Positions 1 to 64,000 of a stretch of DNA of 64,000 nt are shown one piece after another. The position numbers were made by a program, and so were the translations under genes. Every line of letters starts with the position of its first letter. Within the stretch, counting starts at the first letter, position 1. The notes under the pieces were generated by a model. That model was given only the letters and a program-made list of their open reading frames with translations, made no database searches and was not told the origin of the DNA. Source of the DNA: Ignavibacteria bacterium (lineage in GTDB: Bacteria > Bacteroidota > Ignavibacteria > Ch128b); assembly GCA_013177855.1 (NCBI GenBank), contig JABLYA010000001.1, positions 1,715,573 to 1,779,572 of the forward strand, in the 5' to 3' direction.

Positions 1-41
1 TTAACTTGTTATTGGTTAGATAAGATAAGGAATCTTTCATC

Positions 42-3000
42 TTGCAATCTTTAATAAGGACTTTTGTCATAACTCTTTTTCTAATTTTCATAACTATTCC
101 AGTTTCCGCGCAGACTCCCTCAGGTGATACTTATCTGCAAGGATTTTATTGGAATGTAATTCCAGGCGGTGTGTGGTGGGATTCTCTTTCTTCACTCGGA
201 TCAAAAATTAAAAGTGCAGGTTTTTCTGCGCTTTATATTCCACCGCCATCGAAAGGCGCAGGCGGTGGTTTTTCGATGGGCTATGATATTTACGATCATT
301 TTGATTTCGGGGAGTTTTATCAGAAAGGTTCTACTGAAACACGTTTTGGAAGCAGAGTAGAACTTGAAAGAATGGTTAATATTTTAAAATCAATTGGACT
401 TGATGTCTATGTTGATGTAGTTTTGAATCACACAGCTGGTGGAGAGCTAAAATCAAAAAACAATTGTCGAACCGATTCAGCATATCTGATTTTTAATTAT
501 CCATTTGGAAGCAAAAGATTTCCAAAGAATGCAAATTCATTCAATCCGAGTGAAAACAATAACTGCAATCAATCACCACCTTACAATGATAATTTCTTCT
601 CATTTGCTAATGACAACTGCACAGATTGTCCAGATGTTCGAGATAGTTTGATTGTTTGGGGAGCTTACTTAAAAAATCATTTCGGCTTCAGTGGCGCAAG
701 ATTAGATGCGGTCAAACATATAAATCCAATTTTCATTTCTCAATTCGTTAATCAAACATTTCCTTCAAGTTACATTGTTGCTGAATACATAGGAAGCGGA
801 GATGAAATTAGAAATTATTACAATCAACTCGCAGCAATGGGTGCAGGTAATGTCTCATTCTTTGATTTTCCACTTCGTTATACTTTGGCTGATATGTGTA
901 ATAATTCAGCTGGGACATTCGATATGCGATCACTTGATTATGCGGGGTTAATCTTTGGAAAAGGAATGTCTGGTTTTAATGTTTCTACTTTTGTTGAAAA
1001 TCATGATTTCGATCGCACAGGCTGGGATGGAACAATTGATACTGCAGTTGGTGGACATTCGCCCGTTTTTAGAGATAAACATTTAGGTTACGCGTTCATA
1101 CTTTTTTCTGAAGGAAGACCTTCTGTCTTTTTCAAAGATTATTTTGATTATGGTCTTGGACCTTTAATTGATACATTAATTTTTATTCGACATAAATTTT
1201 TAGGTGGAAGTACAACTTTAAGAAGTGGACTCGATCCTTATTACATTCGTCAAGATGGAAATCAAGATCAAAATCTTCTAGCTCAAGATATTTATGTTGC
1301 AAGAAGAAACGGCTGGCAAAATCAAATTGGAGGCTATATTGTAATAAATGATAATCCATCACAATGGATAGATGTTTGGGTAGATACGGATTTACCAGTT
1401 GGCACTGTTTATAAAGATTATACAGGTAAGGATGTAAATAAAGTTGTAGTTGGTCCCAAACCTGGCGGAACAAAAAATAGAATTAAATTGTGGGCTCCAC
1501 CAAGAAATTTTACGATTTACATTGCTGATACTTCACAACAAATAAATCATTCTCCAGTACTTAATAAAGTTGATAAACTAAACGCTTTTACTTTTTCAGA
1601 ACTTAAATATCAATTTCGAGCAAGTGATGTAAATAGAGATACATTGTTTTTTACATTCTCAAACCTTCCGATGTGGTTGAATTCAACTTCTCAGGGATTG
1701 ATTTCAGGAATTCCACAAATTGCTGATACTGGCATTTATCAAAACATTATTGTGGAAGTTAGTGATGGAAAAGGCGGAATTGACAGAGATACTTTTTCAA
1801 TTCAAGTCTATTTAAATCATTTTCCAGTTATACAAGAACTTGGTGATACAACAATTTTTATTACTGAACGATTGCAAAGACAACTTTTAGCAACTGATCC
1901 CGACAATGATACAATCTTCTTTGCTTTTATTCAGAAGCCTAATTGGCTAGGGATAGATACTCTTTCTGGAATTATAGCTGGAATTCCTTCACCTGAAGAT
2001 ACTGGCACTTATCAAATAATTTATCGAGCATATGACAGCAAAGGCGGCGCTGATACTTCATCGTTCAAAATTTTAGTGAAAGAGAAAAAAGATACTGTCA
2101 TTTACACTTACGGTAAACCAAAGATTGATGGAATTATTTCAATCGGTCAAAACGATTGGTTGCCAGAATGGTTGATTGTTGACGATCCAATCGGTGATTC
2201 AAGATGGACGCTGGTCAATGAATTTGACGATTTATTTTTCACTTATGATGCTGATAGCTTTTACATTGGTGCAAAATACACTCTTGTAAACAATACTCTT
2301 CAAATTTTTATTGATGCTGGTCAAGAAGATGGTGAAACAGATTTTAATAGTTATCGCGGATATATGGGTGCATTTCCCAGAAATTTCAGATTCAGACAGG
2401 AAGATAATATTGATCTATTGATTGCAGCCTGGAACAGAGAAAAACCAAGAATATTCAAAATAGTTGATTCTAATTCTTACGAGATAACTTCAAGTTGCTC
2501 GAGAGCTGGCACAACACAAGCTGAAGTCGCAATTGCATGGAATAATATTTATGGACTGGGTCCGGGACTTGTTCCGCCTTACACTAAATTGAAAATTGTC
2601 GCTGTTATCTCAGGTGGTGAGAATTGGGGCGCTGGTGACGCAGCTCCATCAAATTGTGATGTAGAATTATGTCCGCCCGGAAGTGATACTCTTTATCAAG
2701 GACCTGATAGTTTAATTACTCTTTACATTGCTGAGATTGATAAAAATGGCGATGGTATTCCCGATCCAACCATAACAATTACAACAGTAAGATTTGATAG
2801 TAAATTTAATCCTCAGATTGATGGTATCTATATTTCAGAAATTTATCCTAATCCTTTCAATTCCCAATCTAAAATTGATGTAATTATTACACACGAGACA
2901 GATCTTGAAATAAAAATTTTTGATATGCTTGGAAAAGAAATTTCTACTATTACAAAAGGTAAATACAGATCCGGGACTTATTCTTTCATAATTGATGGCT

Positions 3001-3083
3001 CCAATCTCTCAAGTGGAGTTTATTTTCTTAGAATTAAATCAAACGATAGAACTCAAATGAAAAAAATAATATTCATCAAGTAA
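42..3083 (+). CDS. Secreted GH13 alpha-amylase-family glycosidase with Ig-like repeats, CBM9-like domain and T9SS sorting domain
   Basis: Predicted extracellular enzyme acting on alpha-glucans. A signal peptide (about residues 1-23, ending VSAQ) is followed by a GH13 barrel with all four conserved regions: DVVLNH (125-130), GARLDAVKH with nucleophile D222, VAEYIG with acid/base E248, and VENHD with D322. After the barrel (to about residue 500) come two cadherin/He_PIG-like repeats (about 505-690, each with a SGIP or AGIP turn and a DTGTY-like strand), then a CBM9/DOMON-like domain (about 695-900), and a C-terminal T9SS sorting domain starting at YPNPFN. At 1013 residues it is roughly twice a simple amylase because of these added domains. 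The start is TTG at 42 with AAGGA about 10 bases upstream; I see no better ATG. The next gene follows after 13 bases, suggesting an operon. Substrate specificity (starch, maltodextrin or other alpha-glucan) cannot be settled from sequence alone. Confidence 0.9.
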   Translation: MQSLIRTFVITLFLIFITIPVSAQTPSGDTYLQGFYWNVIPGGVWWDSLSSLGSKIKSAGFSALYIPPPSKGAGGGFSMGYDIYDHFDFGEFYQKGSTETRFGSRVELERMVNILKSIGLDVYVDVVLNHTAGGELKSKNNCRTDSAYLIFNYPFGSKRFPKNANSFNPSENNNCNQSPPYNDNFFSFANDNCTDCPDVRDSLIVWGAYLKNHFGFSGARLDAVKHINPIFISQFVNQTFPSSYIVAEYIGSGDEIRNYYNQLAAMGAGNVSFFDFPLRYTLADMCNNSAGTFDMRSLDYAGLIFGKGMSGFNVSTFVENHDFDRTGWDGTIDTAVGGHSPVFRDKHLGYAFILFSEGRPSVFFKDYFDYGLGPLIDTLIFIRHKFLGGSTTLRSGLDPYYIRQDGNQDQNLLAQDIYVARRNGWQNQIGGYIVINDNPSQWIDVWVDTDLPVGTVYKDYTGKDVNKVVVGPKPGGTKNRIKLWAPPRNFTIYIADTSQQINHSPVLNKVDKLNAFTFSELKYQFRASDVNRDTLFFTFSNLPMWLNSTSQGLISGIPQIADTGIYQNIIVEVSDGKGGIDRDTFSIQVYLNHFPVIQELGDTTIFITERLQRQLLATDPDNDTIFFAFIQKPNWLGIDTLSGIIAGIPSPEDTGTYQIIYRAYDSKGGADTSSFKILVKEKKDTVIYTYGKPKIDGIISIGQNDWLPEWLIVDDPIGDSRWTLVNEFDDLFFTYDADSFYIGAKYTLVNNTLQIFIDAGQEDGETDFNSYRGYMGAFPRNFRFRQEDNIDLLIAAWNREKPRIFKIVDSNSYEITSSCSRAGTTQAEVAIAWNNIYGLGPGLVPPYTKLKIVAVISGGENWGAGDAAPSNCDVELCPPGSDTLYQGPDSLITLYIAEIDKNGDGIPDPTITITTVRFDSKFNPQIDGIYISEIYPNPFNSQSKIDVIITHETDLEIKIFDMLGKEISTITKGKYRSGTYSFIIDGSNLSSGVYFLRIKSNDRTQMKKIIFIK

Positions 3084-3096
3084 ATGGAGGTGCACA

Positions 3097-5835
3097 ATGA
3101 GAAAATCCACTTTATTCCTACTGACAATCTTTTTCGGTGTTTTATTTGCAACAACTTACAATACAATTATCATTGATGGTAATAATGATTTTCAATCTGA
3201 CGAAACTTTCTCAACTTCATCTTCAGGTTATACAGCTTATGTAACCTGGGATGCAAACAACATTTATCTCGGTTATTCAGGTAATGATATTGGAAGTGGT
3301 CAGTCAAGTACAAAATGGATTATCTTTTATTTCGATACTGATGCTCATTTAGATCCGACATATGGTGCAGGAACATTGAACGCAATTGGATTTAATACAC
3401 AAAATTGGACTTTGCCATTCAGAGCTGATTATATGATTCAAATACAAACTACAGGTGGATTTACAGCATTAAAGAGATATAATGGAACTGCATGGGTAGA
3501 TGTAACTCCACACAATATGCAAATCTTTGATAACGATGCAGCGAATTTTATTGAAATAAAAATTCCAAAGGCAAGCCTGAATAATCCAGAAAAAATTTAT
3601 GTTTTAGGATATTTTGTCAATGAGCAAAGCGGCGGCGAGTGGACCTACGCAAGTTTCCCTGATAACTCATTAAGAGGTGGTGATGGTTATAAAAATCCAG
3701 GTTACTTTGATCACTGGTATGGATTCGAATTAACGAATAATGTTTCTCCCAACGCTCCAGTACATTATGATAATAAAGAATTTTTGAAATGGGATATACG
3801 ACTCGGTGCATCTATTACATCGGCCGGATTAACAGATAATAACAACTACGCTGGTCTTGCATTAAACGCAACTGACGGCTATGATCCAAATGTTGATTTA
3901 GCAAAACCTCCAGCACCACCATCAAATTATGTTTATCTTGCTTTCCCTCATTCAGATTGGATTAACCAGCTTGGTCCTAATTATTACAGAGATATAAAAG
4001 CAAATCGACAACTTGATACTTCAACTGTGAGCTGGGACTTTTTTATTGCAACTGATAAAACAAATTCAACAGTCACAATTTCCGTAAGTGAGTTTAATGA
4101 TGTACCATCAAACTATGATATATACATAAACGATTTGACAGCAAATGTTTTACATAATGTTAGAACAAGTGGAAACTATAGTTACAATTCAGGTACTGGA
4201 GGAACGCGCAACTTCAAGCTGGTTGTTGGAAAGTATGTTCCGAATTTGCAAACAATTACAACATTAAATTTTGGAAATGTTAAGCTTGAATATGATTCAA
4301 TCAAATCCTTTACTGTTCAAAACACAGGTCTTGAAGCATTAACAATTACCAATCTTCAAATCACCGGTAATTATCAGCTTGTTGGTGCAACAACTCCTAT
4401 TAATATTCCTGCTGGTGGAAGCACAAATCTTACAGTAAAATTTACGCCTCTCTCTCTTGGAACAAATTCTGGAACATTAACAATCACAAGCAACGATCCT
4501 GACACTCCAAATTATTTAGTTCAGCTGACAGGTGAAGGAATAAAACCTACAATAACCAAAAAATTTGCACCAGGCTGGAATCTTGTTGGACTTCCACTTT
4601 ATCCAGCCAGTCCATTAAAAGACTCTGTTTTTGGATCTTTTTCAACAAGCTATGTTCTTTTTAAATATTCAAATGGAAGTTACATACCTTCTGACTCAGT
4701 TTTAATTGGAAGAGGTTACTGGTTAGGATTAGAAGATACAATGTATTTTTCAATGACAGGTATGCCTGTACTTTCAGATACTTTAATTCCTTTAACTACT
4801 GGTTGGAATTTGATTTCACTCTTGTATCTGAAAGATCTAAGAAAATCCAATCTTCAAATAAAAAACAACACAACAATTCTTTCGCTTGATGATGCAGTTG
4901 CCCAGGGCTGGGTTCAGGGTAATTTGTTTGCATTTTCAAAGGCTACTAATTCATATGTTTCAATCGATACTATGGATCAATTCTTGGGTTATTGGTTCGC
5001 TGCACTTGTTAGTGGATTGGAATTGAAATTTGTCAAATCACAAACTATTGGATCATTGCCAAAGATTAAACAAGATTATATTGACGAAAGAAATTGGAAG
5101 TTTAATCTTGTTGCAAGTAATTCGCTCTCGAGAGATGATTTATTTTATTTTGGACTAAATGAAAATGCAACAACCGGGTTTGATAATTCATTCGATAATG
5201 CAAAACCGCCAATTAATCCAAATGATAGTGCAGTAGAGATTTATTTCAGAAGAAATAATTGGAATCCTTTATTCACCAAATATCTTTCAGATGTTCGAAG
5301 ATTTTCGGCAAATCAAGTTTATTTATGGGATTTTGAATTCCACTCAAAACGAGCTGAACAATCAACGATTAGCTGGAAAAATCTAAGCGAAAATTTCCCA
5401 GCTGAATTTTTAAATCAATATTACTTCTTGCTTATTGATTCAACAAACAACCGAACTGTTAATATGAAAAACACTACCAGTTACACATTCAATCATAATG
5501 GAGATGTTACAAAATTTGCCGTAAAATTTGGAAAGCTGACTGATGTTGAGAATAATCCAATAAAATTTGATTATAAACTTTCTCAGAATTATCCTAATCC
5601 ATTTAATCCAACGACAAAAGTTACTTTTTCTGTAAAAGAGAAATCTTTTGTCAATATCTCACTCTTCAATATGCTGGGTAAAGAAGTCGCAAATCTTGTT
5701 TTCGAAGAAAAAAATCCGGGTGAATATGAGATTGAGATTGATGCAAATAAACTTGGTTTAGTAAGTGGAGTTTATTTTTACAAAATGGTATCAAAAGATT
5801 TTGTTTCTATCAAAAAAATGATTTATCTGAAATAA
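3097..5835 (+). CDS. T9SS-secreted protein with CBM9-like and choice-of-anchor D (ASPM/SPD-2/Hydin-type) domains
   Basis: Secreted, probably surface-attached protein of unknown function. It has a short signal peptide (about residues 1-19). Residues 20-200 form a CBM9/DOMON-like beta-sandwich, recognisable from IIIDGNND, YVTWDANNIYLGYSGND and the FYFDTD strand, similar to the module in the preceding amylase. About residues 385-485 are an ASPM/SPD-2/Hydin-like Ig fold (LNFGNV, FTVQNTGLEALTI, SGTLTITSNDPD), the choice-of-anchor D type common in these bacteria. The C-terminus is a T9SS sorting domain with SQNYPNPFNPTTKV and ends in KKMIYLK. The middle has two WN-rich repeats (GWNLVGLPLYP, GWNLISLLYLK). 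The start follows a strong SD (GGAGGTG). No catalytic motif was recognised. Being 13 bases after the amylase, it may help bind or display the same substrate; this is inference. Confidence 0.82.
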   Translation: MRKSTLFLLTIFFGVLFATTYNTIIIDGNNDFQSDETFSTSSSGYTAYVTWDANNIYLGYSGNDIGSGQSSTKWIIFYFDTDAHLDPTYGAGTLNAIGFNTQNWTLPFRADYMIQIQTTGGFTALKRYNGTAWVDVTPHNMQIFDNDAANFIEIKIPKASLNNPEKIYVLGYFVNEQSGGEWTYASFPDNSLRGGDGYKNPGYFDHWYGFELTNNVSPNAPVHYDNKEFLKWDIRLGASITSAGLTDNNNYAGLALNATDGYDPNVDLAKPPAPPSNYVYLAFPHSDWINQLGPNYYRDIKANRQLDTSTVSWDFFIATDKTNSTVTISVSEFNDVPSNYDIYINDLTANVLHNVRTSGNYSYNSGTGGTRNFKLVVGKYVPNLQTITTLNFGNVKLEYDSIKSFTVQNTGLEALTITNLQITGNYQLVGATTPINIPAGGSTNLTVKFTPLSLGTNSGTLTITSNDPDTPNYLVQLTGEGIKPTITKKFAPGWNLVGLPLYPASPLKDSVFGSFSTSYVLFKYSNGSYIPSDSVLIGRGYWLGLEDTMYFSMTGMPVLSDTLIPLTTGWNLISLLYLKDLRKSNLQIKNNTTILSLDDAVAQGWVQGNLFAFSKATNSYVSIDTMDQFLGYWFAALVSGLELKFVKSQTIGSLPKIKQDYIDERNWKFNLVASNSLSRDDLFYFGLNENATTGFDNSFDNAKPPINPNDSAVEIYFRRNNWNPLFTKYLSDVRRFSANQVYLWDFEFHSKRAEQSTISWKNLSENFPAEFLNQYYFLLIDSTNNRTVNMKNTTSYTFNHNGDVTKFAVKFGKLTDVENNPIKFDYKLSQNYPNPFNPTTKVTFSVKEKSFVNISLFNMLGKEVANLVFEEKNPGEYEIEIDANKLGLVSGVYFYKMVSKDFVSIKKMIYLK

Positions 5836-5844
5836 GATCCTTTC

Positions 5845-5887
5845 AAGGCTGTGAAGCTAATATTTAGCGTTCACAGCCTTTCCCCTT
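5845..5887 (+). terminator. Intrinsic terminator after the two-gene T9SS cargo unit
   Basis: An 11-bp inverted repeat, AAGGCTGTGAA (5845-5855) and TTCACAGCCTT (5870-5880), has an inner stem GCTAA/TTAGC and one bulged G. It is followed by TCCCCTT, a weak T tract. It lies 10 bases after the stop codon of the upstream gene. Confidence 0.75.
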
Positions 5888-5962
5888 AAATTTGCCTTAA
5901 TATCCGATTTGATAATGTGAAGTAATTTTTCCAATTTTATTTAAAAATGATACAATTAATAA

Positions 5963-6517
5963 ATGAGTAGAGAAAAAAGCTACAACCTGCTTTTCATAGA
6001 TAGAATTAAGAGCGGTGATGAAGAAGCCTTCAAAGAGTTTTTCTTTGATCATTATAATGATGTGTTTCGTTTTATTTATCGGATGACGCATAATAGAGAA
6101 GTAGCAAAAGATTTAACTCAAGATACCTTTCTTAATTTTTATAATTCATTAAATAAACTTAACTCATCAATACCTCCAAATTATTATTTATTCAGGATCG
6201 CAAGGAATCTAACTTTGAATTTTTTAACAAGAAAAGAATTAGTTTCAAATTTTGACCCCGATGATGAAAATTCAATAAATGCTTTTTTTGAAAATCCAGA
6301 AAATGATTATACATATAACTTTGTTGAAGATGATATTAAAAAGGCAATTGAAACTTTGCCAAATCGTTGTAGAGCGGTTTTTGTTTTAAGCAGATATCAT
6401 AATTTATCTTATCAAGAAATTTCAGAAACGCTTGAAATTTCGCTTCAAACAGTCAAAAATCAAATCAACAAAGCCATCGCAATACTTCGTAAAAAACTTT
6501 CTCATTATCTCGACTGA
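5963..6517 (+). CDS. ECF-type RNA polymerase sigma factor (RpoE-like)
   Basis: Group IV sigma factor that would direct RNA polymerase to a stress or envelope regulon. Region 2 lies at about residues 22-70 (FRFIYRMTHNREVAKDLTQD, the RDVAEDLTQD-like helix that contacts -10 DNA and core). Region 4 is at about 130-184 (LPNRCRAVFVLSRYHNLSY, then the helix-turn-helix EISETLEISLQTVKNQI). At 184 residues it has the normal family length. No anti-sigma gene with a membrane segment is adjacent; the next gene, 9 bases downstream, is an eIF2B-like protein. The start ATG has no strong SD in front. The linker between regions 2 and 4 is acidic and Asn-rich, as is common in this group. Its target promoters are unknown. 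Confidence 0.88.
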   Translation: MSREKSYNLLFIDRIKSGDEEAFKEFFFDHYNDVFRFIYRMTHNREVAKDLTQDTFLNFYNSLNKLNSSIPPNYYLFRIARNLTLNFLTRKELVSNFDPDDENSINAFFENPENDYTYNFVEDDIKKAIETLPNRCRAVFVLSRYHNLSYQEISETLEISLQTVKNQINKAIAILRKKLSHYLD

Positions 6518-6526
6518 TATTGGTTG

Positions 6527-7324
6527 ATGCCAGAAACTATTAAGTCATTATTAAAATCACTCTCTCCTAAAACTTATAATTCTGTAAAGGGAATTATCTC
6601 AGATTATTCTTCTGGTAGTCAAGAATTAAATGAAAAAATTTTACTGTTGCTTTTAAAGTCCCGCAGTGTTAAGACGCTTAAGAATTTAATTTTGATTTTC
6701 AGAGAAGTTTTCACGCAATTTGCTGCGATTCTTTATACACTTGGCAAAGTTGAGCAAAAATTAGAAAAGAGCAATCTTGAAGATGTGAAAAGTTATATTC
6801 GAGCTCTACTTAATCAACAAGAGTTAAGAATTCAGAAGCTTTACGGTAAATTTAGAAGGAAAATTTCTAAAGGCATTCGAATACTCACTTTTTCAAACAG
6901 CTATACTTGCTTTAAGCTATTTGAAAAAATTCAATCAGAAGGATTTGATCCTGAATTTTATATTCCTGTTTCAAATCCAGGTGGTGAGGGGAAATTGCTT
7001 TTTATAAAACTAAAACAATTAGGAGCTAAATGCATTTTAATTCAGGATAAAGAAATTGAAAGAGTGATTTCTGAAGTGGATATTGTTATAACTGGTGCAG
7101 ATAAAATTATTCAGAACAAATATTTTATTAATAAGTTAGGCACCAAGCGACTTGCATTACTCGCAAAGAAGCACTCCAAGCCATTTTATCTTATAGCGTT
7201 AAAAGAAAAAGTTCTGAAAGAGGGGATTTTTACTGAGAGTGAAAAAACACCATTAAGAAAGAAAGACAAAATATTATTTGAAAGAGTGGAAATAGCTTTT
7301 GTTACGGAAATTTTTATTGCTTAG
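6527..7324 (+). CDS. eIF2B alpha/beta/delta-like (MtnA / ribose-1,5-bisphosphate isomerase superfamily) protein
   Basis: The C-terminal half resembles the eIF2B/MtnA superfamily: ISKGIRILTFSNS (first strand and loop), NPGGEGKLLFIKLKQLG (in place of the usual ERPxxxG loop), DIVITGADKII with the conserved GAD, and INKLGTKRLALLAKKHSKPF, matching the NKIGT...LA...PFY signature. The N-terminal 110 residues are predominantly helical, as in eIF2B subunits. At 266 residues it is shorter than MtnA (about 340). The conserved Arg-Pro of the sugar-phosphate loop appears replaced by Asn-Pro, so isomerase activity is doubtful. TTG at 6524 immediately precedes ATG 6527; I prefer the ATG. It is probably co-transcribed with the ECF sigma gene. 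The function is unknown: a sugar-phosphate-binding regulator or a divergent isomerase are both possible. Confidence 0.65.
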   Translation: MPETIKSLLKSLSPKTYNSVKGIISDYSSGSQELNEKILLLLLKSRSVKTLKNLILIFREVFTQFAAILYTLGKVEQKLEKSNLEDVKSYIRALLNQQELRIQKLYGKFRRKISKGIRILTFSNSYTCFKLFEKIQSEGFDPEFYIPVSNPGGEGKLLFIKLKQLGAKCILIQDKEIERVISEVDIVITGADKIIQNKYFINKLGTKRLALLAKKHSKPFYLIALKEKVLKEGIFTESEKTPLRKKDKILFERVEIAFVTEIFIA

Positions 7325-7333
7325 AGTTGGTTT

Positions 7334-7373
7334 AAAAAAAGAACTGCCAAGGTGGAGGGCAAACCTTGGCAGT
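7334..7373 (-). terminator. Rho-independent terminator reading on the minus strand
   Basis: A perfect 10-bp stem with an 11-base loop is followed, in the minus direction only, by TC plus seven Ts. On the plus strand the bases after the stem (GTAGAGTTACG) contain no T run, so it is a poor terminator for the upstream eIF2B-like gene. This orientation is the main argument for a minus-strand transcript in this gap. Confidence 0.7.
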
Positions 7374-7456
7374 GTAGAGTTACGTTTTAGTGGAGGGCAA
7401 TAAGGGTAACACAGATAAGGGTAGTAACTTCAACTTTTAGGAGAACTCAAATGATA
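7334..7456 (-). ncRNA. Candidate small RNA with two anti-Shine-Dalgarno GCCCTCCAC motifs
   Basis: The gap between 7324 and the suf genes holds a strong hairpin whose T tract lies on the minus strand: ACTGCCAAGG (7373-7364), an 11-base loop, CCTTGGCAGT (7352-7343), then TC and seven Ts (7340-7334). A minus-strand transcript ending here would carry the 9-base motif GCCCTCCAC twice, once running into the terminator loop (complement of 7352-7360) and once upstream (complement of 7390-7398). It would also carry TACCCTTAT twice (complements of 7400-7408 and 7415-7423). CCCTCC is complementary to Shine-Dalgarno sequences, as in C-rich-loop riboregulators. The 5' end is placed only by a sigma-54-like TGGCAC-N5-TTGA element at 7481-7467. 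I see no minus-strand ORF here. The existence, ends and function of this RNA are inferred. Confidence 0.38.
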
Positions 7457-7466
7457 TTTTTAAAGG

Positions 7467-7481
7467 TCAATATCTGTGCCA
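7467..7481 (-). promoter_or_regulatory. Possible sigma-54-type -24/-12 element for the candidate small RNA
   Basis: On the minus strand TGGCAC (7481-7476) is followed after 5 bases by TTGA (7470-7467). The GG-to-G spacing fits the GG-N10-GC rule, but the -12 C is replaced by A. Only the -24 half is convincing. An NtrC-type activator is encoded at 58345-59736, so sigma-54 is probably present in this organism. Confidence 0.25.
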
Positions 7482-7700
7482 GCTAAAAAATTGAGATTTT
7501 TTGAGAAAATATTGAGAGTTTAGATTTATAATTCTCAAATATGATAATGGGGTTTTCAAAATTGTGAGAAAATTTTAGAAATCATCATTTCAGCCAAATA
7601 TTATTTCAATCTTAAATAATTGATAATTGAAGTTCAAAAAGCTAATTAATTTGATTTAGGTGACAAGATTTTGAGAACTTTTTTTGGTAGTATTTGGTTT

Positions 7701-7734
7701 TAATCTTGACTAAATTGTAAAGATTACCTAAACT
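7701..7734 (+). promoter_or_regulatory. Probable suf operon promoter with an embedded inverted repeat
   Basis: TTGACT (7706-7711), a 17-base spacer and TAAACT (7729-7734) make a sigma-70-like promoter about 45 bases upstream of the preferred sufB start. The inverted repeat TAATCTT (7701-7707) / AAGATTA (7720-7726) overlaps the -35 and spacer, where a repressor would block polymerase. A wider pair, TTAGGT (7656-7661) / ACCTAA (7726-7731), flanks it. The obvious candidate binder is the Rrf2 protein encoded at the end of the operon. No experiment is implied; the assignment rests on position and symmetry. Confidence 0.42.
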
Positions 7735-7778
7735 TGAATTCCAAAACAATGAAAATTAAACCATATCCGGAGGATAAA

Positions 7779-9221
7779 ATGCAAAACGAAACAGTTGATC
7801 TGAATCAACTAGCCCTGCAAGAATATAAATATGGCTTTTACACCGATATAGAAATGGAGACCTTTCCGAAAGGTCTTAATGAGGATATCATTAGAATGCT
7901 TTCGGAGAAAAAAGGTGAACCTGAATGGATGACAGAGTGGAGATTAAAAGCATATCGTGCATGGCTTAAAATGGAAGAACCACATTGGGCAAATGTTTAT
8001 TATCCGCCAATTAATTATCAGGACATCAGATATTATGCTGCACCAAAGAAACGTCCGTTGAAAAGTCTTGATGAAGCAGATCCAGAATTACTAAAGACTT
8101 TTGAAAAATTAGGAATTCCACTCGAAGAACAGAAAAGACTTGCCGGGGTTGCTGTTGACGCTGTCTTTGATAGTGTCTCCGTTGCAACTACTTATAAAGA
8201 AAAATTAGCTGAACTTGGAATAATTTTCTGCTCAATGTCTGAAGCAATTCGTGAATATCCAGATCTTGTGAAAAAATATCTTGGTTCTGTTGTTCCACCT
8301 ACAGATAACTTTTTTGCTGCTTTGAACTCGGCTGTGTTTTCTGATGGCTCATTTGTTTACATTCCAAAGGGTGTCAGATGCCCGATGGAACTTTCAACAT
8401 ACTTTAGAATCAATGCTAATGAAACTGGTCAATTTGAAAGAACTTTGATTATAGCTGATGAAGGAAGCTATGTTAGTTATCTTGAAGGTTGTACAGCACC
8501 AATGCGAGATGAAAATCAATTGCATGCTGCTGTCGTTGAATTAATCGCTCTTGATAATGCTGAGATTAAGTATTCAACAGTTCAGAATTGGTATCCAGGT
8601 GATAAAGAAGGAAGAGGCGGAATTTATAACTTTGTTACAAAACGAGGAATTGCAAAAGGCAAGCATTCAAAAATTTCCTGGACGCAGGTCGAAACAGGTT
8701 CCGCTATTACATGGAAGTATCCAAGTGTAATTCTTCAGGGTGACTATTCAGTAGGCGAATTTTATTCAGTTGCAATGACGAATCACCGTCAGCAAGCTGA
8801 TACTGGTACAAAGATGATCCATATTGGAAAACATACAAGAAGTACAATTGTTTCTAAAGGAATCTCAGCAGGTGAATCAAACAATTCCTATCGTGGACTT
8901 GTAAAGATTTTGCCAAACGCTGATCACGCACGCAATTTCTCTCAATGCGATTCTCTTTTAATTGGAGATAAATGCGGCGCTCATACATTCCCATATTTGG
9001 AAGTAAATAATCCAACTGCTCGTGTCGAGCATGAAGCAACAACTTCAAAAATTGGTGAAGATCAAATTTTCTATTTAAATCAAAGAGGCATTTCCAAAGA
9101 AGATGCAATTAGTTTAATTGTCAATGGCTACTGCAAAGAAGTCATTTTAGAATTACCGATGGAATTCGCAGTCGAGGCTTCTAAGTTGTTAAGCATTAGT
9201 CTCGAAGGCAGTGTAGGTTAA
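7779..9221 (+). CDS. sufB: Fe-S cluster assembly scaffold protein SufB
   Basis: Core subunit of the SufBCD scaffold, on which [4Fe-4S] or [2Fe-2S] clusters are built in the cytosol from sulfur delivered by SufS/SufU. The family signature is clear: [28 protein letters not shown], the beta-helix core, and near the C-terminus [21 protein letters not shown], containing the Cys equivalent to the essential cluster/sulfur-accepting Cys of other SufB proteins, plus the conserved [16 protein letters not shown] chose ATG 7779 because CCGGAGG lies 6 bases upstream; the frame is open back to TTG 7734, but that start lacks an SD. The length is then 480 residues, close to the normal size. sufC follows after 29 bases. 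Confidence 0.97.
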
Positions 9222-9250
9222 TTAATAATTAAAGAAAGGGAAAAAGAACA

Positions 9251-10015
9251 ATGTTAAAAATTAAAGATTTAGTTGTAAAAGTTGAGGATAAAGAAATTCT
9301 TAAAGGTGTAAATCTTGAAGTTAATGCTGGTGAAGTTCACGCCATAATGGGACCGAATGGATCAGGTAAAAGTACACTTGCAAATGTTATTGCTGGTAAA
9401 GAAGGCTATGAGGTTGTATCAGGTGAAATATGGTTTAAGGATATAAATCTTTTAGAGCTTCCTCCAGAAGAAAGAGCTCGTTTGGGAATTTTTATGGCTT
9501 TCCAATATCCAGTCGAAATTCCTGGAATTAGCAATGCAACATTATTAAAAACAGCAATCAATGAAATTAGAAAAGCACGCGGTGAAGAAGAACTTGATGC
9601 AATGGAATTTCTTACATTGATGCGAGAGAAAATGAAATTACTCGAAATGACCGAAGAGATGTTGAGCCGCTCTGTTAATACAGGTTTTTCTGGCGGCGAA
9701 AAGAAACGAAATGAAATTTTCCAGATGTTGATGCTTGAGCCCAAATTAGCTGTGCTTGATGAAACCGACTCGGGACTTGATATTGACGCTCTTAAAATTG
9801 TTGCCAATGGTGTAAATCTTTTAAGAAATGATATGACAGATAGAGCAATAATAGTTGTAACTCACTATCAAAGACTTCTGAATTACATCGTTCCTGATTT
9901 TGTTCATGTTTTGTATAATGGTCGAATTGTGAAGTCAGGCATTAAAGAGCTTGCTCTTGAGCTCGAAGCCAAAGGTTACGATTGGATAAAATCAGAAGAT
10001 AAAGTTTCTGTTTAA
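9251..10015 (+). CDS. sufC: Fe-S cluster assembly ATPase SufC
   Basis: ABC-type ATPase that binds SufB and SufD and drives the conformational change of the SufBCD scaffold; it is soluble and not a transporter. Walker [10 protein letters not shown] begins at residue 34. The SufC-typical segment [13 protein letters not shown] carries the Q loop. The signature is [11 protein letters not shown], Walker B is [16 protein letters not shown], and the switch His is in VVTHYQRLL. At 254 residues it has the normal length. The start is preceded by AAAGGGAAAAAG. It lies between sufB and sufD in the standard order. Confidence 0.97.
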
Positions 10016-10031
10016 TCAGGAGAATGAAAAA

Positions 10032-11399
10032 ATGGCAGACTTAGTAATTAAGAAAAATAAAATTGAAGTCAGTGATTGGTACTTAAAAAACTTTGAAATT
10101 TTAGAAGAACACAATAATGGTTCAATTCCAGATTTTGTAAAAACTTTAAGAAAGGACTCAATTCAAAAGTTAGTTGAAGTTGGTTTCCCTACACAGAAAG
10201 TTGAGGATTGGAAGTACACAAACATTCTTCCAATTATTGAGAAGAGTTACAAACTCTCCAACTTTTCTGAAAGCTGGAAGGATGAAAGTGTAATTTTAAA
10301 AGCAAAAGAATTAATTGAAAAAGATCCTGTTATATCAGATTTGTCATCAAATCAAATAGTCTTTATTGATGGACATTATATAGAAGCATTAACCAGAATT
10401 CAGAATATTGATGAAATAAAAATTGTAAATCTTAAACTTGCACTCAAGGAAACCCCAGACTTTATCAATCAATACTTCAATAAATATAATCGAGTAGAGA
10501 ATGGTTTTAATGCGCTTAATAATATTTTCTTTAATGATGGTGTATTTATTTCTGTGAAAGATAATCTGGTCGAAGATGAGCCAATCGTGATAATTTACAT
10601 TCAATCAAATAAAGAAGAACAACTGATCAACCCGAGGAATCTTTTCCTGATTGGTAAAAATTCAAAAGTCAGAATTCTTGAGATCTATCTCTCGTTGGAT
10701 AATTCAATAAGTTTCACTAATACAATTTCAGAGATTTTCGTTGCAGAAAATTCATTCCTTGAACATTATAAACTTCAAAATGAATCTTTAAATGGATTTC
10801 ATATTGGAAAAATTCAAGCTCATCTGGAGAGAAATTCAAATTTCACTTCTCATAATTTGTCTTTTGGTTCTTCAATTGCCAGAAACGATATTAATATAAT
10901 TTTAGATGGCGAAGGTGCTGAATCTCATATGTATGGACTTTACTTTGTTAGAGATAAGCAGCACATTGATAATCACACTCTTGTTGATCACGCAAAGCCA
11001 CATTGTTTGAGCAATGAATTTTACAAAGGAATTCTTGCTGAAAATTCTCGCGGCGTATTCAATGGGAAAATTATTGTTAGAAAAGGTGCTCAAAAAACAA
11101 ATGCTTATCAATCAAATAAGAATCTTCTCCTTTCAGGAAGTGCAAAGATAGATACAAAACCACAGCTCGAAATTTTTGCAGATGATGTAAGATGCACCCA
11201 CGGTGCAACGGTTGGACAGGTTGATGATGATTCATTATTCTATTTAAGAGCACGAGGAATTGATGAGAAAACTGCACGAAGTTTACTTGTGAATGCCTTT
11301 GCAAATGATGTTTTAGATAATATGACTTTTGAACCATTAAAAGATAAAATCAGTGATTTTGTTATTCAACAGATGAGCGAAATTCTTCAAAGAAATTAA
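10032..11399 (+). CDS. sufD: Fe-S cluster assembly protein SufD
   Basis: Paralogue of SufB that completes the SufBC2D scaffold and is linked to iron entry. The N-terminal helical part has the family motif FPTQKVEDWKYTN. The C-terminal beta-helix region shows GEGAESHMYGLYF, HIDNHTLVDHAKPHC, FNGKIIVRKGAQKTNAYQ and DDVRCTHGATVGQVDDD, the last containing the conserved His implicated in cluster formation in other SufD proteins. The length of 455 residues is normal. An SD-like AGGAG lies upstream, and sufS starts 2 bases after its stop. Confidence 0.96.
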   Translation: MADLVIKKNKIEVSDWYLKNFEILEEHNNGSIPDFVKTLRKDSIQKLVEVGFPTQKVEDWKYTNILPIIEKSYKLSNFSESWKDESVILKAKELIEKDPVISDLSSNQIVFIDGHYIEALTRIQNIDEIKIVNLKLALKETPDFINQYFNKYNRVENGFNALNNIFFNDGVFISVKDNLVEDEPIVIIYIQSNKEEQLINPRNLFLIGKNSKVRILEIYLSLDNSISFTNTISEIFVAENSFLEHYKLQNESLNGFHIGKIQAHLERNSNFTSHNLSFGSSIARNDINIILDGEGAESHMYGLYFVRDKQHIDNHTLVDHAKPHCLSNEFYKGILAENSRGVFNGKIIVRKGAQKTNAYQSNKNLLLSGSAKIDTKPQLEIFADDVRCTHGATVGQVDDDSLFYLRARGIDEKTARSLLVNAFANDVLDNMTFEPLKDKISDFVIQQMSEILQRN

Positions 11400-11401
11400 T
11401 T

Positions 11402-12655
11402 ATGACGACAAATAATATTTCTGATAAAATCACAATCAATTTTGATGTTCAGAAAATTCGAGAGGATTTCCCGATACTTAAAACTCAAGTTCGTGGAAAA
11501 CCTCTCATTTATTTTGATAATGCTGCAACAACTCAGAAACCAATTCAGGTAATTGAAAGAATTCAGAAATATTATCTCGAAGAAAATTCAAATGTTCATC
11601 GTGGAGTTCATTTTTTAAGCGAACTTGCAACAAAAGAATATGAAAGTGCTCGTGTGACAGTTAAAAATTTTATCAATGCTGATTCGATTGAAGAAATAAT
11701 CTTTACAAGAGGAACAACTGAAGCAATAAATTTAGTAGCTAACTCATTTGGCAAAACTTTTATAGACGAAGGTGATGAGATTATTATTTCAGAAATGGAA
11801 CATCACTCTAATATTGTTCCCTGGCAGATTTTATGCGAGGAAAGAAAAGCAAAACTTAAGATTATTCCTTTCGATGACAATGGCGAATTGATTTTGGATG
11901 AATTAGAAAATTTAATTACAGAACGAACAAAACTTATTTCTTTAGTTCACATTTCAAATTCACTAGGAACAATTAATCCAATTAAAAAAATTATTGAGAT
12001 TGCTCACAGTTACGCAGTGCCTGTTCTAATCGATGGTGCTCAATCTATTATGCACAATAAAATAAATGTTCAGGAATTAGGCTGTGATTTCTTTGTTTTT
12101 TCAGGACATAAAATTTACGGACCAACAGGAATTGGAGTTCTTTACGGCAAAAAAGATTTGCTTGAACAGATGCTTCCATATCAGGGCGGTGGTGATATGA
12201 TAAAATCGGTTACTTTCGAAAAAACAATTTATAATGATCTTCCTTATAAATTTGAAGCAGGAACTCCCAACATCGAAGGCGCAATTGGACTTAAAGCTGC
12301 AATTGATTATTTAAATACAGTTGGACTTGATCATATCTCAATTTATGAAAATGAATTAATTCAATATGCAACTGAAAGGTTATCTCAAATTCCTCAACTA
12401 AAAATTATTGGAACTGCAAAAGAAAAAGCATCTATTATTTCTTTCATTCTCGAAAATATTCATCCTCACGATGTGGGAACCATTTTGGATTTTGAAGGAA
12501 TCGCGGTGAGAACAGGACATCATTGTACACAACCGGTAATGCAGCATTTCAAAATTCCGGCAACAACAAGAGCTTCGTTATCTTTTTATAACACCAAAGA
12601 AGAAATTGATCAATTATTTAATGCAATTCAAAAAGTTATAAAGGTATTTAGTTAA
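11402..12655 (+). CDS. sufS: Cysteine desulfurase SufS (PLP-dependent)
   Basis: Converts L-cysteine to alanine and passes the persulfide sulfur to SufU. It is a class V aminotransferase fold protein: the PLP-binding Lys is K237 in SGHKIYGPTG, and the persulfide-forming Cys is C375 in RTGHHCTQPVM. The EMEHHSNIVPWQ segment is typical of the SufS/CsdA group. The length of 417 residues is slightly longer than usual because of an N-terminal extension of about 10 residues. Its TAA overlaps the sufU ATG by one base, so translation is probably coupled and the two products act as a pair. Confidence 0.96.
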   Translation: MTTNNISDKITINFDVQKIREDFPILKTQVRGKPLIYFDNAATTQKPIQVIERIQKYYLEENSNVHRGVHFLSELATKEYESARVTVKNFINADSIEEIIFTRGTTEAINLVANSFGKTFIDEGDEIIISEMEHHSNIVPWQILCEERKAKLKIIPFDDNGELILDELENLITERTKLISLVHISNSLGTINPIKKIIEIAHSYAVPVLIDGAQSIMHNKINVQELGCDFFVFSGHKIYGPTGIGVLYGKKDLLEQMLPYQGGGDMIKSVTFEKTIYNDLPYKFEAGTPNIEGAIGLKAAIDYLNTVGLDHISIYENELIQYATERLSQIPQLKIIGTAKEKASIISFILENIHPHDVGTILDFEGIAVRTGHHCTQPVMQHFKIPATTRASLSFYNTKEEIDQLFNAIQKVIKVFS

Positions 12656-13107
12656 TGTCAGATTTAAGAGAACTTTATCAGGAAGTAATTCTTGATCATT
12701 CAAAGCATCCAAAGAATTACCACAAAATGCCTGATGCAACACATGTTGCAGAAGGTTTCAACCCACTCTGTGGAGATCATTTTTATCTTTATTTAAAAGT
12801 TGAAGATGGAATAATTAAAGACATAAGTTTTGAAGGCGCTGGTTGTGCAATTTCAAAAGCTTCGGCTTCAATTATGACTTCAATCATAAAAGGCAAGACA
12901 ATCGAAGAAGCAGAGAAGATATTTAAAGATTTTCATCTTTTTGTAACCGGAAAGGCTGATAAAGATTTTGATCCAAATTCACTTGGAAAGCTCGCTGTAT
13001 TCTCAGGTGTTTCTGAGTATCCAGTCAGAGTAAAGTGTGCGACTTTAGCATGGCATACTCTAATTAATGCGATTAAAAATAAAAATGAAGTTGCTTCAAC
13101 GGAGTAA
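12655..13107 (+). CDS. sufU: Zinc-dependent sulfurtransferase / SUF assembly protein SufU
   Basis: Accepts persulfide sulfur from SufS and hands it to the SufBCD scaffold. It is an IscU-fold protein with three conserved Cys: C39 (FNPLCGD, with D41), C64 (GAGCAIS) and C128 (VKCATLAWHTL). The insertion between the second and third Cys, compared with IscU, marks it as SufU. It replaces SufE, which is absent from this operon. At 150 residues the length is normal. It overlaps sufS by one base and is followed after 3 bases by the SufT gene. Confidence 0.94.
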   Translation: MSDLRELYQEVILDHSKHPKNYHKMPDATHVAEGFNPLCGDHFYLYLKVEDGIIKDISFEGAGCAISKASASIMTSIIKGKTIEEAEKIFKDFHLFVTGKADKDFDPNSLGKLAVFSGVSEYPVRVKCATLAWHTLINAIKNKNEVASTE

Positions 13108-13110
13108 AAA

Positions 13111-13506
13111 ATGGAACAAGAAAATTTGAATCAAAATCAATTAACTGAAAATCAAAATCAGAATTCTGAAAAGAATGAAGAGCAAAAACAATCATTGGAT
13201 TTGAAACAACTTCAACATGATGTAATTCAAACTCTTAAGACCTGTTACGATCCAGAAATCCCAGTTGATATTTATGAGCTCGGATTAATTTACAGAATAG
13301 ATATTGATGAAGAAGGTTTAGTGGAGATTGATATGACATTGACTTCACCAGCCTGTCCTGTTGCTGGTTCATTACCGCTTGAAGTTGAAAGAAAGATCCG
13401 TGATTTGCCCGGTGTAAAAGATGTGATTGTAAATGTTGTCTGGGAGCCAATGTGGAATAAAGATATGATGTCTGATGTTGCAAAAATTAAACTTGGTTTC
13501 TTTTAA
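13111..13506 (+). CDS. sufT: SUF-associated MIP18/DUF59-family protein SufT
   Basis: Auxiliary Fe-S maturation protein of the MIP18 (DUF59, PaaD-like) family. The first 30 residues are a Gln/Asn/Glu-rich, probably disordered tail. The domain follows with the signature CYDPEIPVDIYELGLIY, then MTLTSPACPVAGSLP containing the conserved Cys, and VNVVWEPMWNKDMM. It is 131 residues long. Its place directly behind sufU and the typical terminal segment support SufT over a phenylacetate-pathway PaaD. The likely role is transfer or maturation of particular Fe-S clients; the exact clients are unknown. Confidence 0.92.
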   Translation: MEQENLNQNQLTENQNQNSEKNEEQKQSLDLKQLQHDVIQTLKTCYDPEIPVDIYELGLIYRIDIDEEGLVEIDMTLTSPACPVAGSLPLEVERKIRDLPGVKDVIVNVVWEPMWNKDMMSDVAKIKLGFF

Positions 13507-13552
13507 TAATTAATAAAATCTACTAACCCTTTAATAAAAAAGGAGACGCAAA

Positions 13553-14095
13553 ATGTTTGAACAAACAATTCGTAAGCAGCCACTTTATGATCCTGAATCA
13601 GTTCAATGGATGAGAGATGAATTAATTTATGTCGGATTTGAAGAGATGTTAACTCCTGAAGCTGTTGAATATCATCTAAGAAAAAATGATGATGAAATAA
13701 AACTTGTTGTATTGAACTCAGTGTGTGGATGCGCCGCTGGAAGTGCAAGACCTGGAGTTTGCCTTGCTTTACAAAACGATTTGATCCCGGACAAACTTCT
13801 TACCTCTTTTGCTGGGCAGGATAGAGATGCTGTAGATTATTTGAGATCAGAATTCTTAAAAGATTATCCACCTTCTTCACCTATGATGGCTCTTTTCAAG
13901 AATGGTCAGGTTATCTACATTATGCATCGTTATCAAATTGAAGGAAGAACACCTGAACAAATTGCTACAGAATTAATCGAAGTTTTTAATAAAGTTTGCA
14001 AGAGACAGGGACCATCAATTCCAAAAGAAAAATACGAACAACTTGTTCACGCAAAAGCCTGTGGTCAGGCAATTCCATTAAACAAACAATCGTGA
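13553..14095 (+). CDS. Bacilliredoxin (BrxA/BrxB, YphP/YqiW family)
   Basis: Thioredoxin-fold thiol-disulfide protein. The family's active-site CGC is at C58-G-C60 within NSVCGCAAGSARPGV. At 180 residues it carries a C-terminal tail of about 35 residues beyond the usual 145, with two more Cys (VCKRQGP and AKACGQA) that could take part in thiol chemistry. A strong AAGGAGA SD lies 8 bases upstream of the ATG. Its position between sufT and the Rrf2 regulator suggests a role in redox protection of the SUF pathway or its substrates. In firmicutes the family de-bacillithiolates proteins; which low-molecular-weight thiol is used here is unknown. Confidence 0.88.
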   Translation: MFEQTIRKQPLYDPESVQWMRDELIYVGFEEMLTPEAVEYHLRKNDDEIKLVVLNSVCGCAAGSARPGVCLALQNDLIPDKLLTSFAGQDRDAVDYLRSEFLKDYPPSSPMMALFKNGQVIYIMHRYQIEGRTPEQIATELIEVFNKVCKRQGPSIPKEKYEQLVHAKACGQAIPLNKQS

Positions 14096-14101
14096 TAGGA
14101 T

Positions 14102-14590
14102 ATGAAATTTAGTGCAGTCGAAGAATACGGTTTAAGATGTTTGATTCAAATTGCTAAAAATGGTAAAGTAAACGGAATCACAATTCCAGAGCTAAGTGAG
14201 CTTGAGGGATTATCTGAAGCTAATGTTGCTAAGATTTTAAGAATTTTAAGACTTGCCGGTATTGTCGAAGCTGAAAGAGGACAAACCGGCGGATATAGAT
14301 TGACCCGCCCACCTGAACAGATTACTTTGAGAGAGATTCTTTATGTTCTGGGAGGAAAACTTTTCGAAAATGATTACTGCAACACATATACTGGCATTAC
14401 AACAATTTGTACAAATTCGACAGACTGTTCAGTAAGGTCGGTCTGGAAAAATGTACAAAGAGTTATTGATGAAGTTCTGGGCAGATTAACTCTTAAAGAT
14501 TTGCTTGCACCAGAAAAAGTTGTGGATAAGGTTGTAAGCGAAAAAGTTGAAAATGTAGTAAGTACGATCGAATTAAAAGTTCTTCAGTAG
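14102..14590 (+). CDS. Rrf2-family transcriptional regulator, probable Fe-S sensor of the SUF operon
   Basis: Winged-helix regulator. The N-terminal domain has the family features AVEEYGLRCLIQIA, the recognition helix SEANVAKILRILRLAGIVEAERG and the wing GGYRLTRPPEQITL. Three Cys, C93, C103 and C109 (spacing X9 and X5), sit where IscR-type proteins bind a [2Fe-2S] cluster; IscR itself has X5 and X5. At 162 residues the length is normal for IscR/SufR-like Rrf2 proteins. It is the last gene of the suf transcription unit, 6 bases behind the bacilliredoxin, and is followed by a terminator. This suggests feedback control of the operon through an operator such as the inverted repeat at 7701-7726. 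Confidence 0.92.
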   Translation: MKFSAVEEYGLRCLIQIAKNGKVNGITIPELSELEGLSEANVAKILRILRLAGIVEAERGQTGGYRLTRPPEQITLREILYVLGGKLFENDYCNTYTGITTICTNSTDCSVRSVWKNVQRVIDEVLGRLTLKDLLAPEKVVDKVVSEKVENVVSTIELKVLQ

Positions 14591-14670
14591 AAATTAATTT
14601 TATCCGGTCATTAAAATCAATTTACAATGGGGCTTTGGTTAAAATTTTCTTTTAAGTTACGAAAGTTAAG

Positions 14671-14708
14671 CTGTCAGGCTCTATGAACGCAGCCTGACAG
14701 AAATTTTC
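14671..14708 (+). terminator. Intrinsic terminator of the suf operon
   Basis: Perfect 10-bp stem CTGTCAGGCT (14671-14680) / AGCCTGACAG (14691-14700) with a 10-base loop, followed by AAATTTTCATT. It lies 80 bases after the Rrf2 gene. The rest of the 214-base gap (14591-14804) is AT-rich with no other recognised element. Confidence 0.82.
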
Positions 14709-14804
14709 ATTCTATTCAAATAAAAAATTCCCTCCTGAACAATTATCTCAGAAACTAATTTAGATAGATTGTATTTTTGCAATAACTAATCTCTGGACAA
14801 TTTT

Positions 14805-15416
14805 ATGAAGCTTAGACTATTCTTTGCTGTTAATTTCGATGATGAGATTAAAAGAAAGTTTTATGAAATTTCTTCGCAACTTCGAAAGTTTAATGAGCCT
14901 GTGAAATATGAACCAGTAGAGAAACTTCATCTTACTTTGCTTTTTCTTGGAAATGTGGATGAAAATTTATTGAGCGAGCTTGATAGAAAAGCTCTGGAAA
15001 TATCTAAAAATTTTTCTTCATCTGAATTATTTTTTGATAAACTTGGTGTGTTCAAAAATTTTCATCAACCACGTGTAATCTGGATAGGTACAAAAGATAA
15101 TCCAATTTTAAAAGAACTGTCATTTAAATTGAAAATGATGACCAACGATTTGAATATTATGACAGATGAAAAAGAATTTTCTCCTCATATCACACTTGGA
15201 AGAGTTAAAGGGAGATTGTCAGAGAAGTTCATTGACTTTTTGAAATCGTTTTCATTTGAACCATTTACTGCAAAAGTCAATTCATTTGAATTAATGGAGA
15301 GTAAACTCGAACCTTCAGGATCAAAATATTTTGTAAAAAGTAGTTATATTTTGCAGGTAAAACAAGTGCATTTAATCAGGAGCTTTTTCATTAAAATTTC
15401 TAAAAATTACAATTAA
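14805..15416 (+). CDS. thpR: RNA 2',3'-cyclic phosphodiesterase (LigT/ThpR, 2H phosphoesterase)
   Basis: 2H-superfamily phosphoesterase acting on RNA 2',3'-cyclic phosphate ends. The two catalytic HxT motifs are present: H42-L-T44 in KLHLTLLFLGNV and H128-I-T130 in SPHITLGRVKG. FFAVNFDDE at the N-terminus is the typical first strand. The usual length is about 180 residues; this one has 203 and ends in a short hydrophobic/basic tail after the last strand. It lies 27 bases ahead of recA, an arrangement seen in other bacteria, where thpR/ligT sits near cinA or recA. Confidence 0.9.
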   Translation: MKLRLFFAVNFDDEIKRKFYEISSQLRKFNEPVKYEPVEKLHLTLLFLGNVDENLLSELDRKALEISKNFSSSELFFDKLGVFKNFHQPRVIWIGTKDNPILKELSFKLKMMTNDLNIMTDEKEFSPHITLGRVKGRLSEKFIDFLKSFSFEPFTAKVNSFELMESKLEPSGSKYFVKSSYILQVKQVHLIRSFFIKISKNYN

Positions 15417-15443
15417 GATGAATTAAAAAGCTAAGGAGTTATT

Positions 15444-16499
15444 ATGGCAGACGAAAGAGAAGAAAAACTTAAACTTTTAAAAGAAACACTTAATCTCATT
15501 GAGAAGACGCACGGTAAGGGTGCAATAATGAGATTGGGTGACCAACCAGCTCAAACCTACGAAGTGATTTCAACAGGTTCGATTTCACTTGACTATGCTC
15601 TTGGCATTGGAGGAGTTCCACGCGGGAGAATTATTGAAATTTTTGGACCGGAATCTTCAGGTAAAACCACAACCTGCCTCCACATAATTGCTGAAGCACA
15701 AAAGAATGGTGGAATTGCCGCTTTAATTGATGCTGAACATGCTTTCGATATTAACTATGCAAAAAAACTTGGCGTTGATACGGACAATCTAATTTTAGCT
15801 CAGCCCGATTTCGGTGAACAGGCTCTGGAGATTCTTGACTCTCTTATCAGAAGCAATGCAATTGATGTGATCGTAGTTGATTCAGTTGCGGCATTAGTAC
15901 CAAGAGCAGAAATTGAAGGTGAGATGGGCGATGCACATATGGCGGTTCAAGCAAGATTAATGTCTCAGGCTTTGAGAAAAATTACTGGTGTGACTTCTAA
16001 ATCAAACACTTGTGTAATCTTTACGAATCAATTGAGAAGTAAAATTGGAGTTGTATTTGGAAATCCCGAGACAACAACTGGTGGAAATGCCTTGAAATTT
16101 TATGCATCAGTAAGATTAGATATTAGAAGAATTGGTGCAGTGAAAGAAGGAAATGATGTTGTAGGTAGTCGTGTGAAAGTTAAAGTTGTAAAAAGCAAAG
16201 TTGCGCCACCATTCAAAGAAGTTGAATTCGATATTTTATTTAACGAAGGCATTTCAAAAACTGGAGAGTTAATTGATCTTGGAATTGAACATGGTGTAAT
16301 TCAAAAAAGCGGAGCCTGGCTAACTTTTGATGGTGAAAGATTTCAAGGTCGGGAACAATTGAGAACAAAGCTTAAAGAAGATCAGGATTTGATGGCTAAA
16401 CTCGAAAAGCAGGTAAAAATAAAATTAGGAATGATCAAGCCGGAGGAAACTCCTCAGGAAGAAACGACAAAGAAATCAAAATCTGAAAAAGCTAAATGA
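15444..16499 (+). CDS. recA: Recombinase RecA
   Basis: Forms the ATP-dependent nucleoprotein filament for homologous recombination and triggers LexA cleavage. The Walker [10 protein letters not shown] is followed by ALIDAEHAF, the [20 protein letters not shown] region, loop L2 [20 protein letters not shown] and the C-terminal domain. At 351 residues the length is normal; the last 20 residues are acidic then basic. A strong TAAGGAG SD precedes the ATG. The stop overlaps the recX start (ATGA at 16496-16499), so the two are translationally coupled. I saw no obvious SOS box in the short upstream gap. Confidence 0.98.
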
Positions 16500-17113
16500 T
16501 TTTTGTTTCAAAAGTTGAAAGAAAAGGTAACAAAATTCAGGTTACCTTTTCTGATTCAACTGTTTTAAAATTAAGCTCAGATGTCTTTAAAAAATTTCCA
16601 CTCAATGCTGGAGATGGAGTTGAGAGCAGATTTATTGACTTACTAAAGAAAGAGAACGAATATTTCGAAGCGAAAAAATCAGCATTGAGGCTTTTGTCAA
16701 TCAGGAATCATTCTTATCAAGAACTTTACAGGAAACTTTCAAAGAAAAAATTTTCAGAAGATATAATTAAGAAAGTGCTTGATGATCTTACAGCTCTTGG
16801 ATATTTGAACGATAAAACTTTTGCTGAACAATTTTTTAAGGAACTTACTGAGAAGCTTTTTGGTCCTTTGAAAATTAAAAATGAAATGATCAAAAGAGGC
16901 GTGGCTAAAGAAGTAGTTGATGAGATTTTAAGTGAATATTTTAATAATGATGAAATGCAGAAAGAGATAATTCAAAAACTTTTAAGCAAGAATAAATTTT
17001 CCAAAAAAATATCTAATAGAAATGAGTTACAGAAAATTTATAATTATCTTGTTAGCAGAGGATTTTCCTCTGAAATTGTGATTAATAGTTTGAAGGATAA
17101 GTATGAATTTTAA
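16496..17113 (+). CDS. recX: Regulatory protein RecX
   Basis: Modulator of RecA filament growth. The three-helix RecX repeats are recognisable in [43 protein letters not shown] and the final [21 protein letters not shown]. It has 205 residues, with a beta-rich N-terminal part ([15 protein letters not shown]) that is common in the Bacteroidetes/Chlorobi group. ATG 16496 overlaps the recA stop by four bases, the classical recA-recX coupling. Confidence 0.93.
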
Positions 17114-17145
17114 TCTTAAAACGAATAAACAAAACGATCTTCATT

Positions 17146-17916
17146 ATGGAAAATAAAGGTTATCTTGAAATAGCCGTTACTGGACGAAAAGGAAATATTG
17201 AATTAAGTATTGAGAATTTTGACATCAAAGAGATTTCTTTACTTTTTGAACAGGTGGAAAAACTTCTTTTCCCGAATGGAAGAAAAGAAGGGACTGTTAT
17301 TAGCTATCAAATTAAAGAAGGTTCTGTTATTAATCGTTTCCAAACGAGTTTACAGTCTATCATTGGTCTAAATGCAATTCTTCATCAGATTAAAGAATAT
17401 GGTAATATTGATTTTCTTGAACCTAATACTGCGAACGCTATAGAGATCATTCAAGATTTAGCAATGAAAACAAATTATGAATTTGTAGTTTCTACATCCC
17501 TTGAAAACACTGCAACATTAAAAATCACCAATGAAACTTTTTATTTCAGAACAACTGAAAACTTTGTTGACGCGGAATTTTATCTATTCGGGAAAATTAC
17601 AGGTGCGGGTGGTAAAGACAGATCGAGTATACATTTATTAACGGAAGAATATGGGACTCTTGTAATACAGGTTTCAAAGGAATATTTAATGGAACTAAAA
17701 AAGAACATTCTTTATAAAGATTACATTATCCGTGCTTCTGGTAAACAAAATTTAAAAACAGGAGAAATTGATAGACAAAATCTTAAAATGATCGAGATGA
17801 TTGATTACTCAAGCGAATACAACGAAAAATATTTAAAGCTCTTACGAGAGAAGGCTATGAAATGGTTAAAGGATATTGACACCGATGATTATATCAAAAA
17901 TGTCAGGGGTTATTAA
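17146..17916 (+). CDS. Uncharacterised protein coupled to a PIN-domain nuclease (possible antitoxin-side partner)
   Basis: I do not recognise this 256-residue protein. It has no signal peptide or membrane segment. Residues 1-130 look like a mixed alpha/beta unit (LEIAVTGRKGNIELSIENF, a helical stretch, then VISYQIKEGSVINRFQTS). Residues 140-220 look beta-rich and are the most distinctive part: AEFYLFGKITGAGGKDRSS, then IHLLTEEYGTLVIQVSKEYL and IIRASGKQNLKTGEID. The C-terminus is charged and helical. The TAA overlaps the ATG of the PIN gene (TTAATG), implying coupled translation and stoichiometric production, as in toxin-antitoxin operons. At 256 residues it is much larger than a typical VapB antitoxin and shows no DNA-binding motif I can name. 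The start ATG at 17146 lacks a good SD. Confidence 0.7.
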   Translation: MENKGYLEIAVTGRKGNIELSIENFDIKEISLLFEQVEKLLFPNGRKEGTVISYQIKEGSVINRFQTSLQSIIGLNAILHQIKEYGNIDFLEPNTANAIEIIQDLAMKTNYEFVVSTSLENTATLKITNETFYFRTTENFVDAEFYLFGKITGAGGKDRSSIHLLTEEYGTLVIQVSKEYLMELKKNILYKDYIIRASGKQNLKTGEIDRQNLKMIEMIDYSSEYNEKYLKLLREKAMKWLKDIDTDDYIKNVRGY

Positions 17917-18410
17917 TGAATAAAGCTGCTTTACTTGATACTAGTTTTTTTATTCGACTTTTAAAAGAAAATGATCCGCTCTTTAAGAATGTCAATGATT
18001 ATTTTAAGTTTTTTTTGAAAAACGAAATTACTCTCTATGTTTCAACAATTTCCATTGCAGAGTACTGTGTTAAAGGTAGTATTGACGAACTCCCACTAAA
18101 AAATCTTCGTGTTTTACCTTTTAATATTGATCACGCTATTATAGCAGGACAATTTGCTAATATCTTATATGAAAAACGTAAAAAAGATAATTTAATTTCA
18201 ATCGAAAGACCATTGGTAATAAATGATGCAAAACTCTTTGCTCAAGCTCATAACGAACCACAAATTAATTATTATTGTTCCTCAGATGAACGAAGTTTTC
18301 AATTATACGAAGTCATTAATAATGAACTTAACTCAAAATTAAAATTTCAATTTATTAATCTGCGAGAACCTTACTCACAAGTTTTTGGATTGTTGGATTT
18401 TAAATCTTAA
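17916..18410 (+). CDS. PIN-domain ribonuclease (VapC-like)
   Basis: A PIN-fold nuclease, probably cutting RNA. The four acidic metal-binding positions are in place: D8 in ALLDTSFF, E49 in ISIAEYC, D104 in VINDAKLFAQA and D124 in CSSDERSF. At 164 residues it is slightly longer than VapC (about 130-150). It starts inside the stop of the preceding unknown gene, so the two are made together. It is inserted between recX and dut, two housekeeping genes, which suggests an accessory two-gene module. A classical VapBC toxin role is possible but the partner is not VapB-like. Confidence 0.8.
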   Translation: MNKAALLDTSFFIRLLKENDPLFKNVNDYFKFFLKNEITLYVSTISIAEYCVKGSIDELPLKNLRVLPFNIDHAIIAGQFANILYEKRKKDNLISIERPLVINDAKLFAQAHNEPQINYYCSSDERSFQLYEVINNELNSKLKFQFINLREPYSQVFGLLDFKS

Positions 18411-18510
18411 TGACTTTTTACAGAATTTTCAGGATTTGAATATTAGCTCTAAAACTCATTAAAACTTTGGTTATTTCTAAATTAATTTTGGTGAGGATTG
18501 ATTTTATTTT

Positions 18511-18969
18511 ATGCAATCAAAAATTTTAATCAAATTCAAAAGATTGTCTGAAAAATTTAATGACATACCCTTTCCTTCTTATTCAACAGAAGGCTCATCG
18601 GGAATGGATTTAAGAGCTGCAGTTGAAGAGAAAATTACAATCAAACCTTTCGAAACGGCTCTTATCCCAACTAATCTTGCAGTGGAAATTCCCGAAGGAT
18701 ACGAAGGCCAGGTCAGACCTCGAAGCGGACTTGCAGCAAAAAATTTTGTAACCGTTCTTAATACTCCAGGCACAATTGATTCAGATTATCGCGGTGAAAT
18801 TAAAGTCATCCTGACTAATTTTGGTAAAGAAGATTTTGTAGTTAATCGTGGTGATAGAATCGCCCAGCTCGTGATCACAAAAGTTGAAAGAGCAGAGATT
18901 GTTGAAACTAACGAACTAAATTCTACAAAGCGAAATGAAGGTGGATTTGGACATACAGGAATTAAGTAA
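18511..18969 (+). CDS. dut: dUTP diphosphatase
   Basis: Hydrolyses dUTP to dUMP and PPi, keeping uracil out of DNA and feeding thymidylate synthesis. All five trimeric dUTPase motifs are visible: SSGMDLRA (1), RPRSGLAAK (2), GTIDSDYRGEI (3), RGDRIAQLVI (4) and NEGGFGHTG (5). At 152 residues the length is normal. The AI-2E-family permease gene follows after 9 bases. Confidence 0.96.
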   Translation: MQSKILIKFKRLSEKFNDIPFPSYSTEGSSGMDLRAAVEEKITIKPFETALIPTNLAVEIPEGYEGQVRPRSGLAAKNFVTVLNTPGTIDSDYRGEIKVILTNFGKEDFVVNRGDRIAQLVITKVERAEIVETNELNSTKRNEGGFGHTGIK

Positions 18970-18978
18970 GAGATAATT

Positions 18979-20178
18979 ATGAAGCTTTTAAACGAACAGA
19001 GTGAAAATCTAATAACTATTTTTATTTCGCTATTAAGTTTGATTTTATTCGGATTATTAATTTACTCATCGTCAGCAATTATCTCACCGATATTTCTGTA
19101 TATTCTTATCTTAATCGTTTTCGCACTGAATAAAAATCAAACTGTTGTTAGAAGTATTTTTATTTTATCAACAATAATTTTCATTGTCTGGTTTATAAAT
19201 GAATTACTTGCTGTACTTGTACCTTTTATAATTTCCTTTTTAATTGCTTACATAATTAATCCATTGATTATCTATTTTGAAAAGAAAAAAATACACCGAA
19301 CAACTGGAGCGTTAATTTCTGTTTTGTTGATTTTAATTATTGTTGGATTAGGCATTTCTTTCGTCATCCCGCCATTTGTTTACCAAATTGGATCTTTGAT
19401 AAGTTTAGCCCCACAAAAGATCTTAGAAGTTGAAAAGTATTTTAGTGAAAACATTCTGCCTGAATTAACTCGACTTGGAATTTTTTTCCCTGATATTCAA
19501 AAAACTCTCTCTCCAGAAATTCCCGCAAAATTGCAAAGCATATTGAGCGGGCTTTTAAATGGTTTACTAAACATCTTCAGTGGAATTAGTTTTATCTTTA
19601 ATCAAATTATAAATGTTGTAGTTATTCCAATTATGACATTTTATTTTCTACGGGATTATGATCGAATATTGAATGCGTTCCTTTATCTTTTTAGTGAAGA
19701 TCATCGGGAAACAGTTAAAAAAATTGGTGAAAAGGTTAATAGAATTTTTGGCAATTATATCAGAGGTTATTTAATCGTTTCATTGATAAACGGAACTATA
19801 ATTACAATTGGTCTGACATTGATCGGTGTGCCTTATGCGGTGGTTTTAGGAATTTTATCGGCTCTTTTTAATTTCGTCCCATACTTTGGAATGATTATCA
19901 GCGTGACGATTGGATTTTTGATTTCAGTTTTTAGTGGAATTGGCGGAATAAAGCTGCTTCTTGTACCAGTTCTTTATATTGGAGAAAATATCGTTGAAAA
20001 TTATTTCATTTCACCAAAGATAATCGGAGAAAAAGTCGGGTTACATCCGCTTTTAATTTTATTTGCTCTGTTTGTCTTTGGATATTTTGGTGGATTAATT
20101 GGAATGTTAATCGGAGTACCAGTTGCAGCTTTATTGATTTCTTTTATAGATACAAGAGATTATAAAAATTCTGTTTAG
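18979..20178 (+). CDS. AI-2E family (PerM/YdiK-like) integral membrane transporter
   Basis: Inner-membrane protein of the AI-2 exporter/PerM family, with about 8 predicted transmembrane segments. Typical features are the periplasmic amphipathic stretch between segments 3 and 4 (EKYFSENILPEL) and the C-terminal LGILSALFNFVPYFGMIIS, YFISPKIIGEKVGLHPLLILFAL and GMLIGVPVAALL motifs. Members export diverse small molecules or act as Na+/H+ antiporters, and the substrate cannot be read from sequence. It has 399 residues; the first 75 form an extra hydrophobic hairpin ahead of the usual start of the family. Confidence 0.9.
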   Translation: MKLLNEQSENLITIFISLLSLILFGLLIYSSSAIISPIFLYILILIVFALNKNQTVVRSIFILSTIIFIVWFINELLAVLVPFIISFLIAYIINPLIIYFEKKKIHRTTGALISVLLILIIVGLGISFVIPPFVYQIGSLISLAPQKILEVEKYFSENILPELTRLGIFFPDIQKTLSPEIPAKLQSILSGLLNGLLNIFSGISFIFNQIINVVVIPIMTFYFLRDYDRILNAFLYLFSEDHRETVKKIGEKVNRIFGNYIRGYLIVSLINGTIITIGLTLIGVPYAVVLGILSALFNFVPYFGMIISVTIGFLISVFSGIGGIKLLLVPVLYIGENIVENYFISPKIIGEKVGLHPLLILFALFVFGYFGGLIGMLIGVPVAALLISFIDTRDYKNSV

Positions 20179-20325
20179 AGAGCTAATCACTTTAATTTAA
20201 TAAAACTGAATTTCCTATAGTCAAAAAATTTTTTTCTCATTGATGTTTTTTTTGAGATTAACTTTTTTGTAGAAAAAAATTCAGTTAAAAGTTTTAGAAT
20301 TAAATTTTAGGAAGGGGTAAAGTTT

Positions 20326-23300
20326 ATGCCTGAATTTGTTCATCTTCACAATCATAGCGATTATAGTTTACAGGATGGTGCTGCTCGTATTAAAGATCTT
20401 GTAAAAGCAGCTGTTGAAAATAAAATGAAAGCTGTGGCTTTAACAGATCATGGAAATCTTTTCGGAGCAGTTAAATTTTATAAAGAGGCAAAAAGCAACG
20501 GGATAAAACCAATCATTGGAATGGAAGCCTATATTACAATTGATGGTGATCGCTTCTCAAGACCATCAAGCTCTGATGAAAATGATTATAATGGAAAATC
20601 AAAACGACCAAAACATTACAATCATTTAATTCTAATAGCTAAAAATGAAATTGGTTTTAAAAACCTTTCTATTTTATCTTCATTGGGCTATCTTGAAGGT
20701 TTTTACTATAAACCTCGAATTGATTTCGAATTGCTTAAAAAATATAGTGAAGGATTAATTTGTCTTTCGGCCTGCGCGGCTGGAATACTCTCTTATCATC
20801 TATTAAATAACGATTATGAAAAGGCAAAAAAGATAGCTCATGATTACAAAGAACTTTTCGGGGATGACTTTTATATCGAACTTCAAAATCATTATATGGA
20901 CATTGACAAAATATTACTTGAAGGTTTGCCAAAGATTGCAAATGAATTAAATATCAAAATGGTTGCTACAAACGATGTTCACTACATTAGGCCTGAACAC
21001 GCAATCCCTCACAATGTTTTACTTCAGATTTCAAATTCAAGAGGAGAAAGTGATTATAAGACTCTCAGATATGGAACCGACCAGATTTTCTTTAAATCTG
21101 CTGATGAAATGGCAAAACTTTTCAAAGGTTATAAAGGTGCAATCGAAAACACACTAGAAATTGCCGAGAAAGTTAACTTCGAATTGAAAAAACAAAAAGA
21201 TCATCTTCCAGAATTTAAAATCCCTGAAAACGATGAATCAAAAACACTTGATGATTATCTCACTAAATTGACCTACGAAGGTTTACAAAGGAAACTTGGC
21301 GCAATTACTCCAGAAGTAAAAGAAAGAGCAGAGTATGAATTGGACATAATTAAGAAGATGGGTTACTCAGGTTATTTCCTGATAGTTATGGACATAATTC
21401 AAGCGGCTAAGAAAAAAGGAATATTTGTTGGTCCTGGAAGAGGTTCTGCAGCTGGAAGTTTAGTTTCATACGCACTTGACATCACGAATATAAATCCACT
21501 TCGTTATGGGTTATATTTTGAAAGGTTTTTAAATCCTGATAGAGTTTCTATGCCCGATATAGATACAGATTTTGCCGATATAGGAAGAGAGGATGTTATC
21601 AATTACATTGTTGAGAAATACGGAAGAGAAAATACAGCTCAGATTGTGACTTTTAATAAACTTAGTGCGAAACAAATTTTAAGAGATGTGGGTCGTGTTT
21701 TATCGATCCCTATCCCAAAAATTGAGAGTATTACCAAGTACATTCCAAGAAAATTTGGAAAAGTTTATTCTATTGATAAAGCAATTGATGAAACACCAGA
21801 ACTCCGTTATTTGAAAACAACCAATGATACCAAAGAAAAAGAGTTAATAGAATATTCAAAGGTTCTTGAAAATATGACCAGAAATATTTCTGTTCATGCT
21901 GCGGGAATCGTTATTGCTCCTCAAAAAATTACTGAATTTGCCCCCCTTTGTATAACTCCAGATAAGACAATTGTAACTCAGTTTGATAAAAACGACATCG
22001 AAGAGATTGGCCTTGTCAAGATGGATATTCTTGGCTTGAAAACATTGACCATCATTCAAAAAACACTCGAAATGGTAAAGGCCAATCATGGTGTAGAGAT
22101 CGATATTGATAAAATTCCTCTTGACGATCAATTAACTTATGAACTTTTTGCACAGGGAAAGACAATTGGAGTTTTTCAATTTGATAAGCCTCACACAAGA
22201 GAGTATTTAAAAAGATTAAAACCGAATTCTATTGAAGAACTTTCTGTAATGAATGCTCTCAATAGACCAGGACCAATGCAATTTATAGATACTTACATTA
22301 ACAGAAAGCACGGGAAAGAAACTGTTACTTATATTCACCCCAAATTGGAACCAATCCTAAAAGAGACTTATGGTATCATTGTATATCAGGAACAGGTGAT
22401 GAGAATTGCTCACGAAGTTGTTGGTTATACTCTCTCAAAAGCTGATTTGATGAGAAAGGCAATGGGTAAAAAAGATGAAAAAATTCTTGCAGCTGAACGG
22501 AATGAATTTATTACAAAAGGTGTTGAACAGGGAATTCAACGAGAAATTGTTGAACAAATTTTTAATGAAATATTTAGGTTCAAAGACTACGGCTTTAATA
22601 AATCTCATAGTGTTGCATATTCAATTCTTGCATATCAAACTGCTTATCTTAAAGCACATTATCCGACAGAATTTTTAACTGCAAATCTATCTGTCAATAA
22701 AAATAAGACAGAAGAAATTTCTCTTTTCCTGAACGAATGCAGAAAAATGGGTATCGAGATTCTCCCGCCAGATGTAAACAAAAGCTTTGTAGATTTTTCA
22801 ATTGAAAATGGAAAAATAAGATTTGGACTTGCGGCAATTAAAAATGTTGGCGAGAGTGCAGTTGAAGAAATAATTAAAACTCGACAGGAAAAACCGTTCG
22901 AAGATATTTACGATTTCTGTATTCGTGTCGATTCTAAGGCAGTAAATAAAAGAGCAATGGAAGGACTAATACTTGCCGGTGCATTTGATAATCTGCATCC
23001 AAATCGTGCTTATTTATTTGAGAACCTTGAAGAGATTTTAAAATATAGTGCAAGGAAAAAAGAAAACATTTCACAAGGTTTAATTTCTCTCTTTGGCAGT
23101 GCAGATGATAATTTAAAACCTGTCTTGAAAGAAGTCCCTCAATGGAATTCACTTGAGAGAATGAAACAAGAACACAAAGTTCTTGGATTTTTTATTTCAG
23201 GTCACCCATTACTCGATTATGAAGTAGTTGTTCGAAGTTTCAGCAATATTCAATTTGCTGATGTTGCCGGTACGAATGAAGAAACCGATGAGGAAATGGA

Positions 23301-23844
23301 ATTTGAAAAAGGTGTGACAGCAATTCCAGAAAGAGTGGGTGTTTGTGTTGTATTGACAGAAATAGAAACTAAAATGTATCGCGATAATCAAACAATGGCT
23401 CGTTTAACTGTTTATGATTTAACAGGTGAAGCTGAGTTTATTATGTTTGATAAAGCTTATAATCAATATGGTCATCTTTTGAAAGAATATTCGCTTTTAT
23501 ATATGATTGGTCGAGGTGAAATTCGTGGAGATAGTTTACAGGTAGTTGTTGAGGAAGTTTATCCTATAAGTGAAGTAATTTCACTATTCGGTCAAGCTCT
23601 CTCAATTGATATTTACTCAAAGCATACCTCTCATGAAAAAATAGAACAAATAAGACAGGTCTTACATAAGTATGAAGGATTTCAACCAGTCTATATTAAT
23701 TTAGTTTATTCAGATGGGAAAAATGAATTGTTTGTTTCTGATCTAAAAATAAATTTATGCAATAACATGATTTCTGAACTCTCAAAAGTTATATCAAGTG
23801 AGAACATTACCATACTTCAAAAGAACGGGAACAAACGATATTGA
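20326..23844 (+). CDS. dnaE: DNA polymerase III alpha subunit DnaE
   Basis: Replicative polymerase of the C family. In order: PHP domain (HLHNHSDYSLQDGA at residue 5, LTDHGNLFGAVKF, KPIIGMEAY, ATNDVHY), palm with GPGRGSAAGSLVSYALDIT and the catalytic aspartates in PDIDTDFAD, the segment HAAGIVIAP, the fingers VYQEQVMRIA and FNKSHSVAYS, a helix-hairpin-helix region, an OB fold (about 985-1080) and a C-terminal tau-binding region. At 1172 residues it is full length and in one frame. The PHP metal-binding residues look largely kept, unlike E. coli DnaE. A GGAAGGGG SD precedes the ATG. The 147 bases upstream are very AT-rich with poly-T stretches and no element I can name. Confidence 0.97.
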   Translation: MPEFVHLHNHSDYSLQDGAARIKDLVKAAVENKMKAVALTDHGNLFGAVKFYKEAKSNGIKPIIGMEAYITIDGDRFSRPSSSDENDYNGKSKRPKHYNHLILIAKNEIGFKNLSILSSLGYLEGFYYKPRIDFELLKKYSEGLICLSACAAGILSYHLLNNDYEKAKKIAHDYKELFGDDFYIELQNHYMDIDKILLEGLPKIANELNIKMVATNDVHYIRPEHAIPHNVLLQISNSRGESDYKTLRYGTDQIFFKSADEMAKLFKGYKGAIENTLEIAEKVNFELKKQKDHLPEFKIPENDESKTLDDYLTKLTYEGLQRKLGAITPEVKERAEYELDIIKKMGYSGYFLIVMDIIQAAKKKGIFVGPGRGSAAGSLVSYALDITNINPLRYGLYFERFLNPDRVSMPDIDTDFADIGREDVINYIVEKYGRENTAQIVTFNKLSAKQILRDVGRVLSIPIPKIESITKYIPRKFGKVYSIDKAIDETPELRYLKTTNDTKEKELIEYSKVLENMTRNISVHAAGIVIAPQKITEFAPLCITPDKTIVTQFDKNDIEEIGLVKMDILGLKTLTIIQKTLEMVKANHGVEIDIDKIPLDDQLTYELFAQGKTIGVFQFDKPHTREYLKRLKPNSIEELSVMNALNRPGPMQFIDTYINRKHGKETVTYIHPKLEPILKETYGIIVYQEQVMRIAHEVVGYTLSKADLMRKAMGKKDEKILAAERNEFITKGVEQGIQREIVEQIFNEIFRFKDYGFNKSHSVAYSILAYQTAYLKAHYPTEFLTANLSVNKNKTEEISLFLNECRKMGIEILPPDVNKSFVDFSIENGKIRFGLAAIKNVGESAVEEIIKTRQEKPFEDIYDFCIRVDSKAVNKRAMEGLILAGAFDNLHPNRAYLFENLEEILKYSARKKENISQGLISLFGSADDNLKPVLKEVPQWNSLERMKQEHKVLGFFISGHPLLDYEVVVRSFSNIQFADVAGTNEETDEEMEFEKGVTAIPERVGVCVVLTEIETKMYRDNQTMARLTVYDLTGEAEFIMFDKAYNQYGHLLKEYSLLYMIGRGEIRGDSLQVVVEEVYPISEVISLFGQALSIDIYSKHTSHEKIEQIRQVLHKYEGFQPVYINLVYSDGKNELFVSDLKINLCNNMISELSKVISSENITILQKNGNKRY

Positions 23845-23909
23845 TTAATCTTTCGATATTTTTTAAGTTATTCAAAATTAATTAACAATAAACAAATGAA
23901 AGGAAATGT

Positions 23910-24725
23910 ATGGAAAAAGTTTGGGCACTAATTTTAGGAGCTTCAAGCGGATTTGGAGGTGCATCCGCCGTTGAGCTTGCAAAAAATGGTTACAATATTT
24001 TTGGAGTTCATCTCGATAGGCAAATCACAATGCCTCAAGTAAATCAAATAATTAAGAAAATTGAAAAAACTGGTAGGCAGGCTGTCTTTTTTAATATTAA
24101 TGCCGCAGATCCAATTAAGAGGCAGGAAGTTCTTGATGAAATTGAAGAAAGATTTAAAAAAGATAAAGGTGTGATTAAGGTTTTAATTCATTCTTTGGCA
24201 TTTGGAACATTAAAACCATTTATCGCCGATTCACCAAATAATGCAATAACTCAAGCGCAAATGGAAATGACCCTTGATGTAATGGCACACACACTTGTTT
24301 ACTGGACTCAGGGATTGGTATTCAGAAATCTTTTCGCAAATAATGGTAGAATTTTTGCGCTTACAAGTTCCGGCTCTCACACTGTCATTCCAAATTATGG
24401 AGCTGTTTCAGCAGCAAAAGCTGCACTTGAATCTCACATTCGTCAGCTTGCTTTAGAACTTGGTCCAAGAGGAATTACTGCAAATGCTATTATGGCTGGA
24501 GTAACCGATACACCAGCTTTAAGAAAAATTCCCGGACACGATAAGATGATCGAAGCAGCTAAATTAAAAAATCCTCGCGGCAGGCTAACAACTCCTGAAG
24601 ATGTGGCAAAAGCTATTGTTGCACTTTGCAGTGATAATTGTGATTGGATTTCTGGTAATGTAATTGGTGTAGACGGCGGAGAAGATATCGTGGGATTTGT
24701 AACCGATTTCACCCCAAAGAAATAA
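23910..24725 (+). CDS. SDR-family enoyl-[acyl-carrier-protein] reductase, FabL-like
   Basis: Rossmann-fold short-chain dehydrogenase/reductase with GASSGFGGASA at residues 10-20 for NAD(P) binding. The active site reads Y163-X6-K170 (NYGAVSAAK). The Y-X6-K spacing is that of enoyl-ACP reductases (FabI/FabL) and not the Y-X3-K of ordinary SDRs; the classical GxxxGxG start with SSGFG favours FabL over FabI. The C-terminal NAIMAGVTDTPALRKIPGHDKM is also FabI/FabL-like. It would reduce trans-2-enoyl-ACP in the last step of the fatty-acid elongation cycle. At 271 residues the length is normal. Acyl-CoA dehydrogenase follows after 33 bases. Another SDR function cannot be excluded. Confidence 0.8.
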   Translation: MEKVWALILGASSGFGGASAVELAKNGYNIFGVHLDRQITMPQVNQIIKKIEKTGRQAVFFNINAADPIKRQEVLDEIEERFKKDKGVIKVLIHSLAFGTLKPFIADSPNNAITQAQMEMTLDVMAHTLVYWTQGLVFRNLFANNGRIFALTSSGSHTVIPNYGAVSAAKAALESHIRQLALELGPRGITANAIMAGVTDTPALRKIPGHDKMIEAAKLKNPRGRLTTPEDVAKAIVALCSDNCDWISGNVIGVDGGEDIVGFVTDFTPKK

Positions 24726-24758
24726 TCAAACAAAAGTGGAATATGTGGGAGGAATTTA

Positions 24759-25901
24759 ATGATTGAATTTTCGTTTACAGAAGAACAACAAATGCTTCGC
24801 GAAATGGTTCGCGATTTTACAAATAATGAAATTAAACCTCTTGCTAAAAAAATAGATGAAGAAGAGAGAATCCCGGAAGAATTAATTAAAAAGATTGCAG
24901 AACTTGGTTTGCTTGGTGCGTCATTTCCTGTTGAATATGGCGGCGGTGGATTTGGTGAGATTGGTTATTGTATAATTCAGGAAGAAATTTCGAGAGGGTG
25001 TTCTTCAACTGCTACTTTTATTGGTGCGCATCAATCAATTGGAACAAATGCTATTTATCTTGGTGGCAGTGAAGAGTTGAAACAAAAATATGTTGTACCG
25101 CTCGCTCAGGGTAAAATGATCGCAGCATTTTGTTTAACAGAGGCTCAAGCCGGTTCTGACTCCTTCAATATCAAAACAAAAGCTCATCTTGAAGGTGATT
25201 ATTATATTTTGAATGGCGAAAAACTCTGGATCACTAACGCAGGCATCGCTGATGTTCTTTCTGTATTTGCAAGAACCGAAAAAGGTATTAGTGCTTTTGT
25301 TGTAGAGACAAAGTGGGAAGGAGTTAAGATTGGACCGCCTGAAAAGAAAATGGGAATTCGTGGAAGCACAACGAATCCAATTTCATTTGAAAATGTTAAA
25401 GTCCCTAAAGAAAACTTAATTGGTCAGGAAGGTCGTGGATTTTTACTGGCAATGAAAACTCTTGATGCGGGAAGGCTCGGACTCGGTGCAGCCTGTATTG
25501 GTTCAGCAAAAGAATTACTTGAACTTTCAACTAAATATGCGAAAGAAAGAATTCAGTTTGATCAACCAATTAGTAATTTCCAGGCAATTCAATTTATGTT
25601 AGCTGAGATGACTGCTTTAATTTATGCAATGGAATCAATGGTTTATCGAACTGCTGCTAAGTATGATAAAGGTGAAAGTGTAACTCGCGAAGCTGCTATA
25701 GTAAAACTCTTCTGCAGTGAAGCACTTGATAAAATTGTTGATTATGCCGTTCAAATTCATGGTGGTATGGGTTATTCGAGAGAGCTACCAATTGAGAGAA
25801 TGTATCGAGATGCAAGAATTAACAGAATATTTGAAGGAACAAACGAAATTCAAAAAGGAATCATCGCAAGGGATATAATTAAAAGAAATGGTAAATTTTA
25901 A
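24759..25901 (+). CDS. Acyl-CoA dehydrogenase (short/medium-chain type)
   Basis: FAD-dependent oxidation of acyl-CoA to trans-2-enoyl-CoA, passing electrons to ETF. Family signatures are [13 protein letters not shown] (residues about 123-135), [28 protein letters not shown], and the C-terminal [21 protein letters not shown] followed by FEGTNEIQ, where the Glu of EGTNEI matches the catalytic base of butyryl-CoA dehydrogenase-type enzymes. At 380 residues the length is normal. A GGGAGGAA SD precedes the ATG. No ETF genes are nearby. Confidence 0.95.
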
Positions 25902-25918
25902 AAAAGAAAGGAGATAAA

Positions 25919-26248
25919 ATGAAACCAGTTGTTGTAACAGATGATACTTTCCAAAAAGAAGTTCTTGAATCACCAATTCCTGTTTTAGTTGATTTCTGGG
26001 CAATATGGTGTGGACCCTGTCGTTTAATTGCACCAGTGGTTGAAGAATTAGCTAAAGAATATGATGGAAAAATGAAATTCGCAAAACTTGACGTTGATGT
26101 GAATCAAAAAACTGCAATGGAATATGGTATAAGAAGTATTCCAACTTTGCTGATTTTTAAGAATGGCAAAGTTGTTTCTTCTGTTATTGGTGCAGTTCCA
26201 AAACCACACCTTGTTAGTAGAATTGAAGAAGTATTGAAGAGCAATTAA
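25919..26248 (+). CDS. trxA: Thioredoxin
   Basis: General cytosolic disulfide reductase. The active site WCGPC has the redox pair C31/C34 in [15 protein letters not shown], and the cis-Pro is in [14 protein letters not shown]. At 109 residues the length is normal, with no signal peptide. A strong AAAGGAG SD is present. The TAA overlaps the ATG of serA (TTAATG), so thioredoxin and phosphoglycerate dehydrogenase are translationally coupled, which is unusual. Ile replaces the common Glu/Pro in WAxWCGPC, a mild variation. Confidence 0.96.
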
Positions 26249-27834
26249 TGTCAAAAAAAATTTTAATTACAGATCCTATCGAAAAGAGCTGTATTGAAAT
26301 TCTTCAATCAGCAGGATTTGAAGTATCTCATAAACCGGGATTAAAAGAAGATGAGATTATTACAGTCATTAAAGATTACAATGTGCTGATTGTAAGAAGC
26401 GGTACGAAAGTTACAAAAAAAATTATCGACGCTTCAACAAATCTTGAATTAATTGCAAGAGCAGGTGCAGGTGTTGATAATATAGATGTTAATTCGGCAA
26501 CACATCGTGGAATAATTGTGATGAATACTCCCGGAGGCAATACTCTTTCGACTGCCGAACATACGATGGCTTTGCTTTTGAGTATGTGTAGAAATATTCC
26601 TTCGGCGAATAATGAATTAAAAAGTGGTTTGTGGGATAGAAAGAAATATCTGGGCACAGAACTTTTTGGTAAGACGATTGGAATTATCGGTCTTGGGAAA
26701 ATAGGTAAAGAAGTAGCAATTCGTTGCAAAGCCTTTGGAATGGATGTAATTGGTTACGATCCTGTTCTGACTCAGGATGCGGCACAAAAGATTGGTGTAA
26801 AACTCGTAAGCATTGATGAAATTTTTGCCCAGTCTGATATAATTACTGTTCATGTTCCTCTTTCAAACGAAACAAAAAATTTGATTGATAAAAATGCAAT
26901 AGATCGTTGTAAGACCGGAGTAAAAATTATTAATTGCGCTCGTGGTGGAATTGTAAATGAAGAAGCATTGCTGGAAGGTTTAAAATCCGGGAAAGTTTCT
27001 GCAGCTGCGCTTGATGTTTTTGAAAAAGAGCCTCCGCAATTTCCTAATGAATTAATTGAACATCCGAAAGTTGTTGTTACACCTCACATTGGTGCATCTA
27101 CAAAAGAGGCTCAGGAAAAAGTTGCAATTCAAATTGCAAATCAAATAATCGATTTCTATGAAAATGGTAATCTGGTAGGTGCGGTTAACGCTTATGCACT
27201 TGAAAAAAATATAACTGATGAAATTAGACCGTTCATTGAATTATCAAAACTGCTTGGAAAATTTTTAGCTCAAATTTCTGAAGAAAATATTACCAAATTA
27301 AACTTAAAATTTCATGGTTTGCTTTTACAAAAGTATCGTGAACTTTTGACCGCTTCTTTTTTAATTGGATATCTTTCAAAGAAAATTACTGGGACAATAA
27401 ATTTCGTAAATGCCCAATTGCTCGCTGAAGAAACGGGTATAAAAATTACAGAAACAAATGAATCAGAACATACGACTTATAAAAATCTTATAACAGTATC
27501 CTGTAGCCTAAATGGAGAAATAGTAACTTTAAGTGGAACAATTTTCGGAAAGAATGAAATTAGAATTGTACAGGTGAATGAATATTCAATGGATATTCAT
27601 CCGACAAAATACATGTTGCTTTATGAAAACATTGATAAACCCGGAATGCTTGCATCTGTTGGTGGTGTCTTGGCAAAAAACCAAGTTAACATTGCAGGTT
27701 TATCTTTAGGAAGAAAAGAAATTGGTGGCAAAGCATTGACATTAATGAATCTTGATTCTAAATTAGAACCTCAAGTTCTTTTAGAAATAAAAATGATTGA
27801 TGGTATTGGTAAAGTTTTGATGATTGAAGTGTAA
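26248..27834 (+). CDS. serA: D-3-phosphoglycerate dehydrogenase, long form with ACT domain
   Basis: First step of serine synthesis, oxidising 3-phosphoglycerate with NAD+. The catalytic and nucleotide-binding domains show GAGVDNIDV, the Rossmann glycine motif IIGLGKIGKEVA, ARGGIVNEEAL and the catalytic His in TPHIGASTKEAQ. An intervening (ASB-like) domain (about 315-440) and a C-terminal ACT domain (about 450-528, IDKPGMLASVGGVLAKNQVNIAG) follow. The 528-residue length is that of the type I (mycobacterial/mammalian-like) enzyme. A second, shorter homologue is encoded at 50855-52039. The start overlaps the trxA stop. Confidence 0.93.
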   Translation: MSKKILITDPIEKSCIEILQSAGFEVSHKPGLKEDEIITVIKDYNVLIVRSGTKVTKKIIDASTNLELIARAGAGVDNIDVNSATHRGIIVMNTPGGNTLSTAEHTMALLLSMCRNIPSANNELKSGLWDRKKYLGTELFGKTIGIIGLGKIGKEVAIRCKAFGMDVIGYDPVLTQDAAQKIGVKLVSIDEIFAQSDIITVHVPLSNETKNLIDKNAIDRCKTGVKIINCARGGIVNEEALLEGLKSGKVSAAALDVFEKEPPQFPNELIEHPKVVVTPHIGASTKEAQEKVAIQIANQIIDFYENGNLVGAVNAYALEKNITDEIRPFIELSKLLGKFLAQISEENITKLNLKFHGLLLQKYRELLTASFLIGYLSKKITGTINFVNAQLLAEETGIKITETNESEHTTYKNLITVSCSLNGEIVTLSGTIFGKNEIRIVQVNEYSMDIHPTKYMLLYENIDKPGMLASVGGVLAKNQVNIAGLSLGRKEIGGKALTLMNLDSKLEPQVLLEIKMIDGIGKVLMIEV

Positions 27835-27843
27835 GTGAAGTAC

Positions 27844-27872
27844 TTGACAAAATTAATTTATTTTGTTATTAT
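27844..27872 (+). promoter_or_regulatory. Strong sigma-70-type promoter for the T9SS cargo/TonB block
   Basis: TTGACA (27844-27849), a 17-base spacer and TATTAT (27867-27872) form a nearly perfect housekeeping promoter 10 bases after the serA stop and about 75 bases upstream of the next start. The leader is A-rich and ends in AAGGAGAGCGCA before the ATG. This matches the classical -35/-10 pattern, not the TTTG/TAnnTTTG pattern of Bacteroides. Confidence 0.72.
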
Positions 27873-27948
27873 GATTTTAAACAAAAAAGAATAGAGAGAA
27901 CTCAAATTAAACAACAACAATCAACCACAAACAAAAAAGGAGAGCGCA

Positions 27949-29664
27949 ATGCTTAAAAAATCATTTACCTTATTTGTTTTCGTTTTAGTTTCCACATCCT
28001 TGTTGTTCGCACAATCTGCAACACAAGTATTCGATAAAGCACCGAAGCCAGTATTTGAAAATCTGGCTTTAGATAAGAATCTCCCAGGTTCTAATCCTGT
28101 ACTTCCTCACAGCGTTAATGCAGTTTTAATTGGTAAAATGTGGAATGCTTATTCAACTCAAGCGTCCTACACTAACCAAATCTTTACTGATCCATTTTCA
28201 GGATTAATTTCAGTTGTTCATCGTGTTGATAGAACTGGTCCTGGAAGTGGAAGAATAGTCTATCAAGGTTCCGATGATGGTGGACAAAACTGGACTCCTC
28301 AAATTGGTCCAATGAACCTTGCACCATGGATTGCGGGAAGACATCCAAATATTGTTCTTTCAAACCCAACAAAATCAACTACACCAGGTGAACAGGTTCC
28401 AGTTGCAAGCTGGGCAGAATTAAGCTCAAGCTGGTATTGGTATCAATTCGCTAAGGATCAATCATTTGGTGCAGCTACTTTTACCCAATATATTGACAGT
28501 ACATATTATCCTGGTGATGAAATGTTCGTAAATTCACAGGGTCATGTTTTTGCAACAATCGAAAATATTGATCCAATTGCTTATGGTACTGATACAGTAT
28601 TTTATCATTTGTTTGTTTCAACAGATGCTGGTGCAACCTGGACAAAATATCCGCTTGCTAAAAATGGTGATGTTGATAACTATAATGGAATGAAAGGTTT
28701 CATCAATAAAAATGGTGTAGGTTACATTGTATTCGAGGCACAGCAACCAGGTTCAGGCAAATATACATTTGCATACAAGAAAACCACCGATGATGGTGCA
28801 ACCTGGGATGCTAACTGGACCTGGGTTGATCCATTTACATTAGCACCTCTTGCAGGTAATGTTCATGCATTAAACTATGAAGTTGATGCAATTGTAGATG
28901 GAAACGGTAATCTCCACTTTGCCGGTACTTTCGTTGATACAGTTAGTGGTGCAAATACTGGTATTTATCACATCTGGGGCCAGGGAAATACCTGGAATGC
29001 AGAATTAGTTGCAAAGGTTAATCGAACTAGTATGTCCTTACCTGGTGGTTTATCAACTTTGAACGAAGTTGAATTTGCAACTAATTGGGATGGAACAATT
29101 GGTGTTCTGAAATTCTGTGATGTTCCAACTCCAACCGATACATTATATGATGTATTTATGACTCCGGTCTGGGGCGCACCTAAGAATGTACAGAATATTA
29201 CAAATACCACGAGTGTCCATGAAAAATACTCACAAATGTCTGCATATGGATATATGCAGGATCAAACTACATTCCGTGTAGATTGTATGTATACAATCTT
29301 TGGTAGTGGCGATACTAATGATTTAAATGAATCAGAATTGTGGTATTTGTCAGGAGTTACATTCCAACTTACCTCAGTTAATGATCCAGTTGCTTCACCA
29401 AACAGATTTGAATTACAGCAAAACTATCCAAATCCATTTAACCCAACTACAACAATTAGATTTTCTATTCCAGAAAAATCAATGGTTACCTTGAAAGTTT
29501 ATGATATGTTAGGAAGAGAAATTACAACCTTAGTTAACGAAGTAAAGGACGCTGGTACACATACTGTAAAATTTGCTGGAAAAGATTTACCATCCGGAAT
29601 GTATCTCTATACATTAACTGCAGGCAATTATAGCGCAACAAAGAAGATGATGCTTGTTAAGTAA
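27949..29664 (+). CDS. T9SS-secreted protein, sialidase/BNR-like beta-propeller
   Basis: Secreted protein of unknown function. It has a signal peptide (residues 1-22, ending LLFAQ). The body (about 60-470) is beta-rich with Asp-box-like repeats (GSDDGGQNWTP, STDAGATWTKY, TTDDGATWDANW), the hallmark of sialidase-type propellers. I see no catalytic Arg triad or FRIP motif, so it is probably a binding or structural propeller. The C-terminus is a T9SS sorting domain from LQQNYPNPFNPTTTI to TKKMMLVK. At 571 residues it starts after a very good SD and strong promoter and ends at a strong terminator, so it should be highly expressed. Confidence 0.82.
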   Translation: MLKKSFTLFVFVLVSTSLLFAQSATQVFDKAPKPVFENLALDKNLPGSNPVLPHSVNAVLIGKMWNAYSTQASYTNQIFTDPFSGLISVVHRVDRTGPGSGRIVYQGSDDGGQNWTPQIGPMNLAPWIAGRHPNIVLSNPTKSTTPGEQVPVASWAELSSSWYWYQFAKDQSFGAATFTQYIDSTYYPGDEMFVNSQGHVFATIENIDPIAYGTDTVFYHLFVSTDAGATWTKYPLAKNGDVDNYNGMKGFINKNGVGYIVFEAQQPGSGKYTFAYKKTTDDGATWDANWTWVDPFTLAPLAGNVHALNYEVDAIVDGNGNLHFAGTFVDTVSGANTGIYHIWGQGNTWNAELVAKVNRTSMSLPGGLSTLNEVEFATNWDGTIGVLKFCDVPTPTDTLYDVFMTPVWGAPKNVQNITNTTSVHEKYSQMSAYGYMQDQTTFRVDCMYTIFGSGDTNDLNESELWYLSGVTFQLTSVNDPVASPNRFELQQNYPNPFNPTTTIRFSIPEKSMVTLKVYDMLGREITTLVNEVKDAGTHTVKFAGKDLPSGMYLYTLTAGNYSATKKMMLVK

Positions 29665-29692
29665 AATAAGAGTTCTATGTTGTTTTTTAATT

Positions 29693-29726
29693 CAGGGGAG
29701 CCTCATTTGAGACTCCCCTGTTTTAT
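29693..29726 (+). terminator. Strong intrinsic terminator
   Basis: CAGGGGAG (29693-29700) / CTCCCCTG (29713-29720), with an inner CTCA/TGAG stem, is followed by TTTTATCTT. It separates the propeller gene from the TonB-receptor gene. Only about 40 bases remain before the next start, so the downstream genes need either read-through or a promoter in that short gap. Confidence 0.85.
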
Positions 29727-29765
29727 CTTAAATGTTGCAAGTTAAACAATAGAGAGGGAGAAATA

Positions 29766-32729
29766 ATGAAAAAGTTTTTACTTGTCATCTGGGCAGTTTC
29801 CCTGATGTTTAACTATATTTATGCTCAAACATCGACAGGGAAATTAGCAGGTAAAGTAACCGATGCCAGAACTGGTGACCCGCTTCCTGGAGCAAATGTT
29901 TTGATTGTTGGTACAGAATTAGGTGCAGCTACAAATGCTAAAGGTGAGTATTTTATCATCAATGTTGTTCCAGGTACTTATGATGTCAGGGTTAGTTTCG
30001 TTGGTTATGCAACCCAAATTATTAAAGATGTTCGTATTGTAGCAGGAATTACAAAAGAACTAAATATTGCACTTGAAGAAGCAACAGCCGAATTAAAGGA
30101 AATTACGGTAACATCTCAAAGAACATTCTTTGAACAAAAAGCTACAAATACTGTTAAAGTAATCGATAAAGAAGAAATTTCAAGGGTGCCTGTCAGGGGC
30201 GTTCAGAAAATTGCTGCTTTGAACGCAGGTGTTGTAATGGCTGAAGGTTCAGGAGGAGTTGATGGAAATGCAACTATTAATGTGAAGGGTGGCCGTGGTA
30301 ATGAAGTTCTTTATATTATTGATGGAGTTGTTCAAAACGATCCTTATTGGAACACAGCATATACACAGGTTTCAAATTCAGCAATTGAACAGATTTCTTT
30401 CCAGATAGGAGGATTTGAAGCAAAATATGGCCAAGCTCAAAGTGGTATCATCAATGTTACAACTAAAAGCGGAAGCTCTCAATATTCTGTTTTTGGCGAT
30501 GTTTTAACAAGTACATTCACTGATAAATTTGGATATAACCTCTATACCTTAAACATTGGTGGACCATTTGTTCCAAATCAATCAAAACACACTTTCTTCT
30601 TATCAGCTGAAAGAGGTTGGTTCTTAGATCAGGATCCACCTGCAATTCCTATAGAATTTAAGACCCCAATTCGAACTGCTGGTGATATAGTGATCGTTGA
30701 TCCCGTGACAGGAAATAAACAAGTCTGGACTCCAGGAATGGAAATTCCAGCAGGTGCAGATATAAGATGGGAAAATGTCGCTTATAGTAATGGAAAAACT
30801 TACGAATACAGACCCCACAATACAAGAGGTACCTGGAGATTTTCAGGAAAAACCTATCATGATTTAGGAATAGTTACATTACGTTTAGGCGCAATTATAA
30901 ATACAATTAATCGAAGAATCTTTGATTATTCTTATGTTAAGAACAATTCCTATATGAATCCTGTTTATGAGCAGCAGAATTACTCTTATTCAGCAAGAAT
31001 TAGTCAAAATCTTGGAGCAAATGCATTCTGGAACTTAAACTTTGGTTACAAGATTTTTAAAGACAAACGAACACACCCAATTTTTGGTGATGATTTAGAG
31101 AAATGGGGCGATACACTTTACAATCCGTTTATTAAATTGAATGGTTTTTATCAAGGTGCTTTCTTTGATAGTGATTCTATTGGTATTTTCTCCGATGAAG
31201 GATCTTTTGACTATGCTTATAGCAAAAACGCAAACTATTCATATCAAATAGATTTTGACTTTACTTCACAAATTGGTAAACATTTAATTGAATTTGGTGT
31301 TGGTGCTCAATTGCATGAATTACATAGATATTCAATTTCACCGATGGCTATTGCAAGAAATATTAGAGCACCGGGATTGATAAAAGATAAATTCACCCGT
31401 TATAAAGAAAGAATACCATTCTATTGGGGTTATAACATCTATGGTGATTCTTTCACAGAAGGTGACAGCGTAATTCCTCCAAAGAAGCCAATTATTGCTT
31501 ATGGTTATATACAGGATCGATTTGAATTACCAGACTTAGTTATCAACTTCGGATTAAGATTTGATTATCTTAACTCTAAGAGTGATGTAATTAGAGACCC
31601 ACAAAATCCATTTAAATTTGGAGATCCACAAAATCTTGATCCCGAAGATTTTGAACCCAAGAAACCAGAGTTTCACATTAGCCCACGTTTAGGCATTGGT
31701 TTCCCTGTTACAGCAACAACAGTATTCCACGCCCAATATGGAAAATTTATTCAAGCACCGAGTCTTGCAGATATATTTACCTGGCCAAGACACTTCCAGG
31801 TACTCTTGACCGATGGTAATAGATTGGCAAGAACTGGATTAATTTCAAGTGAAGTGACAACTCAATATGAATTAGGCTTCAGGCAGATTTTGGGTGACAA
31901 TGTTGCTGCATTAGGTTTAACTGCTTTCTATAAAAATACTAAAGGTTTGATTAACTGGACTACAACTGTATTTTATCGACCAACGGGTGAACAAAATACA
32001 TATTATGGTCCATCGAATGCTGACTTCGGTACAATCAAAGGACTTACTTTAACCCTTGATTTAGCTCGTTATCATTTTATAGCTCTTTCAGTTAATTATA
32101 CTTATCAGATTGCTGAGGGTACTGGCTCATCAACAAGTTCATCTTATGTTGCAACATTTAGAAACCCGGATAACTCAGTTCCAAAAGTCATTGCTCCACT
32201 CGATTTCGATCAGAGACATACCGGAACTGTCATTGTTGATGTCTTTATACCCGAAGGCAAACTTGGAATATTTGAAAGGACTGGTTTGAATATTTTAGCT
32301 GAATTTGCAAGTGGACGACCATATACACCACTTGAAGAGCAGGATATTTCACCACAAGGTGGTGGAGAAACAAATTATGGAGATACCAAAGGTTATGTTA
32401 ACAGCCGATATGGTCCGGGAAGATTCAGAATTGACATGAAATTGGAGAAAACCTTCAAAGCATTCGGAAATATGTTAATCACTCCGTATATCTGGATTGA
32501 TAACTTACTTGATGCAGATAATGTTATTAATGTTTATCGTTCAACTGGCAGCCCATGGACAACAGGTTATTTGAATACTGCAAAAGGTAAAGCTGTTGCT
32601 GATAGCAAGCCATATCCAGATTTATTTAGAGCTGATTACACGACACTGGAAAGAAATCCTGATAACTTTGGTATTCCAAGGATGATAAAACTTGGTCTCA
32701 AAGTTAATTTTTCAGGAATTAAATTCTAA
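29766..32729 (+). CDS. TonB-dependent outer membrane receptor with carboxypeptidase-like regulatory domain
   Basis: Outer membrane beta-barrel importer powered by TonB. It has a signal peptide (1-21, ending YAQ), then a CarboxypepD_reg-like Ig domain (about 25-115: GKVTDARTGDPLPGANVLI, GTYDVRVSFVGY), a plug domain (about 118-235: ITVTSQRTF, DGVVQNDPYWN, YGQAQSGIINVTTKSG) and a barrel to the C-terminus (LGLKVNFSGIKF). At 987 residues the length is normal. It resembles the cargo-less receptor group more than SusC, and no SusD-like lipoprotein gene follows. It is followed after 21 bases by a giant secreted protein gene and then a PorV-family gene. The ligand is unknown. Confidence 0.93.
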   Translation: MKKFLLVIWAVSLMFNYIYAQTSTGKLAGKVTDARTGDPLPGANVLIVGTELGAATNAKGEYFIINVVPGTYDVRVSFVGYATQIIKDVRIVAGITKELNIALEEATAELKEITVTSQRTFFEQKATNTVKVIDKEEISRVPVRGVQKIAALNAGVVMAEGSGGVDGNATINVKGGRGNEVLYIIDGVVQNDPYWNTAYTQVSNSAIEQISFQIGGFEAKYGQAQSGIINVTTKSGSSQYSVFGDVLTSTFTDKFGYNLYTLNIGGPFVPNQSKHTFFLSAERGWFLDQDPPAIPIEFKTPIRTAGDIVIVDPVTGNKQVWTPGMEIPAGADIRWENVAYSNGKTYEYRPHNTRGTWRFSGKTYHDLGIVTLRLGAIINTINRRIFDYSYVKNNSYMNPVYEQQNYSYSARISQNLGANAFWNLNFGYKIFKDKRTHPIFGDDLEKWGDTLYNPFIKLNGFYQGAFFDSDSIGIFSDEGSFDYAYSKNANYSYQIDFDFTSQIGKHLIEFGVGAQLHELHRYSISPMAIARNIRAPGLIKDKFTRYKERIPFYWGYNIYGDSFTEGDSVIPPKKPIIAYGYIQDRFELPDLVINFGLRFDYLNSKSDVIRDPQNPFKFGDPQNLDPEDFEPKKPEFHISPRLGIGFPVTATTVFHAQYGKFIQAPSLADIFTWPRHFQVLLTDGNRLARTGLISSEVTTQYELGFRQILGDNVAALGLTAFYKNTKGLINWTTTVFYRPTGEQNTYYGPSNADFGTIKGLTLTLDLARYHFIALSVNYTYQIAEGTGSSTSSSYVATFRNPDNSVPKVIAPLDFDQRHTGTVIVDVFIPEGKLGIFERTGLNILAEFASGRPYTPLEEQDISPQGGGETNYGDTKGYVNSRYGPGRFRIDMKLEKTFKAFGNMLITPYIWIDNLLDADNVINVYRSTGSPWTTGYLNTAKGKAVADSKPYPDLFRADYTTLERNPDNFGIPRMIKLGLKVNFSGIKF

Positions 32730-32750
32730 TAAATGAGGAAGGTAAGAGCT

Positions 32751-35700
32751 ATGAAAAACAAAAGATTAAAAGTTTTAAAATTTGCTGCTGTTTCAATTGT
32801 ATTACTGGCTTTGTTCTTTGGCTTTACTTCGATTGAGAAATCTGGTGATAAATCCTCAGCTCAAAGATTGAATAAGGTAGTTGGCGCTTATTATATGAAT
32901 ATTAATAACCTTGAAATGCCATTGAATAATGCTGGTGTTTTTGCAGATGTAGCTATCCCACCGAAAACCGCAGGTGGTAAATTTGATGGGCATACATTCT
33001 TGTTTTCCGGTGGTTTTTGTATGTCAGGTTATGTTGACTTAGGAACACCAAACGAATTTTTATGGGCAAATGGTGTTGCTACGGCATCAAGAATTCAAGA
33101 TTATCAACCTGGTCCTGTCGGTTCTGATCCAACTGATCCAAAGAATAAATTATATATTGTTCGTACAGATGAAGAACCATTTAGCGCAAGCTGGCAGGAA
33201 TGGAAAGATGCTGTTGCATTAGGAGCTGATTTCTACGATGGAGATCATGATGGTAAATATAATCCAGTCGATAAAAATGGAAATGGTCAATGGGATCCAG
33301 ATGAAGATCGACCTGATCTTCTCGGTGATGAGACAGTCTGGTGCGTAATAAATGATGGTATTCCAGCAAGGGACAGAAGATATACTGATGTACCACCATT
33401 AGGAATTGAAATTCATCAAACAGTTTTTGGGTTTGCTTCATCTGGTTTACTTGGAAATATGTTGTTTGTTCGTTATAAAGTAATTAATAAAAATCCAGAC
33501 GGAAAAGTTCTTGATAGTGTTTACTTCTCCGTTTGGGCAGACCCTGATTTAGGTGATTACACTGATGATTTAGTAGGGTGCGATGTCCCTGCCTCTGCTT
33601 CCGGTTATGCAAAGACTCCACCAGAGGGAAGAAATGCTGGATATGTTTATAACCAGGGTTCAGATAATGAATACGGTCCTAATCCACCAACTTACTTAGT
33701 AGACTTCTTCCAGGGACCATTTGTTTATACTGGAAATTCTTCAGATACTGCATTTAATATTCGTGGTCCAGTTTTAGGTATTGACACCTTAGTAGGTTAC
33801 AAGCAACTTGGTATTAGTTCGTTTTTACAGTATTTCCAGTCTCAACCTGTAGAACAGGCAGACCCTGGAAATAGAATTGAGTTAAGATATTATACTCAAG
33901 GTTACAATAGACAGGGGAGACCTTTAAATCCATGTACTTGGACATTTGGTAGTGTGGTAGGTGGAGTAAAATGTGATCAAGTAGATCCAAGATTTTTCTA
34001 CTCCGGTGATCCATTTAAAAATATCGGTTGGTTGCAAACTACAGCCGCTGACGAAAGAATGATGGTGAATACTGGTAAATTCCGTTTAAGGCCATATCAA
34101 GACACCGTAGTAATAGTTGCAGCTTTAATAGTCGGAAGAGGAAAATCAGCTCTATCTAGCATTCAAGTTGCTAAAAAAACATCTGACTTTGCACAGATTA
34201 TCTATGATAATAATTTTAGTTTGCCCCCAACTCCTAAGCAACCACAACCAAAAATTCAAACAACTGAGAATAAAATCAACTTTATTTGGAATACAGCTGA
34301 AGCCGTAAATTTTGCTTGGAAAAACTTTAAATTTAATGGTTTTGAACTTTGGACATTTAGAACCAAGAGCATTGCTGATGAAGTTGCTGGAATTCAGAAT
34401 GCAAAATTACTTGCATCTTGGGATATTAAAGATAAAATTGATGACATACTAGAGCAAGATTTTTCAGGAGAAGTAAAATTACTCCATCCTAAAGGAATTC
34501 AGCTCGATAAAAATTTATTTGGTAATCCATTTACTGGATGGATTAATTTTGAAATAACAACTGATCCTTGGACTGGGGGTCCAATTGTCAAAGGTAAGCC
34601 ATACTACTTTGCACTGATTGGTTATTCAATTAATCATGATGCAATTTCTCCGGTTGATCCAGGTGGATTAACATCTAACTATATAATCGGTGCTTATGCA
34701 GGTATTGGTGAAATGGTAAATCCTAAAAGAATTATTGAAGTAATTCCAGGTCAGGATTTAAATGATCCATATGTTTTGAAAAATGATATTAATTTAGTTG
34801 GTGTCAGTGAAGCTTCTGCTTATTTCGAAGAAATTGATAAATCAAAGTTGACTGGTAACGAATATGAAATATCATTCTTTAGAAATAAAGATTCTGTAGT
34901 CTATTTTATGAATTGGACATTGGTTAATAAAAATACAGGGGATACTCTTGTAAAAAGCTCAAATAGGTACGATAATTTAATAGAAGAAGATTTTAAATAT
35001 ACAATCCCTATAGTAGATGGGTTTGTCCCAAGAATAACTTGGGTACCCGCGGAGATTAAACCGGTAAAAAAATCACTAAATACAGATTGGATTGCAGCTG
35101 AACGTTCAAATATATCTGGTGTTTTTTATTTAGGTAAGGATATTATTTCACCTTATATAAGTCCATTTGCAACTCTTGGTAATGAGAGACACAATTTAAT
35201 AACAGCTGATAAATTGGCTCAAATTGAGATTAGATTCCAGCCTGGAAAAGCATATAGATTTGTAAGTAATACACTTGGTACTCAATACACAAGTGCTGCA
35301 GGAACAACTACAGGTATTGGCAAACCTGGTGAATATTTTGTTGATGTTCCATTCCAGGTATGGAAGAAGGATACTCGTAAAGGGATTCAACAAAGATTAG
35401 CCTGTGCTTTTGTTGAAACAAGAACTGCCGGCGGTAACCCTGATGGTCAATGGGATCCTTATTTAGATTTGACAAAGACAAGAGAATACATTTTAATTTT
35501 TGATCAACCATACGATGAAAATGGTCAACAAATGGAGTATGTTGGTTACCTTCCAACAACTGGTACAAAAACCTATGCTAATTTGAATGGTTGGAATCCA
35601 CCAGCTGCAGCAGGATTTACACAAGAACAAATTGATAGAGCCAAAGCAAAATGGTTAGGTGCAATTTATGTTGTAGGTTTTGAAAAGGTTGATTCTAACG

Positions 35701-36164
35701 CAACTTGGAGTTCAAATGATGTTTATACAATTCCGATTTCTTATCCATTAACAACCGCTGATAAGTTCACTTTTAGAACAACAAGAGCTGGTGAAGGTGT
35801 AACTCAGGATTATAAGAAATCATTAATGGATCGTGTAACAGTTTATCCAAATCCATTATATGCTTACAATCCAACAGTTGGATACTATTCAGATCCCAAT
35901 AACCCGAAGAACGATGAGCCATTTGTAACCTTCTCTAACTTACCAACTGAAGTTACAATTAAGATTTATACATTATCTGGACAATTGCTGCGTGTCTTGA
36001 CAAAGAATGATCCAAAACCATTTATGAATTGGGATCTCAAGAACAAAGATGGATTAAGAGCAGCGTCAGGTGTTTATCTGGCAGTTGTATCATCACCAGG
36101 ATTAGGTGAGAAAGTATTGAAGTTCTCTATCATTCAACCTCAAAAGCAAATTAAACGATTCTAA
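32751..36164 (+). CDS. Giant secreted protein with C-terminal T9SS-type sorting domain, function unknown
   Basis: I do not recognise an enzyme family. It has a signal anchor/peptide (LKFAAVSIVLLALFFGF), then a long extracellular region with a dockerin-like calcium loop (YDGDHDGKYNPVDKNGNGQW, residues about 160-180). The C-terminus has VTVYPNPLY, ITIKIYTLSG-like strands and a GVYLAVV turn, fitting a divergent T9SS/Por sorting domain. ATG 32751 is preferred over ATG 32733 because GAGGAAGG lies 8-15 bases upstream of it. At 1137 residues it lies 21 bases after the TonB receptor and 19 bases before a PorV-family gene, so the three probably form one secretion/uptake unit. Homologues are known to me only as hypothetical proteins of this phylum. 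Confidence 0.75.
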   Translation: MKNKRLKVLKFAAVSIVLLALFFGFTSIEKSGDKSSAQRLNKVVGAYYMNINNLEMPLNNAGVFADVAIPPKTAGGKFDGHTFLFSGGFCMSGYVDLGTPNEFLWANGVATASRIQDYQPGPVGSDPTDPKNKLYIVRTDEEPFSASWQEWKDAVALGADFYDGDHDGKYNPVDKNGNGQWDPDEDRPDLLGDETVWCVINDGIPARDRRYTDVPPLGIEIHQTVFGFASSGLLGNMLFVRYKVINKNPDGKVLDSVYFSVWADPDLGDYTDDLVGCDVPASASGYAKTPPEGRNAGYVYNQGSDNEYGPNPPTYLVDFFQGPFVYTGNSSDTAFNIRGPVLGIDTLVGYKQLGISSFLQYFQSQPVEQADPGNRIELRYYTQGYNRQGRPLNPCTWTFGSVVGGVKCDQVDPRFFYSGDPFKNIGWLQTTAADERMMVNTGKFRLRPYQDTVVIVAALIVGRGKSALSSIQVAKKTSDFAQIIYDNNFSLPPTPKQPQPKIQTTENKINFIWNTAEAVNFAWKNFKFNGFELWTFRTKSIADEVAGIQNAKLLASWDIKDKIDDILEQDFSGEVKLLHPKGIQLDKNLFGNPFTGWINFEITTDPWTGGPIVKGKPYYFALIGYSINHDAISPVDPGGLTSNYIIGAYAGIGEMVNPKRIIEVIPGQDLNDPYVLKNDINLVGVSEASAYFEEIDKSKLTGNEYEISFFRNKDSVVYFMNWTLVNKNTGDTLVKSSNRYDNLIEEDFKYTIPIVDGFVPRITWVPAEIKPVKKSLNTDWIAAERSNISGVFYLGKDIISPYISPFATLGNERHNLITADKLAQIEIRFQPGKAYRFVSNTLGTQYTSAAGTTTGIGKPGEYFVDVPFQVWKKDTRKGIQQRLACAFVETRTAGGNPDGQWDPYLDLTKTREYILIFDQPYDENGQQMEYVGYLPTTGTKTYANLNGWNPPAAAGFTQEQIDRAKAKWLGAIYVVGFEKVDSNATWSSNDVYTIPISYPLTTADKFTFRTTRAGEGVTQDYKKSLMDRVTVYPNPLYAYNPTVGYYSDPNNPKNDEPFVTFSNLPTEVTIKIYTLSGQLLRVLTKNDPKPFMNWDLKNKDGLRAASGVYLAVVSSPGLGEKVLKFSIIQPQKQIKRF

Positions 36165-36183
36165 CAAGATGAGGGATAAAGAC

Positions 36184-37209
36184 ATGAAAAAGAGAAGTTT
36201 TTTAGTAGTTTTATTAGTATTCTTAGTTAATGTAGCCTTTGCGGGTGATGTTGCCCGCAAAGGTACAAATGGTGCCGAACAGTTGTTGATACCCGTTGGT
36301 GCGAAAAGTATTGCTACTGGTGGAGCTTTTATTGGTGATGTTAAAGGTGTTGAAGCAATTTATTACAATCCGGCAGGATTAGATCTTGCGGGTCGTTCGG
36401 AAGCAATGTTTAGTTATATGGATTATCTTGCAGATATAAAGGTTTCATATTTTGCTTTGAGTGCTAATCTTGGTGATTACGGAACATTCGGGTTAAGCTT
36501 CAAAACATTTAATCTTGGCGATATTCCGATCACAACATTCGATAACCCTGATGGAACAGGCGCAACTTATTCACCATCATTAATGACAGCTGGTTTAACA
36601 TATTCAAAACAAATTACAGATAGAGTATCAGCTGGAGCAACACTTAAAGTAATTTATGAATCAATTACTAATGTTTCAGCAACTGGTGCTGCAATAGATT
36701 TCGGTGTTCAGTATAAATTCCCAAATAATATGAGATTGGGAGTTGCAGTTACTAACATCGGAACAAATATGGCTTATAGAGGACCAGATTTACAGGTAAA
36801 AAATCAGATACCAGATAATCCGCCAGGTGCAGGTTTTGGTGTTTATGAACCCTCAACTGAAGAATTCCAAATTCCAAGCTATTTTGAATTGAGCACATCT
36901 TATAAATATGATTTCAATCAACAAAACTACTTGATGTTGGCTGGAAAATTCACCAACAATAATTTCTATGAAGATGTGCTTTCATTCGGATTGGAATATG
37001 GTTTCTTAAATACATTTTTCTTAAGAGGTGGATATAACTATCTGCTTGGTAGCAAACCAGAAGATAATATTTATGGTTTGACTCTTGGTGCAGGTGTTAG
37101 TTACAGTTTCGAGGGAAGTGTATTCTTTGATTTTGATTATGCTTATCGTGCAGTTCGTGACTTCCCAACTGGTGCACAACATGTATTTACGATTAAATTA
37201 GGTTTGTAG
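36184..37209 (+). CDS. PorV/PorQ-family outer membrane beta-barrel protein
   Basis: FadL-like barrel of the PorV/PorQ family; PorV shuttles T9SS substrates from the translocon to the attachment complex. It has a signal peptide (ending AFAGD). The family signature comes early: GAEQLLIPVGAKSIATGGAF, then GVEAIYYNPAGLDL, followed by alternating barrel strands and a C-terminal aromatic strand (HVFTIKLGL). ATG 36184 is chosen over 36169 because AGGGAT lies just upstream of it. At 341 residues the length is normal. Its place behind a T9SS-type cargo suggests a dedicated shuttle. It could instead be a general PorV or PorQ; sequence alone does not separate them. Confidence 0.85.
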   Translation: MKKRSFLVVLLVFLVNVAFAGDVARKGTNGAEQLLIPVGAKSIATGGAFIGDVKGVEAIYYNPAGLDLAGRSEAMFSYMDYLADIKVSYFALSANLGDYGTFGLSFKTFNLGDIPITTFDNPDGTGATYSPSLMTAGLTYSKQITDRVSAGATLKVIYESITNVSATGAAIDFGVQYKFPNNMRLGVAVTNIGTNMAYRGPDLQVKNQIPDNPPGAGFGVYEPSTEEFQIPSYFELSTSYKYDFNQQNYLMLAGKFTNNNFYEDVLSFGLEYGFLNTFFLRGGYNYLLGSKPEDNIYGLTLGAGVSYSFEGSVFFDFDYAYRAVRDFPTGAQHVFTIKLGL

Positions 37210-37234
37210 TAAACAACCAACAAGCTTGAAAGGA

Positions 37235-37278
37235 AAGGCTACCTGAAGTTGTTTATGCTTCGGGTAGCCTTTAATTTT
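37235..37278 (+). terminator. Intrinsic terminator of the TonB-receptor/PorV unit
   Basis: AAGGCTACCTGAAG (37235-37248) pairs with CTTCGGGTAGCCTT (37258-37271), with one G-T wobble, and is followed by TAATTTT. The next start codon is 15 bases after the stem, so the GWxTD gene probably relies on read-through or a promoter inside this region. Confidence 0.8.
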
Positions 37279-37285
37279 GTGTACT

Positions 37286-38650
37286 ATGAGAAAGATATTA
37301 ATAATTTTAATCAGCATTTTAATAGGCAACATTTTCGGTCAAAAACTGACCGAATCAAATGTCTTTTTAGACTATTCGAGATTTAAGTACAACTCAGATA
37401 GTGTTTATTTTGAACTTTATTATGGAATATCTAATAAGGCCTTGAAAGTAAGTGATAACATTAACGAAGCTGAGATAAGAGTAATTCTCAAAGATCAAAA
37501 TGATAATTTAGCTGGATACAGAAATTTTAGAATAGTGAATGAAATAAACGAACAAAACTTTGATGGCGAAAAGTATTTAACTGGCGTTCTTGGATTTAAA
37601 GTTCAACCTGGACAATATGCATTAAAGTTTGATGTGATAGATTATTTTGATTCTACAAATTCTATATCAATTTCATTTCCATTAAAAATAAGTTCCATCT
37701 CGACAAAGAATTTTGCATTAAGCGATATACAACTTTGCAGTAACATCATAGAAAATTCAGACAACGAGGGCTCGTATTTCTATAAAAACACTTACGAAAC
37801 TTATCCAAATCCGAGTAATGTTTATGGTGAGCAACTTCCAATATTGTTTTACTATATCGAACTTTATGATTTACTAAAAGGTGAGAATACTAATAACTTA
37901 AAATTAATTTCTAAGGTAATTGATGCTCAGGGTAGGGAAAAATATTCCAGAGAAAAACTTATTCAAAGGAAATATAATTCAATTGTTGAAGTTGGAGCAA
38001 TTAACATAACCAAGTATCCAAGTGGGACTTATACACTTGCTATTTACTTAATCGATTCGCTGAATAACTTTGGACTTGTTTCATCCAAAAAGTTTTACAT
38101 TTTTAACCCTCAGATAAAAGAAGAAATTGTTTCAAAAAGGACAGATGCTGACCTTCTTTCATCAGAATTTAGTGTAATGACGGAAGAAGAATTAAACTTA
38201 GCATTTGAACAATCAAAGTATATTGCTACAAGTGATGAGATAAAACGATGGAACTCACTCTCTGATCTTGATGCAAAGAAAAATTTCTTATTTAATTTCT
38301 GGAAACAACGAGACCCCGATCCAAATACTTCAGAAAACGAAAGAAAGATTGAATATTTTGAAAGAGTTAAGAAAGCTGATGAAATGTTTCGAGGTTCGAG
38401 AGAAAAAGGTTGGCGCAGTGATCGTGGTAGAGTTTATATAGTATATGGTGAACCTTCCGAAATTGATAGATATCCAAACGAAATGGATGCATATCCGTAT
38501 GAAATTTGGTCATACAACAACATCGAGGGTGGGGTAATATTTGTATTTGGAGATATTACAGGAACAGGTCAAATGATTCTTATACACTCTACACACAGAG
38601 GCGAAATGCATGACGAGAATTGGTTTAGGCGGGTTCAAAAAAGTCGATAA
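37286..38650 (+). CDS. GWxTD domain-containing secreted protein
   Basis: Periplasmic or surface protein with an N-terminal signal peptide (MRKILIILISILIGNIFGQ). The GWxTD domain is C-terminal (about 310-450): ARGGW-like REKGWRSDRGRVYIVYGEPSEID, then YPYEIWSYNNIEGGVIFVFGD. Here the motif reads GWRSD. The N-terminal part is beta-rich and probably Ig-like. The domain's biochemical role is unknown. The frame is open to TTG 37277, but ATG 37286 starts directly at the signal peptide and is preferred. It is followed by lipid A and LPS-core genes, suggesting an envelope role. Confidence 0.85.
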   Translation: MRKILIILISILIGNIFGQKLTESNVFLDYSRFKYNSDSVYFELYYGISNKALKVSDNINEAEIRVILKDQNDNLAGYRNFRIVNEINEQNFDGEKYLTGVLGFKVQPGQYALKFDVIDYFDSTNSISISFPLKISSISTKNFALSDIQLCSNIIENSDNEGSYFYKNTYETYPNPSNVYGEQLPILFYYIELYDLLKGENTNNLKLISKVIDAQGREKYSREKLIQRKYNSIVEVGAINITKYPSGTYTLAIYLIDSLNNFGLVSSKKFYIFNPQIKEEIVSKRTDADLLSSEFSVMTEEELNLAFEQSKYIATSDEIKRWNSLSDLDAKKNFLFNFWKQRDPDPNTSENERKIEYFERVKKADEMFRGSREKGWRSDRGRVYIVYGEPSEIDRYPNEMDAYPYEIWSYNNIEGGVIFVFGDITGTGQMILIHSTHRGEMHDENWFRRVQKSR

Positions 38651-38658
38651 ACATTTTG

Positions 38659-39525
38659 ATGAAAAATAAAATCGAGTATTTTTTATTAAGATTACTCTCC
38701 TTTGTAATATCAAGATTATCATTAAACTCTTCAAGAAGGCTGGCAAAATTGTTAGCCTTCATTTTTTATTATTTCATACCAATTCGTAAAGATCTTGTCT
38801 TTAAAAATTTAAAAATTGCTTTTCCCGATTTAAATGAGAATGAAACTAAGCGAATCGCAAAAAAAACTTACCAGAATTTGTTTATCGTTCTAATTGAAAT
38901 TTTGTATTTGCCATTTTTGGAAAAAGTTGAAATTGAAAATTTAATCAATATAAAAAATCCAGAGTTAATACATAAAGCCCTTTCCTTGAACAAAGGATTG
39001 ATTTTTGTTTCTGCTCACTTTGGAAATTGGGAAATACTCGCTTTATCGGCAGCACTTAGATTAAAAACTCAATTCTCTATTGTAACCAAACCGCTTCGAA
39101 ATCCATTTGTTGATAATTTTATCAATAGCTGGCGCACAAAATTTGGGAATAAAGTTGTTCCTTTAGGTTTATCAGTGAAAAATATTTTCAAGGAATTGCT
39201 TGAGAAGAAAATTATAGCATTGCTCGCAGATCAGAGGGCTAGTCAAAATTCTTTGGAATTAAATTTCTTTAACAAACTTACGCATGTTTATGAGGGTCCT
39301 GCTGTTTTATCTATCAAAACAGGAGCGCCCTTAATCTTTGCTGTTGCAATAAGACAAAGTGATTTTACCTATACGGTTGAATTACACGAAATTGAACCGC
39401 CTGATCAAGAAAATGATCAAGAAAAAATCAAGACTATGAGTGAAAAATATATATCGCTGCTTGAAGATTACATACGAATGTATCCTGAACAATGGCTCTG
39501 GTTTCATAATCGATGGAGACATTAA
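38659..39525 (+). CDS. Lysophospholipid/lipid A acyltransferase (LpxL/HtrB family)
   Basis: Inner-membrane acyltransferase that adds a secondary acyl chain to lipid A or a related glycolipid. The catalytic H-X4-E motif is HFGNWE (residues about 117-122). RNPFVDNFINSWRTKFG, LLADQRAS and the C-terminal PEQWLWFHNRWRH are family signatures. It has one N-terminal hydrophobic helix and 289 residues, the normal length. ATG 38659 is preferred over TTG 38656. It overlaps the next gene (heptosyltransferase) by 13 bases, so the two are coupled. Confidence 0.9.
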   Translation: MKNKIEYFLLRLLSFVISRLSLNSSRRLAKLLAFIFYYFIPIRKDLVFKNLKIAFPDLNENETKRIAKKTYQNLFIVLIEILYLPFLEKVEIENLINIKNPELIHKALSLNKGLIFVSAHFGNWEILALSAALRLKTQFSIVTKPLRNPFVDNFINSWRTKFGNKVVPLGLSVKNIFKELLEKKIIALLADQRASQNSLELNFFNKLTHVYEGPAVLSIKTGAPLIFAVAIRQSDFTYTVELHEIEPPDQENDQEKIKTMSEKYISLLEDYIRMYPEQWLWFHNRWRH

Positions 39526-40550
39526 TTAAAAATAATTTTGAAAGGATTCTGGTAATTCAAACCGCATTTCTCGGGGATGTTCTTTTAACTTTACCAGTTG
39601 CTCATCATCTTAAAAAAATAAATCCAGCCTATAAAGTAACTTTTTTAATTAAGAAAGAATTGCATCAGGTAAAAGATATTTATAGTGGCGTTGACGAGTT
39701 TATCTTTATTGATAAATCGAAATATCTATCATCTATCTTTGAAGTAGTCAAAAAAATCGAAAACAAATATGACATTGTGATTTCACCGCATCGTTCGGCT
39801 AGAAGCGCAATAATTTCTTTTTTGAGCAAGGCAAAGATTAGAATATCTTTCGATAAATCATCATTAAACTTTCTCTATTCACATATCGTGAATTATAGGC
39901 AAGAAATTCATGAAATACAAAGAAATTTGAGTCTATTAAGTTACTTTAATCCTAAATTAGATTGGAAAGAAAAAATTAAACTCAATTTAGATGACTATAT
40001 TTTCAACGATAAATTCATGTCATGGAAGTCTAATAAGGAATATATTGCTGTTATTGCACCTGGGACTGCCTGGGCGACTAAAAGATATCCGGAGTATTAT
40101 TATGCTGCATTAACTAAAAAATTAATTGAAGAAGGAATCAAGATAGTTCTAATAGGTTCAAGTGAAGATTTTGAAACTGGACTAAAGATTGAAAAATATG
40201 TTAATGCCGAGAATCATCTCCTAAATTTAGTTGGGAAATTAAAACTAAAAGAAAGTATTAGCTTAATTAATTTATCTAATCTTTTAATTTGTAATGATAG
40301 TGCACCGACACACATGGGAGTTTTTACTAATACACCTGTTCTGACCATTTACGGTTCTACAATTCCTCAATTCGGATTTTATCCTTTCCGTGATATTGAT
40401 AGAGTTGTTCAAATAGAAAATTTATACTGTAAACCCTGCGGAATACACGGTTATAAAAAATGCCCTGAAAGTCATTTCAGATGTATGATTGATTTGAAAC
40501 CTGATATTATTTATCAAAATGCGATTGAAATGATAAAAAAGCTTAATTAA
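39513..40550 (+). CDS. Glycosyltransferase family 9 protein (ADP-heptose:LPS heptosyltransferase type)
   Basis: Adds a heptose-type sugar to the LPS inner core or to another envelope glycan. GT9 features are ILVIQTAFLGDVLLTLPVAH at the N-terminus, IAVIAPGTAWATKRYP at the start of the second Rossmann domain, and LLICNDSAPTHMGVFTNTPVLTIYG, which binds the donor nucleotide. CKPCGIHGYKKCPESHFRCM near the C-terminus is typical of the WaaF group. It has 345 residues and overlaps the upstream acyltransferase gene by 13 bases. Confidence 0.9.
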   Translation: METLIKNNFERILVIQTAFLGDVLLTLPVAHHLKKINPAYKVTFLIKKELHQVKDIYSGVDEFIFIDKSKYLSSIFEVVKKIENKYDIVISPHRSARSAIISFLSKAKIRISFDKSSLNFLYSHIVNYRQEIHEIQRNLSLLSYFNPKLDWKEKIKLNLDDYIFNDKFMSWKSNKEYIAVIAPGTAWATKRYPEYYYAALTKKLIEEGIKIVLIGSSEDFETGLKIEKYVNAENHLLNLVGKLKLKESISLINLSNLLICNDSAPTHMGVFTNTPVLTIYGSTIPQFGFYPFRDIDRVVQIENLYCKPCGIHGYKKCPESHFRCMIDLKPDIIYQNAIEMIKKLN

Positions 40551-40573
40551 GCATTTTGTAATTTTGTATTGGT

Positions 40574-41461
40574 ATGATGAAGATATTAAAGAAAATTTTT
40601 CGATTTGATTACGAGCTACTTTTAGTTCCTAAAGACGCAACAAAGAATCTGAAGACTTATAGATTTAATTCAGTTAAAGCTTTATTATTAATTCTGCTTG
40701 TTTTAGTCTTTTCGAATCTGGCTCTTGTGCTTCTTATTACTTATACACCACTTGGTAAAATTTTACCAGATTCACCTTACCTTTCGAAAGAAGATTACGG
40801 ACAGATTGTAGAATTAAGAGAAAAAGTCCTGGCACTTTCTCGAGAAGTCGATCGAGTGCAAAAAATTAATGAACGACTTCAGTACATAATTGAAGGTAAG
40901 CCGATTCCAATTGATCCTCGAGACCTCGATACCAATTATCAAATTGAGAGGATGCGAAGAGACTCACTTAGAATTCTTGGCAAAAGCCGGTTATCAAATA
41001 ATCTCTATTTTATTTTTTTGAGGTTTCTTCAGGCCTTTCAAGAAGAACAATCTAAAAATTCGAACTCTGAGAAGAATAAAAATGAAATGCTCTTCTTTAT
41101 CAAACCAGCAGAAGGACTTGTAACAAGGGGTTTTAATAAAGAAATTTCTCATTATGGAATTGATTTTGGTATGCCAATTGGCTCGATTGTCAGAGCTTCA
41201 GCTTCGGGAATTGTCGTTTTTGCTGACTATACCATTAACGATGGATACAAAATAATTTTATCACATTCGAAAGGATACATTACTGTCTATAAACATTTAA
41301 GTCAGATTTTAAAAAAGGAAAGAGATTTTGTAAAACAGGGAGATATAATTGGTCTTTCGGGAAACACAGGAAAACTGACAACAGGACCGCATTTACATTT
41401 TGAAATTTGGAAATATCAAACACCACTCGACCCACAAAAAATATTGGTGGATTTAAAATGA
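40574..41461 (+). CDS. Membrane-anchored M23 peptidase (LytM-domain murein endopeptidase)
   Basis: Cell-wall peptidase cutting peptide cross-links. It has an N-terminal transmembrane segment (about 35-57), a coiled coil (about 70-100: LREKVLALSREVDRVQKINERLQ), and a C-terminal M23 domain (about 180-290) with the zinc motif HxxxD in SHYGIDFGMPIG, ending in GPHLHFEIW, which has the second HxH. It looks catalytically complete. Its last bases overlap the bactofilin start (ATGA at 41458-41461). M23 peptidases paired with bactofilins shape cells in other bacteria. ATG 40577 is an alternative start one codon downstream. Confidence 0.92.
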   Translation: MMKILKKIFRFDYELLLVPKDATKNLKTYRFNSVKALLLILLVLVFSNLALVLLITYTPLGKILPDSPYLSKEDYGQIVELREKVLALSREVDRVQKINERLQYIIEGKPIPIDPRDLDTNYQIERMRRDSLRILGKSRLSNNLYFIFLRFLQAFQEEQSKNSNSEKNKNEMLFFIKPAEGLVTRGFNKEISHYGIDFGMPIGSIVRASASGIVVFADYTINDGYKIILSHSKGYITVYKHLSQILKKERDFVKQGDIIGLSGNTGKLTTGPHLHFEIWKYQTPLDPQKILVDLK

Positions 41462-41814
41462 AAGACAAAAGAAATCAAATCGACGAATTATCATTAATTG
41501 CCAAGCATATTACATTCAAAGGCAATTTAAATGGCGCTGGAGATTTAAAGATTGATGGAAAAATTGAAGGCGATATCATTCTGGAAGGAAATTTATTTTT
41601 GACGGAGGATGCTCAAATAAAAGGTAATATACAGGTAAATAATTTCCAGTGTAATGGAATTGTTGAAGGTAATATACTGGTAAAAGAAAAATTTACAATT
41701 GGTTCTAAATCAAAAATTAATGGAGATATCAAAACAAAAATATTGATAATCGAAGAAGGTGCTGAGTTAAATGGGAAATGTTTGGCATCTAAAAGTAATT
41801 CCGAATCGGAGTAA
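41458..41814 (+). CDS. Bactofilin-family cytoskeletal polymer protein
   Basis: Small beta-helical polymer-forming protein. The repeats are seen in LNGAGDLKIDGKIEGDIILEG, IKGNIQVNNFQCNGIVEGNI and KSKINGDIKTKILIIEEGAEL. At 119 residues the length is normal. The start is ATG 41458, which overlaps the M23 peptidase stop and lies behind GGTGG; the frame stays open upstream to 41407, but that would lie inside the peptidase gene. The coupled arrangement suggests the bactofilin positions the peptidase to modify the cell wall locally. Confidence 0.92.
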   Translation: MKDKRNQIDELSLIAKHITFKGNLNGAGDLKIDGKIEGDIILEGNLFLTEDAQIKGNIQVNNFQCNGIVEGNILVKEKFTIGSKSKINGDIKTKILIIEEGAELNGKCLASKSNSESE

Positions 41815-41817
41815 GCT

Positions 41818-42069
41818 TTGTCAGGTAAGTTAATTGACAATCAAAGAAAAATTTTAAATGGTTACAAGAAAGTTGGACCTTATCTTGGATTAGGAACTCA
41901 ATTGGCTGCAACTGTTATTCTAATGTTTTATCTCGGTTACTGGCTTGATCAAAAATTTAGTACTTATCCTATTTTAATTATAATTTTTTCGTTTTTGGGA
42001 GGAGTTGCGGCAATCTATAACTTTATTAAATCGGTTTTGAAACTCACTTCTAAGGATAAAAAAGGTTAG
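41818..42069 (+). CDS. AtpZ/AtpI-family small membrane protein of the ATP synthase operon
   Basis: An 83-residue protein with two transmembrane helices (about 24-42 and 50-70), typical of the AtpZ/AtpI-like (F0F1-ATPase subunit) family; members assist c-ring assembly or Mg/Ca uptake. The motif YKKVGPYLGLGTQLAATVIL and the short GYWLDQKF loop match the family. The start is TTG 41818 with GGAG 8 bases upstream. It follows the bactofilin gene after 3 bases, so the ATP synthase genes may be co-transcribed with the envelope genes. Confidence 0.85.
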   Translation: MSGKLIDNQRKILNGYKKVGPYLGLGTQLAATVILMFYLGYWLDQKFSTYPILIIIFSFLGGVAAIYNFIKSVLKLTSKDKKG

Positions 42070-42071
42070 GA

Positions 42072-42443
42072 ATGATTAGTGTTTTAAGGAGTTTGTTTTT
42101 ATTTAATTTTATTCCGTTCGTTATTAGCCTTTTTATAATTTCTGATTCAAAAATTAAAATGAGTGTGTTCTGGGGGTGGTTAATCGTACTAACAAGTATT
42201 GTAGTTGGAATTTTAGCTTTCGAATTATCAAAGAACAAAGACAATAGAAATTTCCTTAAAATTTATTTTGGCGGGATGATTTTAAGGCTTATTTTATTGC
42301 TTTTGTTAATATTTCTAGTTTTGAAATACATTAGCATAAGTCCAATCAGTTTCTTATTTTCGCTATTCATTTTCTATGTAATTAACCAGATTATTGAGCT
42401 AAATTACATTTCAAAGTCATTGAAAAAGACAAAATATGTTTGA
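42072..42443 (+). CDS. Small integral membrane protein of the ATP synthase cluster (AtpI-like)
   Basis: A 123-residue, very hydrophobic protein with four predicted transmembrane helices (about 5-23, 29-49, 62-84, 88-108). It has no catalytic motif. Its place between AtpZ and atpB, with a 2-base gap upstream and an 8-base overlap with atpB downstream, is where AtpI or an equivalent assembly protein is found in relatives. Sequence similarity to AtpI is weak by eye, so the name is by position. Confidence 0.75.
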   Translation: MISVLRSLFLFNFIPFVISLFIISDSKIKMSVFWGWLIVLTSIVVGILAFELSKNKDNRNFLKIYFGGMILRLILLLLLIFLVLKYISISPISFLFSLFIFYVINQIIELNYISKSLKKTKYV

Positions 42444-43284
42444 TACAACACAAGCATTAAAAGATACCTTGCATGCTAAGGAAAGCTCGAGCAGTAGCTG
42501 GATAATTGAGCATATTACGGACAGCAACGTACTTGATTTTGAGCCATTTGGTGTGATCCATCTTCCATCCTTTGATATAAATTTATTTGGAATACATTTT
42601 CATTTAGCTGTTACAAAACATGTTGTTTTTCTCTGGCTTGCTGGTTTGATAGTGGCTTTTTTAATGATTTATACTGCAAGGAGCTACAAAAAAAGTTTAG
42701 TTCCAAAAGGTCTTGCAAATCTTGTTGAAATGATAATTGAATTCATTAAAGATGAAATTGTTACTCCTACTATTGGTGAAAAATATATCAAAACATTCTT
42801 GCCATTTTTGGGAACAATTTTCTTTTTCATTTTAACTTGTAATTTGCTTGGACTTTTACCTTATGGGGCAACAGCCACTTCAAATATTTCTGTAACTGGT
42901 TCGCTTGCTTTGTTAAGTTTTATTATGATTCAATTTGCTGGTATGAAAAAAAATGGCGTGATTGGTTATTTCAAAGGTTTAATTCCTCACGGTGTACCAG
43001 TTTTCCTTTTGCCTATTATGTTCGTTGTTGAAATTTTAGGTTTATTTACAAAACCATTTGCTTTGATGATCCGTCTTTTTGCGAATATGACTGCAGGTCA
43101 CGTTGTTATTTTAGCATTGATAGGTTTAATTTTTATATTGAAAACACCCATTATTTCACCTGTTTCAATTCTTTTTGCTCTGTTTATTTATTTACTTGAG
43201 TTACTCGTTGCGTTAATTCAAGCTTATATTTTTACAATGTTATCTTCACTATTTATTGGAATGGCAATTCATCAAGAACATTAA
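42436..43284 (+). CDS. atpB: F-type ATP synthase subunit a
   Basis: Membrane subunit forming the two proton half-channels beside the c ring. The essential Arg is R213 in LMIRLFANMTAGHV, followed by the last helix LLVALIQAYIFTMLSSLFI. It has about six helices; the first 45 residues are hydrophilic, with an amphipathic segment before helix 1. At 282 residues it lies within the Bacteroidetes/Chlorobi range. It overlaps the preceding small membrane protein gene by 8 bases. Confidence 0.95.
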   Translation: MFDTTQALKDTLHAKESSSSSWIIEHITDSNVLDFEPFGVIHLPSFDINLFGIHFHLAVTKHVVFLWLAGLIVAFLMIYTARSYKKSLVPKGLANLVEMIIEFIKDEIVTPTIGEKYIKTFLPFLGTIFFFILTCNLLGLLPYGATATSNISVTGSLALLSFIMIQFAGMKKNGVIGYFKGLIPHGVPVFLLPIMFVVEILGLFTKPFALMIRLFANMTAGHVVILALIGLIFILKTPIISPVSILFALFIYLLELLVALIQAYIFTMLSSLFIGMAIHQEH

Positions 43285-43305
43285 ACAAAATATGGAGGAA
43301 AAATA

Positions 43306-43533
43306 ATGGACCCATTATTGTTTGCATATTTAGCAGCAGGATTTGGAGCTGCATTAACAGTTATTGGTGCTGGATTCGGTATCGGTAAACTTGCCAGTGC
43401 GGCAATGGAAGCAAGTAGCCGTCAGCCAGAAGCACTCGGTGATATAAGAACATCGATGATCATTGCTGCTGCTTTGATCGAAGGTGTTTCTCTTTTTGCA
43501 TTAGTTATTTGTATTCTCTTAGCACTTAAATAA
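43306..43533 (+). CDS. atpE: F-type ATP synthase subunit c
   Basis: 75-residue hairpin forming the rotor ring. Helix 1 has GAGFGIGKLASAAMEA, the polar loop is SRQPEA, and helix 2 has the ion-binding Glu E59 (AALIEGVSLFALV). The residues after E59 are Gly-Val, and the helix 1 position that is Gln in Na+ rotors (GQG) is Ile here (GIG), so a proton-driven enzyme is expected. A strong TGGAGG SD precedes the ATG, consistent with the high copy number of c. Confidence 0.96.
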   Translation: MDPLLFAYLAAGFGAALTVIGAGFGIGKLASAAMEASSRQPEALGDIRTSMIIAAALIEGVSLFALVICILLALK

Positions 43534-43545
43534 AAGGAAGATAAA

Positions 43546-44094
43546 ATGTTTTCGTTATTAGGGTTGATGAATTTTCTCCTGCTTTACAGCGGCGGTGAAA
43601 AAGGCGGTTTGCTTGATGTCAATCCAGGCTTAATCTTCTGGACGATTGTAACATTTATCATCTTGCTTGTAATTCTTAAGAAGACCGCCTGGCAGCCAAT
43701 TCTCCAGGCATTAAAAGAGAGAGAAGATAATATTCGTTCCTCTCTTGAGAAAGCAGAAAAAGCTCGAAAAGAAGCTGAAGAAATTCTTGAACAGAACAAG
43801 AAAAATCTTGCCGAGGCTGAAGAGCAGGTTAGAAAAATTATTAATGAAGGCAGAGAATATGCGAATAAACTAAGAAATGATATTATCTCTAAGGCTAATG
43901 AAGAAGCTCAGAAGATGATTGAGTCAGCCAGGCTGGAAATTGAAAGCAAAAAGCAAGAAGCTCTGGGTGAATTAAAAGAAATTGTAGCTGATTTGTCAAT
44001 TCAGGCAGCGGAGAAAATTCTTCAGGAGACTCTCGATAAAGAGAAACACAAGAAACTTGTCGAAAGATTAATTCAAAATCTTCCAAAAGGTTGA
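43546..44094 (+). CDS. atpF: F-type ATP synthase subunit b
   Basis: Peripheral-stalk subunit with one N-terminal transmembrane helix (about 28-47, [20 protein letters not shown]) and a long charged helix rich in Glu/Lys/Ala (about 55-175) that reaches up to F1. At 182 residues the length is normal. Only one b gene is present, and atpH follows 1 base after the stop. Confidence 0.94.
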
Positions 44095-44095
44095 A

Positions 44096-44650
44096 ATGCT
44101 GAACACAAAAGTCACAAATAGATACGCAAAAGCTTTGCTTGATTTAGCAGTTAGTGAAAATCTTCTTGATGTGATTGTTAAGGATCTTGAATTTGTCCAG
44201 AATAATGTATTATCTCTTCGAGAGCTTTATCTCCTGATTAAAAGCCCAATAGTTAAGCGTGATAAAAAGCGAAAAATATTTGCAGAACTTTTTAAAGATA
44301 AAATTTCAGAAACATCCCTGAAGTTTTGTGAACTTATTATTAATCGTCAACGTTCTGATTTGCTTCTGGATATCATCAAAAGATTCTTACAAATGAAAGA
44401 TGAATATCTAAATATTAAGAGCGTTTTGGTAAGATCCGCATTTGAACTTGATGAGAAACACATTAACGAACTAAAATCGGTTCTTGAAAATAATCTTGGC
44501 AAAAAAGTTAATATTAATCTTTTGATTGATAAAAATCTTTTAGGCGGATTTATCGTTCAAATTGACGATACTTTGATAGATGCTTCATTAAAGCATCAGC
44601 TCGAATTACTTCGAAAGAAATTTTTATTCGGAACTGAAAAACTGAATTAG
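44096..44650 (+). CDS. atpH: F-type ATP synthase subunit delta
   Basis: Joins the peripheral stalk to the top of F1. Family features are the N-terminal VTNRYAKALLDLAVSENLLD and the C-terminal LGKKVNINLLIDKNLLGGFIVQIDDTLID. At 184 residues the length is normal. It is separated by 21 bases from atpA. Confidence 0.94.
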   Translation: MLNTKVTNRYAKALLDLAVSENLLDVIVKDLEFVQNNVLSLRELYLLIKSPIVKRDKKRKIFAELFKDKISETSLKFCELIINRQRSDLLLDIIKRFLQMKDEYLNIKSVLVRSAFELDEKHINELKSVLENNLGKKVNINLLIDKNLLGGFIVQIDDTLIDASLKHQLELLRKKFLFGTEKLN

Positions 44651-44671
44651 AAACAAAAGAGGTGAATTGCA

Positions 44672-46222
44672 ATGGCAGAAGTTCGACCAGATGAAGTTTC
44701 AGCAATACTTAGAAAAGAACTTTCAGGTTTTGAATCTGAAGTGGATGTTTATGATGTAGGAACTGTTCTTGAGGTCGGAGATGGTATCGCCCGCATTTAT
44801 GGTTTATCAAAAGTTATGGCTAGTGAACTCGTTGAGTTTCCCAATGGTGTTTTTGGAATGGTTTTAAATCTTGAAGAAGATAATGTTGGCGCAATCTTAT
44901 TTGGTGATGATACCTTAATTAAAGAAGGCGATATCGTCAAAAGAACAAAAAGAGTTGCTTCGATCCCAGTTGGGGAAGAATTACTGGGACGAGTTGTTAA
45001 TCCACTTTGTCAGCCGCTTGATGGCAAAGGACCAATTAAGTCTAAACAATTTTTGCCAATAGAGAGGAAGGCTCTTGGTGTGATTTATCGTCAGCCAGTG
45101 AAAGAGCCCCTTCAAACTGGTCTTAAAGCCATTGATGGAATGATACCAATTGGACGAGGCCAACGAGAATTAATTATCGGAGATCGCCAAACAGGAAAAA
45201 CTGCCATTGCAATTGATACCATTATCAATCAAAAGTGGACACACACCGAAGAAGCAAAAAAATATGGTGTAAAACCAGTTTATTGTATTTATGTAGCAAT
45301 CGGACAAAAAGGTTCGTCAGTTGCACAAGTAGTCGCTAAACTTGAAGAAGAAGGTGCAATGGATTATACAACAGTTATTCTTGCAAGTGCAAGTGATCCA
45401 GCACCTATGCAGTTTATCGCTCCATATTCTGGCGCAACTTTAGGTGAATACTTCAGAGACAACGGAAAACACGCTCTTGTTATTTATGATGATTTATCAA
45501 AACATGCTCAAGCTTATCGTCAGGTTTCATTATTGTTAAGAAGACCGCCAGGAAGAGAAGCTTATCCTGGAGATATCTTCTATCTTCACAGCCGTTTACT
45601 TGAAAGAGCTTCAAAGTTGAGTGATGAACTTGGTGGCGGAAGCTTAACAGCTCTTCCTATCATTGAAACACAGGCTGGTGATGTTTCAGCTTACATTCCA
45701 ACAAATGTTATTTCAATTACTGATGGCCAAATTTACCTTGAACCGAACCTCTTCAATGCAGGTGTTAGACCAGCAATAAATGTCGGTATCTCTGTATCAA
45801 GAGTTGGAGGTAATGCTCAAATCAAAGCAATGAAAAAAGTTGCTGGAAGATTGAGATTGGATCTTGCTCAATATCGTGAACTTGAAGCATTTGCAAAATT
45901 TGGTTCCGATCTTGATCAGGCAACCCAAAGACAATTGAGAAGAGGTCAGAGACTTGTGGAATTATTAAAGCAGGATCAATACAAACCAATGCCTGTTGAA
46001 AAACAAGTTGTTTCCATTTTTTATGGAACAGCTGGTTATCTTGACCAGATTCCTGTTGCCGATGTCAGAAGATTTGAACAGGAAATCTTAGAATATATCG
46101 AATTGAAGCACAATGATATTTTCCTGGAAATCTTAGAAACAAAAGATCTATCAGATAAATTAATTGCAAGATTAAAACAAATCGGTGAAGAATTCTTAAA
46201 AACATTTAAGAAAAGCAGCTAA
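44672..46222 (+). CDS. atpA: F-type ATP synthase subunit alpha
   Basis: Non-catalytic nucleotide-binding subunit of F1. Walker A is [11 protein letters not shown], with LIIG before it. The signature [14 protein letters not shown] and the arginine-finger region are present ([10 protein letters not shown]). At 516 residues the length is normal. Its stop overlaps the atpG start (TAATGG at 46220-46225). The SD is AAGAGGTG. Confidence 0.97.
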
Positions 46223-47118
46223 TGGCAACTTTAAGAGAAATTAGAAGACGAATCATTGGAATTAAAAGCACGCAGCAAATCACGAAAGCAATGAAAATGG
46301 TTGCTGCTGCAAGATTGAGACGTGCTCAGGAAGCTATTTTAAATTTCAGACCTTATGCTAATACAATTTCTAACTTGCTAGACAATTTTGTTTCTAACAT
46401 TAATGATTACAATAATCCTTTACTTCATCCAAGAGAAGTAAATCGAGTTACAGTTGTAGTTGTTACAAGTGATCGTGGACTTTGTGGTTCGTTCAATACA
46501 AACTTGCTTCGTTATGCAGAAGATTTCATTAAAACAGAATTAAAGAGCTATCTTGACACAAAAAACCTTGATATTGTTTGTATTGGAAAGAAAGGGAATG
46601 ATTATTTTACTAAAAGAAATTATCCTGTTAAAAAAGGTTATGTTAATTTCTTTGCCAATCTTAATTATGAAAATGCGTTGGGTGTAATTCATTTTCTTGT
46701 CAATGAATATTTAATCGGAAATACTGATAAAGTAGTTTTTATCTATAATGAATTCAGATCAGTGATTAGTCAGGTTGTGAAACAGGTTCAAATTTTGCCA
46801 ATTGTGGTAGAGAAAAAAGAAGAAACGAATCAAGAAAAATATAAACCTATAATCGAGTTTATATACGAACCAACAAAAGAAAAAATTTTAGATACTCTTT
46901 TGCCAAAGTATTTAGAAGTTCAAATGTGGCGTATTATTCTTGAGTCAAACGCATCAGAGCAAGGTGCTCGAATGACTGCAATGGATAACGCCACTGAAAA
47001 TGCAAAAGAATTGCTAAAAATCTTAAGCCTATCTTATAATAGAGCACGTCAGGCGGCTATAACGAAAGAACTTCTGGAAATTGTTGCCGGCGCAGATGCT
47101 CTAAAAGAACAAGGGTAA
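46222..47118 (+). CDS. atpG: F-type ATP synthase subunit gamma
   Basis: Central rotor shaft. N-terminal ATLREIRRRIIGIKSTQQITKAMKMVAAARLRRA-type helix (given here only in part: TLREIRRRI and ITKAMKMVAA), the DRGLCGSFNTNL motif and the C-terminal helix SEQGARMTAMDNATENA. At 298 residues the length is normal. It is the last ATP synthase gene here: atpD and atpC are not behind it, so the beta and epsilon genes must lie elsewhere in the genome, as in other members of the Bacteroidetes/Chlorobi group. Confidence 0.96.
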   Translation: MATLREIRRRIIGIKSTQQITKAMKMVAAARLRRAQEAILNFRPYANTISNLLDNFVSNINDYNNPLLHPREVNRVTVVVVTSDRGLCGSFNTNLLRYAEDFIKTELKSYLDTKNLDIVCIGKKGNDYFTKRNYPVKKGYVNFFANLNYENALGVIHFLVNEYLIGNTDKVVFIYNEFRSVISQVVKQVQILPIVVEKKEETNQEKYKPIIEFIYEPTKEKILDTLLPKYLEVQMWRIILESNASEQGARMTAMDNATENAKELLKILSLSYNRARQAAITKELLEIVAGADALKEQG

Positions 47119-47190
47119 ACTTAGCTTCTACAATTATTAAAATTTCGAGCAATTCCTTAATTTTGTAGGCTTTAATCTAACTTTATTTTT

Positions 47191-48516
47191 ATGTTTGAAG
47201 AATTAACTCAAAAACTCGAAAGCGCTTTCAAAAAGATTCGCGGTCAGGGAAAGCTAACTGAAAAAAACATCTCTGATGCCCTACGTGAAGTACGTCGTAT
47301 TTTAATAGATGCAGATGTCAACTATAAAGTTGCTAAAGAGTTTATTGAGAAAGTAGAAAAGAAATCTCTCGGAAAAGAAGTTATTTCTTCGATTACTCCA
47401 GGCCAGTTGATCATTAAAATTATCAATGATGAATTAATTGATTTACTTGGAGGAACAACTTCTCCGCTTGTTTTCGCCAACACTCCGCCATCTATTTATT
47501 TACTTGCGGGATTGCAGGGCTCAGGCAAGACAACTTTCGCTGCAAAATTTGCTAATTATCTAAAGAAAGCTGGCTTAAAACCATTGCTTGTGGCTTGCGA
47601 TATTTACCGTCCAGCTGCTGTTGAGCAATTAAAACAATTGGGTAAGCAAATTAATGTTGAAGTATTTCATCAAGATAAAAACGCAGTCGAAATTGCCAAA
47701 TATGCAATCGAGTATGCAAAAGAAAATGGTTTTAATGCAATCGTAATTGATACCGCTGGCCGTCTTCATATTGATGAAGAAATGATGGAAGAAATTGCAA
47801 AGATAAAAGATGTAACGAAACCAACAGAGACATATTTTGTCGTTGATTCGATGACTGGTCAGGATGCAGTAAATACTGCTAAAGCTTTTCATGACAAAAT
47901 AAATTATGATGGAATTGTCCTCACCAAACTTGACGGTGATACCAGAGGTGGATGCGCTCTTTCGATTCGTGCTGTTGTGAATAAACCCATAAAATTTGTC
48001 AGCCTTGGTGAAAAATTAGATTCCATTGAAGTATTTCATCCTGACAGAATGGCATCAAGAATTCTGGGTAAAGGGGACATTGTAACTTTAGTTGAAAAAG
48101 CACAAAGCGCATTTGAAGAGAAAGAAGCAAAAAAGTTAGAAGAAAAACTTCGTTCAAACAAATTCGATTTTGAAGATTTTAGAGATCAATTAAGAATTAT
48201 CAAAAGGCTTGGCTCACTTTCGCAAATTCTCTCAATGATACCTGGATTATCCTCAATACAAAAAAATGTACAGGTCGATGAAAAAGCTTTCGTAAAAGTT
48301 GAAGCAATAATAAATTCGATGACAAAAGAAGAGCGACGCAATCCAAGAATTTTGAACGCAAGTCGAAAAAGAAGAATTGCTAAAGGCAGCGGAACAAGTA
48401 TACAAGAAGTAAACAGATTGGTTAAACAATTTGAAGAAATGCAGAAAATGATAAAAAAGTTAAACAATATGGATTTTAATAAAGCATTTCGTAATTTTAA
48501 TTTGAAATTAAATTAA
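47191..48516 (+). CDS. ffh: Signal recognition particle protein Ffh (SRP54)
   Basis: GTPase that targets nascent membrane proteins with 4.5S RNA. It has an N domain (1-90), a G domain with GLQGSGKTTFAAKFA (P loop, about 107), DTAGRLHIDEEMM, TKLDGDTRGGCAL, and an M domain from about 300 with the signal-peptide and RNA-binding helices (MTKEERRNPRILNASRKRRIAKGSGT). At 441 residues the length is normal. No SD is obvious before the ATG. rpsP follows after 21 bases. Confidence 0.97.
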   Translation: MFEELTQKLESAFKKIRGQGKLTEKNISDALREVRRILIDADVNYKVAKEFIEKVEKKSLGKEVISSITPGQLIIKIINDELIDLLGGTTSPLVFANTPPSIYLLAGLQGSGKTTFAAKFANYLKKAGLKPLLVACDIYRPAAVEQLKQLGKQINVEVFHQDKNAVEIAKYAIEYAKENGFNAIVIDTAGRLHIDEEMMEEIAKIKDVTKPTETYFVVDSMTGQDAVNTAKAFHDKINYDGIVLTKLDGDTRGGCALSIRAVVNKPIKFVSLGEKLDSIEVFHPDRMASRILGKGDIVTLVEKAQSAFEEKEAKKLEEKLRSNKFDFEDFRDQLRIIKRLGSLSQILSMIPGLSSIQKNVQVDEKAFVKVEAIINSMTKEERRNPRILNASRKRRIAKGSGTSIQEVNRLVKQFEEMQKMIKKLNNMDFNKAFRNFNLKLN

Positions 48517-48537
48517 GAATCATATGGAGGATAAACT

Positions 48538-48948
48538 TTGGCAGTAAAGTTAAGATTGCAAAGATTAGGTAAAAAGAAACAACCATTCTATCGAATAGTT
48601 GCAGCTGATTCCCGTTCACCAAGGGATGGAAAGTTTATTGAGGTTGTTGGAACATACAATCCTCGAACCAACCCACCCGAAGTGCTTATCAAAGAAGATA
48701 AAGCAATAAAGTGGTTAAAAAACGGTGCACAGCCAACTGATACTGTAAGAAGTCTTTTTAGAAAAGAAGGTATTTTGCTTAAATATCATCTAATGAGAAA
48801 AAAAGTTGAACCAGAAAAAATTGAAGAAGCTTTACAACAATTCAAAGCAAGACAGGAAGAAAAGCTTAAAAAGTTAGCAGAACAACCAAAAGCTAAAAAG
48901 AAAAAGAAAGGTGCATCAGAAGTAAAAGGTGCAGCTTCTGAGGGATAA
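48538..48948 (+). CDS. rpsP: 30S ribosomal protein S16
   Basis: Small-subunit assembly protein. The N-terminus [20 protein letters not shown] and [13 protein letters not shown] are diagnostic. The core takes about 82 residues; the remaining 54 form a charged, Lys-rich tail ([12 protein letters not shown]) typical of the Bacteroidetes/Chlorobi group. The start is TTG 48538, with TGGAGG 7 bases upstream. Confidence 0.97.
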
Positions 48949-48979
48949 GGCAGAAGCTGAAATTTTCTGAGCCTCTGCC
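48949..48979 (+). promoter_or_regulatory. Intra-operon hairpin between rpsP and khpA
   Basis: GGCAGA (48949-48954) / TCTGCC (48974-48979), extended inwards by GCT/AGC with mismatches, directly follows the rpsP stop. No T run follows, so it is more likely an RNA-stability or attenuation element than a terminator. Confidence 0.35.
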
Positions 48980-49018
48980 TGTGCACAGTTATTGCACCCC
49001 AATTTGGAGGGAAATACA

Positions 49019-49255
49019 ATGAAAGAATTCGTCGAAATGATGGCGAAATACCTCGTTGATAAGCCGGATGGGGTACAGGTCGAGGAAAAAGAAGTTACTG
49101 AAAATAAGATTGTCTTGACCCTTAAAGTTGCAAAAGAAGATATCGGTAAAGTTATTGGAAAGCAGGGCAAGACGGCTCAGGCAATGAGGGTACTTCTTAC
49201 AGCAGTTGCTGCTAAAGATGGTAAAAGAGCCATCTTGGAAATTGCTGATAAGTAG
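49019..49255 (+). CDS. khpA: KH-domain RNA-binding protein KhpA
   Basis: Small single KH-domain RNA chaperone (KhpA/YlqC family). The GXXG loop is VIGKQGKTAQAMR. From ATG 49019, which has TTGGAGGG 8 bases upstream, it is 78 residues, the usual length; the frame is open back to TTG 48992, without SD. The order rpsP-khpA-rimM-trmD-rplS is conserved in many bacteria. Confidence 0.93.
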   Translation: MKEFVEMMAKYLVDKPDGVQVEEKEVTENKIVLTLKVAKEDIGKVIGKQGKTAQAMRVLLTAVAAKDGKRAILEIADK

Positions 49256-49268
49256 TCTTTACTTTTAA

Positions 49269-49784
49269 ATGATTTTAATCGGAAAAATTGTTGGTCCTCA
49301 TGGTATTAAGGGGACTGTTAAAGTAAAACCTTTTACTGATTTTCTGGAAAGGTTTGAAAAAGGTAATCTTGTAAAAATTGAAATTGATAATTCGCTCTTT
49401 GAATTTTTGATTGAAGAATCTTTTCCGCATAAAAATTTTATTTGCATAAAATTAAAAGGAATTGACAGTATTGACTCTGCATTGAGGCTGAAAGAAAAAA
49501 ATATTGTCATTGCTGAAGATGAATTACGAAAGCTGGATGAAGATGAATATTATATCCATGATTTGATTGGGCTTTTAGTGATTGATGAAAACGGAATTGA
49601 AATTGGTAAAATTGTGGATGTAATTTCTCTTGCTTCAAATGATATTTATGAAATAGAATTAAGAGATAAAAGGAAAGTTTTTTATCCAGCTGTTAAAGAT
49701 TACATTGATGAAATTAACATCGAAAAAAAATTTATAAGAATTAAAAACTACGAAGGATTTTTTGATACAAATGATGCGATTTGA
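49269..49784 (+). CDS. rimM: 16S rRNA processing protein RimM
   Basis: Ribosome maturation factor for the 30S head, binding S19. The N-terminal ILIGKIVGPHGIKGTVKVKPFTD is diagnostic (motif shown in part: GKIVGPHGIKG). The PRC-barrel half contains EYYIHDLIGLLVIDENG and ends IEKKFIRIKNYEGFF. At 171 residues the length is normal. It overlaps trmD. Confidence 0.94.
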   Translation: MILIGKIVGPHGIKGTVKVKPFTDFLERFEKGNLVKIEIDNSLFEFLIEESFPHKNFICIKLKGIDSIDSALRLKEKNIVIAEDELRKLDEDEYYIHDLIGLLVIDENGIEIGKIVDVISLASNDIYEIELRDKRKVFYPAVKDYIDEINIEKKFIRIKNYEGFFDTNDAI

Positions 49785-50424
49785 TTTAATTTCTGCAGTG
49801 CCTGAGATTTTGGAAAGCCCTATCAATTATAGTATTATAAAAAGAGCAAGAGAGAAAGGGATAGTTGAAATTCATCTTCATAACTTGCATGATTATGGTA
49901 TAGGAAGATATCGACAGATTGATGATAAACCTTATGGCGGTGGAAGTGGAATGGTTTTAATGCCGGAACCAATTTATAAATGCGTAAAAAAACTGCAAGC
50001 TGAAAGAAATTACGATGAGATTATTGTGACTTCAGCTAAAGGCGAAATTTTTACGCAGAAAGAAGCAAAGAGATTGTCTTTACTGAAAAATGTAATTATC
50101 ATTTGCGGACATTATAAAGGGATTGATCAGAGAGTAATAGATTTATTTAATGCGAAAGAGATTTCGATCGGAAAATTTGTCTTGAGTGGTGGCGAACTTC
50201 CTGCACTGGTGATTGTCGATGCGGTTGTAAGACTTTTACCAGGTGCATTAGGTGACAGCGAATCAGCTTTGACTGATTCTTTCATTGATGATGATTATGT
50301 TGAGCCGCCGATTTATACAAGACCGCAAGATTTTTTGGGTTTGAAAGTTCCTGAAGTTTTAGTTTCAGGAGATCATAATAAAATTAGAGAGTGGAAAGAA
50401 AAATATTCAACAAAGATTGATTAA
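49774..50424 (+). CDS. trmD: tRNA (guanine-37-N1)-methyltransferase TrmD
   Basis: SPOUT methyltransferase making m1G37 in tRNAs that read codons starting with C, protecting against frameshifts. Features are [12 protein letters not shown] at the start, [17 protein letters not shown], the knot segment [26 protein letters not shown] (given in part as SGGELPALV) and the C-terminal helical tail. At 217 residues it is slightly short compared with E. coli (255). ATG 49774 fits the family start; ATG 49771 is one codon upstream. It overlaps rimM by 11 bases. Confidence 0.95.
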
Positions 50425-50446
50425 AAAATTTAATGGAGATGAGAAA

Positions 50447-50785
50447 ATGAACAAATTAGATAAAGTTAAACAGATGCAGCTTCGGACTGATCTTCCTAAA
50501 TTCAAACCTGGAGATAGAATTAATGTTCACTTCAGAGTGATCGAAGGAGATAAAGAAAGAATTCAGCAATTTGAAGGAGATGTAATTTCAATTCGTGGAA
50601 GTGGAATTGATCAAACTTTCACAGTAAGAAAAATTTCAAGCGGTGTTGGAGTGGAAAGAATTTTTCCAATGCACTCACCAAGAATTGCAAAAATAGAAAT
50701 TGTCAGAGAAGGAAAAGTTAGAAGAGCAAAACTTTATTACTTAAGAAAACTTTCTGGAAAAGCTGCAAAGATAAAATCAAAGTAA
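50447..50785 (+). CDS. rplS: 50S ribosomal protein L19
   Basis: Large-subunit protein at the subunit interface. Diagnostic stretches are [34 protein letters not shown] and [15 protein letters not shown]. At 112 residues the length is normal, starting at ATG 50447 with TGGAGATGAG upstream; the frame is open to 50417 without a start that fits. It ends at a terminator shared with the convergent minus-strand operon. Confidence 0.97.
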
Positions 50786-50803
50786 CCTGGTATTTAAAAA
50801 AGC

Positions 50804-50835
50804 AAAAGGCTATCAAATACTTGATAGCCTTTTTT
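50804..50835 (+). terminator. Strong terminator after rplS, probably bidirectional
   Basis: AAAAGGCTATCAA (50804-50816) / TTGATAGCCTTTT (50821-50833), with a 4-base loop, is followed by TTTGTTTT; the other arm begins with a run of A, so a T run also follows on the minus strand. It lies between convergent rplS (+) and the second serA (-). Confidence 0.9.
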
Positions 50836-50854
50836 GTTTTAAATGGATCAAATA

Positions 50855-52039
50855 TTAAAGAGCTACGTGAGAGACGCTTAAGATATTTTCATTATTTTTA
50901 ATTTGATTTAACAATTCCTGAGGCAATGGCTCTCTTAATTTCATAGTGCAGCACGCAACAATCCCGCCTTCGAAAATCACATTTTCAATTTCTTCAATAT
51001 TAATGTTTGCCTCACGAATTATATTTAAGACAGATGCAAGAACTCCCGGTTTATCATAATGTTTAACAACAAGCTGATGCTTTGCATCAGTAATTTTAGC
51101 TCGGTTAACCCAATGAGCAATCACACCACTGGTTAAATAATCTTTAATAATTCTTACTGTTTCTTCTGCAACAGCATTTTGAGCTTGCTCGGTTGATGCA
51201 CCAATATGGTGAGTTACATAAATATTTGGATTTGATTGAAGTTTTGAACTGACTGTGCCGGATTTACTTTCAGGTTCGTCTTTAAATACGTCAAGTGCGG
51301 CTCTTATCTTTTTATTTTCAACTGCCCAGAGCAGAGCATCTTCATCAACAATTTCTGCACGTGAGGTATTTATAAACAAAGCACCGTCTTTCATATAACT
51401 GAACATTTTTTGATCAAATAAATTTCTTGTCTGGTCAGTAAGTGGAAGATGAACTGAGACAACATCACACATAGGGAGTAATTGATCCATTTCGGAAAAA
51501 TCTTTAATTGCTACTCCTTCAATTCTTGAAATATCTTTTCCATAAACATTCATTCCAAGAGCAAGTGCTCTTTTTGCAACTTCTTTACCGATATTACCAA
51601 CACCTATAATTCCAAGTGTCCTTCCATAAAGTCCTTGAGCTTTAGAATATTTATCTTTATTCCAGATTCCATTTCTGAAGTCGATAACATTATCCGGTAT
51701 CCAGCGATCAAGTGCAATCATAAGTCCAATTGTTAATTCTGCAACAGCAATTGCGTTTTTGCCGGGGCAATTACTTACATAAATTCCTTTTCTATTTGCA
51801 GCAGCAATGGCAATATTGTTTACGCCAGCACCAGCCCGAACAATTAATGAAAGGTTTTTGCTTTCGTAAATAGTTTTTTCATTTACTACCGTTGATCGAA
51901 CAACTAAAATATCAACTTCTTTTGCTGCTTCTGGTAAATCGTTCTCTCCTAATTTAGGATTATAAATTACTTCAAGTCCTAAGTTCTTGAGTTCTTCAAT
52001 ATATTTTTCTGGAAATTTATCAGCTATAAGAACTTTCAT
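50855..52039 (-). CDS. D-3-phosphoglycerate dehydrogenase, short form with ACT domain
   Basis: 2-hydroxyacid dehydrogenase of the SerA family. GAGVNNIAI, the Rossmann glycine motif IIGVGNIGKEVA, NTSRAEIVDEDAL and the catalytic His in THHIGASTEQAQ are visible; ACT domain at the end (HYDKPGVLASVLNIIREANI). At 394 residues it has no intervening domain, unlike the 528-residue serA at 26248. It starts after GGGAGGTTAAA. As the last gene of a minus-strand operon with adenosine deaminase and urocanate hydratase, it may serve in amino-acid catabolism or in a second route to serine. The two paralogues are only distantly similar. Confidence 0.9.
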   Translation of the reverse strand: MKVLIADKFPEKYIEELKNLGLEVIYNPKLGENDLPEAAKEVDILVVRSTVVNEKTIYESKNLSLIVRAGAGVNNIAIAAANRKGIYVSNCPGKNAIAVAELTIGLMIALDRWIPDNVIDFRNGIWNKDKYSKAQGLYGRTLGIIGVGNIGKEVAKRALALGMNVYGKDISRIEGVAIKDFSEMDQLLPMCDVVSVHLPLTDQTRNLFDQKMFSYMKDGALFINTSRAEIVDEDALLWAVENKKIRAALDVFKDEPESKSGTVSSKLQSNPNIYVTHHIGASTEQAQNAVAEETVRIIKDYLTSGVIAHWVNRAKITDAKHQLVVKHYDKPGVLASVLNIIREANINIEEIENVIFEGGIVACCTMKLREPLPQELLNQIKNNENILSVSHVAL

Positions 52040-52056
52040 TTTAACCTCCCAAGAAT

Positions 52057-53718
52057 TTATTTCAACATTGGAATTTTAATATTAAATTTTTTAGCATTAT
52101 CAATTGCTCTTTGATAACCTGCATCGGCATGACGAACAATTCCCATTCCCGGATCGTAAGTCAAAACTCTTTGAAGTTTTTCATCCGTTTCTTTTGTTCC
52201 ATCGGCTACTATAACCATTCCAGCATGAATTGAATATCCCATTCCAACTCCACCACCATGATGAACAGATACCCAACTTGCTCCACCGATTGTATTTAAC
52301 AAAGCATTGAGTATGGGCCAATCAGCAATTGCATCACTGCCATCAAGCATTCCTTCGGTTTCACGGTTTGGTGAGGCAACAGAGCCACAATCGAGATGAT
52401 CTCTTCCAATCACAATTGGAGCTTTAACTTTTCCTTCTCGAACGAGTTGGTTAAATATCAATCCCATCTTTGCTCTTTCACCATAACCGAGCCAACAAAT
52501 TCTTGCTGGTAATCCTTGAAACTTCACATGTTCTTGAGCGAGCTTAATCCATCTCACAAGGGATTTATTTTCTGGGAATGTATTTATGACAGCTTCATCA
52601 GTCACATAAATATCTTGCGGATCTCCTGATAATGCTGCCCATCTAAATGGACCTTTTCCATCACAGAAAAGTGGGCGAATACATTCTGGAACAAAACCGG
52701 GAATATCGAAAGCGTTTTTCACACCGTTTGCAAACGCTTCTCCGCGAATGTTATTTCCATAGTCGAAAGTTATTGCACCTTTCTTCTGAAATTCAAGCAT
52801 TGCTTGAAGATGAATCACAATTGACTGCTTTGCCATCTGAATGTATCTATCAGGATCAGTTTTTCTAAGTTTTAATGCTTCTTCATAAGGAATTCCATTG
52901 GGAACATATCCATTTAAAGTGTCGTGTGCGGATGTCTGGTCAGTTAAAACATCAGGTATAATTCCTCTTCTTAAAATTTCAGGTAAAACATCAGCTGCAT
53001 TTCCAAGAAGTCCAACTGATAAAGCTTTTTTTTCTTTTTTTGCTTTTAAAACCAATTCAAGAGCTTCATCAAGATTTTCGCTCATCACATCGAGATATCC
53101 TGTTTTCAATCTTTTTTCAATTCTTGCTCTATCGACTTCAACACCTAAAAACGCAGCGCCATTCATTTTAGCGGCGAGCGGTTGAGCTCCTCCCATTCCA
53201 CCAAGTCCAGATGTGAGTAAAAATTTTCCACTCAAAGTTCCATCAAAATATTTTTCTGCACAGGCTGCAAATGTTTCGTAAGTTCCCTGTAAAATTCCTT
53301 GTGTTCCGATGTAAATCCAGCTTCCTGCGGTCATCTGACCATACATAATCAAGCCAAGTGCTTCCAGTCTTCGAAACTCATCCCAGGTTGCCCACTTTGG
53401 AACAAGCATTGAATTGGAAATGATTACTCTTGGCGCAAGCGTATGAGTTTTCCAAACTGCAACTGGTTTTCCTGATTGAATTAGTAAAGTTTCGTCATTG
53501 TCTAAATTTTTTAATTCGCGAACTATCGCATGATAACAATCCCAATTTCTAGCGGCTTTGCCGATCCCGCCGTAAACAACTAATTCCTCAGGTTTCTCTG
53601 CAACTTCTGGATCAAGATTGTTCATCAACATTCTAAGAGCAGCTTCTTGAATCCAGCCTTTTGTGTTGAGTTGAGAACCTCGAGGAGCTCTGATTGGTTC
53701 GTATTTAAAATTTGTCAT
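52057..53718 (-). CDS. hutU: Urocanate hydratase
   Basis: Second step of histidine degradation, converting urocanate to imidazolone propionate with tightly bound NAD+. Diagnostic stretches are [50 protein letters not shown] and the late [15 protein letters not shown]. At 553 residues the length is normal. hutH, hutI and hutG are not in this window, so the pathway is either split or used only partly. It lies 2 bases behind an orphan gene and 17 bases before the short serA. Confidence 0.96.
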
Positions 53719-53720
53719 AG

Positions 53721-54056
53721 CTATTGTTTGAAATGTCTATTTAAGATTGATTCATATTGTTTGAGAAGAGGTTTATAAAGCCATCGTAAAAAGAAAACAG
53801 ATTTTTTAATTTTTTCTTGTAACAGCTTTGCATTTTCTTTTAATTGAAGTTCTAATCTTTTTACTTCTTCTTTAGTGAGTCTAATTGGTGATTGTGATGA
53901 AGCCAATTTGTCACTTAAGCTTTTATAAATTCTAACTTCTGCGATATATCTGTTATCACCTTCAATTTGGCGAAGGATTTGTTTGACCATTGTGGAAAGA
54001 AGTTTCTTCTCAGATGAATCAAATTCGAAATTGTAATTTTTAAATAATGGTTTCAT
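53721..54056 (-). CDS. Uncharacterised 111-residue protein between add and hutU
   Basis: I do not recognise it. It has no signal peptide or membrane segment. It appears mostly helical and basic (about 50-111: [25 protein letters not shown]). The start of the protein reads [21 protein letters not shown]. It sits between add and hutU with gaps of 1 and 2 bases, so it is a genuine operon member translated together with them. A small accessory or regulatory protein is possible, but I give no function. Confidence 0.72.
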
Positions 54057-54057
54057 A

Positions 54058-55146
54058 TCACTTAAACGCCAATAATTTTTCTCTAACTTTTTGATAGCCA
54101 GGTTTAATTACATTATAGATGTAATTTATTCTTTCATTATAATGAATAAATGCGCTTTTCATAGCATTGATTGTGAGTTTTTCCATATCATCTAAAGTCA
54201 AACCAAACACCTCTGCGGCAACTTTAAATTCATTTGACATTGTTGTGTTGCTCATTAATCTATCGTCAGTGTTTAAGAAAACACGGAACTTGTTTTTATA
54301 GTAAATGCCGAAAGGATGTTGTTCTAGACTTTTTACTGCACCTGTGTGGACATTGCTCAAGAGACAAATTTCTAATGGAATTCTTTTATCCAAAACATAT
54401 TGAGCTAATGTTCCCATCGCAACGAGTTCACCATCAATTACCGTCATATCTTCAATTAATCGTGTTGCATGTCCGAGTCTATGTGCGCCGCACCATTGCA
54501 ATGCCTGCCAAATTGATTCTTTCCCCCAGGCTTCGCCCGCATGAATTGTTATATTGAAGTTTGCTCGTTGAATGTACTGGAAAGCCTCAATATGTTTTTT
54601 GGGTGGATATCCACCTTCTTCACCGGCAAGATCAAAACCGACTACACCACGATCGCGAAAATCAACAGCGAGTTCTGCCATTTCTAAGCTTAGTTTCATA
54701 TTTCGCATTGCACAAATAATCAAACCATAACCAACGCCATATTTTTCTTTTCCTTTTTCAAGTCCATTAAGTACTGCTTGAACAACTTCTTCCCAATGCA
54801 ATCCTTTTTGTGTATGAAATACTGGAGCGAATCTGGTTTCGACGTAAACAACTCCATCGTTGTACATATCTTCAATCATCTCAAACGCAACTCTTTCAAG
54901 TGCTTCTTTTGTTTGCATAACTGCGGTTGTATGTTCGAAACCTCGAAGATATTCTGTAAGGCTTCCTTTGTTTGCACCTTCGTGAAACCAGGCAGCAAGT
55001 TCTTCTGGATCGTTAGTTGGGAGCTTATTGTATTTAATTTCTTTTGCAAGTTCAATTATTGTTTGAGGTCGTAAACCTCCGTCAAGATGATCGTGTAGTA
55101 ATACCTTGGGTACTTCACGAATAATTTCTAAAGTTTCTTTTCGCAT
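54058..55146 (-). CDS. add: Adenosine deaminase
   Basis: Zinc amidohydrolase converting adenosine to inosine. Zinc ligands start with H18 and H20 in LLHDHLDGGLRPQT; ITIHAGEAWGKES gives the third His and the catalytic Glu. AHRLGHATRL, EICLLSNVHTGAV and LNTDDRLMSN complete the site; the usual DDP is DDR here. At 362 residues the length is normal. It is the first gene of a minus-strand operon (add, orphan, hutU, short serA). An aminodeoxyfutalosine or other aminopurine deaminase is less likely given the N-terminal match. Confidence 0.9.
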   Translation of the reverse strand: MRKETLEIIREVPKVLLHDHLDGGLRPQTIIELAKEIKYNKLPTNDPEELAAWFHEGANKGSLTEYLRGFEHTTAVMQTKEALERVAFEMIEDMYNDGVVYVETRFAPVFHTQKGLHWEEVVQAVLNGLEKGKEKYGVGYGLIICAMRNMKLSLEMAELAVDFRDRGVVGFDLAGEEGGYPPKKHIEAFQYIQRANFNITIHAGEAWGKESIWQALQWCGAHRLGHATRLIEDMTVIDGELVAMGTLAQYVLDKRIPLEICLLSNVHTGAVKSLEQHPFGIYYKNKFRVFLNTDDRLMSNTTMSNEFKVAAEVFGLTLDDMEKLTINAMKSAFIHYNERINYIYNVIKPGYQKVREKLLAFK

Positions 55147-55220
55147 AAAGCCCTCGATTTAATCTGGATTAATGTGAGATTTAATGAAGTTTGAATAAGC
55201 AATTTGTAACCTTTTATTCA

Positions 55221-55249
55221 AATTTAAAGAAATGATGAAGGTTTTTCAA
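55221..55249 (-). promoter_or_regulatory. Possible sigma-70-type promoter of the add operon
   Basis: On the minus strand, TTGAAA (55249-55244), a 17-base spacer and TAAATT (55226-55221), about 75 bases before the add ATG. It is only a partial match in very AT-rich DNA. The remainder of the gap from 55147 to 55339 shows nothing I can name. Confidence 0.3.
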
Positions 55250-55339
55250 TTTAAAAGAAAAGAATCGTTTAATGACTACATTGATAAAGTTGGAATTTTA
55301 TGATAGTTCGGTTTAGAAATGATGGCTTTTTTAAGAGTG

Positions 55340-55414
55340 TCGGGGCGGCCGGATTCGAACCGGCGACCTCCTGGTCCCGAACCAGGCGCTCTAACCGGGC
55401 TGAGCCACGCCCCG
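55340..55414 (-). tRNA. tRNA-Pro (anticodon CGG)
   Basis: On the minus strand a 75-base cloverleaf: acceptor CGGGGCG (5') pairs with CGCCCCG (3') plus discriminator A. The D arm has GCTC/GAGC; the anticodon stem CCTGG/CCAGG closes the loop TTCGGGA, with anticodon CGG; the T arm is GCCGG-TTCGAAT-CCGGC. C1 as first base and this anticodon identify proline. CCA is not encoded (CAC follows the discriminator). The stems are very G+C-rich against an AT-rich background, as usual for a tRNA in an AT-rich, possibly warm-growing organism. Confidence 0.96.
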
Positions 55415-55527
55415 TTTTTCATCAAATAAATGAACTGATTTTTATTGTAAATCTCATTACAAATATAAAATTATTCTTTTGAAAAATTATTTGAATGATA
55501 TAAAATTAAAAAGGATAAAATCAGATT

Positions 55528-56844
55528 TTAATTTTCAATTTCGGAAGGCTTAAGAGTGAAATAAACTCTTGTCCATTTTCCTTCTTCGCTTGCAATCCAG
55601 AAATGTTCACCGTGTTTATCAATAATTGCTTTAACAATAAGAAGACCAAGTCCAAGTCCTTTTTCACCTTTTGTACCTCGGGTAGTAAATTTTTTAGTAG
55701 AAACAAGCAAGTTCATCAAGATATCTCTGTCAATTCCAATTCCAGAATCCACTACAAGGACAACCAGTTTATTAATTTTTTCATGATAGTGCGTGTGTAT
55801 TTCAATAGTGCCGCCGGGATGTGAAAATTTTATTGCATTATCCAAAATATTTTTTAGTACTTCAATTATCATAAATTCATCGCCATAAACATAAGTTTCA
55901 GGCTTAGAGTTAACTAATATTTTAACATTTTTTGCTTCCGCAATTTTTGACATAGTTTTTACAACAAAATTTATTGTCGAAGATACATCAAAATCAGTCG
56001 GATTTAATGCAAATGAAGGTGACTCATATTTTGTCCATTCAATAATTCTGTTTAATGCATTTAATTGTTGTTTGGAAAGTTCGAAAATATTTTCAGCAAA
56101 TTGTTTTACTTCTTTTTTGTTTTTATACTGACCATCTTTTAGAAGCTGACAATAACCAAAAACACTATTCAAGGGTGTTCTCAAATCGTGAGAGATGATA
56201 GAAACTAATTTGTCCCGTTGAAATTTTATTTTTTCAAGTTCAGCTTTAACTTTATCCGTTTCGTTTTGTGGTTGTTCTCTTGTTATAAATTTTGCAATTA
56301 CAGCCTTACCATTTGTTGGAACCTCTTTAAGATGAGACTGTGAACTTTGAGACTTTAAGATAGTTTCTGTTTCACTAAAACTCTTTTTTTGCTCTCTGGG
56401 TGCTTCACTAATTTTATTAGTTTGATGAGTGATCGGTTTAATTTCTGATGCTTTTTTCTCAGGCTCTTTGTATTCAACTGAAGCTTTTGATTGATAATTT
56501 GTGTTCTTATAAGAAGGAGAATAAAAATAAGAATTGACTTTTTGTGGAATTTTTCTTTCGTATTTTTTTGTAAGTAGAAATACAAACAATGTAAAGAATA
56601 GAATGATAGTTCCGATAAGTGAAATCAATTCAAAAGGTGAAAGTAGATAGAACCCATCCAGAAGTGGTTCAGCATTAATGAAGTCATATAATTGGAAGAT
56701 GGAAATTCCAATTAGGGCAACAATAATGAAATAAAATCCACTCTTATATTCAGTTTCTTTTGAAAGAATTATTGCAACTATTGCATTAGAAAGATGAATT
56801 AAAATCGTGAAAATTATTACTAACGAATATAAATTCCAGCTCAC
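55528..56844 (-). CDS. Membrane sensor histidine kinase
   Basis: Two-component sensor. The N-terminal hydrophobic part has about four transmembrane helices (residues about 5-95), with no obvious large periplasmic sensor. A low-complexity Lys/Ser/Glu linker (about 100-200) follows, then HisKA with phospho-acceptor H in SHDLRTPLNSVFGY (about 219 from the GTG start) and HATPase with EVLKNILDNAIKFSHPGG, VVDSGIGIDRD and KGEKGLGLGLLIVKAIID, so it is catalytically complete. I prefer GTG 56844, which has GGAG 6 bases upstream; the frame also opens at TTG 56859. It is transcribed away from a sigma-28 promoter at 56921. The likely partners are the regulators encoded downstream on the plus strand. Confidence 0.9.
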   Translation of the reverse strand: MSWNLYSLVIIFTILIHLSNAIVAIILSKETEYKSGFYFIIVALIGISIFQLYDFINAEPLLDGFYLLSPFELISLIGTIILFFTLFVFLLTKKYERKIPQKVNSYFYSPSYKNTNYQSKASVEYKEPEKKASEIKPITHQTNKISEAPREQKKSFSETETILKSQSSQSHLKEVPTNGKAVIAKFITREQPQNETDKVKAELEKIKFQRDKLVSIISHDLRTPLNSVFGYCQLLKDGQYKNKKEVKQFAENIFELSKQQLNALNRIIEWTKYESPSFALNPTDFDVSSTINFVVKTMSKIAEAKNVKILVNSKPETYVYGDEFMIIEVLKNILDNAIKFSHPGGTIEIHTHYHEKINKLVVLVVDSGIGIDRDILMNLLVSTKKFTTRGTKGEKGLGLGLLIVKAIIDKHGEHFWIASEEGKWTRVYFTLKPSEIEN

Positions 56845-56920
56845 ATATATCTCCGACAAAATAGATTCATTTCAGTAACATTATCGAATTATGTCCTGTA
56901 ATTTTTCAAAAAAACTATTT

Positions 56921-56947
56921 TAAAGTGAAGTGACCCATTACCGATAA
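56921..56947 (+). promoter_or_regulatory. Sigma-28 (FliA)-type promoter
   Basis: TAAAGTGA (56921-56928), exactly 11 bases, then ACCGATAA (56940-56947). The sigma-28 consensus is TAAAGTTT-N11-GCCGATAA, so 13 of 16 positions match and the spacing is exact. It points at the small FlgM-like gene 45 bases downstream. The -10 region is also one arm of the 15-base palindrome ACCGATA-A-TATCGGT (56940-56954), a possible operator. A FliA-type sigma is encoded at 60865. Confidence 0.72.
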
Positions 56948-56991
56948 TATCGGTGTGATTAAATTACAGAAAAAGTGAAAGAATGTAAGAA

Positions 56992-57183
56992 TTGAAGCAG
57001 AAATCTTTTGATCCTCAGTTAGAAAAATCATTTTTACCTGCAAAAAAGATCTCAAAAGATAAAAACACAATTAAAGAAATTGTTTTGTCGAGAATTGAGA
57101 CAGGATTTTACCACACGGAAGCAATTCAATTAACCACCGTGGAGAAAATAATATCCGATTTGTTCAAAATTCCCTCTAACTAA
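56992..57183 (+). CDS. FlgM-like anti-sigma-28 factor (candidate)
   Basis: A 63-residue, soluble protein with start TTG 56992; the preceding in-frame codon but one is a stop and there is no internal Met, so the start is forced, though its SD is weak. The C-terminal half resembles the sigma-binding helices of FlgM: IKEIVLSRIETGFYHTEA, then a second helix VEKIISDLFK; the pattern (R)I-x2-G-x-Y is the family hallmark. The N-terminal half is polar and likely disordered, as in FlgM. It has its own sigma-28 promoter and its own terminator. This gives negative feedback on FliA if the identification is right. It is the only small ORF in the unit; a chance ORF is unlikely given the flanking signals. 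Confidence 0.62.
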   Translation: MKQKSFDPQLEKSFLPAKKISKDKNTIKEIVLSRIETGFYHTEAIQLTTVEKIISDLFKIPSN

Positions 57184-57203
57184 TTAAATTTTATTTAAAT
57201 CCC

Positions 57204-57240
57204 ACTTCGATAATTAGCGTTTTTTTATCGAAGTTTTTTA
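57204..57240 (+). terminator. Intrinsic terminator of the FlgM-like gene
   Basis: Perfect stem ACTTCGATAA (57204-57213) / TTATCGAAGT (57225-57234), followed by TTTTTTA. It lies 20 bases after the FlgM-like stop, making that gene monocistronic. The rest of the gap to 57321 shows no clear promoter for the next gene. Confidence 0.85.
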
Positions 57241-57321
57241 TGATTTCAACCAGATATTCTAAAAATTTGTAATACTTCACAAAAACACCTACTTTTAACT
57301 TAAAAGTAATTGAACAATTAA

Positions 57322-58341
57322 ATGAAGAACCAAGATAATCTATTAATTAAAGTTGCGATACTGGATCAGAATATCTTTATTACTGAAACGATTGAAGAAA
57401 TATTAAAAAATTATCCTTGTGAGATTAAAAAATTTAAGAACTTATCAGAGGTTCGGGAGATTTGCGATTATTTTATTTTTTATCAGGAGAGTGTAAATGA
57501 CAAATTTATAGATGAAATTTTCCAGCTTCCTGAGTTTGTCAAAAGGAAAGTTTTAATTTGTGATAAGAATTTTTCAATCCCAACCAGATTGCTCGAAGCT
57601 TTGCAGGATATTATTAACATCAAAGAATTGGATTTCCTTCTTAAAGAACTGATGGATTATCATATCTTAATTCATTCAGATAAAACAGCTCAGGAACAGA
57701 TTGAACTTGTTCAACGATTGATGAATGATTCGTCTCATTACATAAATTCTATGCTTGTTTATTCAGAGGCTTTGAGAAATGCATTATCAAAAAGATCAGG
57801 TTTTGATCCAGAATTACTAATTAAATTTGAAAAGATTATAAAAGATTTTGAAGATGAATTTCTAAGCTTTCAAAACTTCATGTTTATTAATAAGATACCA
57901 TTGCAATTTGAGGACATTAATATATTCCTACAGAGAATCTTAAGGGAGAGGGAAAATGATTTTAAGACTAAGATCAATGAACTGAAATATTTCCCCGACT
58001 ACACACTTCCAATGGTTAAAATTAATCCAATAGCTCTAAGAAAAATTATTAATAATTTAATTGATATTGTTTTACTTTCGACAAAAGAAATTACGTCAAT
58101 TGAAATATCAACAAAAAATTACAAGAAAAATTTATCGATAAATTTTAGTATTAATTGTTCGAATTTTGACAAAACTCTGCGCTATCAAATTTATAATCCT
58201 TTTTTCCCTCGAAGCATTTTAGAATATGCGTTCGTTAACTATTTTCGTATTAAAATTGAAAGATTACTAAAAATGTCTATTCAAAATTATTTTACTGAGA
58301 ATAAACTTACTTTTGTAATCAGAATAGATTTTGGAGATTAA
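57322..58341 (+). CDS. Degenerate receiver plus pseudo-histidine-kinase protein
   Basis: Cytosolic 339-residue protein. Residues 1-100 look like a receiver-type fold with only part of the acidic site (VAILDQN). Residues about 125-190 resemble a DHp/HisKA two-helix unit: NDSSHYINSMLVYSEAL aligns with HDLRTPLNSILGYSELL so that Asn135 replaces the phospho-acceptor His. The C-terminal part (about 200-339) resembles the HATPase fold (ALRKIINNLIDIVLL) but the N-box Asn is lost and no G boxes are visible. It is therefore probably not a kinase; a dimeric scaffold, phosphatase or regulator is more likely. It is separated by 3 bases from the NtrC-type gene, so the two should be made together. Confidence 0.68.
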   Translation: MKNQDNLLIKVAILDQNIFITETIEEILKNYPCEIKKFKNLSEVREICDYFIFYQESVNDKFIDEIFQLPEFVKRKVLICDKNFSIPTRLLEALQDIINIKELDFLLKELMDYHILIHSDKTAQEQIELVQRLMNDSSHYINSMLVYSEALRNALSKRSGFDPELLIKFEKIIKDFEDEFLSFQNFMFINKIPLQFEDINIFLQRILRERENDFKTKINELKYFPDYTLPMVKINPIALRKIINNLIDIVLLSTKEITSIEISTKNYKKNLSINFSINCSNFDKTLRYQIYNPFFPRSILEYAFVNYFRIKIERLLKMSIQNYFTENKLTFVIRIDFGD

Positions 58342-58344
58342 GGT

Positions 58345-59736
58345 ATGAAACAAAAAATTTTAATAATCGATGATGATGAATTGGTGACCTCATCGCTTAA
58401 AAGAGCATTGGCTCAAAGTGGTTATGAAATTGAAATTGCATCGAGTGGAAAATTGGGCATTGAAAAAGTTGAAAAAGAAAATCCTGATATGGTTCTGCTT
58501 GATATTTTTTTGGGTGACCTGAATGGAATGGAAGTTTTAAAGAAAATTTTTCTTATAAATCCCGATTTGCCCGTTGTTATGATAACTGGATTTGCTGATG
58601 TTCAGACAGCTGTGAATGCAATAAAAATGGGGGCAATTGATTTTATACTTAAACCTATAAATGTTGATCAATTAGAGCTAATCATAAATAAAACCCTTAA
58701 GCATGTCGCTCTTCAAAAAGAGGTTCAAAGATTAAAGTTAATTACCAAAGAAGGTGATATTACAAGAGAAATGTTCGGACAAAGTCGTGCAATTAAATCA
58801 ACACTTGATGCCGTTGAAAAAATTGCAATAAGTGAAGGCACAACAATTTTAATTGAAGGAGAGAGCGGCGTTGGTAAAGAAATGATAGCTCGATACATAC
58901 ATAATATTTCAAGTCGAAGAGAAGGACCTTTTGTTGCCATTAATTGCGGTGCAATTCCAAAAGAATTAGCTGAGAGTGAATTATTTGGAAGTGAAAAGGG
59001 TGCTTACACTGGAGCAAGTGAAAAAACTCGAATTGGAAAATTTGAAATTGCTGATGGTGGAACAATTCTGCTTGATGAAATTGGAGAATTGAGCCTTGAA
59101 CTTCAAGTAAAACTTCTAAGAGTACTTCAAGAAAAGAAATTCTTCCGTCTCGGTGGAACAAAAGAAATTAGTGTTAATGTCAGAATAATAGCAGCAACAA
59201 ACAAAGATTTGCGGCAAGCTGTGAGCGAAAAAACTTTTCGGGAAGATCTATATTATAGATTGAATGTAGCAACTATCTATGTTCCTCCTTTAAGAGAAAG
59301 AAAAGAAGATATACCATTTTTAGCAATGAACTTTGTTGATGAATTTAATAAGACGTTCAATAAACAAATCAAAAAGATTTCTCCTGAAGCTTTAGACATG
59401 ATGTTGAATTATTCATGGCCCGGAAATGTTCGTGAACTTCGAAATACAATCGAAAGAGCCGTTCTTTTAATCAGTGGAGATGAACTTAAACCTGAACATT
59501 TAAATTTTATTGAAAAAGATAAATCCATACAAAAGATTATCGACGATGAATATATTTTGAAAATCCCGAAGCAAGGAATTAAGATGGATCAAGTTGTTAG
59601 AGATTTAATTATCCAAACACTTGAAATTACTGATGGTAATCAAATTCAAGCCGCTAAAATACTTGGTATTTCAAGATCAAAACTTCGTTACAGAATGGAA
59701 CAACTTAAAATTGAGGTTAAAAAACAGGTAAAATGA
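58345..59736 (+). CDS. Sigma-54-dependent response regulator (NtrC/AtoC family)
   Basis: Bacterial enhancer-binding protein that activates sigma-54 promoters when phosphorylated. It has a receiver (1-120, phospho-acceptor D53 in MVLLDIFLGD), an AAA+ domain (Walker A GESGVGKE 172-179; sigma-54-contact loop GAYTGA 219-224, with Tyr instead of the usual Phe; Walker B ILLDEIGE 241-248; the R-finger region RLNVATIYVPPLRER), and a C-terminal Fis-type helix-turn-helix (GNQIQAAKILGISRSKLRYRM). At 463 residues the length is normal. The start overlaps nothing but follows the pseudo-kinase after 3 bases; the receiver gene downstream overlaps its end by 4 bases. Confidence 0.95.
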   Translation: MKQKILIIDDDELVTSSLKRALAQSGYEIEIASSGKLGIEKVEKENPDMVLLDIFLGDLNGMEVLKKIFLINPDLPVVMITGFADVQTAVNAIKMGAIDFILKPINVDQLELIINKTLKHVALQKEVQRLKLITKEGDITREMFGQSRAIKSTLDAVEKIAISEGTTILIEGESGVGKEMIARYIHNISSRREGPFVAINCGAIPKELAESELFGSEKGAYTGASEKTRIGKFEIADGGTILLDEIGELSLELQVKLLRVLQEKKFFRLGGTKEISVNVRIIAATNKDLRQAVSEKTFREDLYYRLNVATIYVPPLRERKEDIPFLAMNFVDEFNKTFNKQIKKISPEALDMMLNYSWPGNVRELRNTIERAVLLISGDELKPEHLNFIEKDKSIQKIIDDEYILKIPKQGIKMDQVVRDLIIQTLEITDGNQIQAAKILGISRSKLRYRMEQLKIEVKKQVK

Positions 59737-60461
59737 ATTCATTAACCAAAAATCCAGATTTGACGGTTCTTATAATAGACGACAATCCTCTTGAACTTGG
59801 TTTAATTCGACTTGTACTTCAAAAAAATTTTCAAAATGTAAAATGTATTGCCTTAACACGTGTCCCTGAATGGGAGAGTTTCTTAAAATCACAAAAAATA
59901 GATGTGGTGATAATTGATTATCGTTTACCAGAAAAAAATGGTATTGAACATATTAAGGAATTAAGAAAAGTGGATAAAAATGTTTATGCATTTTTGATTA
60001 CTACTCTCGAAAAAGATGAAATTGATCAAGACATAACCAGTTCTGGTGCAACTGATTTTATTGTTAAAGATAGAAGTTACTCAAATTTAATCGCTAAATT
60101 AAATAATGTGATATTGAATGAATCAGTCAAACAATTCGAAGATGATCTTAATTCACTCAAATTTATCTTAAACAACCTTACAGATTTAGTTGTATTAAAA
60201 ATTAATTTTTCAAATGAATGTCTTGAAATCCTGGGTAATAAAGAAAAATTTCAGTCAACCACAAAGATTGAAAATTTGCAATCGGAATGGAAAAAATATT
60301 TTGAGGTAATTTTTAACCAACTGAAATCTGAAATCGAGGCCACTGAAAAATCTTATTCTTTTAAGTTTACTGAGATTGTGCTCCAGGACAAATCTTTCAA
60401 TTTTGAAGTATATCTAATTAAATCTCATTATTATTTTTATCTAACCTTGAGACTTATTTAG
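59733..60461 (+). CDS. Receiver-domain protein with uncharacterised (possibly PAS-like) C-terminal domain
   Basis: N-terminal receiver (about 10-125) with IIDDNPLE acidic pair, D62 as phospho-acceptor (VVIIDYRLPEKNG) and K in FIVKDRS. The C-terminal 115 residues (LKFILNNLTDLVVLKINFSNECLEILGNKEK, shown here by its core LTDLVVLKINF) may be a PAS-like sensor or output; no known effector motif is visible. At 242 residues it overlaps the NtrC gene by 4 bases (ATGA) and is followed by a strong terminator, so it ends the pseudokinase-NtrC-receiver operon. Confidence 0.83.
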   Translation: MNSLTKNPDLTVLIIDDNPLELGLIRLVLQKNFQNVKCIALTRVPEWESFLKSQKIDVVIIDYRLPEKNGIEHIKELRKVDKNVYAFLITTLEKDEIDQDITSSGATDFIVKDRSYSNLIAKLNNVILNESVKQFEDDLNSLKFILNNLTDLVVLKINFSNECLEILGNKEKFQSTTKIENLQSEWKKYFEVIFNQLKSEIEATEKSYSFKFTEIVLQDKSFNFEVYLIKSHYYFYLTLRLI

Positions 60462-60489
60462 ACCACCGAAGTTTATCAATATTCCTCAA

Positions 60490-60518
60490 GTGGCTAAAAT
60501 TAGCCACATTTTTATTTT
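60490..60518 (+). terminator. Strong intrinsic terminator
   Basis: GTGGCTAA (60490-60497) / TTAGCCAC (60500-60507) with a 2-base loop, then ATTTTTATTTT. It ends the operon 57322-60461 and isolates the FliA operon that starts at 60644. Confidence 0.9.
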
Positions 60519-60601
60519 AAATTTCGACTTCTATTTTCCCCCTTTTCTTCTAACTTATTGTAATTAAACTACTTAGAGCGACGATATTTTTTCAATCTGA
60601 T

Positions 60602-60617
60602 TGGCATTTCGTTTGGA
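60602..60617 (+). promoter_or_regulatory. Weak sigma-54-like element upstream of the FliA operon
   Basis: TGGCA (60602-60606) and TTTGGA (60612-60617) give a GG-N10-GG pattern; the -12 GC is GG here, so this is a poor match. It lies 27 bases before the first gene of the operon that contains the FliA-type sigma gene, next to an NtrC-type activator gene. A sigma-70 promoter in the same AT-rich gap is equally possible. Confidence 0.22.
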
Positions 60618-60643
60618 TTAATTAGCAAAAAAAGGATTTCGAA

Positions 60644-60868
60644 ATGGAATTAAAGTCAAAAAACAATCAGGAGCTAATTAAGTCGCAGATGATTTCACTT
60701 ATTATTTCATTCATTTTTTTTAATGCAATTCTTAAAGAGGTTGATTGGTTAGTTACAAGTTCTATCATTCTCCTGATTGTTTTGATTTTAATTGTTCGAA
60801 TTTGGGGAGGTAAAAATAAAGAGGAAGCAAAATTAGTTAATTCAAATTTTTTGAGGAGGATGTCATGA
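60644..60868 (+). CDS. Small membrane protein coupled to the FliA-type sigma gene
   Basis: A 74-residue protein with two predicted transmembrane helices (about 16-33 and 36-55: LISFIFFNAIL, then SSIILLIVLILIV) and a basic C-terminal tail. I do not recognise a family. Its TGA overlaps the ATG of the sigma gene (ATGA at 60865-60868), so the two are translationally coupled and probably functionally linked, for example as a membrane tether or regulator of the sigma factor. The start is ATG 60644, with AAAGGA about 10 bases upstream. Confidence 0.68.
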   Translation: MELKSKNNQELIKSQMISLIISFIFFNAILKEVDWLVTSSIILLIVLILIVRIWGGKNKEEAKLVNSNFLRRMS

Positions 60869-61557
60869 CTACAGCTATGCTCTGGAAAGAATATAAGAAA
60901 TCTAAATCGTCTCGTTTAAAAGAAGCCTTGATAAAGCAATATCTCCGATTGGTTTATTATGTAATTCATCGAACGGATTTGAAAGGAGCTCATCTATTAA
61001 ATGATCAAGACTTCTATCAATTTGGGATTCTGGGTTTGAATGAAGCGATTGAGAGATTTGACCCTAATTATGGTGTGAAGTTCGAAACTTATGCAATTCC
61101 AAGAATTAGAGGAATGATTTTAGATGAATTAAGAAAATTGGATTTTATTCCAAGATCTTATAAAGAAAATGTGAAAAGAGAACTGGATGAAGAAAACGCA
61201 AGACGAAGAGAAAATGATCAATGCGAATTGACACTCACAGATTATTTGAGAGAATATCAGAAGCTTTCACTTTCACAGCAAGTTGGTGAAGAAGAGGATA
61301 CAATTCTGGATTTACTGCCGGGCGATCAGGAAACTCCCATAGATATTGTTGAAAAGGAAAATATTAAGGAGATCATTCTTCAAGAATTAAATAGACTCCC
61401 AGAAAGGCAAAAACTTGTCATTACGCTTTATTACTTTGAAGAGATGAATTATCAGGAGATTGCTGATTTAATGAATATCTCTGTTTCCAGAGTCTCTCAA
61501 CTGCATACCGAAGTTATCAATCGACTAAGAAAGAAATTAAAGAAAATCTTGAGGTGA
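60865..61557 (+). CDS. RNA polymerase sigma factor, FliA/WhiG (sigma-28) type
   Basis: Group III sigma-70 factor. Region 2: YQFGILGLNEAIERFDPNYG, then VKFETYAIPRIRGMILDELR, which is highly specific for the FliA/WhiG group. Region 3 is present (about 95-145). Region 4: LPERQKLVITLYYFEEMNY and the helix-turn-helix EIADLMNISVSRVSQLHTEV. At 230 residues it has the FliA length (about 240). GGAGGA lies 8 bases upstream of ATG 60865. It would recognise TAAAGTTT-N11-GCCGATAA-like promoters, and one good candidate is at 56921. No flagellar structural gene is present here, so the regulon may not be flagellar. Confidence 0.92.
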   Translation: MTTAMLWKEYKKSKSSRLKEALIKQYLRLVYYVIHRTDLKGAHLLNDQDFYQFGILGLNEAIERFDPNYGVKFETYAIPRIRGMILDELRKLDFIPRSYKENVKRELDEENARRRENDQCELTLTDYLREYQKLSLSQQVGEEEDTILDLLPGDQETPIDIVEKENIKEIILQELNRLPERQKLVITLYYFEEMNYQEIADLMNISVSRVSQLHTEVINRLRKKLKKILR

Positions 61558-61561
61558 TCAG

Positions 61562-62419
61562 ATGAATGTTAATAGCAAAATAATAGGTGAACTGGTAAAT
61601 ACAATTGAATATATACCTGTTGATAGATCATATTTGGGATTAAATGTTCTTAATGATGATCATCTCAATCCAACTAAACTGGCAGAGATAATTAATAGAG
61701 ATCAGTCGCTGGTTGCCCATATTCTTGCAATTGCAAATTCACCGATTTATGGTTTGTCGAGAAAAATTTCTACGATTGAAATGGCAATTTCTATTCTTGG
61801 TATCAAAACGATTAAAGATCTTGTCGTTGGTTTTACTGTATTCAATTCAACCTATGAAAAAGGTGATAGATACTTTTTGGCGGAGGAATTTAATCAACAT
61901 TCTTATTTGTGTGGTTATGTATCTCAACTTCTTGCCAATGATTTTAATTATCCAGTAAAGAGTGAAGCGTTTATTGCTGGTCTCTTGCATGATATTGGAA
62001 TACCAATCATTCATAGATATATGAATAAAGAATTCAAGTTAATCAGTGAGTTAAAATTTTATAGAAGAATAAGTCAGACCAAAGCTGAAAAATTAATTTT
62101 GGGTAAGACACATTGTGAAGTTGGTGGAATGGTTGCATCAAAATGGAATTTCCCTGAAAATCTAATCGATGTTATTCAAAATCACCATTCACCAAAAGAA
62201 AGTTTAATAAACAAGAAACTATCTGCAATTGTTCATATTGCCGATTTTATAGCAACAAAAGAAGCTCCACAATTCCTTTTAAGTTCTGAAGATGAACAGC
62301 TTGATGAAAGTGTTGTCGAAATATTAAATATCCCTGATTTAAGTTACCTGTATGATGTAATTAATAATGTTTCAGAACTAATAAAATCAGTAAAAATTTT
62401 AGAAGATCTAACGAGATGA
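61562..62419 (+). CDS. HDOD-domain signalling protein with intact HD pair
   Basis: HDOD domain spans almost the whole 285-residue protein. The domain starts with LNPTKLAEIINRDQSLVAHILAIANSPIYG (core: DQSLVAHILAIANS), includes the helix ISTIEMAISILGIKTIKDL, and has H143-D144 in AGLLHDIGIPI; many HDOD proteins lack this pair. The later NHHSPKE segment completes the HD-like site, so phosphohydrolase activity is possible. HDOD proteins often work with response regulators or c-di-GMP signalling. It starts 5 bases after the sigma stop and overlaps the next gene by 4 bases. Confidence 0.86.
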   Translation: MNVNSKIIGELVNTIEYIPVDRSYLGLNVLNDDHLNPTKLAEIINRDQSLVAHILAIANSPIYGLSRKISTIEMAISILGIKTIKDLVVGFTVFNSTYEKGDRYFLAEEFNQHSYLCGYVSQLLANDFNYPVKSEAFIAGLLHDIGIPIIHRYMNKEFKLISELKFYRRISQTKAEKLILGKTHCEVGGMVASKWNFPENLIDVIQNHHSPKESLINKKLSAIVHIADFIATKEAPQFLLSSEDEQLDESVVEILNIPDLSYLYDVINNVSELIKSVKILEDLTR

Positions 62420-63723
62420 ACCAAACAGCTTATAAAATAGAATTAGAGTCTCGTGAGGTTAATAATTATAATTTGAATTATAATGGAAGATCTAATTCTT
62501 ACTCCAATAACGTTAGAGACAATTATAATATCTTTGCTGAGCTTTCAAACGGTATTCTTGAGTTGATAAAATCAAATCCTAATTATGAAAGTTTTATTCA
62601 AAAATTATTATCTGTTATAAATAAAGTTATAAAAATTGAAGGGTATTCTATTTTTTCAAAAATTAAGGATGAAAAATTACTTGAAGCAAATGAAAATTTT
62701 GATCTTCAAATTCAAAAATATTTACTTGATGGAGGATTAATTCAACTTTCGTTGAATGAAAAAAGATCATTATTGATTGACTATGAAGAACAATCTGATG
62801 AGAGTAATTCAAAAAAATTACTAATAATTCCAGTCGTTTTTTCGGAAAATGCTTTTATAATCTTTTGTTTACTCGTGTTGGGCTCAAAATCTGAGATTTT
62901 TAATTCAATCTTCCCTATAATTGAAGTGCAATTTAATCTTGCAGGGGGCTATCTTTTAAATAGACTTATTGATAATGAGAATAAAAAATTGATGTCAAAA
63001 CTTTCACTAGTTGAGAAGAATATTCATGAAGAATTAAGTTATTCAACAGCTGGGAAAATTTGTCTGAAGTCTTTTCATAGTTTAAAAAATAAAACGCAGA
63101 TAATTGTTAGTTCGTTCAATCTTTTAACCAAGCTAATGAATGAGATTAATGACGAAAGGATAGAAAAAATTTTCGGAATTCTCAGCAAAGAAATACCTGA
63201 ATTTGCCCGCAGCATAAAGTTGATTTCCGATTTCTCTAAAACATTAATTAGTAATAGTAAGCCAGTTTATTTTGAATTCGATCGTTTTGTAGATGATTTA
63301 AAAAATATTTATGAGATAACTGGAAATTCAAAAAATCTGAAAATTAATTTTGCATCAAAAATATCTCGCTCGAAATTCTTTGGATATACTCAAAAATTAT
63401 TTCAGGCTTTTTTGCTGATTCTTTTTGAATTGTCATCGATTGGTATAGAGGAATTATATATTGATAATGAAGAGGATGAGAATAAATTAAGAATTAAATT
63501 AAACTTCCCGTTGATTGATGGAATTAAAGAAAATGTTAAGTGTTTGTTAGACGAAAAATCTAATGTTAAATTTGCTCGAATTAAAAATTTATTCGAACAG
63601 AATTCATGCTCAGTAATTACAAATTCTGGTAATGAATACTTTGAGATTATAATTTCAATTCCTAAGAGATCAAGTCAATTTAAGCAAAATACTTTCAGTT
63701 ATGTCAAAGATTTTGATAGTTGA
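62416..63723 (+). CDS. GAF-like plus degenerate histidine-kinase protein
   Basis: 435 residues, soluble. The first 35 residues are Asn/Tyr/Ser-rich and probably disordered. About 40-185 resembles a GAF domain (ELIKSNPNYESFIQKLL, IIPVVFSENAFIIFCLLVL). About 210-275 is a DHp-like pair of helices with a conserved candidate phospho-acceptor, H221 in SFHSLKNKTQIIVSS. The C-terminal 150 residues have the HATPase-like order, but the N-box Asn (FQAFLLILFELSSIG) and the G boxes are missing. It may accept phosphate but probably cannot bind ATP; it might be a phosphotransfer or scaffold protein for the receiver encoded next, which it overlaps by 23 bases. Confidence 0.7.
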   Translation: MNQTAYKIELESREVNNYNLNYNGRSNSYSNNVRDNYNIFAELSNGILELIKSNPNYESFIQKLLSVINKVIKIEGYSIFSKIKDEKLLEANENFDLQIQKYLLDGGLIQLSLNEKRSLLIDYEEQSDESNSKKLLIIPVVFSENAFIIFCLLVLGSKSEIFNSIFPIIEVQFNLAGGYLLNRLIDNENKKLMSKLSLVEKNIHEELSYSTAGKICLKSFHSLKNKTQIIVSSFNLLTKLMNEINDERIEKIFGILSKEIPEFARSIKLISDFSKTLISNSKPVYFEFDRFVDDLKNIYEITGNSKNLKINFASKISRSKFFGYTQKLFQAFLLILFELSSIGIEELYIDNEEDENKLRIKLNFPLIDGIKENVKCLLDEKSNVKFARIKNLFEQNSCSVITNSGNEYFEIIISIPKRSSQFKQNTFSYVKDFDS

Positions 63724-64000
63724 AGATGACCCATTTAATGTTGAGCTTTTCGATTTAATTTTGAAACGACTTGGAAATTTCGAAACAGTTGTTACAGACA
63801 ATTTCGAAAAAATATTTGAAGAATTAAAAAATGGGTCAGTTGATCTGGTTGTAATGGATGTCAGTTTGGATAATACTTATTATGAAAGAAAAAAAATTGA
63901 CGGAATTGTTCTTTCTCGGATGATAAAAGAGGATGAACAATTAAAACATATTCCTGTTATTATCGTAACGGCTTATGCAGGCGATGATGATATAAGCCGT
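63701..64000 (+). CDS. Response regulator receiver protein, partial (cut by window end)
   Basis: Only the first 100 residues are in the window; the reading frame runs off the end. It is a receiver domain: ILIVEDDPFN (acidic pair), phospho-acceptor D53 in LVVMDVSLDN, Thr in VIIVTAYAGDDD. It starts at ATG 63701, overlapping the degenerate-kinase gene by 23 bases. What lies beyond the receiver (DNA-binding, enzyme or nothing) is not visible. Confidence 0.88.
   Translation, partial: MSKILIVEDDPFNVELFDLILKRLGNFETVVTDNFEKIFEELKNGSVDLVVMDVSLDNTYYERKKIDGIVLSRMIKEDEQLKHIPVIIVTAYAGDDDISR

Follow-up and report, generated by a model that had tools for sequence, protein, structure and literature searches.

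The 64,000-nucleotide stretch of Ignavibacteria DNA analysed here (the window) most likely carries on its minus strand a conserved gene for a small RNA, which we call RNA-A. Comparison across genomes places it in an RNA family that is absent from Rfam and almost confined to four families of the class. The promoter of RNA-A is apparently of a conserved sigma-54 type. On balance we favour the reading that RNA-A is an Hfq-independent, sigma-54-driven, trans-acting sRNA, the CU-rich loops of which would block ribosome-binding sites of the GGAGG type.

Structure and extent of RNA-A

The features of the locus are collected in Table 1. The 5' start of RNA-A was set from the promoter spacing. A preliminary description of the window had proposed a minus-strand small RNA about 120 bases long, and the comparative data bear out such a gene, as the terminator, its loop and the motifs are conserved. 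The inverted-repeat search placed the terminator arms at 7343-7353 and 7363-7373, and on the minus strand the terminator reads, 5' to 3', ACTGCCAAGGT-TTGCCCTCC-ACCTTGGCAGT-TCTTTTTTT. It had been described as a perfect 10-bp stem with a T tract on the minus strand only. The stem is indeed perfect and no T tract follows the hairpin on the plus strand, but the stem length is 11 bp. The 9-nt loop contains the second GCCCTCC.

Read from its 5' end, RNA-A consists of two copies of TACCCTTAT, one of GCCCTCCAC, a spacer, the 11-bp hairpin and TCTTTTTTT. Two copies of each motif had been reported, those of GCCCTCCAC 38 bases apart, and the positions confirmed both points; the TACCCTTAT copies are spaced 15 apart. 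The first GCCCTCCAC is carried in the loop of hairpin 1, a weak stem that is invariant in the window's family. The 9-mer GTGGAGGGC (plus sense) was found twice in the 64-kb window while 0.07 copies were expected, and a count of two was reached by 1 of 100 shuffles.

Table 1. Positions of RNA-A, its parts and its surroundings in the window
Feature	Position	Strand	Basis or remark
RNA-A, predicted small RNA of ~123 nt	7334-7456	-	inferred sigma-54 start to end of U-tract
U-rich tail of intrinsic terminator	7334-7342	-	
Terminator hairpin, perfect 11 bp, 9-nt loop	7343-7373	-	inverted repeat; stem covaries
GCCCTCCAC copy 2, candidate anti-Shine-Dalgarno seed 2	7352-7360	-	mostly within terminator loop
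Hairpin 1, GTTAC 7410-7406 with GTAAC 7383-7379	7379-7410	-	invariant in the family
GCCCTCCAC copy 1, candidate anti-Shine-Dalgarno seed 1	7390-7398	-	
TACCCTTAT copy 2	7400-7408	-	
TACCCTTAT copy 1	7415-7423	-	
-24/-12 promoter of sigma-54 type, TGGCACAGATATTG	7468-7481	-	followed by AC, not C
Candidate enhancer dyad TTCTCA-N4-TGATAA	7532-7547		one mismatch; suggestive only
Candidate enhancer dyad TTTTCA-N6-TGAGAA	7553-7570		upstream of promoter; suggestive only
IF-2B family protein gene (PF01008)	6524-7324	+	convergent neighbour; stop 10 nt from RNA-A end

The predicted fold of the minus strand gave z = -2.28, with 8 of 200 shuffles equally good, and that of the plus strand z = -3.23. Since fold energy alone does not decide the strand, it was decided by the U-tract, the promoter and the conservation. 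The consensus terminator scan missed the RNA-A hairpin because the scan had a loop limit of 8.

A ten-codon frame starting with GTG lies inside RNA-A (7412-7380, minus strand). It is kept in six sequences of the family, where the sole change, TTG to TTA, is silent (both by eye). A tiny peptide gene that starts at this GTG and has its stop ending at 7380 could explain why the middle part is conserved in the family. We give this explanation hardly any credence, as there is no ribosome site in front of the GTG, the frame is not kept outside the family, and the terminator loop and the promoter would be left unexplained.

Conservation as an RNA family

In a BLAST-type search of 61 genomes, the element was detected in all five other genomes of the window's family (G001-G005) with 88-91% identity, and the terminator alone was matched in G041, from another family. 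A sense-strand alignment of the six family sequences has 101 columns, of which 78 were invariant. The only variation in the two GCCCTCC motifs was seen in G003 and G005, where the first copy begins with A instead of G. At three positions of the terminator stem an A-U pair was exchanged for G-C, so that both partners differ, and no pair was broken. The motif stretches outside the stems were as constant as the stems, and the sequence 5' of the motifs diverged between genera. The preliminary description had staked its candidate on the fate of loop and motifs in close relatives, and both are conserved there.

We used two covariance models. R1 was built from the six family sequences (threshold E up to 0.01) and matched in 38 of the 391 genomes of the class. 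R2 was built from 28 sequences with the terminator helix only. With R2, the covariance search that had been suggested as a check found relatives in 87 of the 391 genomes and 54 of the 190 genera, nearly all of them in families f1, f10, f22 and f26 and mostly one per genome. There were 64 R2 matches of at least 44 bits (strong loci), 61 of which were read (G217, G285 and G345 were left out). The counts exclude L135, a weak R1 match, and all matches below 44 bits. These 61 loci represent 38 genera and 58 distinct rows.

At the strong loci 97.2% of stem cells were paired, and 10 of the 11 pairs were changed on both sides. Double-changed stem cells numbered 145 (45.4 in shuffles). Covariation scored 0.668, compared with 0.270 in shuffles and at most 0.167 for slid stems. 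The 61-locus alignment was fitted to the model, and therefore the MAFFT alignment of 28 sequences provides the safer figure (99.3% paired, 50 double-changed cells vs 13.0).

GCCCTC was present in the match at 59 of 59 examined loci, a universality that is partly by construction because the models were built on this loop. The 59 loci are the 61 strong ones minus L129 and L131, which were also left out of the kinase-linked comparison below. CCCTCC was located 12-65 nt upstream of GCCCTC at 49 of the 61 strong loci. In the 59-locus set this upstream motif occurred at 48 loci (0.16 expected), and the other 11 had close upstream variants, e.g. ACCCCC, CCCTCG or TCCTCC; in alignment A9 the placement of CCCTCC is imperfect. 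For the predicted transcripts of the 59 loci, the mean probability of being unpaired was 0.94 in the terminator loop, 0.90 in the upstream motif and 0.50 elsewhere.

A phylum-wide search of 395 genomes gave 38 matches, 37 inside the class and one outside (G646, E 2.2e-4). Rfam 15 recognized only tRNA in the window, and six loci had no Rfam match at E up to 1.

Sigma-54 type promoter

The sequence TGGYAY-N5-TTG is the -24/-12 form of sigma-54 promoters, and canonical sites have TTGC, i.e. GC at -12. The element of this form upstream of RNA-A had been called only suggestive. We observed that it is a conserved feature and the best clue to the gene: the strict form was found upstream at 48 of 61 strong loci and in 31 of 38 genera (relaxed form, 50/61). 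The promoter region was not used to build R2, and of the 33 loci held out from the building of R2, 27 had the strict block. The background was 6 matches in 376,506 bases, counted on both strands of the same loci, or 0.0022 per stretch of 140 nt; many loci are related, so the 61 are not independent events. Within the 64-kb window alone there were 3 matches to the -24/-12 form where 2.27 were expected, which is not significant, and the significance of the promoter match comes only from conservation across loci. The match is more distant, by about 40 nt, in G003 and G005, where it is found further upstream.

It could be argued that the block is another conserved site and that the promoter is not of sigma-54 type. 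Of the 48 promoter matches only 7 have C directly after TTG, and the window has A. The strict block is missing at 13 of 61 loci, including several f10 genera, and 2 of these 13 fit the relaxed form. In addition, two related RNAs are present in G221, where rpoN was not found, and neither has the block. We nevertheless consider this explanation distinctly unlikely, since the distance of the block yields RNAs of 75-105 nt outside f1, rpoN is nearly universal, and we saw no other promoter form that explains TGG and TTG at such spacing. The gene rpoN was present in 379 of 391 class genomes, including that of the window, which makes its co-occurrence with the RNA uninformative.

Two dyads lie upstream of the promoter of RNA-A. 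Dyads of the form TTYTCA-N4-TGARAA were found in a minority of upstream regions (10 of 50), compared with 0.3 in shuffled sequence and 1.6 in noncoding background, and it is possible that these dyads are activator sites. Eleven genes for sigma-54 activators (PF00158) were found in the window's genome, and one of them is located in the window, at 58774-59277 on the plus strand.

Several loci deviate from the common arrangement. G221 and G279 carry two and five relatives, respectively, none with a sigma-54 block. These multi-copy relatives are low-scoring, and some are in tandem about 112 nt apart; L173 and L174-L176 have GCCCTC terminator loops, and the fifth G279 match (L177) is without the motif. 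L186 and L188 (G378 and G240) have an extra upstream hairpin with the loop GCCCTCG, which brings their CU-rich loops to three; the sigma-54 block is absent from both. L201 contains two tandem copies (1540-1619 and 1740-1817); the second carries CCTCC and a separate sigma-54 block, and its terminator loop is without GCCCTC.

Genomic neighbourhood and a second relative

A histidine kinase gene (HATPase_c, PF02518) ends upstream of the RNA on the same strand at 45 of the 61 loci. At nine further loci only nadA (PF02445) is upstream, and seven have neither, so that kinase or nadA is found at 54 of 61 loci; synteny was no part of the model. The order purA-kinase-(nadA)-RNA occurs in f1 (G003, G004), f10, f22 (G118) and f26, with purA identified by eye. 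A dCMP deaminase gene often follows the RNA (21/61 loci), and so does ppk (named by eye). G182 has nadA and no kinase in the stretch read. Inspection by eye revealed no NtrC-type response regulator beside the kinase in the stretches read.

The kinase was present in all 30 match-free genomes searched. Behind it, 29 match-free loci showed one sigma-54 match and one CU-type terminator, compared with 36/44 and 29/44, respectively, at the kinase-linked positive loci. As the kinase occurs in match-free genomes with the RNA features almost always missing behind it, the RNA is an addition to a kinase locus that is older. The kinase is in all 30 of these genomes, whereas only part of the class has the RNA, and the gain of an RNA arm could therefore be studied at an existing signalling locus.

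RNA-A had been presented as lying upstream of suf. This location is probably not functional, because suf adjoins the RNA only in the window's genus and elsewhere the RNA is at the sensor-kinase/nadA locus. We found no R2 match near sufB in 80 loci of named genomes, which fits an adjacency limited to one genus. A plus-strand structured RNA or riboswitch for suf was rejected, as the conservation, the U-tract and the promoter are on the minus strand and suf is adjacent in one genus.

The window's genome contains a second relative, RNA-B, at a kinase-nadA locus (G000 contig 2, 223153-223234; L229 8228-8162, minus strand). RNA-B has an 11-12-bp hairpin with a loop that holds CCTCCTCC and ACCTCC, and its terminator loop is CCCCTCC(T). 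It is nearly the same in G001 and G002, and no sigma-54 block was found at RNA-B in G000, G001 or G002. Judged from the loci compared, the window's genus has moved RNA-A beside suf and kept RNA-B at the kinase locus. The IF-2B gene adjoins the RNA also in G001, G002 and G004. Because it does so at the G004 kinase locus, RNA-A and the IF-2B gene probably moved together.

The convergent IF-2B gene also raises the question whether the element is cis-acting or incidental, serving as a terminator for this gene or as an antisense leader with no function in trans. In G000, G001, G002 and G004 the RNA match and the convergent gene have their ends 5-10 nt apart. We regard this as very improbable, since the plus strand is without a T tract, and in other families with other neighbours the promoter, the two motifs and the terminator are mostly still kept.

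Proposed mechanism

For the trans-acting sRNA that we favour, the following course of events is suggested. An NtrC-type activator, probably answering a two-component signal, would open the sigma-54 promoter at 7481-7468, which is conserved. An RNA of 75-123 nt would then be transcribed and end at its own terminator, the structure of which is seen in the covariation. Two CU-rich loops are predicted to stay single-stranded, one with GCCCTC at the terminator and one with CCCTCC in the first, weak hairpin or close to it. Through them the RNA would pair with several mRNAs at ribosome-binding sites of the GGAGG(G) type and block ribosome loading. Hfq would not be needed; its gene was found in none of the 11 genomes searched. 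The position of the gene beside a sensor kinase suggests that a kinase, an activator and the sRNA may be wired as for GlmY or CrcZ.

A different role for a real sigma-54 RNA would be that of a decoy or sponge like CrcZ, with CU-rich loops that bind a protein (e.g. one with a KH domain or RRM) or an RNA. A short loop motif that is invariant across genera fits a protein site equally well, the scans described below gave no clear set of mRNA targets, and the genomes examined yielded no Hfq, which leaves room for another partner. We think such a role rather unlikely. The two motifs have different flanks and lie in different hairpin contexts, as would suit seeds for pairing, and the complement GGAGGG is a Shine-Dalgarno core. 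Furthermore, CCTCCTCC and CCTCC of RNA-B share with CCCTCC only the complementarity to Shine-Dalgarno sites.

A broader proposal is offered tentatively, as one that we ourselves doubt more than we believe: kinase-linked, sigma-54-triggered anti-Shine-Dalgarno RNAs might form a global translation switch in this Hfq-less class, with a circuit plan independent of GlmY and CrcZ and with the job split between RNA-A and RNA-B. If so, short RNAs imitating the 16S rRNA tail would flood the cell on a signal and silence mRNAs with GGAGGG sites, and the plan known from GlmY and CrcZ would have evolved a separate time in this class. The split of the job in the window's genus would be between RNA-A, with a sigma-54 promoter, and RNA-B, with no sigma-54 site and a CCTCCTCC loop.

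The RNA family offers a defined test object in a class where rpoN is almost universal and where the genomes checked showed no Hfq. It opens the questions of base-pairing RNAs without Hfq, of sigma-54 control in the class, and of the repeated origin of anti-Shine-Dalgarno RNAs. A full-text search of the open-licence literature returned no paper that names both Ignavibacteria and sRNA.

Comparison with known systems

NfeR1 of Sinorhizobium meliloti (cuckoo/alpha-r14) has three hairpins with the exposed anti-Shine-Dalgarno motif CCUCCUCCC. It covers the ribosome site and silences ntrBC, with LsrB as its activator and NtrC as its repressor (PMC10746234). Like RNA-A, the cuckoo RNAs have several hairpins and an identical motif in unpaired regions, with stems free to change. 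Here a repeated anti-Shine-Dalgarno motif, predicted to be unpaired, is seen as two GCCCTCCAC copies in RNA-A and as CCCTCC plus GCCCTC at 49/61 loci, and the CCTCCTCC of RNA-B adds to the likeness. The cuckoo RNAs differ in having the nonamer CCUCCUCCC and three hairpins and in belonging to alpha-proteobacteria, whereas here we find CCCTCC/GCCCTC and two hairpins. We did not file RNA-A as cuckoo because it has neither the nonamer nor the three hairpins and had no match in Rfam, the one collection with which its sequence was compared.

GlmY has a sigma-54 promoter activated by the response regulator of a two-component system, QseE/QseF (PMC6075780), its gene adjoins the kinase locus qseEGF (PMC8745638), and it is a decoy for RapZ (PMC6075780, PMC8745638). 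It shares with the present family the sigma-54 promoter and a gene beside a kinase locus. The difference is that GlmY is a RapZ decoy with QseF, while here no NtrC-type regulator was seen beside the kinase. The CrcZ gene encodes a sigma-54 sRNA directly after cbrA/cbrB, in a synteny conserved in its family, and CrcZ sequesters Crc/Hfq (PMC8871633). The likeness lies in a sigma-54 sRNA after a kinase in conserved synteny, and the difference in the sequestering of Crc/Hfq, as no Hfq was found in 11 genomes here. CJnc230 of Campylobacter is RpoN-dependent with a putative anti-Shine-Dalgarno motif (PMC11187230), and GlnZ of enterics is RpoN-dependent and represses sucA, a 2-oxoacid dehydrogenase E1 gene (PMC9731577). 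Both belong to other clades, and both are released from RpoN-dependent mRNAs (flgE and glnA, respectively), whereas the present family has its own conserved sigma-54 promoter. By analogy, the family thus resembles cuckoo in anatomy and GlmY/CrcZ in wiring.

Candidate targets

Genes in the window use Shine-Dalgarno sites. A GAGG/GGAG-type site precedes 22 of 53 window ORFs compared with 2 of 31 internal control positions, and any Shine-Dalgarno motif precedes 31/53 compared with 4/31. We scanned six genomes for TGGAGGG 2-9 nt before ATG, with the reversed pattern as control. The target search on these sites, which had been proposed earlier, gave 84 hits vs 44, only about 1.9 times the control, and the excess was uneven between genomes. 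It came mostly from G002 (13 vs 1), G004 (13 vs 6) and G005 (21 vs 7); the counts were 17 vs 12 in G000, 9 vs 10 in G001 and 11 vs 8 in G003.

Among 30 of the 84 loci, two genes recurred, namely khpA, which keeps its TGGAGGG site in G001 and G002, and the gene for 2-oxoacid dehydrogenase E1 (G000, G004). The E1 gene was followed in 30 genomes and 28 loci were read (G005 had no match and the G008 locus was left out). GGAGGG was present at the E1 site in 4 of the 5 family genomes in which the gene was found, and GAGGG in 5 of 5. The E1 GGAGGG was not kept in sRNA-bearing genomes of f10, f22 and f26, and we therefore treat E1 as a lead and not as a target. With the E1 site followed across families, no candidate target was conserved beyond one family. 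The genes khpA, atpE and rpsP and the 3097 gene are putative, unproven targets of RNA-A.

In the window's genome, the E1 fusion gene carries TGGAGGGC before its ATG (G000 contig 1, 617580-617566, minus strand; L263, L280). An adenosine deaminase gene in the window (PF00962; 54058-55146, minus strand) has GAGGGC just before its ATG, and this sequence is complementary to the GCCCTC loop.

What the first reader, a model, noticed from the sequence alone, without database searches (positions are those of the whole stretch)
56921..57240. Self-contained sigma-28 promoter, tiny FlgM-like gene and terminator
Seen: TAAAGTGA-N11-ACCGATAA, a 63-codon ORF with a FlgM-like C-terminus (RIETGFY), and a perfect terminator 20 bases after its stop. 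Known: FlgM holds FliA inactive and is often itself under FliA control. Inferred: a feedback loop with the FliA-type sigma at 60865. The gene would be easy to miss because it is short and starts at TTG.
Basis: partly seen in the sequence, partly recalled or inferred. Interest (0 to 1): 0.65.

Follow-up and report, generated by a model that had tools for sequence, protein, structure and literature searches.

The report
FlgM-type anti-sigma gene without flagella
A tiny overlooked gene encodes a shortened relative of FlgM, the protein that holds back the flagellar gene switch FliA, in a bacterial family that appears to have lost its flagella, where the old switch now seems to control sensor proteins and, in two species, pili.

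Summary
In detail: promoter, 63-codon TTG ORF and hairpin plus T run are at the stated positions. The ORF is a real gene. All six sampled genomes of its family (class Ignavibacteria) carry it, 58-67 codons with a TTG start, divergent from the same sensor kinase and preceded by TAAA-N15/16-CCGATAAT. Pfam and NCBIfam miss it, but a six-member profile matches genuine FlgM of the class over the sigma-binding helices (hhalign score 57; controls at most 15).

The sigma at 60865 is sister to the FliA of a flagellated family, and its gene order (small membrane protein-fliA-HDOD) matches that family's flagellar operon. So this is the regulatory remnant of a lost flagellum. FliA-type promoters now lie before other sensor kinases in four genomes and before a type IV pilus-like operon in two. 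fliA itself has a conserved sigma-54-like promoter and palindrome.

Best reading: a sigma-54 to FliA cascade with FlgM-like negative feedback, rewired away from flagella and unable to use flagellar export for release. Binding and transcription are untested. Closest precedent: RsiG-WhiG and type IV pili in Rubrobacter.

The parts
56921..56948 (+). FliA/sigma-28-type promoter TAAA-N16-CCGATAAT of the flgM-like gene
   Evidence: conserved in six of six family genomes
56880..56907 (-). divergent FliA-type promoter (GAAA-N16-TCGATAAT) of the sensor kinase gene
   Evidence: conserved in six family genomes (GAAA, TAAA or TAAG at -35)
56992..57183 (+). flgM-like gene, 63 aa, TTG start; C-terminal sigma-binding helices of FlgM kept, N-terminal half shortened
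57204..57240 (+). intrinsic-terminator-like hairpin (10 bp stem, 11 nt loop) plus T run
   Evidence: z -5.9; not reported by the stricter scan; not seen by eye in orthologs
55528..56859 (-). divergent membrane sensor histidine kinase (HisKA + HATPase_c)
   Evidence: syntenic in the family genomes
57322..58341 (+). 339-aa protein, no significant Pfam match, degenerate-kinase-like by eye; present in some family members only
58345..59736 (+). NtrC-family sigma-54 activator (receiver, AAA, Fis HTH)
   Evidence: homolog near flgM in a flagellated relative
59733..60461 (+). response regulator
60491..60506 (.). palindrome TGGCTAAAATTAGCCA, candidate activator binding site, the only copy in the window
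   Evidence: core conserved in six of six genomes
60602..60617 (+). sigma-54-like -24/-12 element TGGCAT-N5-TTGGA
   Evidence: TGGYA-N6-TTG in six of six genomes, 14-28 bp before the start codon
60644..60868 (+). small membrane protein (74 aa) overlapping the sigma gene start
   Evidence: positional counterpart in the flagellar operon of the sister family
60865..61557 (+). FliA-type sigma factor, 230 aa
61562..62419 (+). HDOD protein
   Evidence: homologs follow fliA in flagellated relatives
62416..63723 (+). 435-aa protein, no Pfam match, weak similarity to kinases encoded after fliA in flagellated relatives

Best explanation
The ORF encodes a shortened FlgM-type anti-sigma factor that binds and holds back the FliA-type sigma encoded at 60865. 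Both are left over from a flagellar regulon whose structural genes this family lost. An NtrC-family activator (58345) with sigma-54 RNA polymerase drives the operon membrane protein-fliA-HDOD-435 aa protein. FliA then transcribes the flgM-like gene, the divergent sensor kinase, further PAS/GAF sensor kinases elsewhere and, in two species, a type IV pilus-like operon. The FlgM-like product closes a negative feedback loop. Because no flagellar export apparatus remains, and the N-terminal part that carries the export signal in classical FlgM is shortened, release cannot happen by flagellar secretion. It most likely happens by titration (FliA made in bursts under sigma-54 exceeding FlgM), by turnover, or by a partner protein from the cluster. 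Shown: gene conservation, distant FlgM homology, promoter conservation and placement, absence of FlhA and flagellin, ancestry of the cluster. Inferred: sigma binding, transcription, sigma-54 control, mode of release.
For: Six orthologs, all TTG starts, beside the same divergent kinase. hhalign of the six against ten class FlgM: prob 97.3, score 56.8 over 39 columns; 60 column shuffles at most 15.4, reversed 15.0; each member alone is also found by a FlgM profile of the class. AlphaFold2: two confident C-terminal helices (24-37, 43-58), low-confidence N-terminus. FliA-type promoters in 6/6 before flgM and 6/6 before the kinase. No FlhA in six of six family genomes and no flagellin in this one, while 18 class members match FlhA strongly. 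FliA tree: family one group (94/97), sister to a flagellated family (100/99) inside the class clade (97/91). Order small membrane protein-fliA-HDOD identical in the sister's flhB-flhA-flhF-flhG operon. In flagellated G026 a genuine flgM lies between fliC/fliS/fliD and a regulator-kinase-NtrC cluster. Regulon. Sigma-54-like element and palindrome 6/6.
Against: No Pfam or NCBIfam model recognises the protein; a Foldseek search of the model finds nothing. Promoter -10 boxes also resemble sigma-70 sites (GATAAT). The pilus promoter is found in only two of six genomes with the strict motif. No expression or binding data exist. Absence of flagella rests on FlhA and flagellin only, and five of the six genomes are fragmented assemblies.
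Confidence: 0.78

Rival explanations
1. A decaying fossil: the flgM-like gene and sigma are residues of a lost flagellum without present function.
For: The FlgM-like proteins are only 24-33% identical to the window protein within the family; structural flagellar markers are gone.
Against: All six genomes keep open frames, TTG starts and both divergent promoters; the sigma is 62-81% identical across the family; promoters stand before new, non-flagellar genes.
Confidence: 0.07
2. The promoters are ordinary sigma-70 promoters and the small protein does not act on FliA.
For: GATAAT with TTTAAA or TTGAAA at 18 bp scores 9-10 of 12 against the sigma-70 consensus.
Against: The C before GATAAT and the TAAA at 16 bp are conserved across genomes and match the FliA consensus; such sites are rare yet strongly biased to gene starts (18/33 against 3.8% for permuted motifs), and the same kind of site precedes flagellin genes in flagellated class members.
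Confidence: 0.1
3. A small regulator of another kind (for example a partner of the divergent kinase, or an RsiG-like c-di-GMP-dependent anti-sigma) that only resembles FlgM by its two helices.
For: Short helical protein; absence of Pfam match; the best solved relatives of the sigma by sequence are 6pfj and 6pfv, which I recall to be WhiG from complexes with RsiG.
Against: Profile match to FlgM is far above shuffled and reversed controls and covers the sigma-binding end; a genuine flgM sits in a matching neighbourhood in a flagellated relative.
Confidence: 0.05

Closest known systems
FlgM-FliA (sigma-28) anti-sigma circuit of flagella (PF04316; PDB 1RP3, 1SC5)
   Same: FlgM C-terminal helices, FliA-type sigma, flgM under a FliA-type promoter, a sigma-54/NtrC tier above fliA as in many flagellar cascades
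   Different: no FlhA or flagellin in the genome; protein 58-67 aa instead of 81-99 in the class; the D-x-(I/L)-E-(I/L)-S stretch of class FlgM before the helices is missing from the aligned part; targets are sensor kinases and pilus genes
RsiG-WhiG of Rubrobacter (PMC8325347)
   Same: a member of the flagellar sigma clade in non-flagellar use, same promoter consensus, type IV pilus genes and signalling-enzyme genes among the predicted targets
   Different: the anti-sigma there is RsiG, a c-di-GMP-binding coiled coil; here it is FlgM-derived, in another phylum, with sensor kinases as the main targets
sigma-28 of Chlamydia (PMC10597470)
   Same: sigma-28 acting under sigma-54 in a bacterium without a flagellum
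   Different: no anti-sigma-28 identified there, and a type III secretion system with FlhA homologs is kept

Membership tests
FlgM (PF04316) | score above the Pfam gathering cut-off | tested here: not met
   no hit even at E = 10 for any of six members
FlgM (PF04316) | homology to FlgM over the C-terminal sigma-binding helices | tested here: met
   hhalign prob 97.3, score 56.8 against at most 15.4 in controls
FlgM (PF04316) | conserved D-x-(I/L)-E-(I/L)-S stretch before the helices | tested here: not met
   class FlgM alignment A7 against A6; the aligned part starts after the stretch
FlgM (PF04316) | gene transcribed from a FliA-type promoter | tested here: met
   sequence level only, six of six genomes; a common, not universal, feature of flgM
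FlgM (PF04316) | binds and inhibits FliA | not testable with these tools
   needs protein work
FlgM (PF04316) | exported by the flagellar type III apparatus | tested here: not met
   no FlhA in the six family genomes, no flagellin in this one
FliA / sigma-28 (sigma at 60865) | falls in the FliA clade by tree and best family hits | tested here: met
   best NCBIfam hits WhiG/FliA though below curated cut-offs
FliA / sigma-28 (sigma at 60865) | promoter consensus TAAA-N15-GCCGATAA in front of targets | tested here: met
   sequence level
RsiG (c-di-GMP-dependent anti-sigma) | E(X)3S(X)2R(X)3Q(X)3D c-di-GMP motif (as I recall it) | tested here: not met
   read by eye in the six sequences; not present

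The most novel reading that the evidence does not exclude
A FlgM-FliA pair that survived loss of the flagellum and became a secretion-independent sigma switch: FlgM without its export part buffers FliA, whose regulon has moved to sensor kinases and type IV pili, under a sigma-54 cascade kept from the flagellar hierarchy.
Probability: 0.6. Interest if true: 0.78.

Novelty: new variant of a known kind. Interest (0 to 1): 0.68.

Why it matters
FlgM is the textbook case of an anti-sigma factor released by export through a half-built flagellum. A family that keeps FlgM and FliA but has no flagellar exporter asks directly how the pair is switched otherwise, and shows how a regulatory module outlives the machine it served. 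It also gives a route to find missed flgM genes: short, TTG-started and below Pfam thresholds, but beside a conserved promoter.

Tried and rejected
Pfam, NCBIfam, PDB sequence search and Foldseek give no FlgM hit for the protein; the weak PDB hits to SYK kinases are chance. A scan of named genomes with the single protein found nothing. Strict genome-wide promoter counting alone shows no enrichment; one search used a spacer one base too short. Position and cross-genome conservation were needed. Weak hits of the protein in other families lie mostly in unrelated long frames and were dropped. The simple terminator scan did not report the hairpin because of its 11-nt loop, though folding supports it. 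The idea of an ordinary flagellar locus was rejected because FlhA and flagellin are absent.

Full report
Observation. The sequence is as described: TAAAGTGA-N11-ACCGATAA at 56921-56947, an ORF of 63 codons from TTG at 56992, and a hairpin followed by T residues from 57204. By itself the promoter is not above chance in a 3.66 Mb AT-rich genome (3 sites, 4 in the reversed control). The case therefore has to rest on comparison.

A real gene. A search of 41 related whole genomes found orthologs in the two other species of the genus (33-36% identity) and, by looking at weak hits in context, in the other genera of the family. All six family genomes have a 58-67 codon frame starting at TTG, divergent from the same sensor kinase. 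All six carry TAAA-N15/16-CCGATAAT before it and (G/T)AA(A/G)-N16-TCGATAAT before the kinase. The TTG start and short length explain why it is easily missed. The named records among these relatives are mostly uncultured Ignavibacteria or Ignavibacteriales.

What it encodes. No curated model recognises it. FlgM proteins of the same class were collected with the Pfam model (two over the cut-off, others weaker but of FlgM pattern). The profile of the six small proteins matches that of these ten with probability 97.3 and score 56.8 over 39 columns, against at most 15.4 for 60 column-shuffled and 15.0 for reversed controls; the three genus members alone give 96.1 and the window protein alone 82.5. 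The matched part is the C-terminal end, which in FlgM carries sigma binding (established knowledge); the structure model puts two confident helices there and low confidence before them. The N-terminal half is shortened and lacks the D-x-I-E-I-S stretch of class FlgM. In classical FlgM the N-terminal part is needed for export (established knowledge), so its reduction fits a lineage without export; this is inference.

No flagellum. PF00771 (FlhA) has no match in any of the six family genomes, while 18 of 61 class genomes match strongly; flagellin (PF00669) and Pfam FlgM have no match in this genome, rated 100% complete. Yet all six keep a FliA-type sigma, 62-81% identical, whereas other FlhA-negative class members mostly have only general sigma factors. 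One further FlhA-negative genome, G011, also keeps membrane protein-fliA-HDOD.

Ancestry. In the tree of FliA proteins the family is one group (94/97), sister to a flagellated family (100/99), within the class clade (97/91). That sister family's flagellar operon reads flhB-flhA-flhF-flhG-small membrane protein-fliA-HDOD-HDOD-438 aa-...-flgF-flgG (gene names by eye from the translations). The window reads small membrane protein-fliA-HDOD-435 aa. In flagellated G026, flgM follows fliC-fliC-fliS-fliD and precedes a regulator, a kinase and a close homolog of the window NtrC protein (E = 1e-151). The window cluster thus looks like the regulatory part of two flagellar loci with the structural genes gone.

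The rewired regulon. NAAA-N16-YCGATAAT has 90 sites in the six genomes against 48 for the reversed pattern. 26 lie just upstream of an ORF (18 of 33 with TAAA), against 3.8% for 149 permuted motifs in the same sequence (the loci were chosen by the real motif, so fractions, not totals, are the fair comparison). Apart from flgM and the divergent kinase, the downstream genes include eight sensor kinase genes with PAS, GAF or MCP-type sensory domains in G000, G002, G003 and G005, several of them in one conserved tandem-kinase cluster. HATPase_c genes number only 29-46 per genome, roughly 1% of genes by my estimate. In G000 and G001 a site lies 14-16 bp before an operon that, in G000, encodes two pilus-type ATPases and a T2SSF protein, that is, a type IV pilus-like operon. 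Other sites precede polyphosphate kinase, an asparaginase and a few others; some of these may be chance. Flagellin genes of flagellated class members carry the same kind of site.

Control of fliA. Before the membrane protein-fliA operon all six genomes carry TGGYA-N6-TTG, 14-28 bp before the start codon, and about 100 bp further upstream the palindrome TGGCTAA..TTAGCCA or a near copy, the layout of a sigma-54 promoter with an activator site; the NtrC-family gene is close by. This is inference from pattern.

Mechanism. NtrC and sigma-54 make FliA; FliA makes the FlgM-like protein and sensor kinases; the FlgM-like protein restrains FliA. Release cannot use flagellar export. Titration, turnover or a partner are open.

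Known context. Melioribacter roseus is reported to swim by flagella, and the title of the Ignavibacterium album genome paper it cites calls that species flagellated (PMC3534657), so loss within the class is secondary. A flagellar-clade sigma controlling type IV pili is known from Rubrobacter, with RsiG as anti-sigma (PMC8325347); Chlamydia sigma-28 acts under sigma-54 with no known anti-sigma (PMC10597470). I found no report of FlgM kept in a lineage without a flagellum in the papers searched, which is a limited search.

Limits. No expression, binding or mutant data. Absence of flagella rests on two marker proteins, and the relatives are fragmented assemblies.

Noticed in passing
L182:7240-7623 and 7848-8231 (same genome, G000:C1 about 857 kb): Two head-to-tail genes for 127-aa pilin-like proteins with identical starts in the type IV pilus-like operon; no significant Pfam match.
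   Followed up: partly
L248:3740-5905 (G011): A second FlhA-negative lineage of the class keeps membrane protein-fliA-HDOD; its sigma is sister to that of flagellated G030. Possibly an independent case of a sigma kept after flagellum loss.
   Followed up: partly
window 60491-60506: Palindrome TGGCTAAAATTAGCCA, single copy in the window, conserved upstream of fliA in the family genomes; candidate binding site of the nearby NtrC-family activator.
   Followed up: partly
window 57322-58341: 339-aa protein between the flgM-like and ntrC genes without significant Pfam match, kinase-like by eye, present in G000, G001, G003, G005 but absent in G002 and G004.
   Followed up: partly
window 55300-55482: ORF translating as AAGFEPATSWSRTRRSNRAEPRP, which looks like the usual false frame over a tRNA gene; not checked with a tRNA search.
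   Followed up: no
G003:C28 2050-11008, G000:C2 254-262 kb, G005:C160: Conserved run of sensor kinase genes in the family, with FliA-type promoters between them at differing positions.
   Followed up: partly
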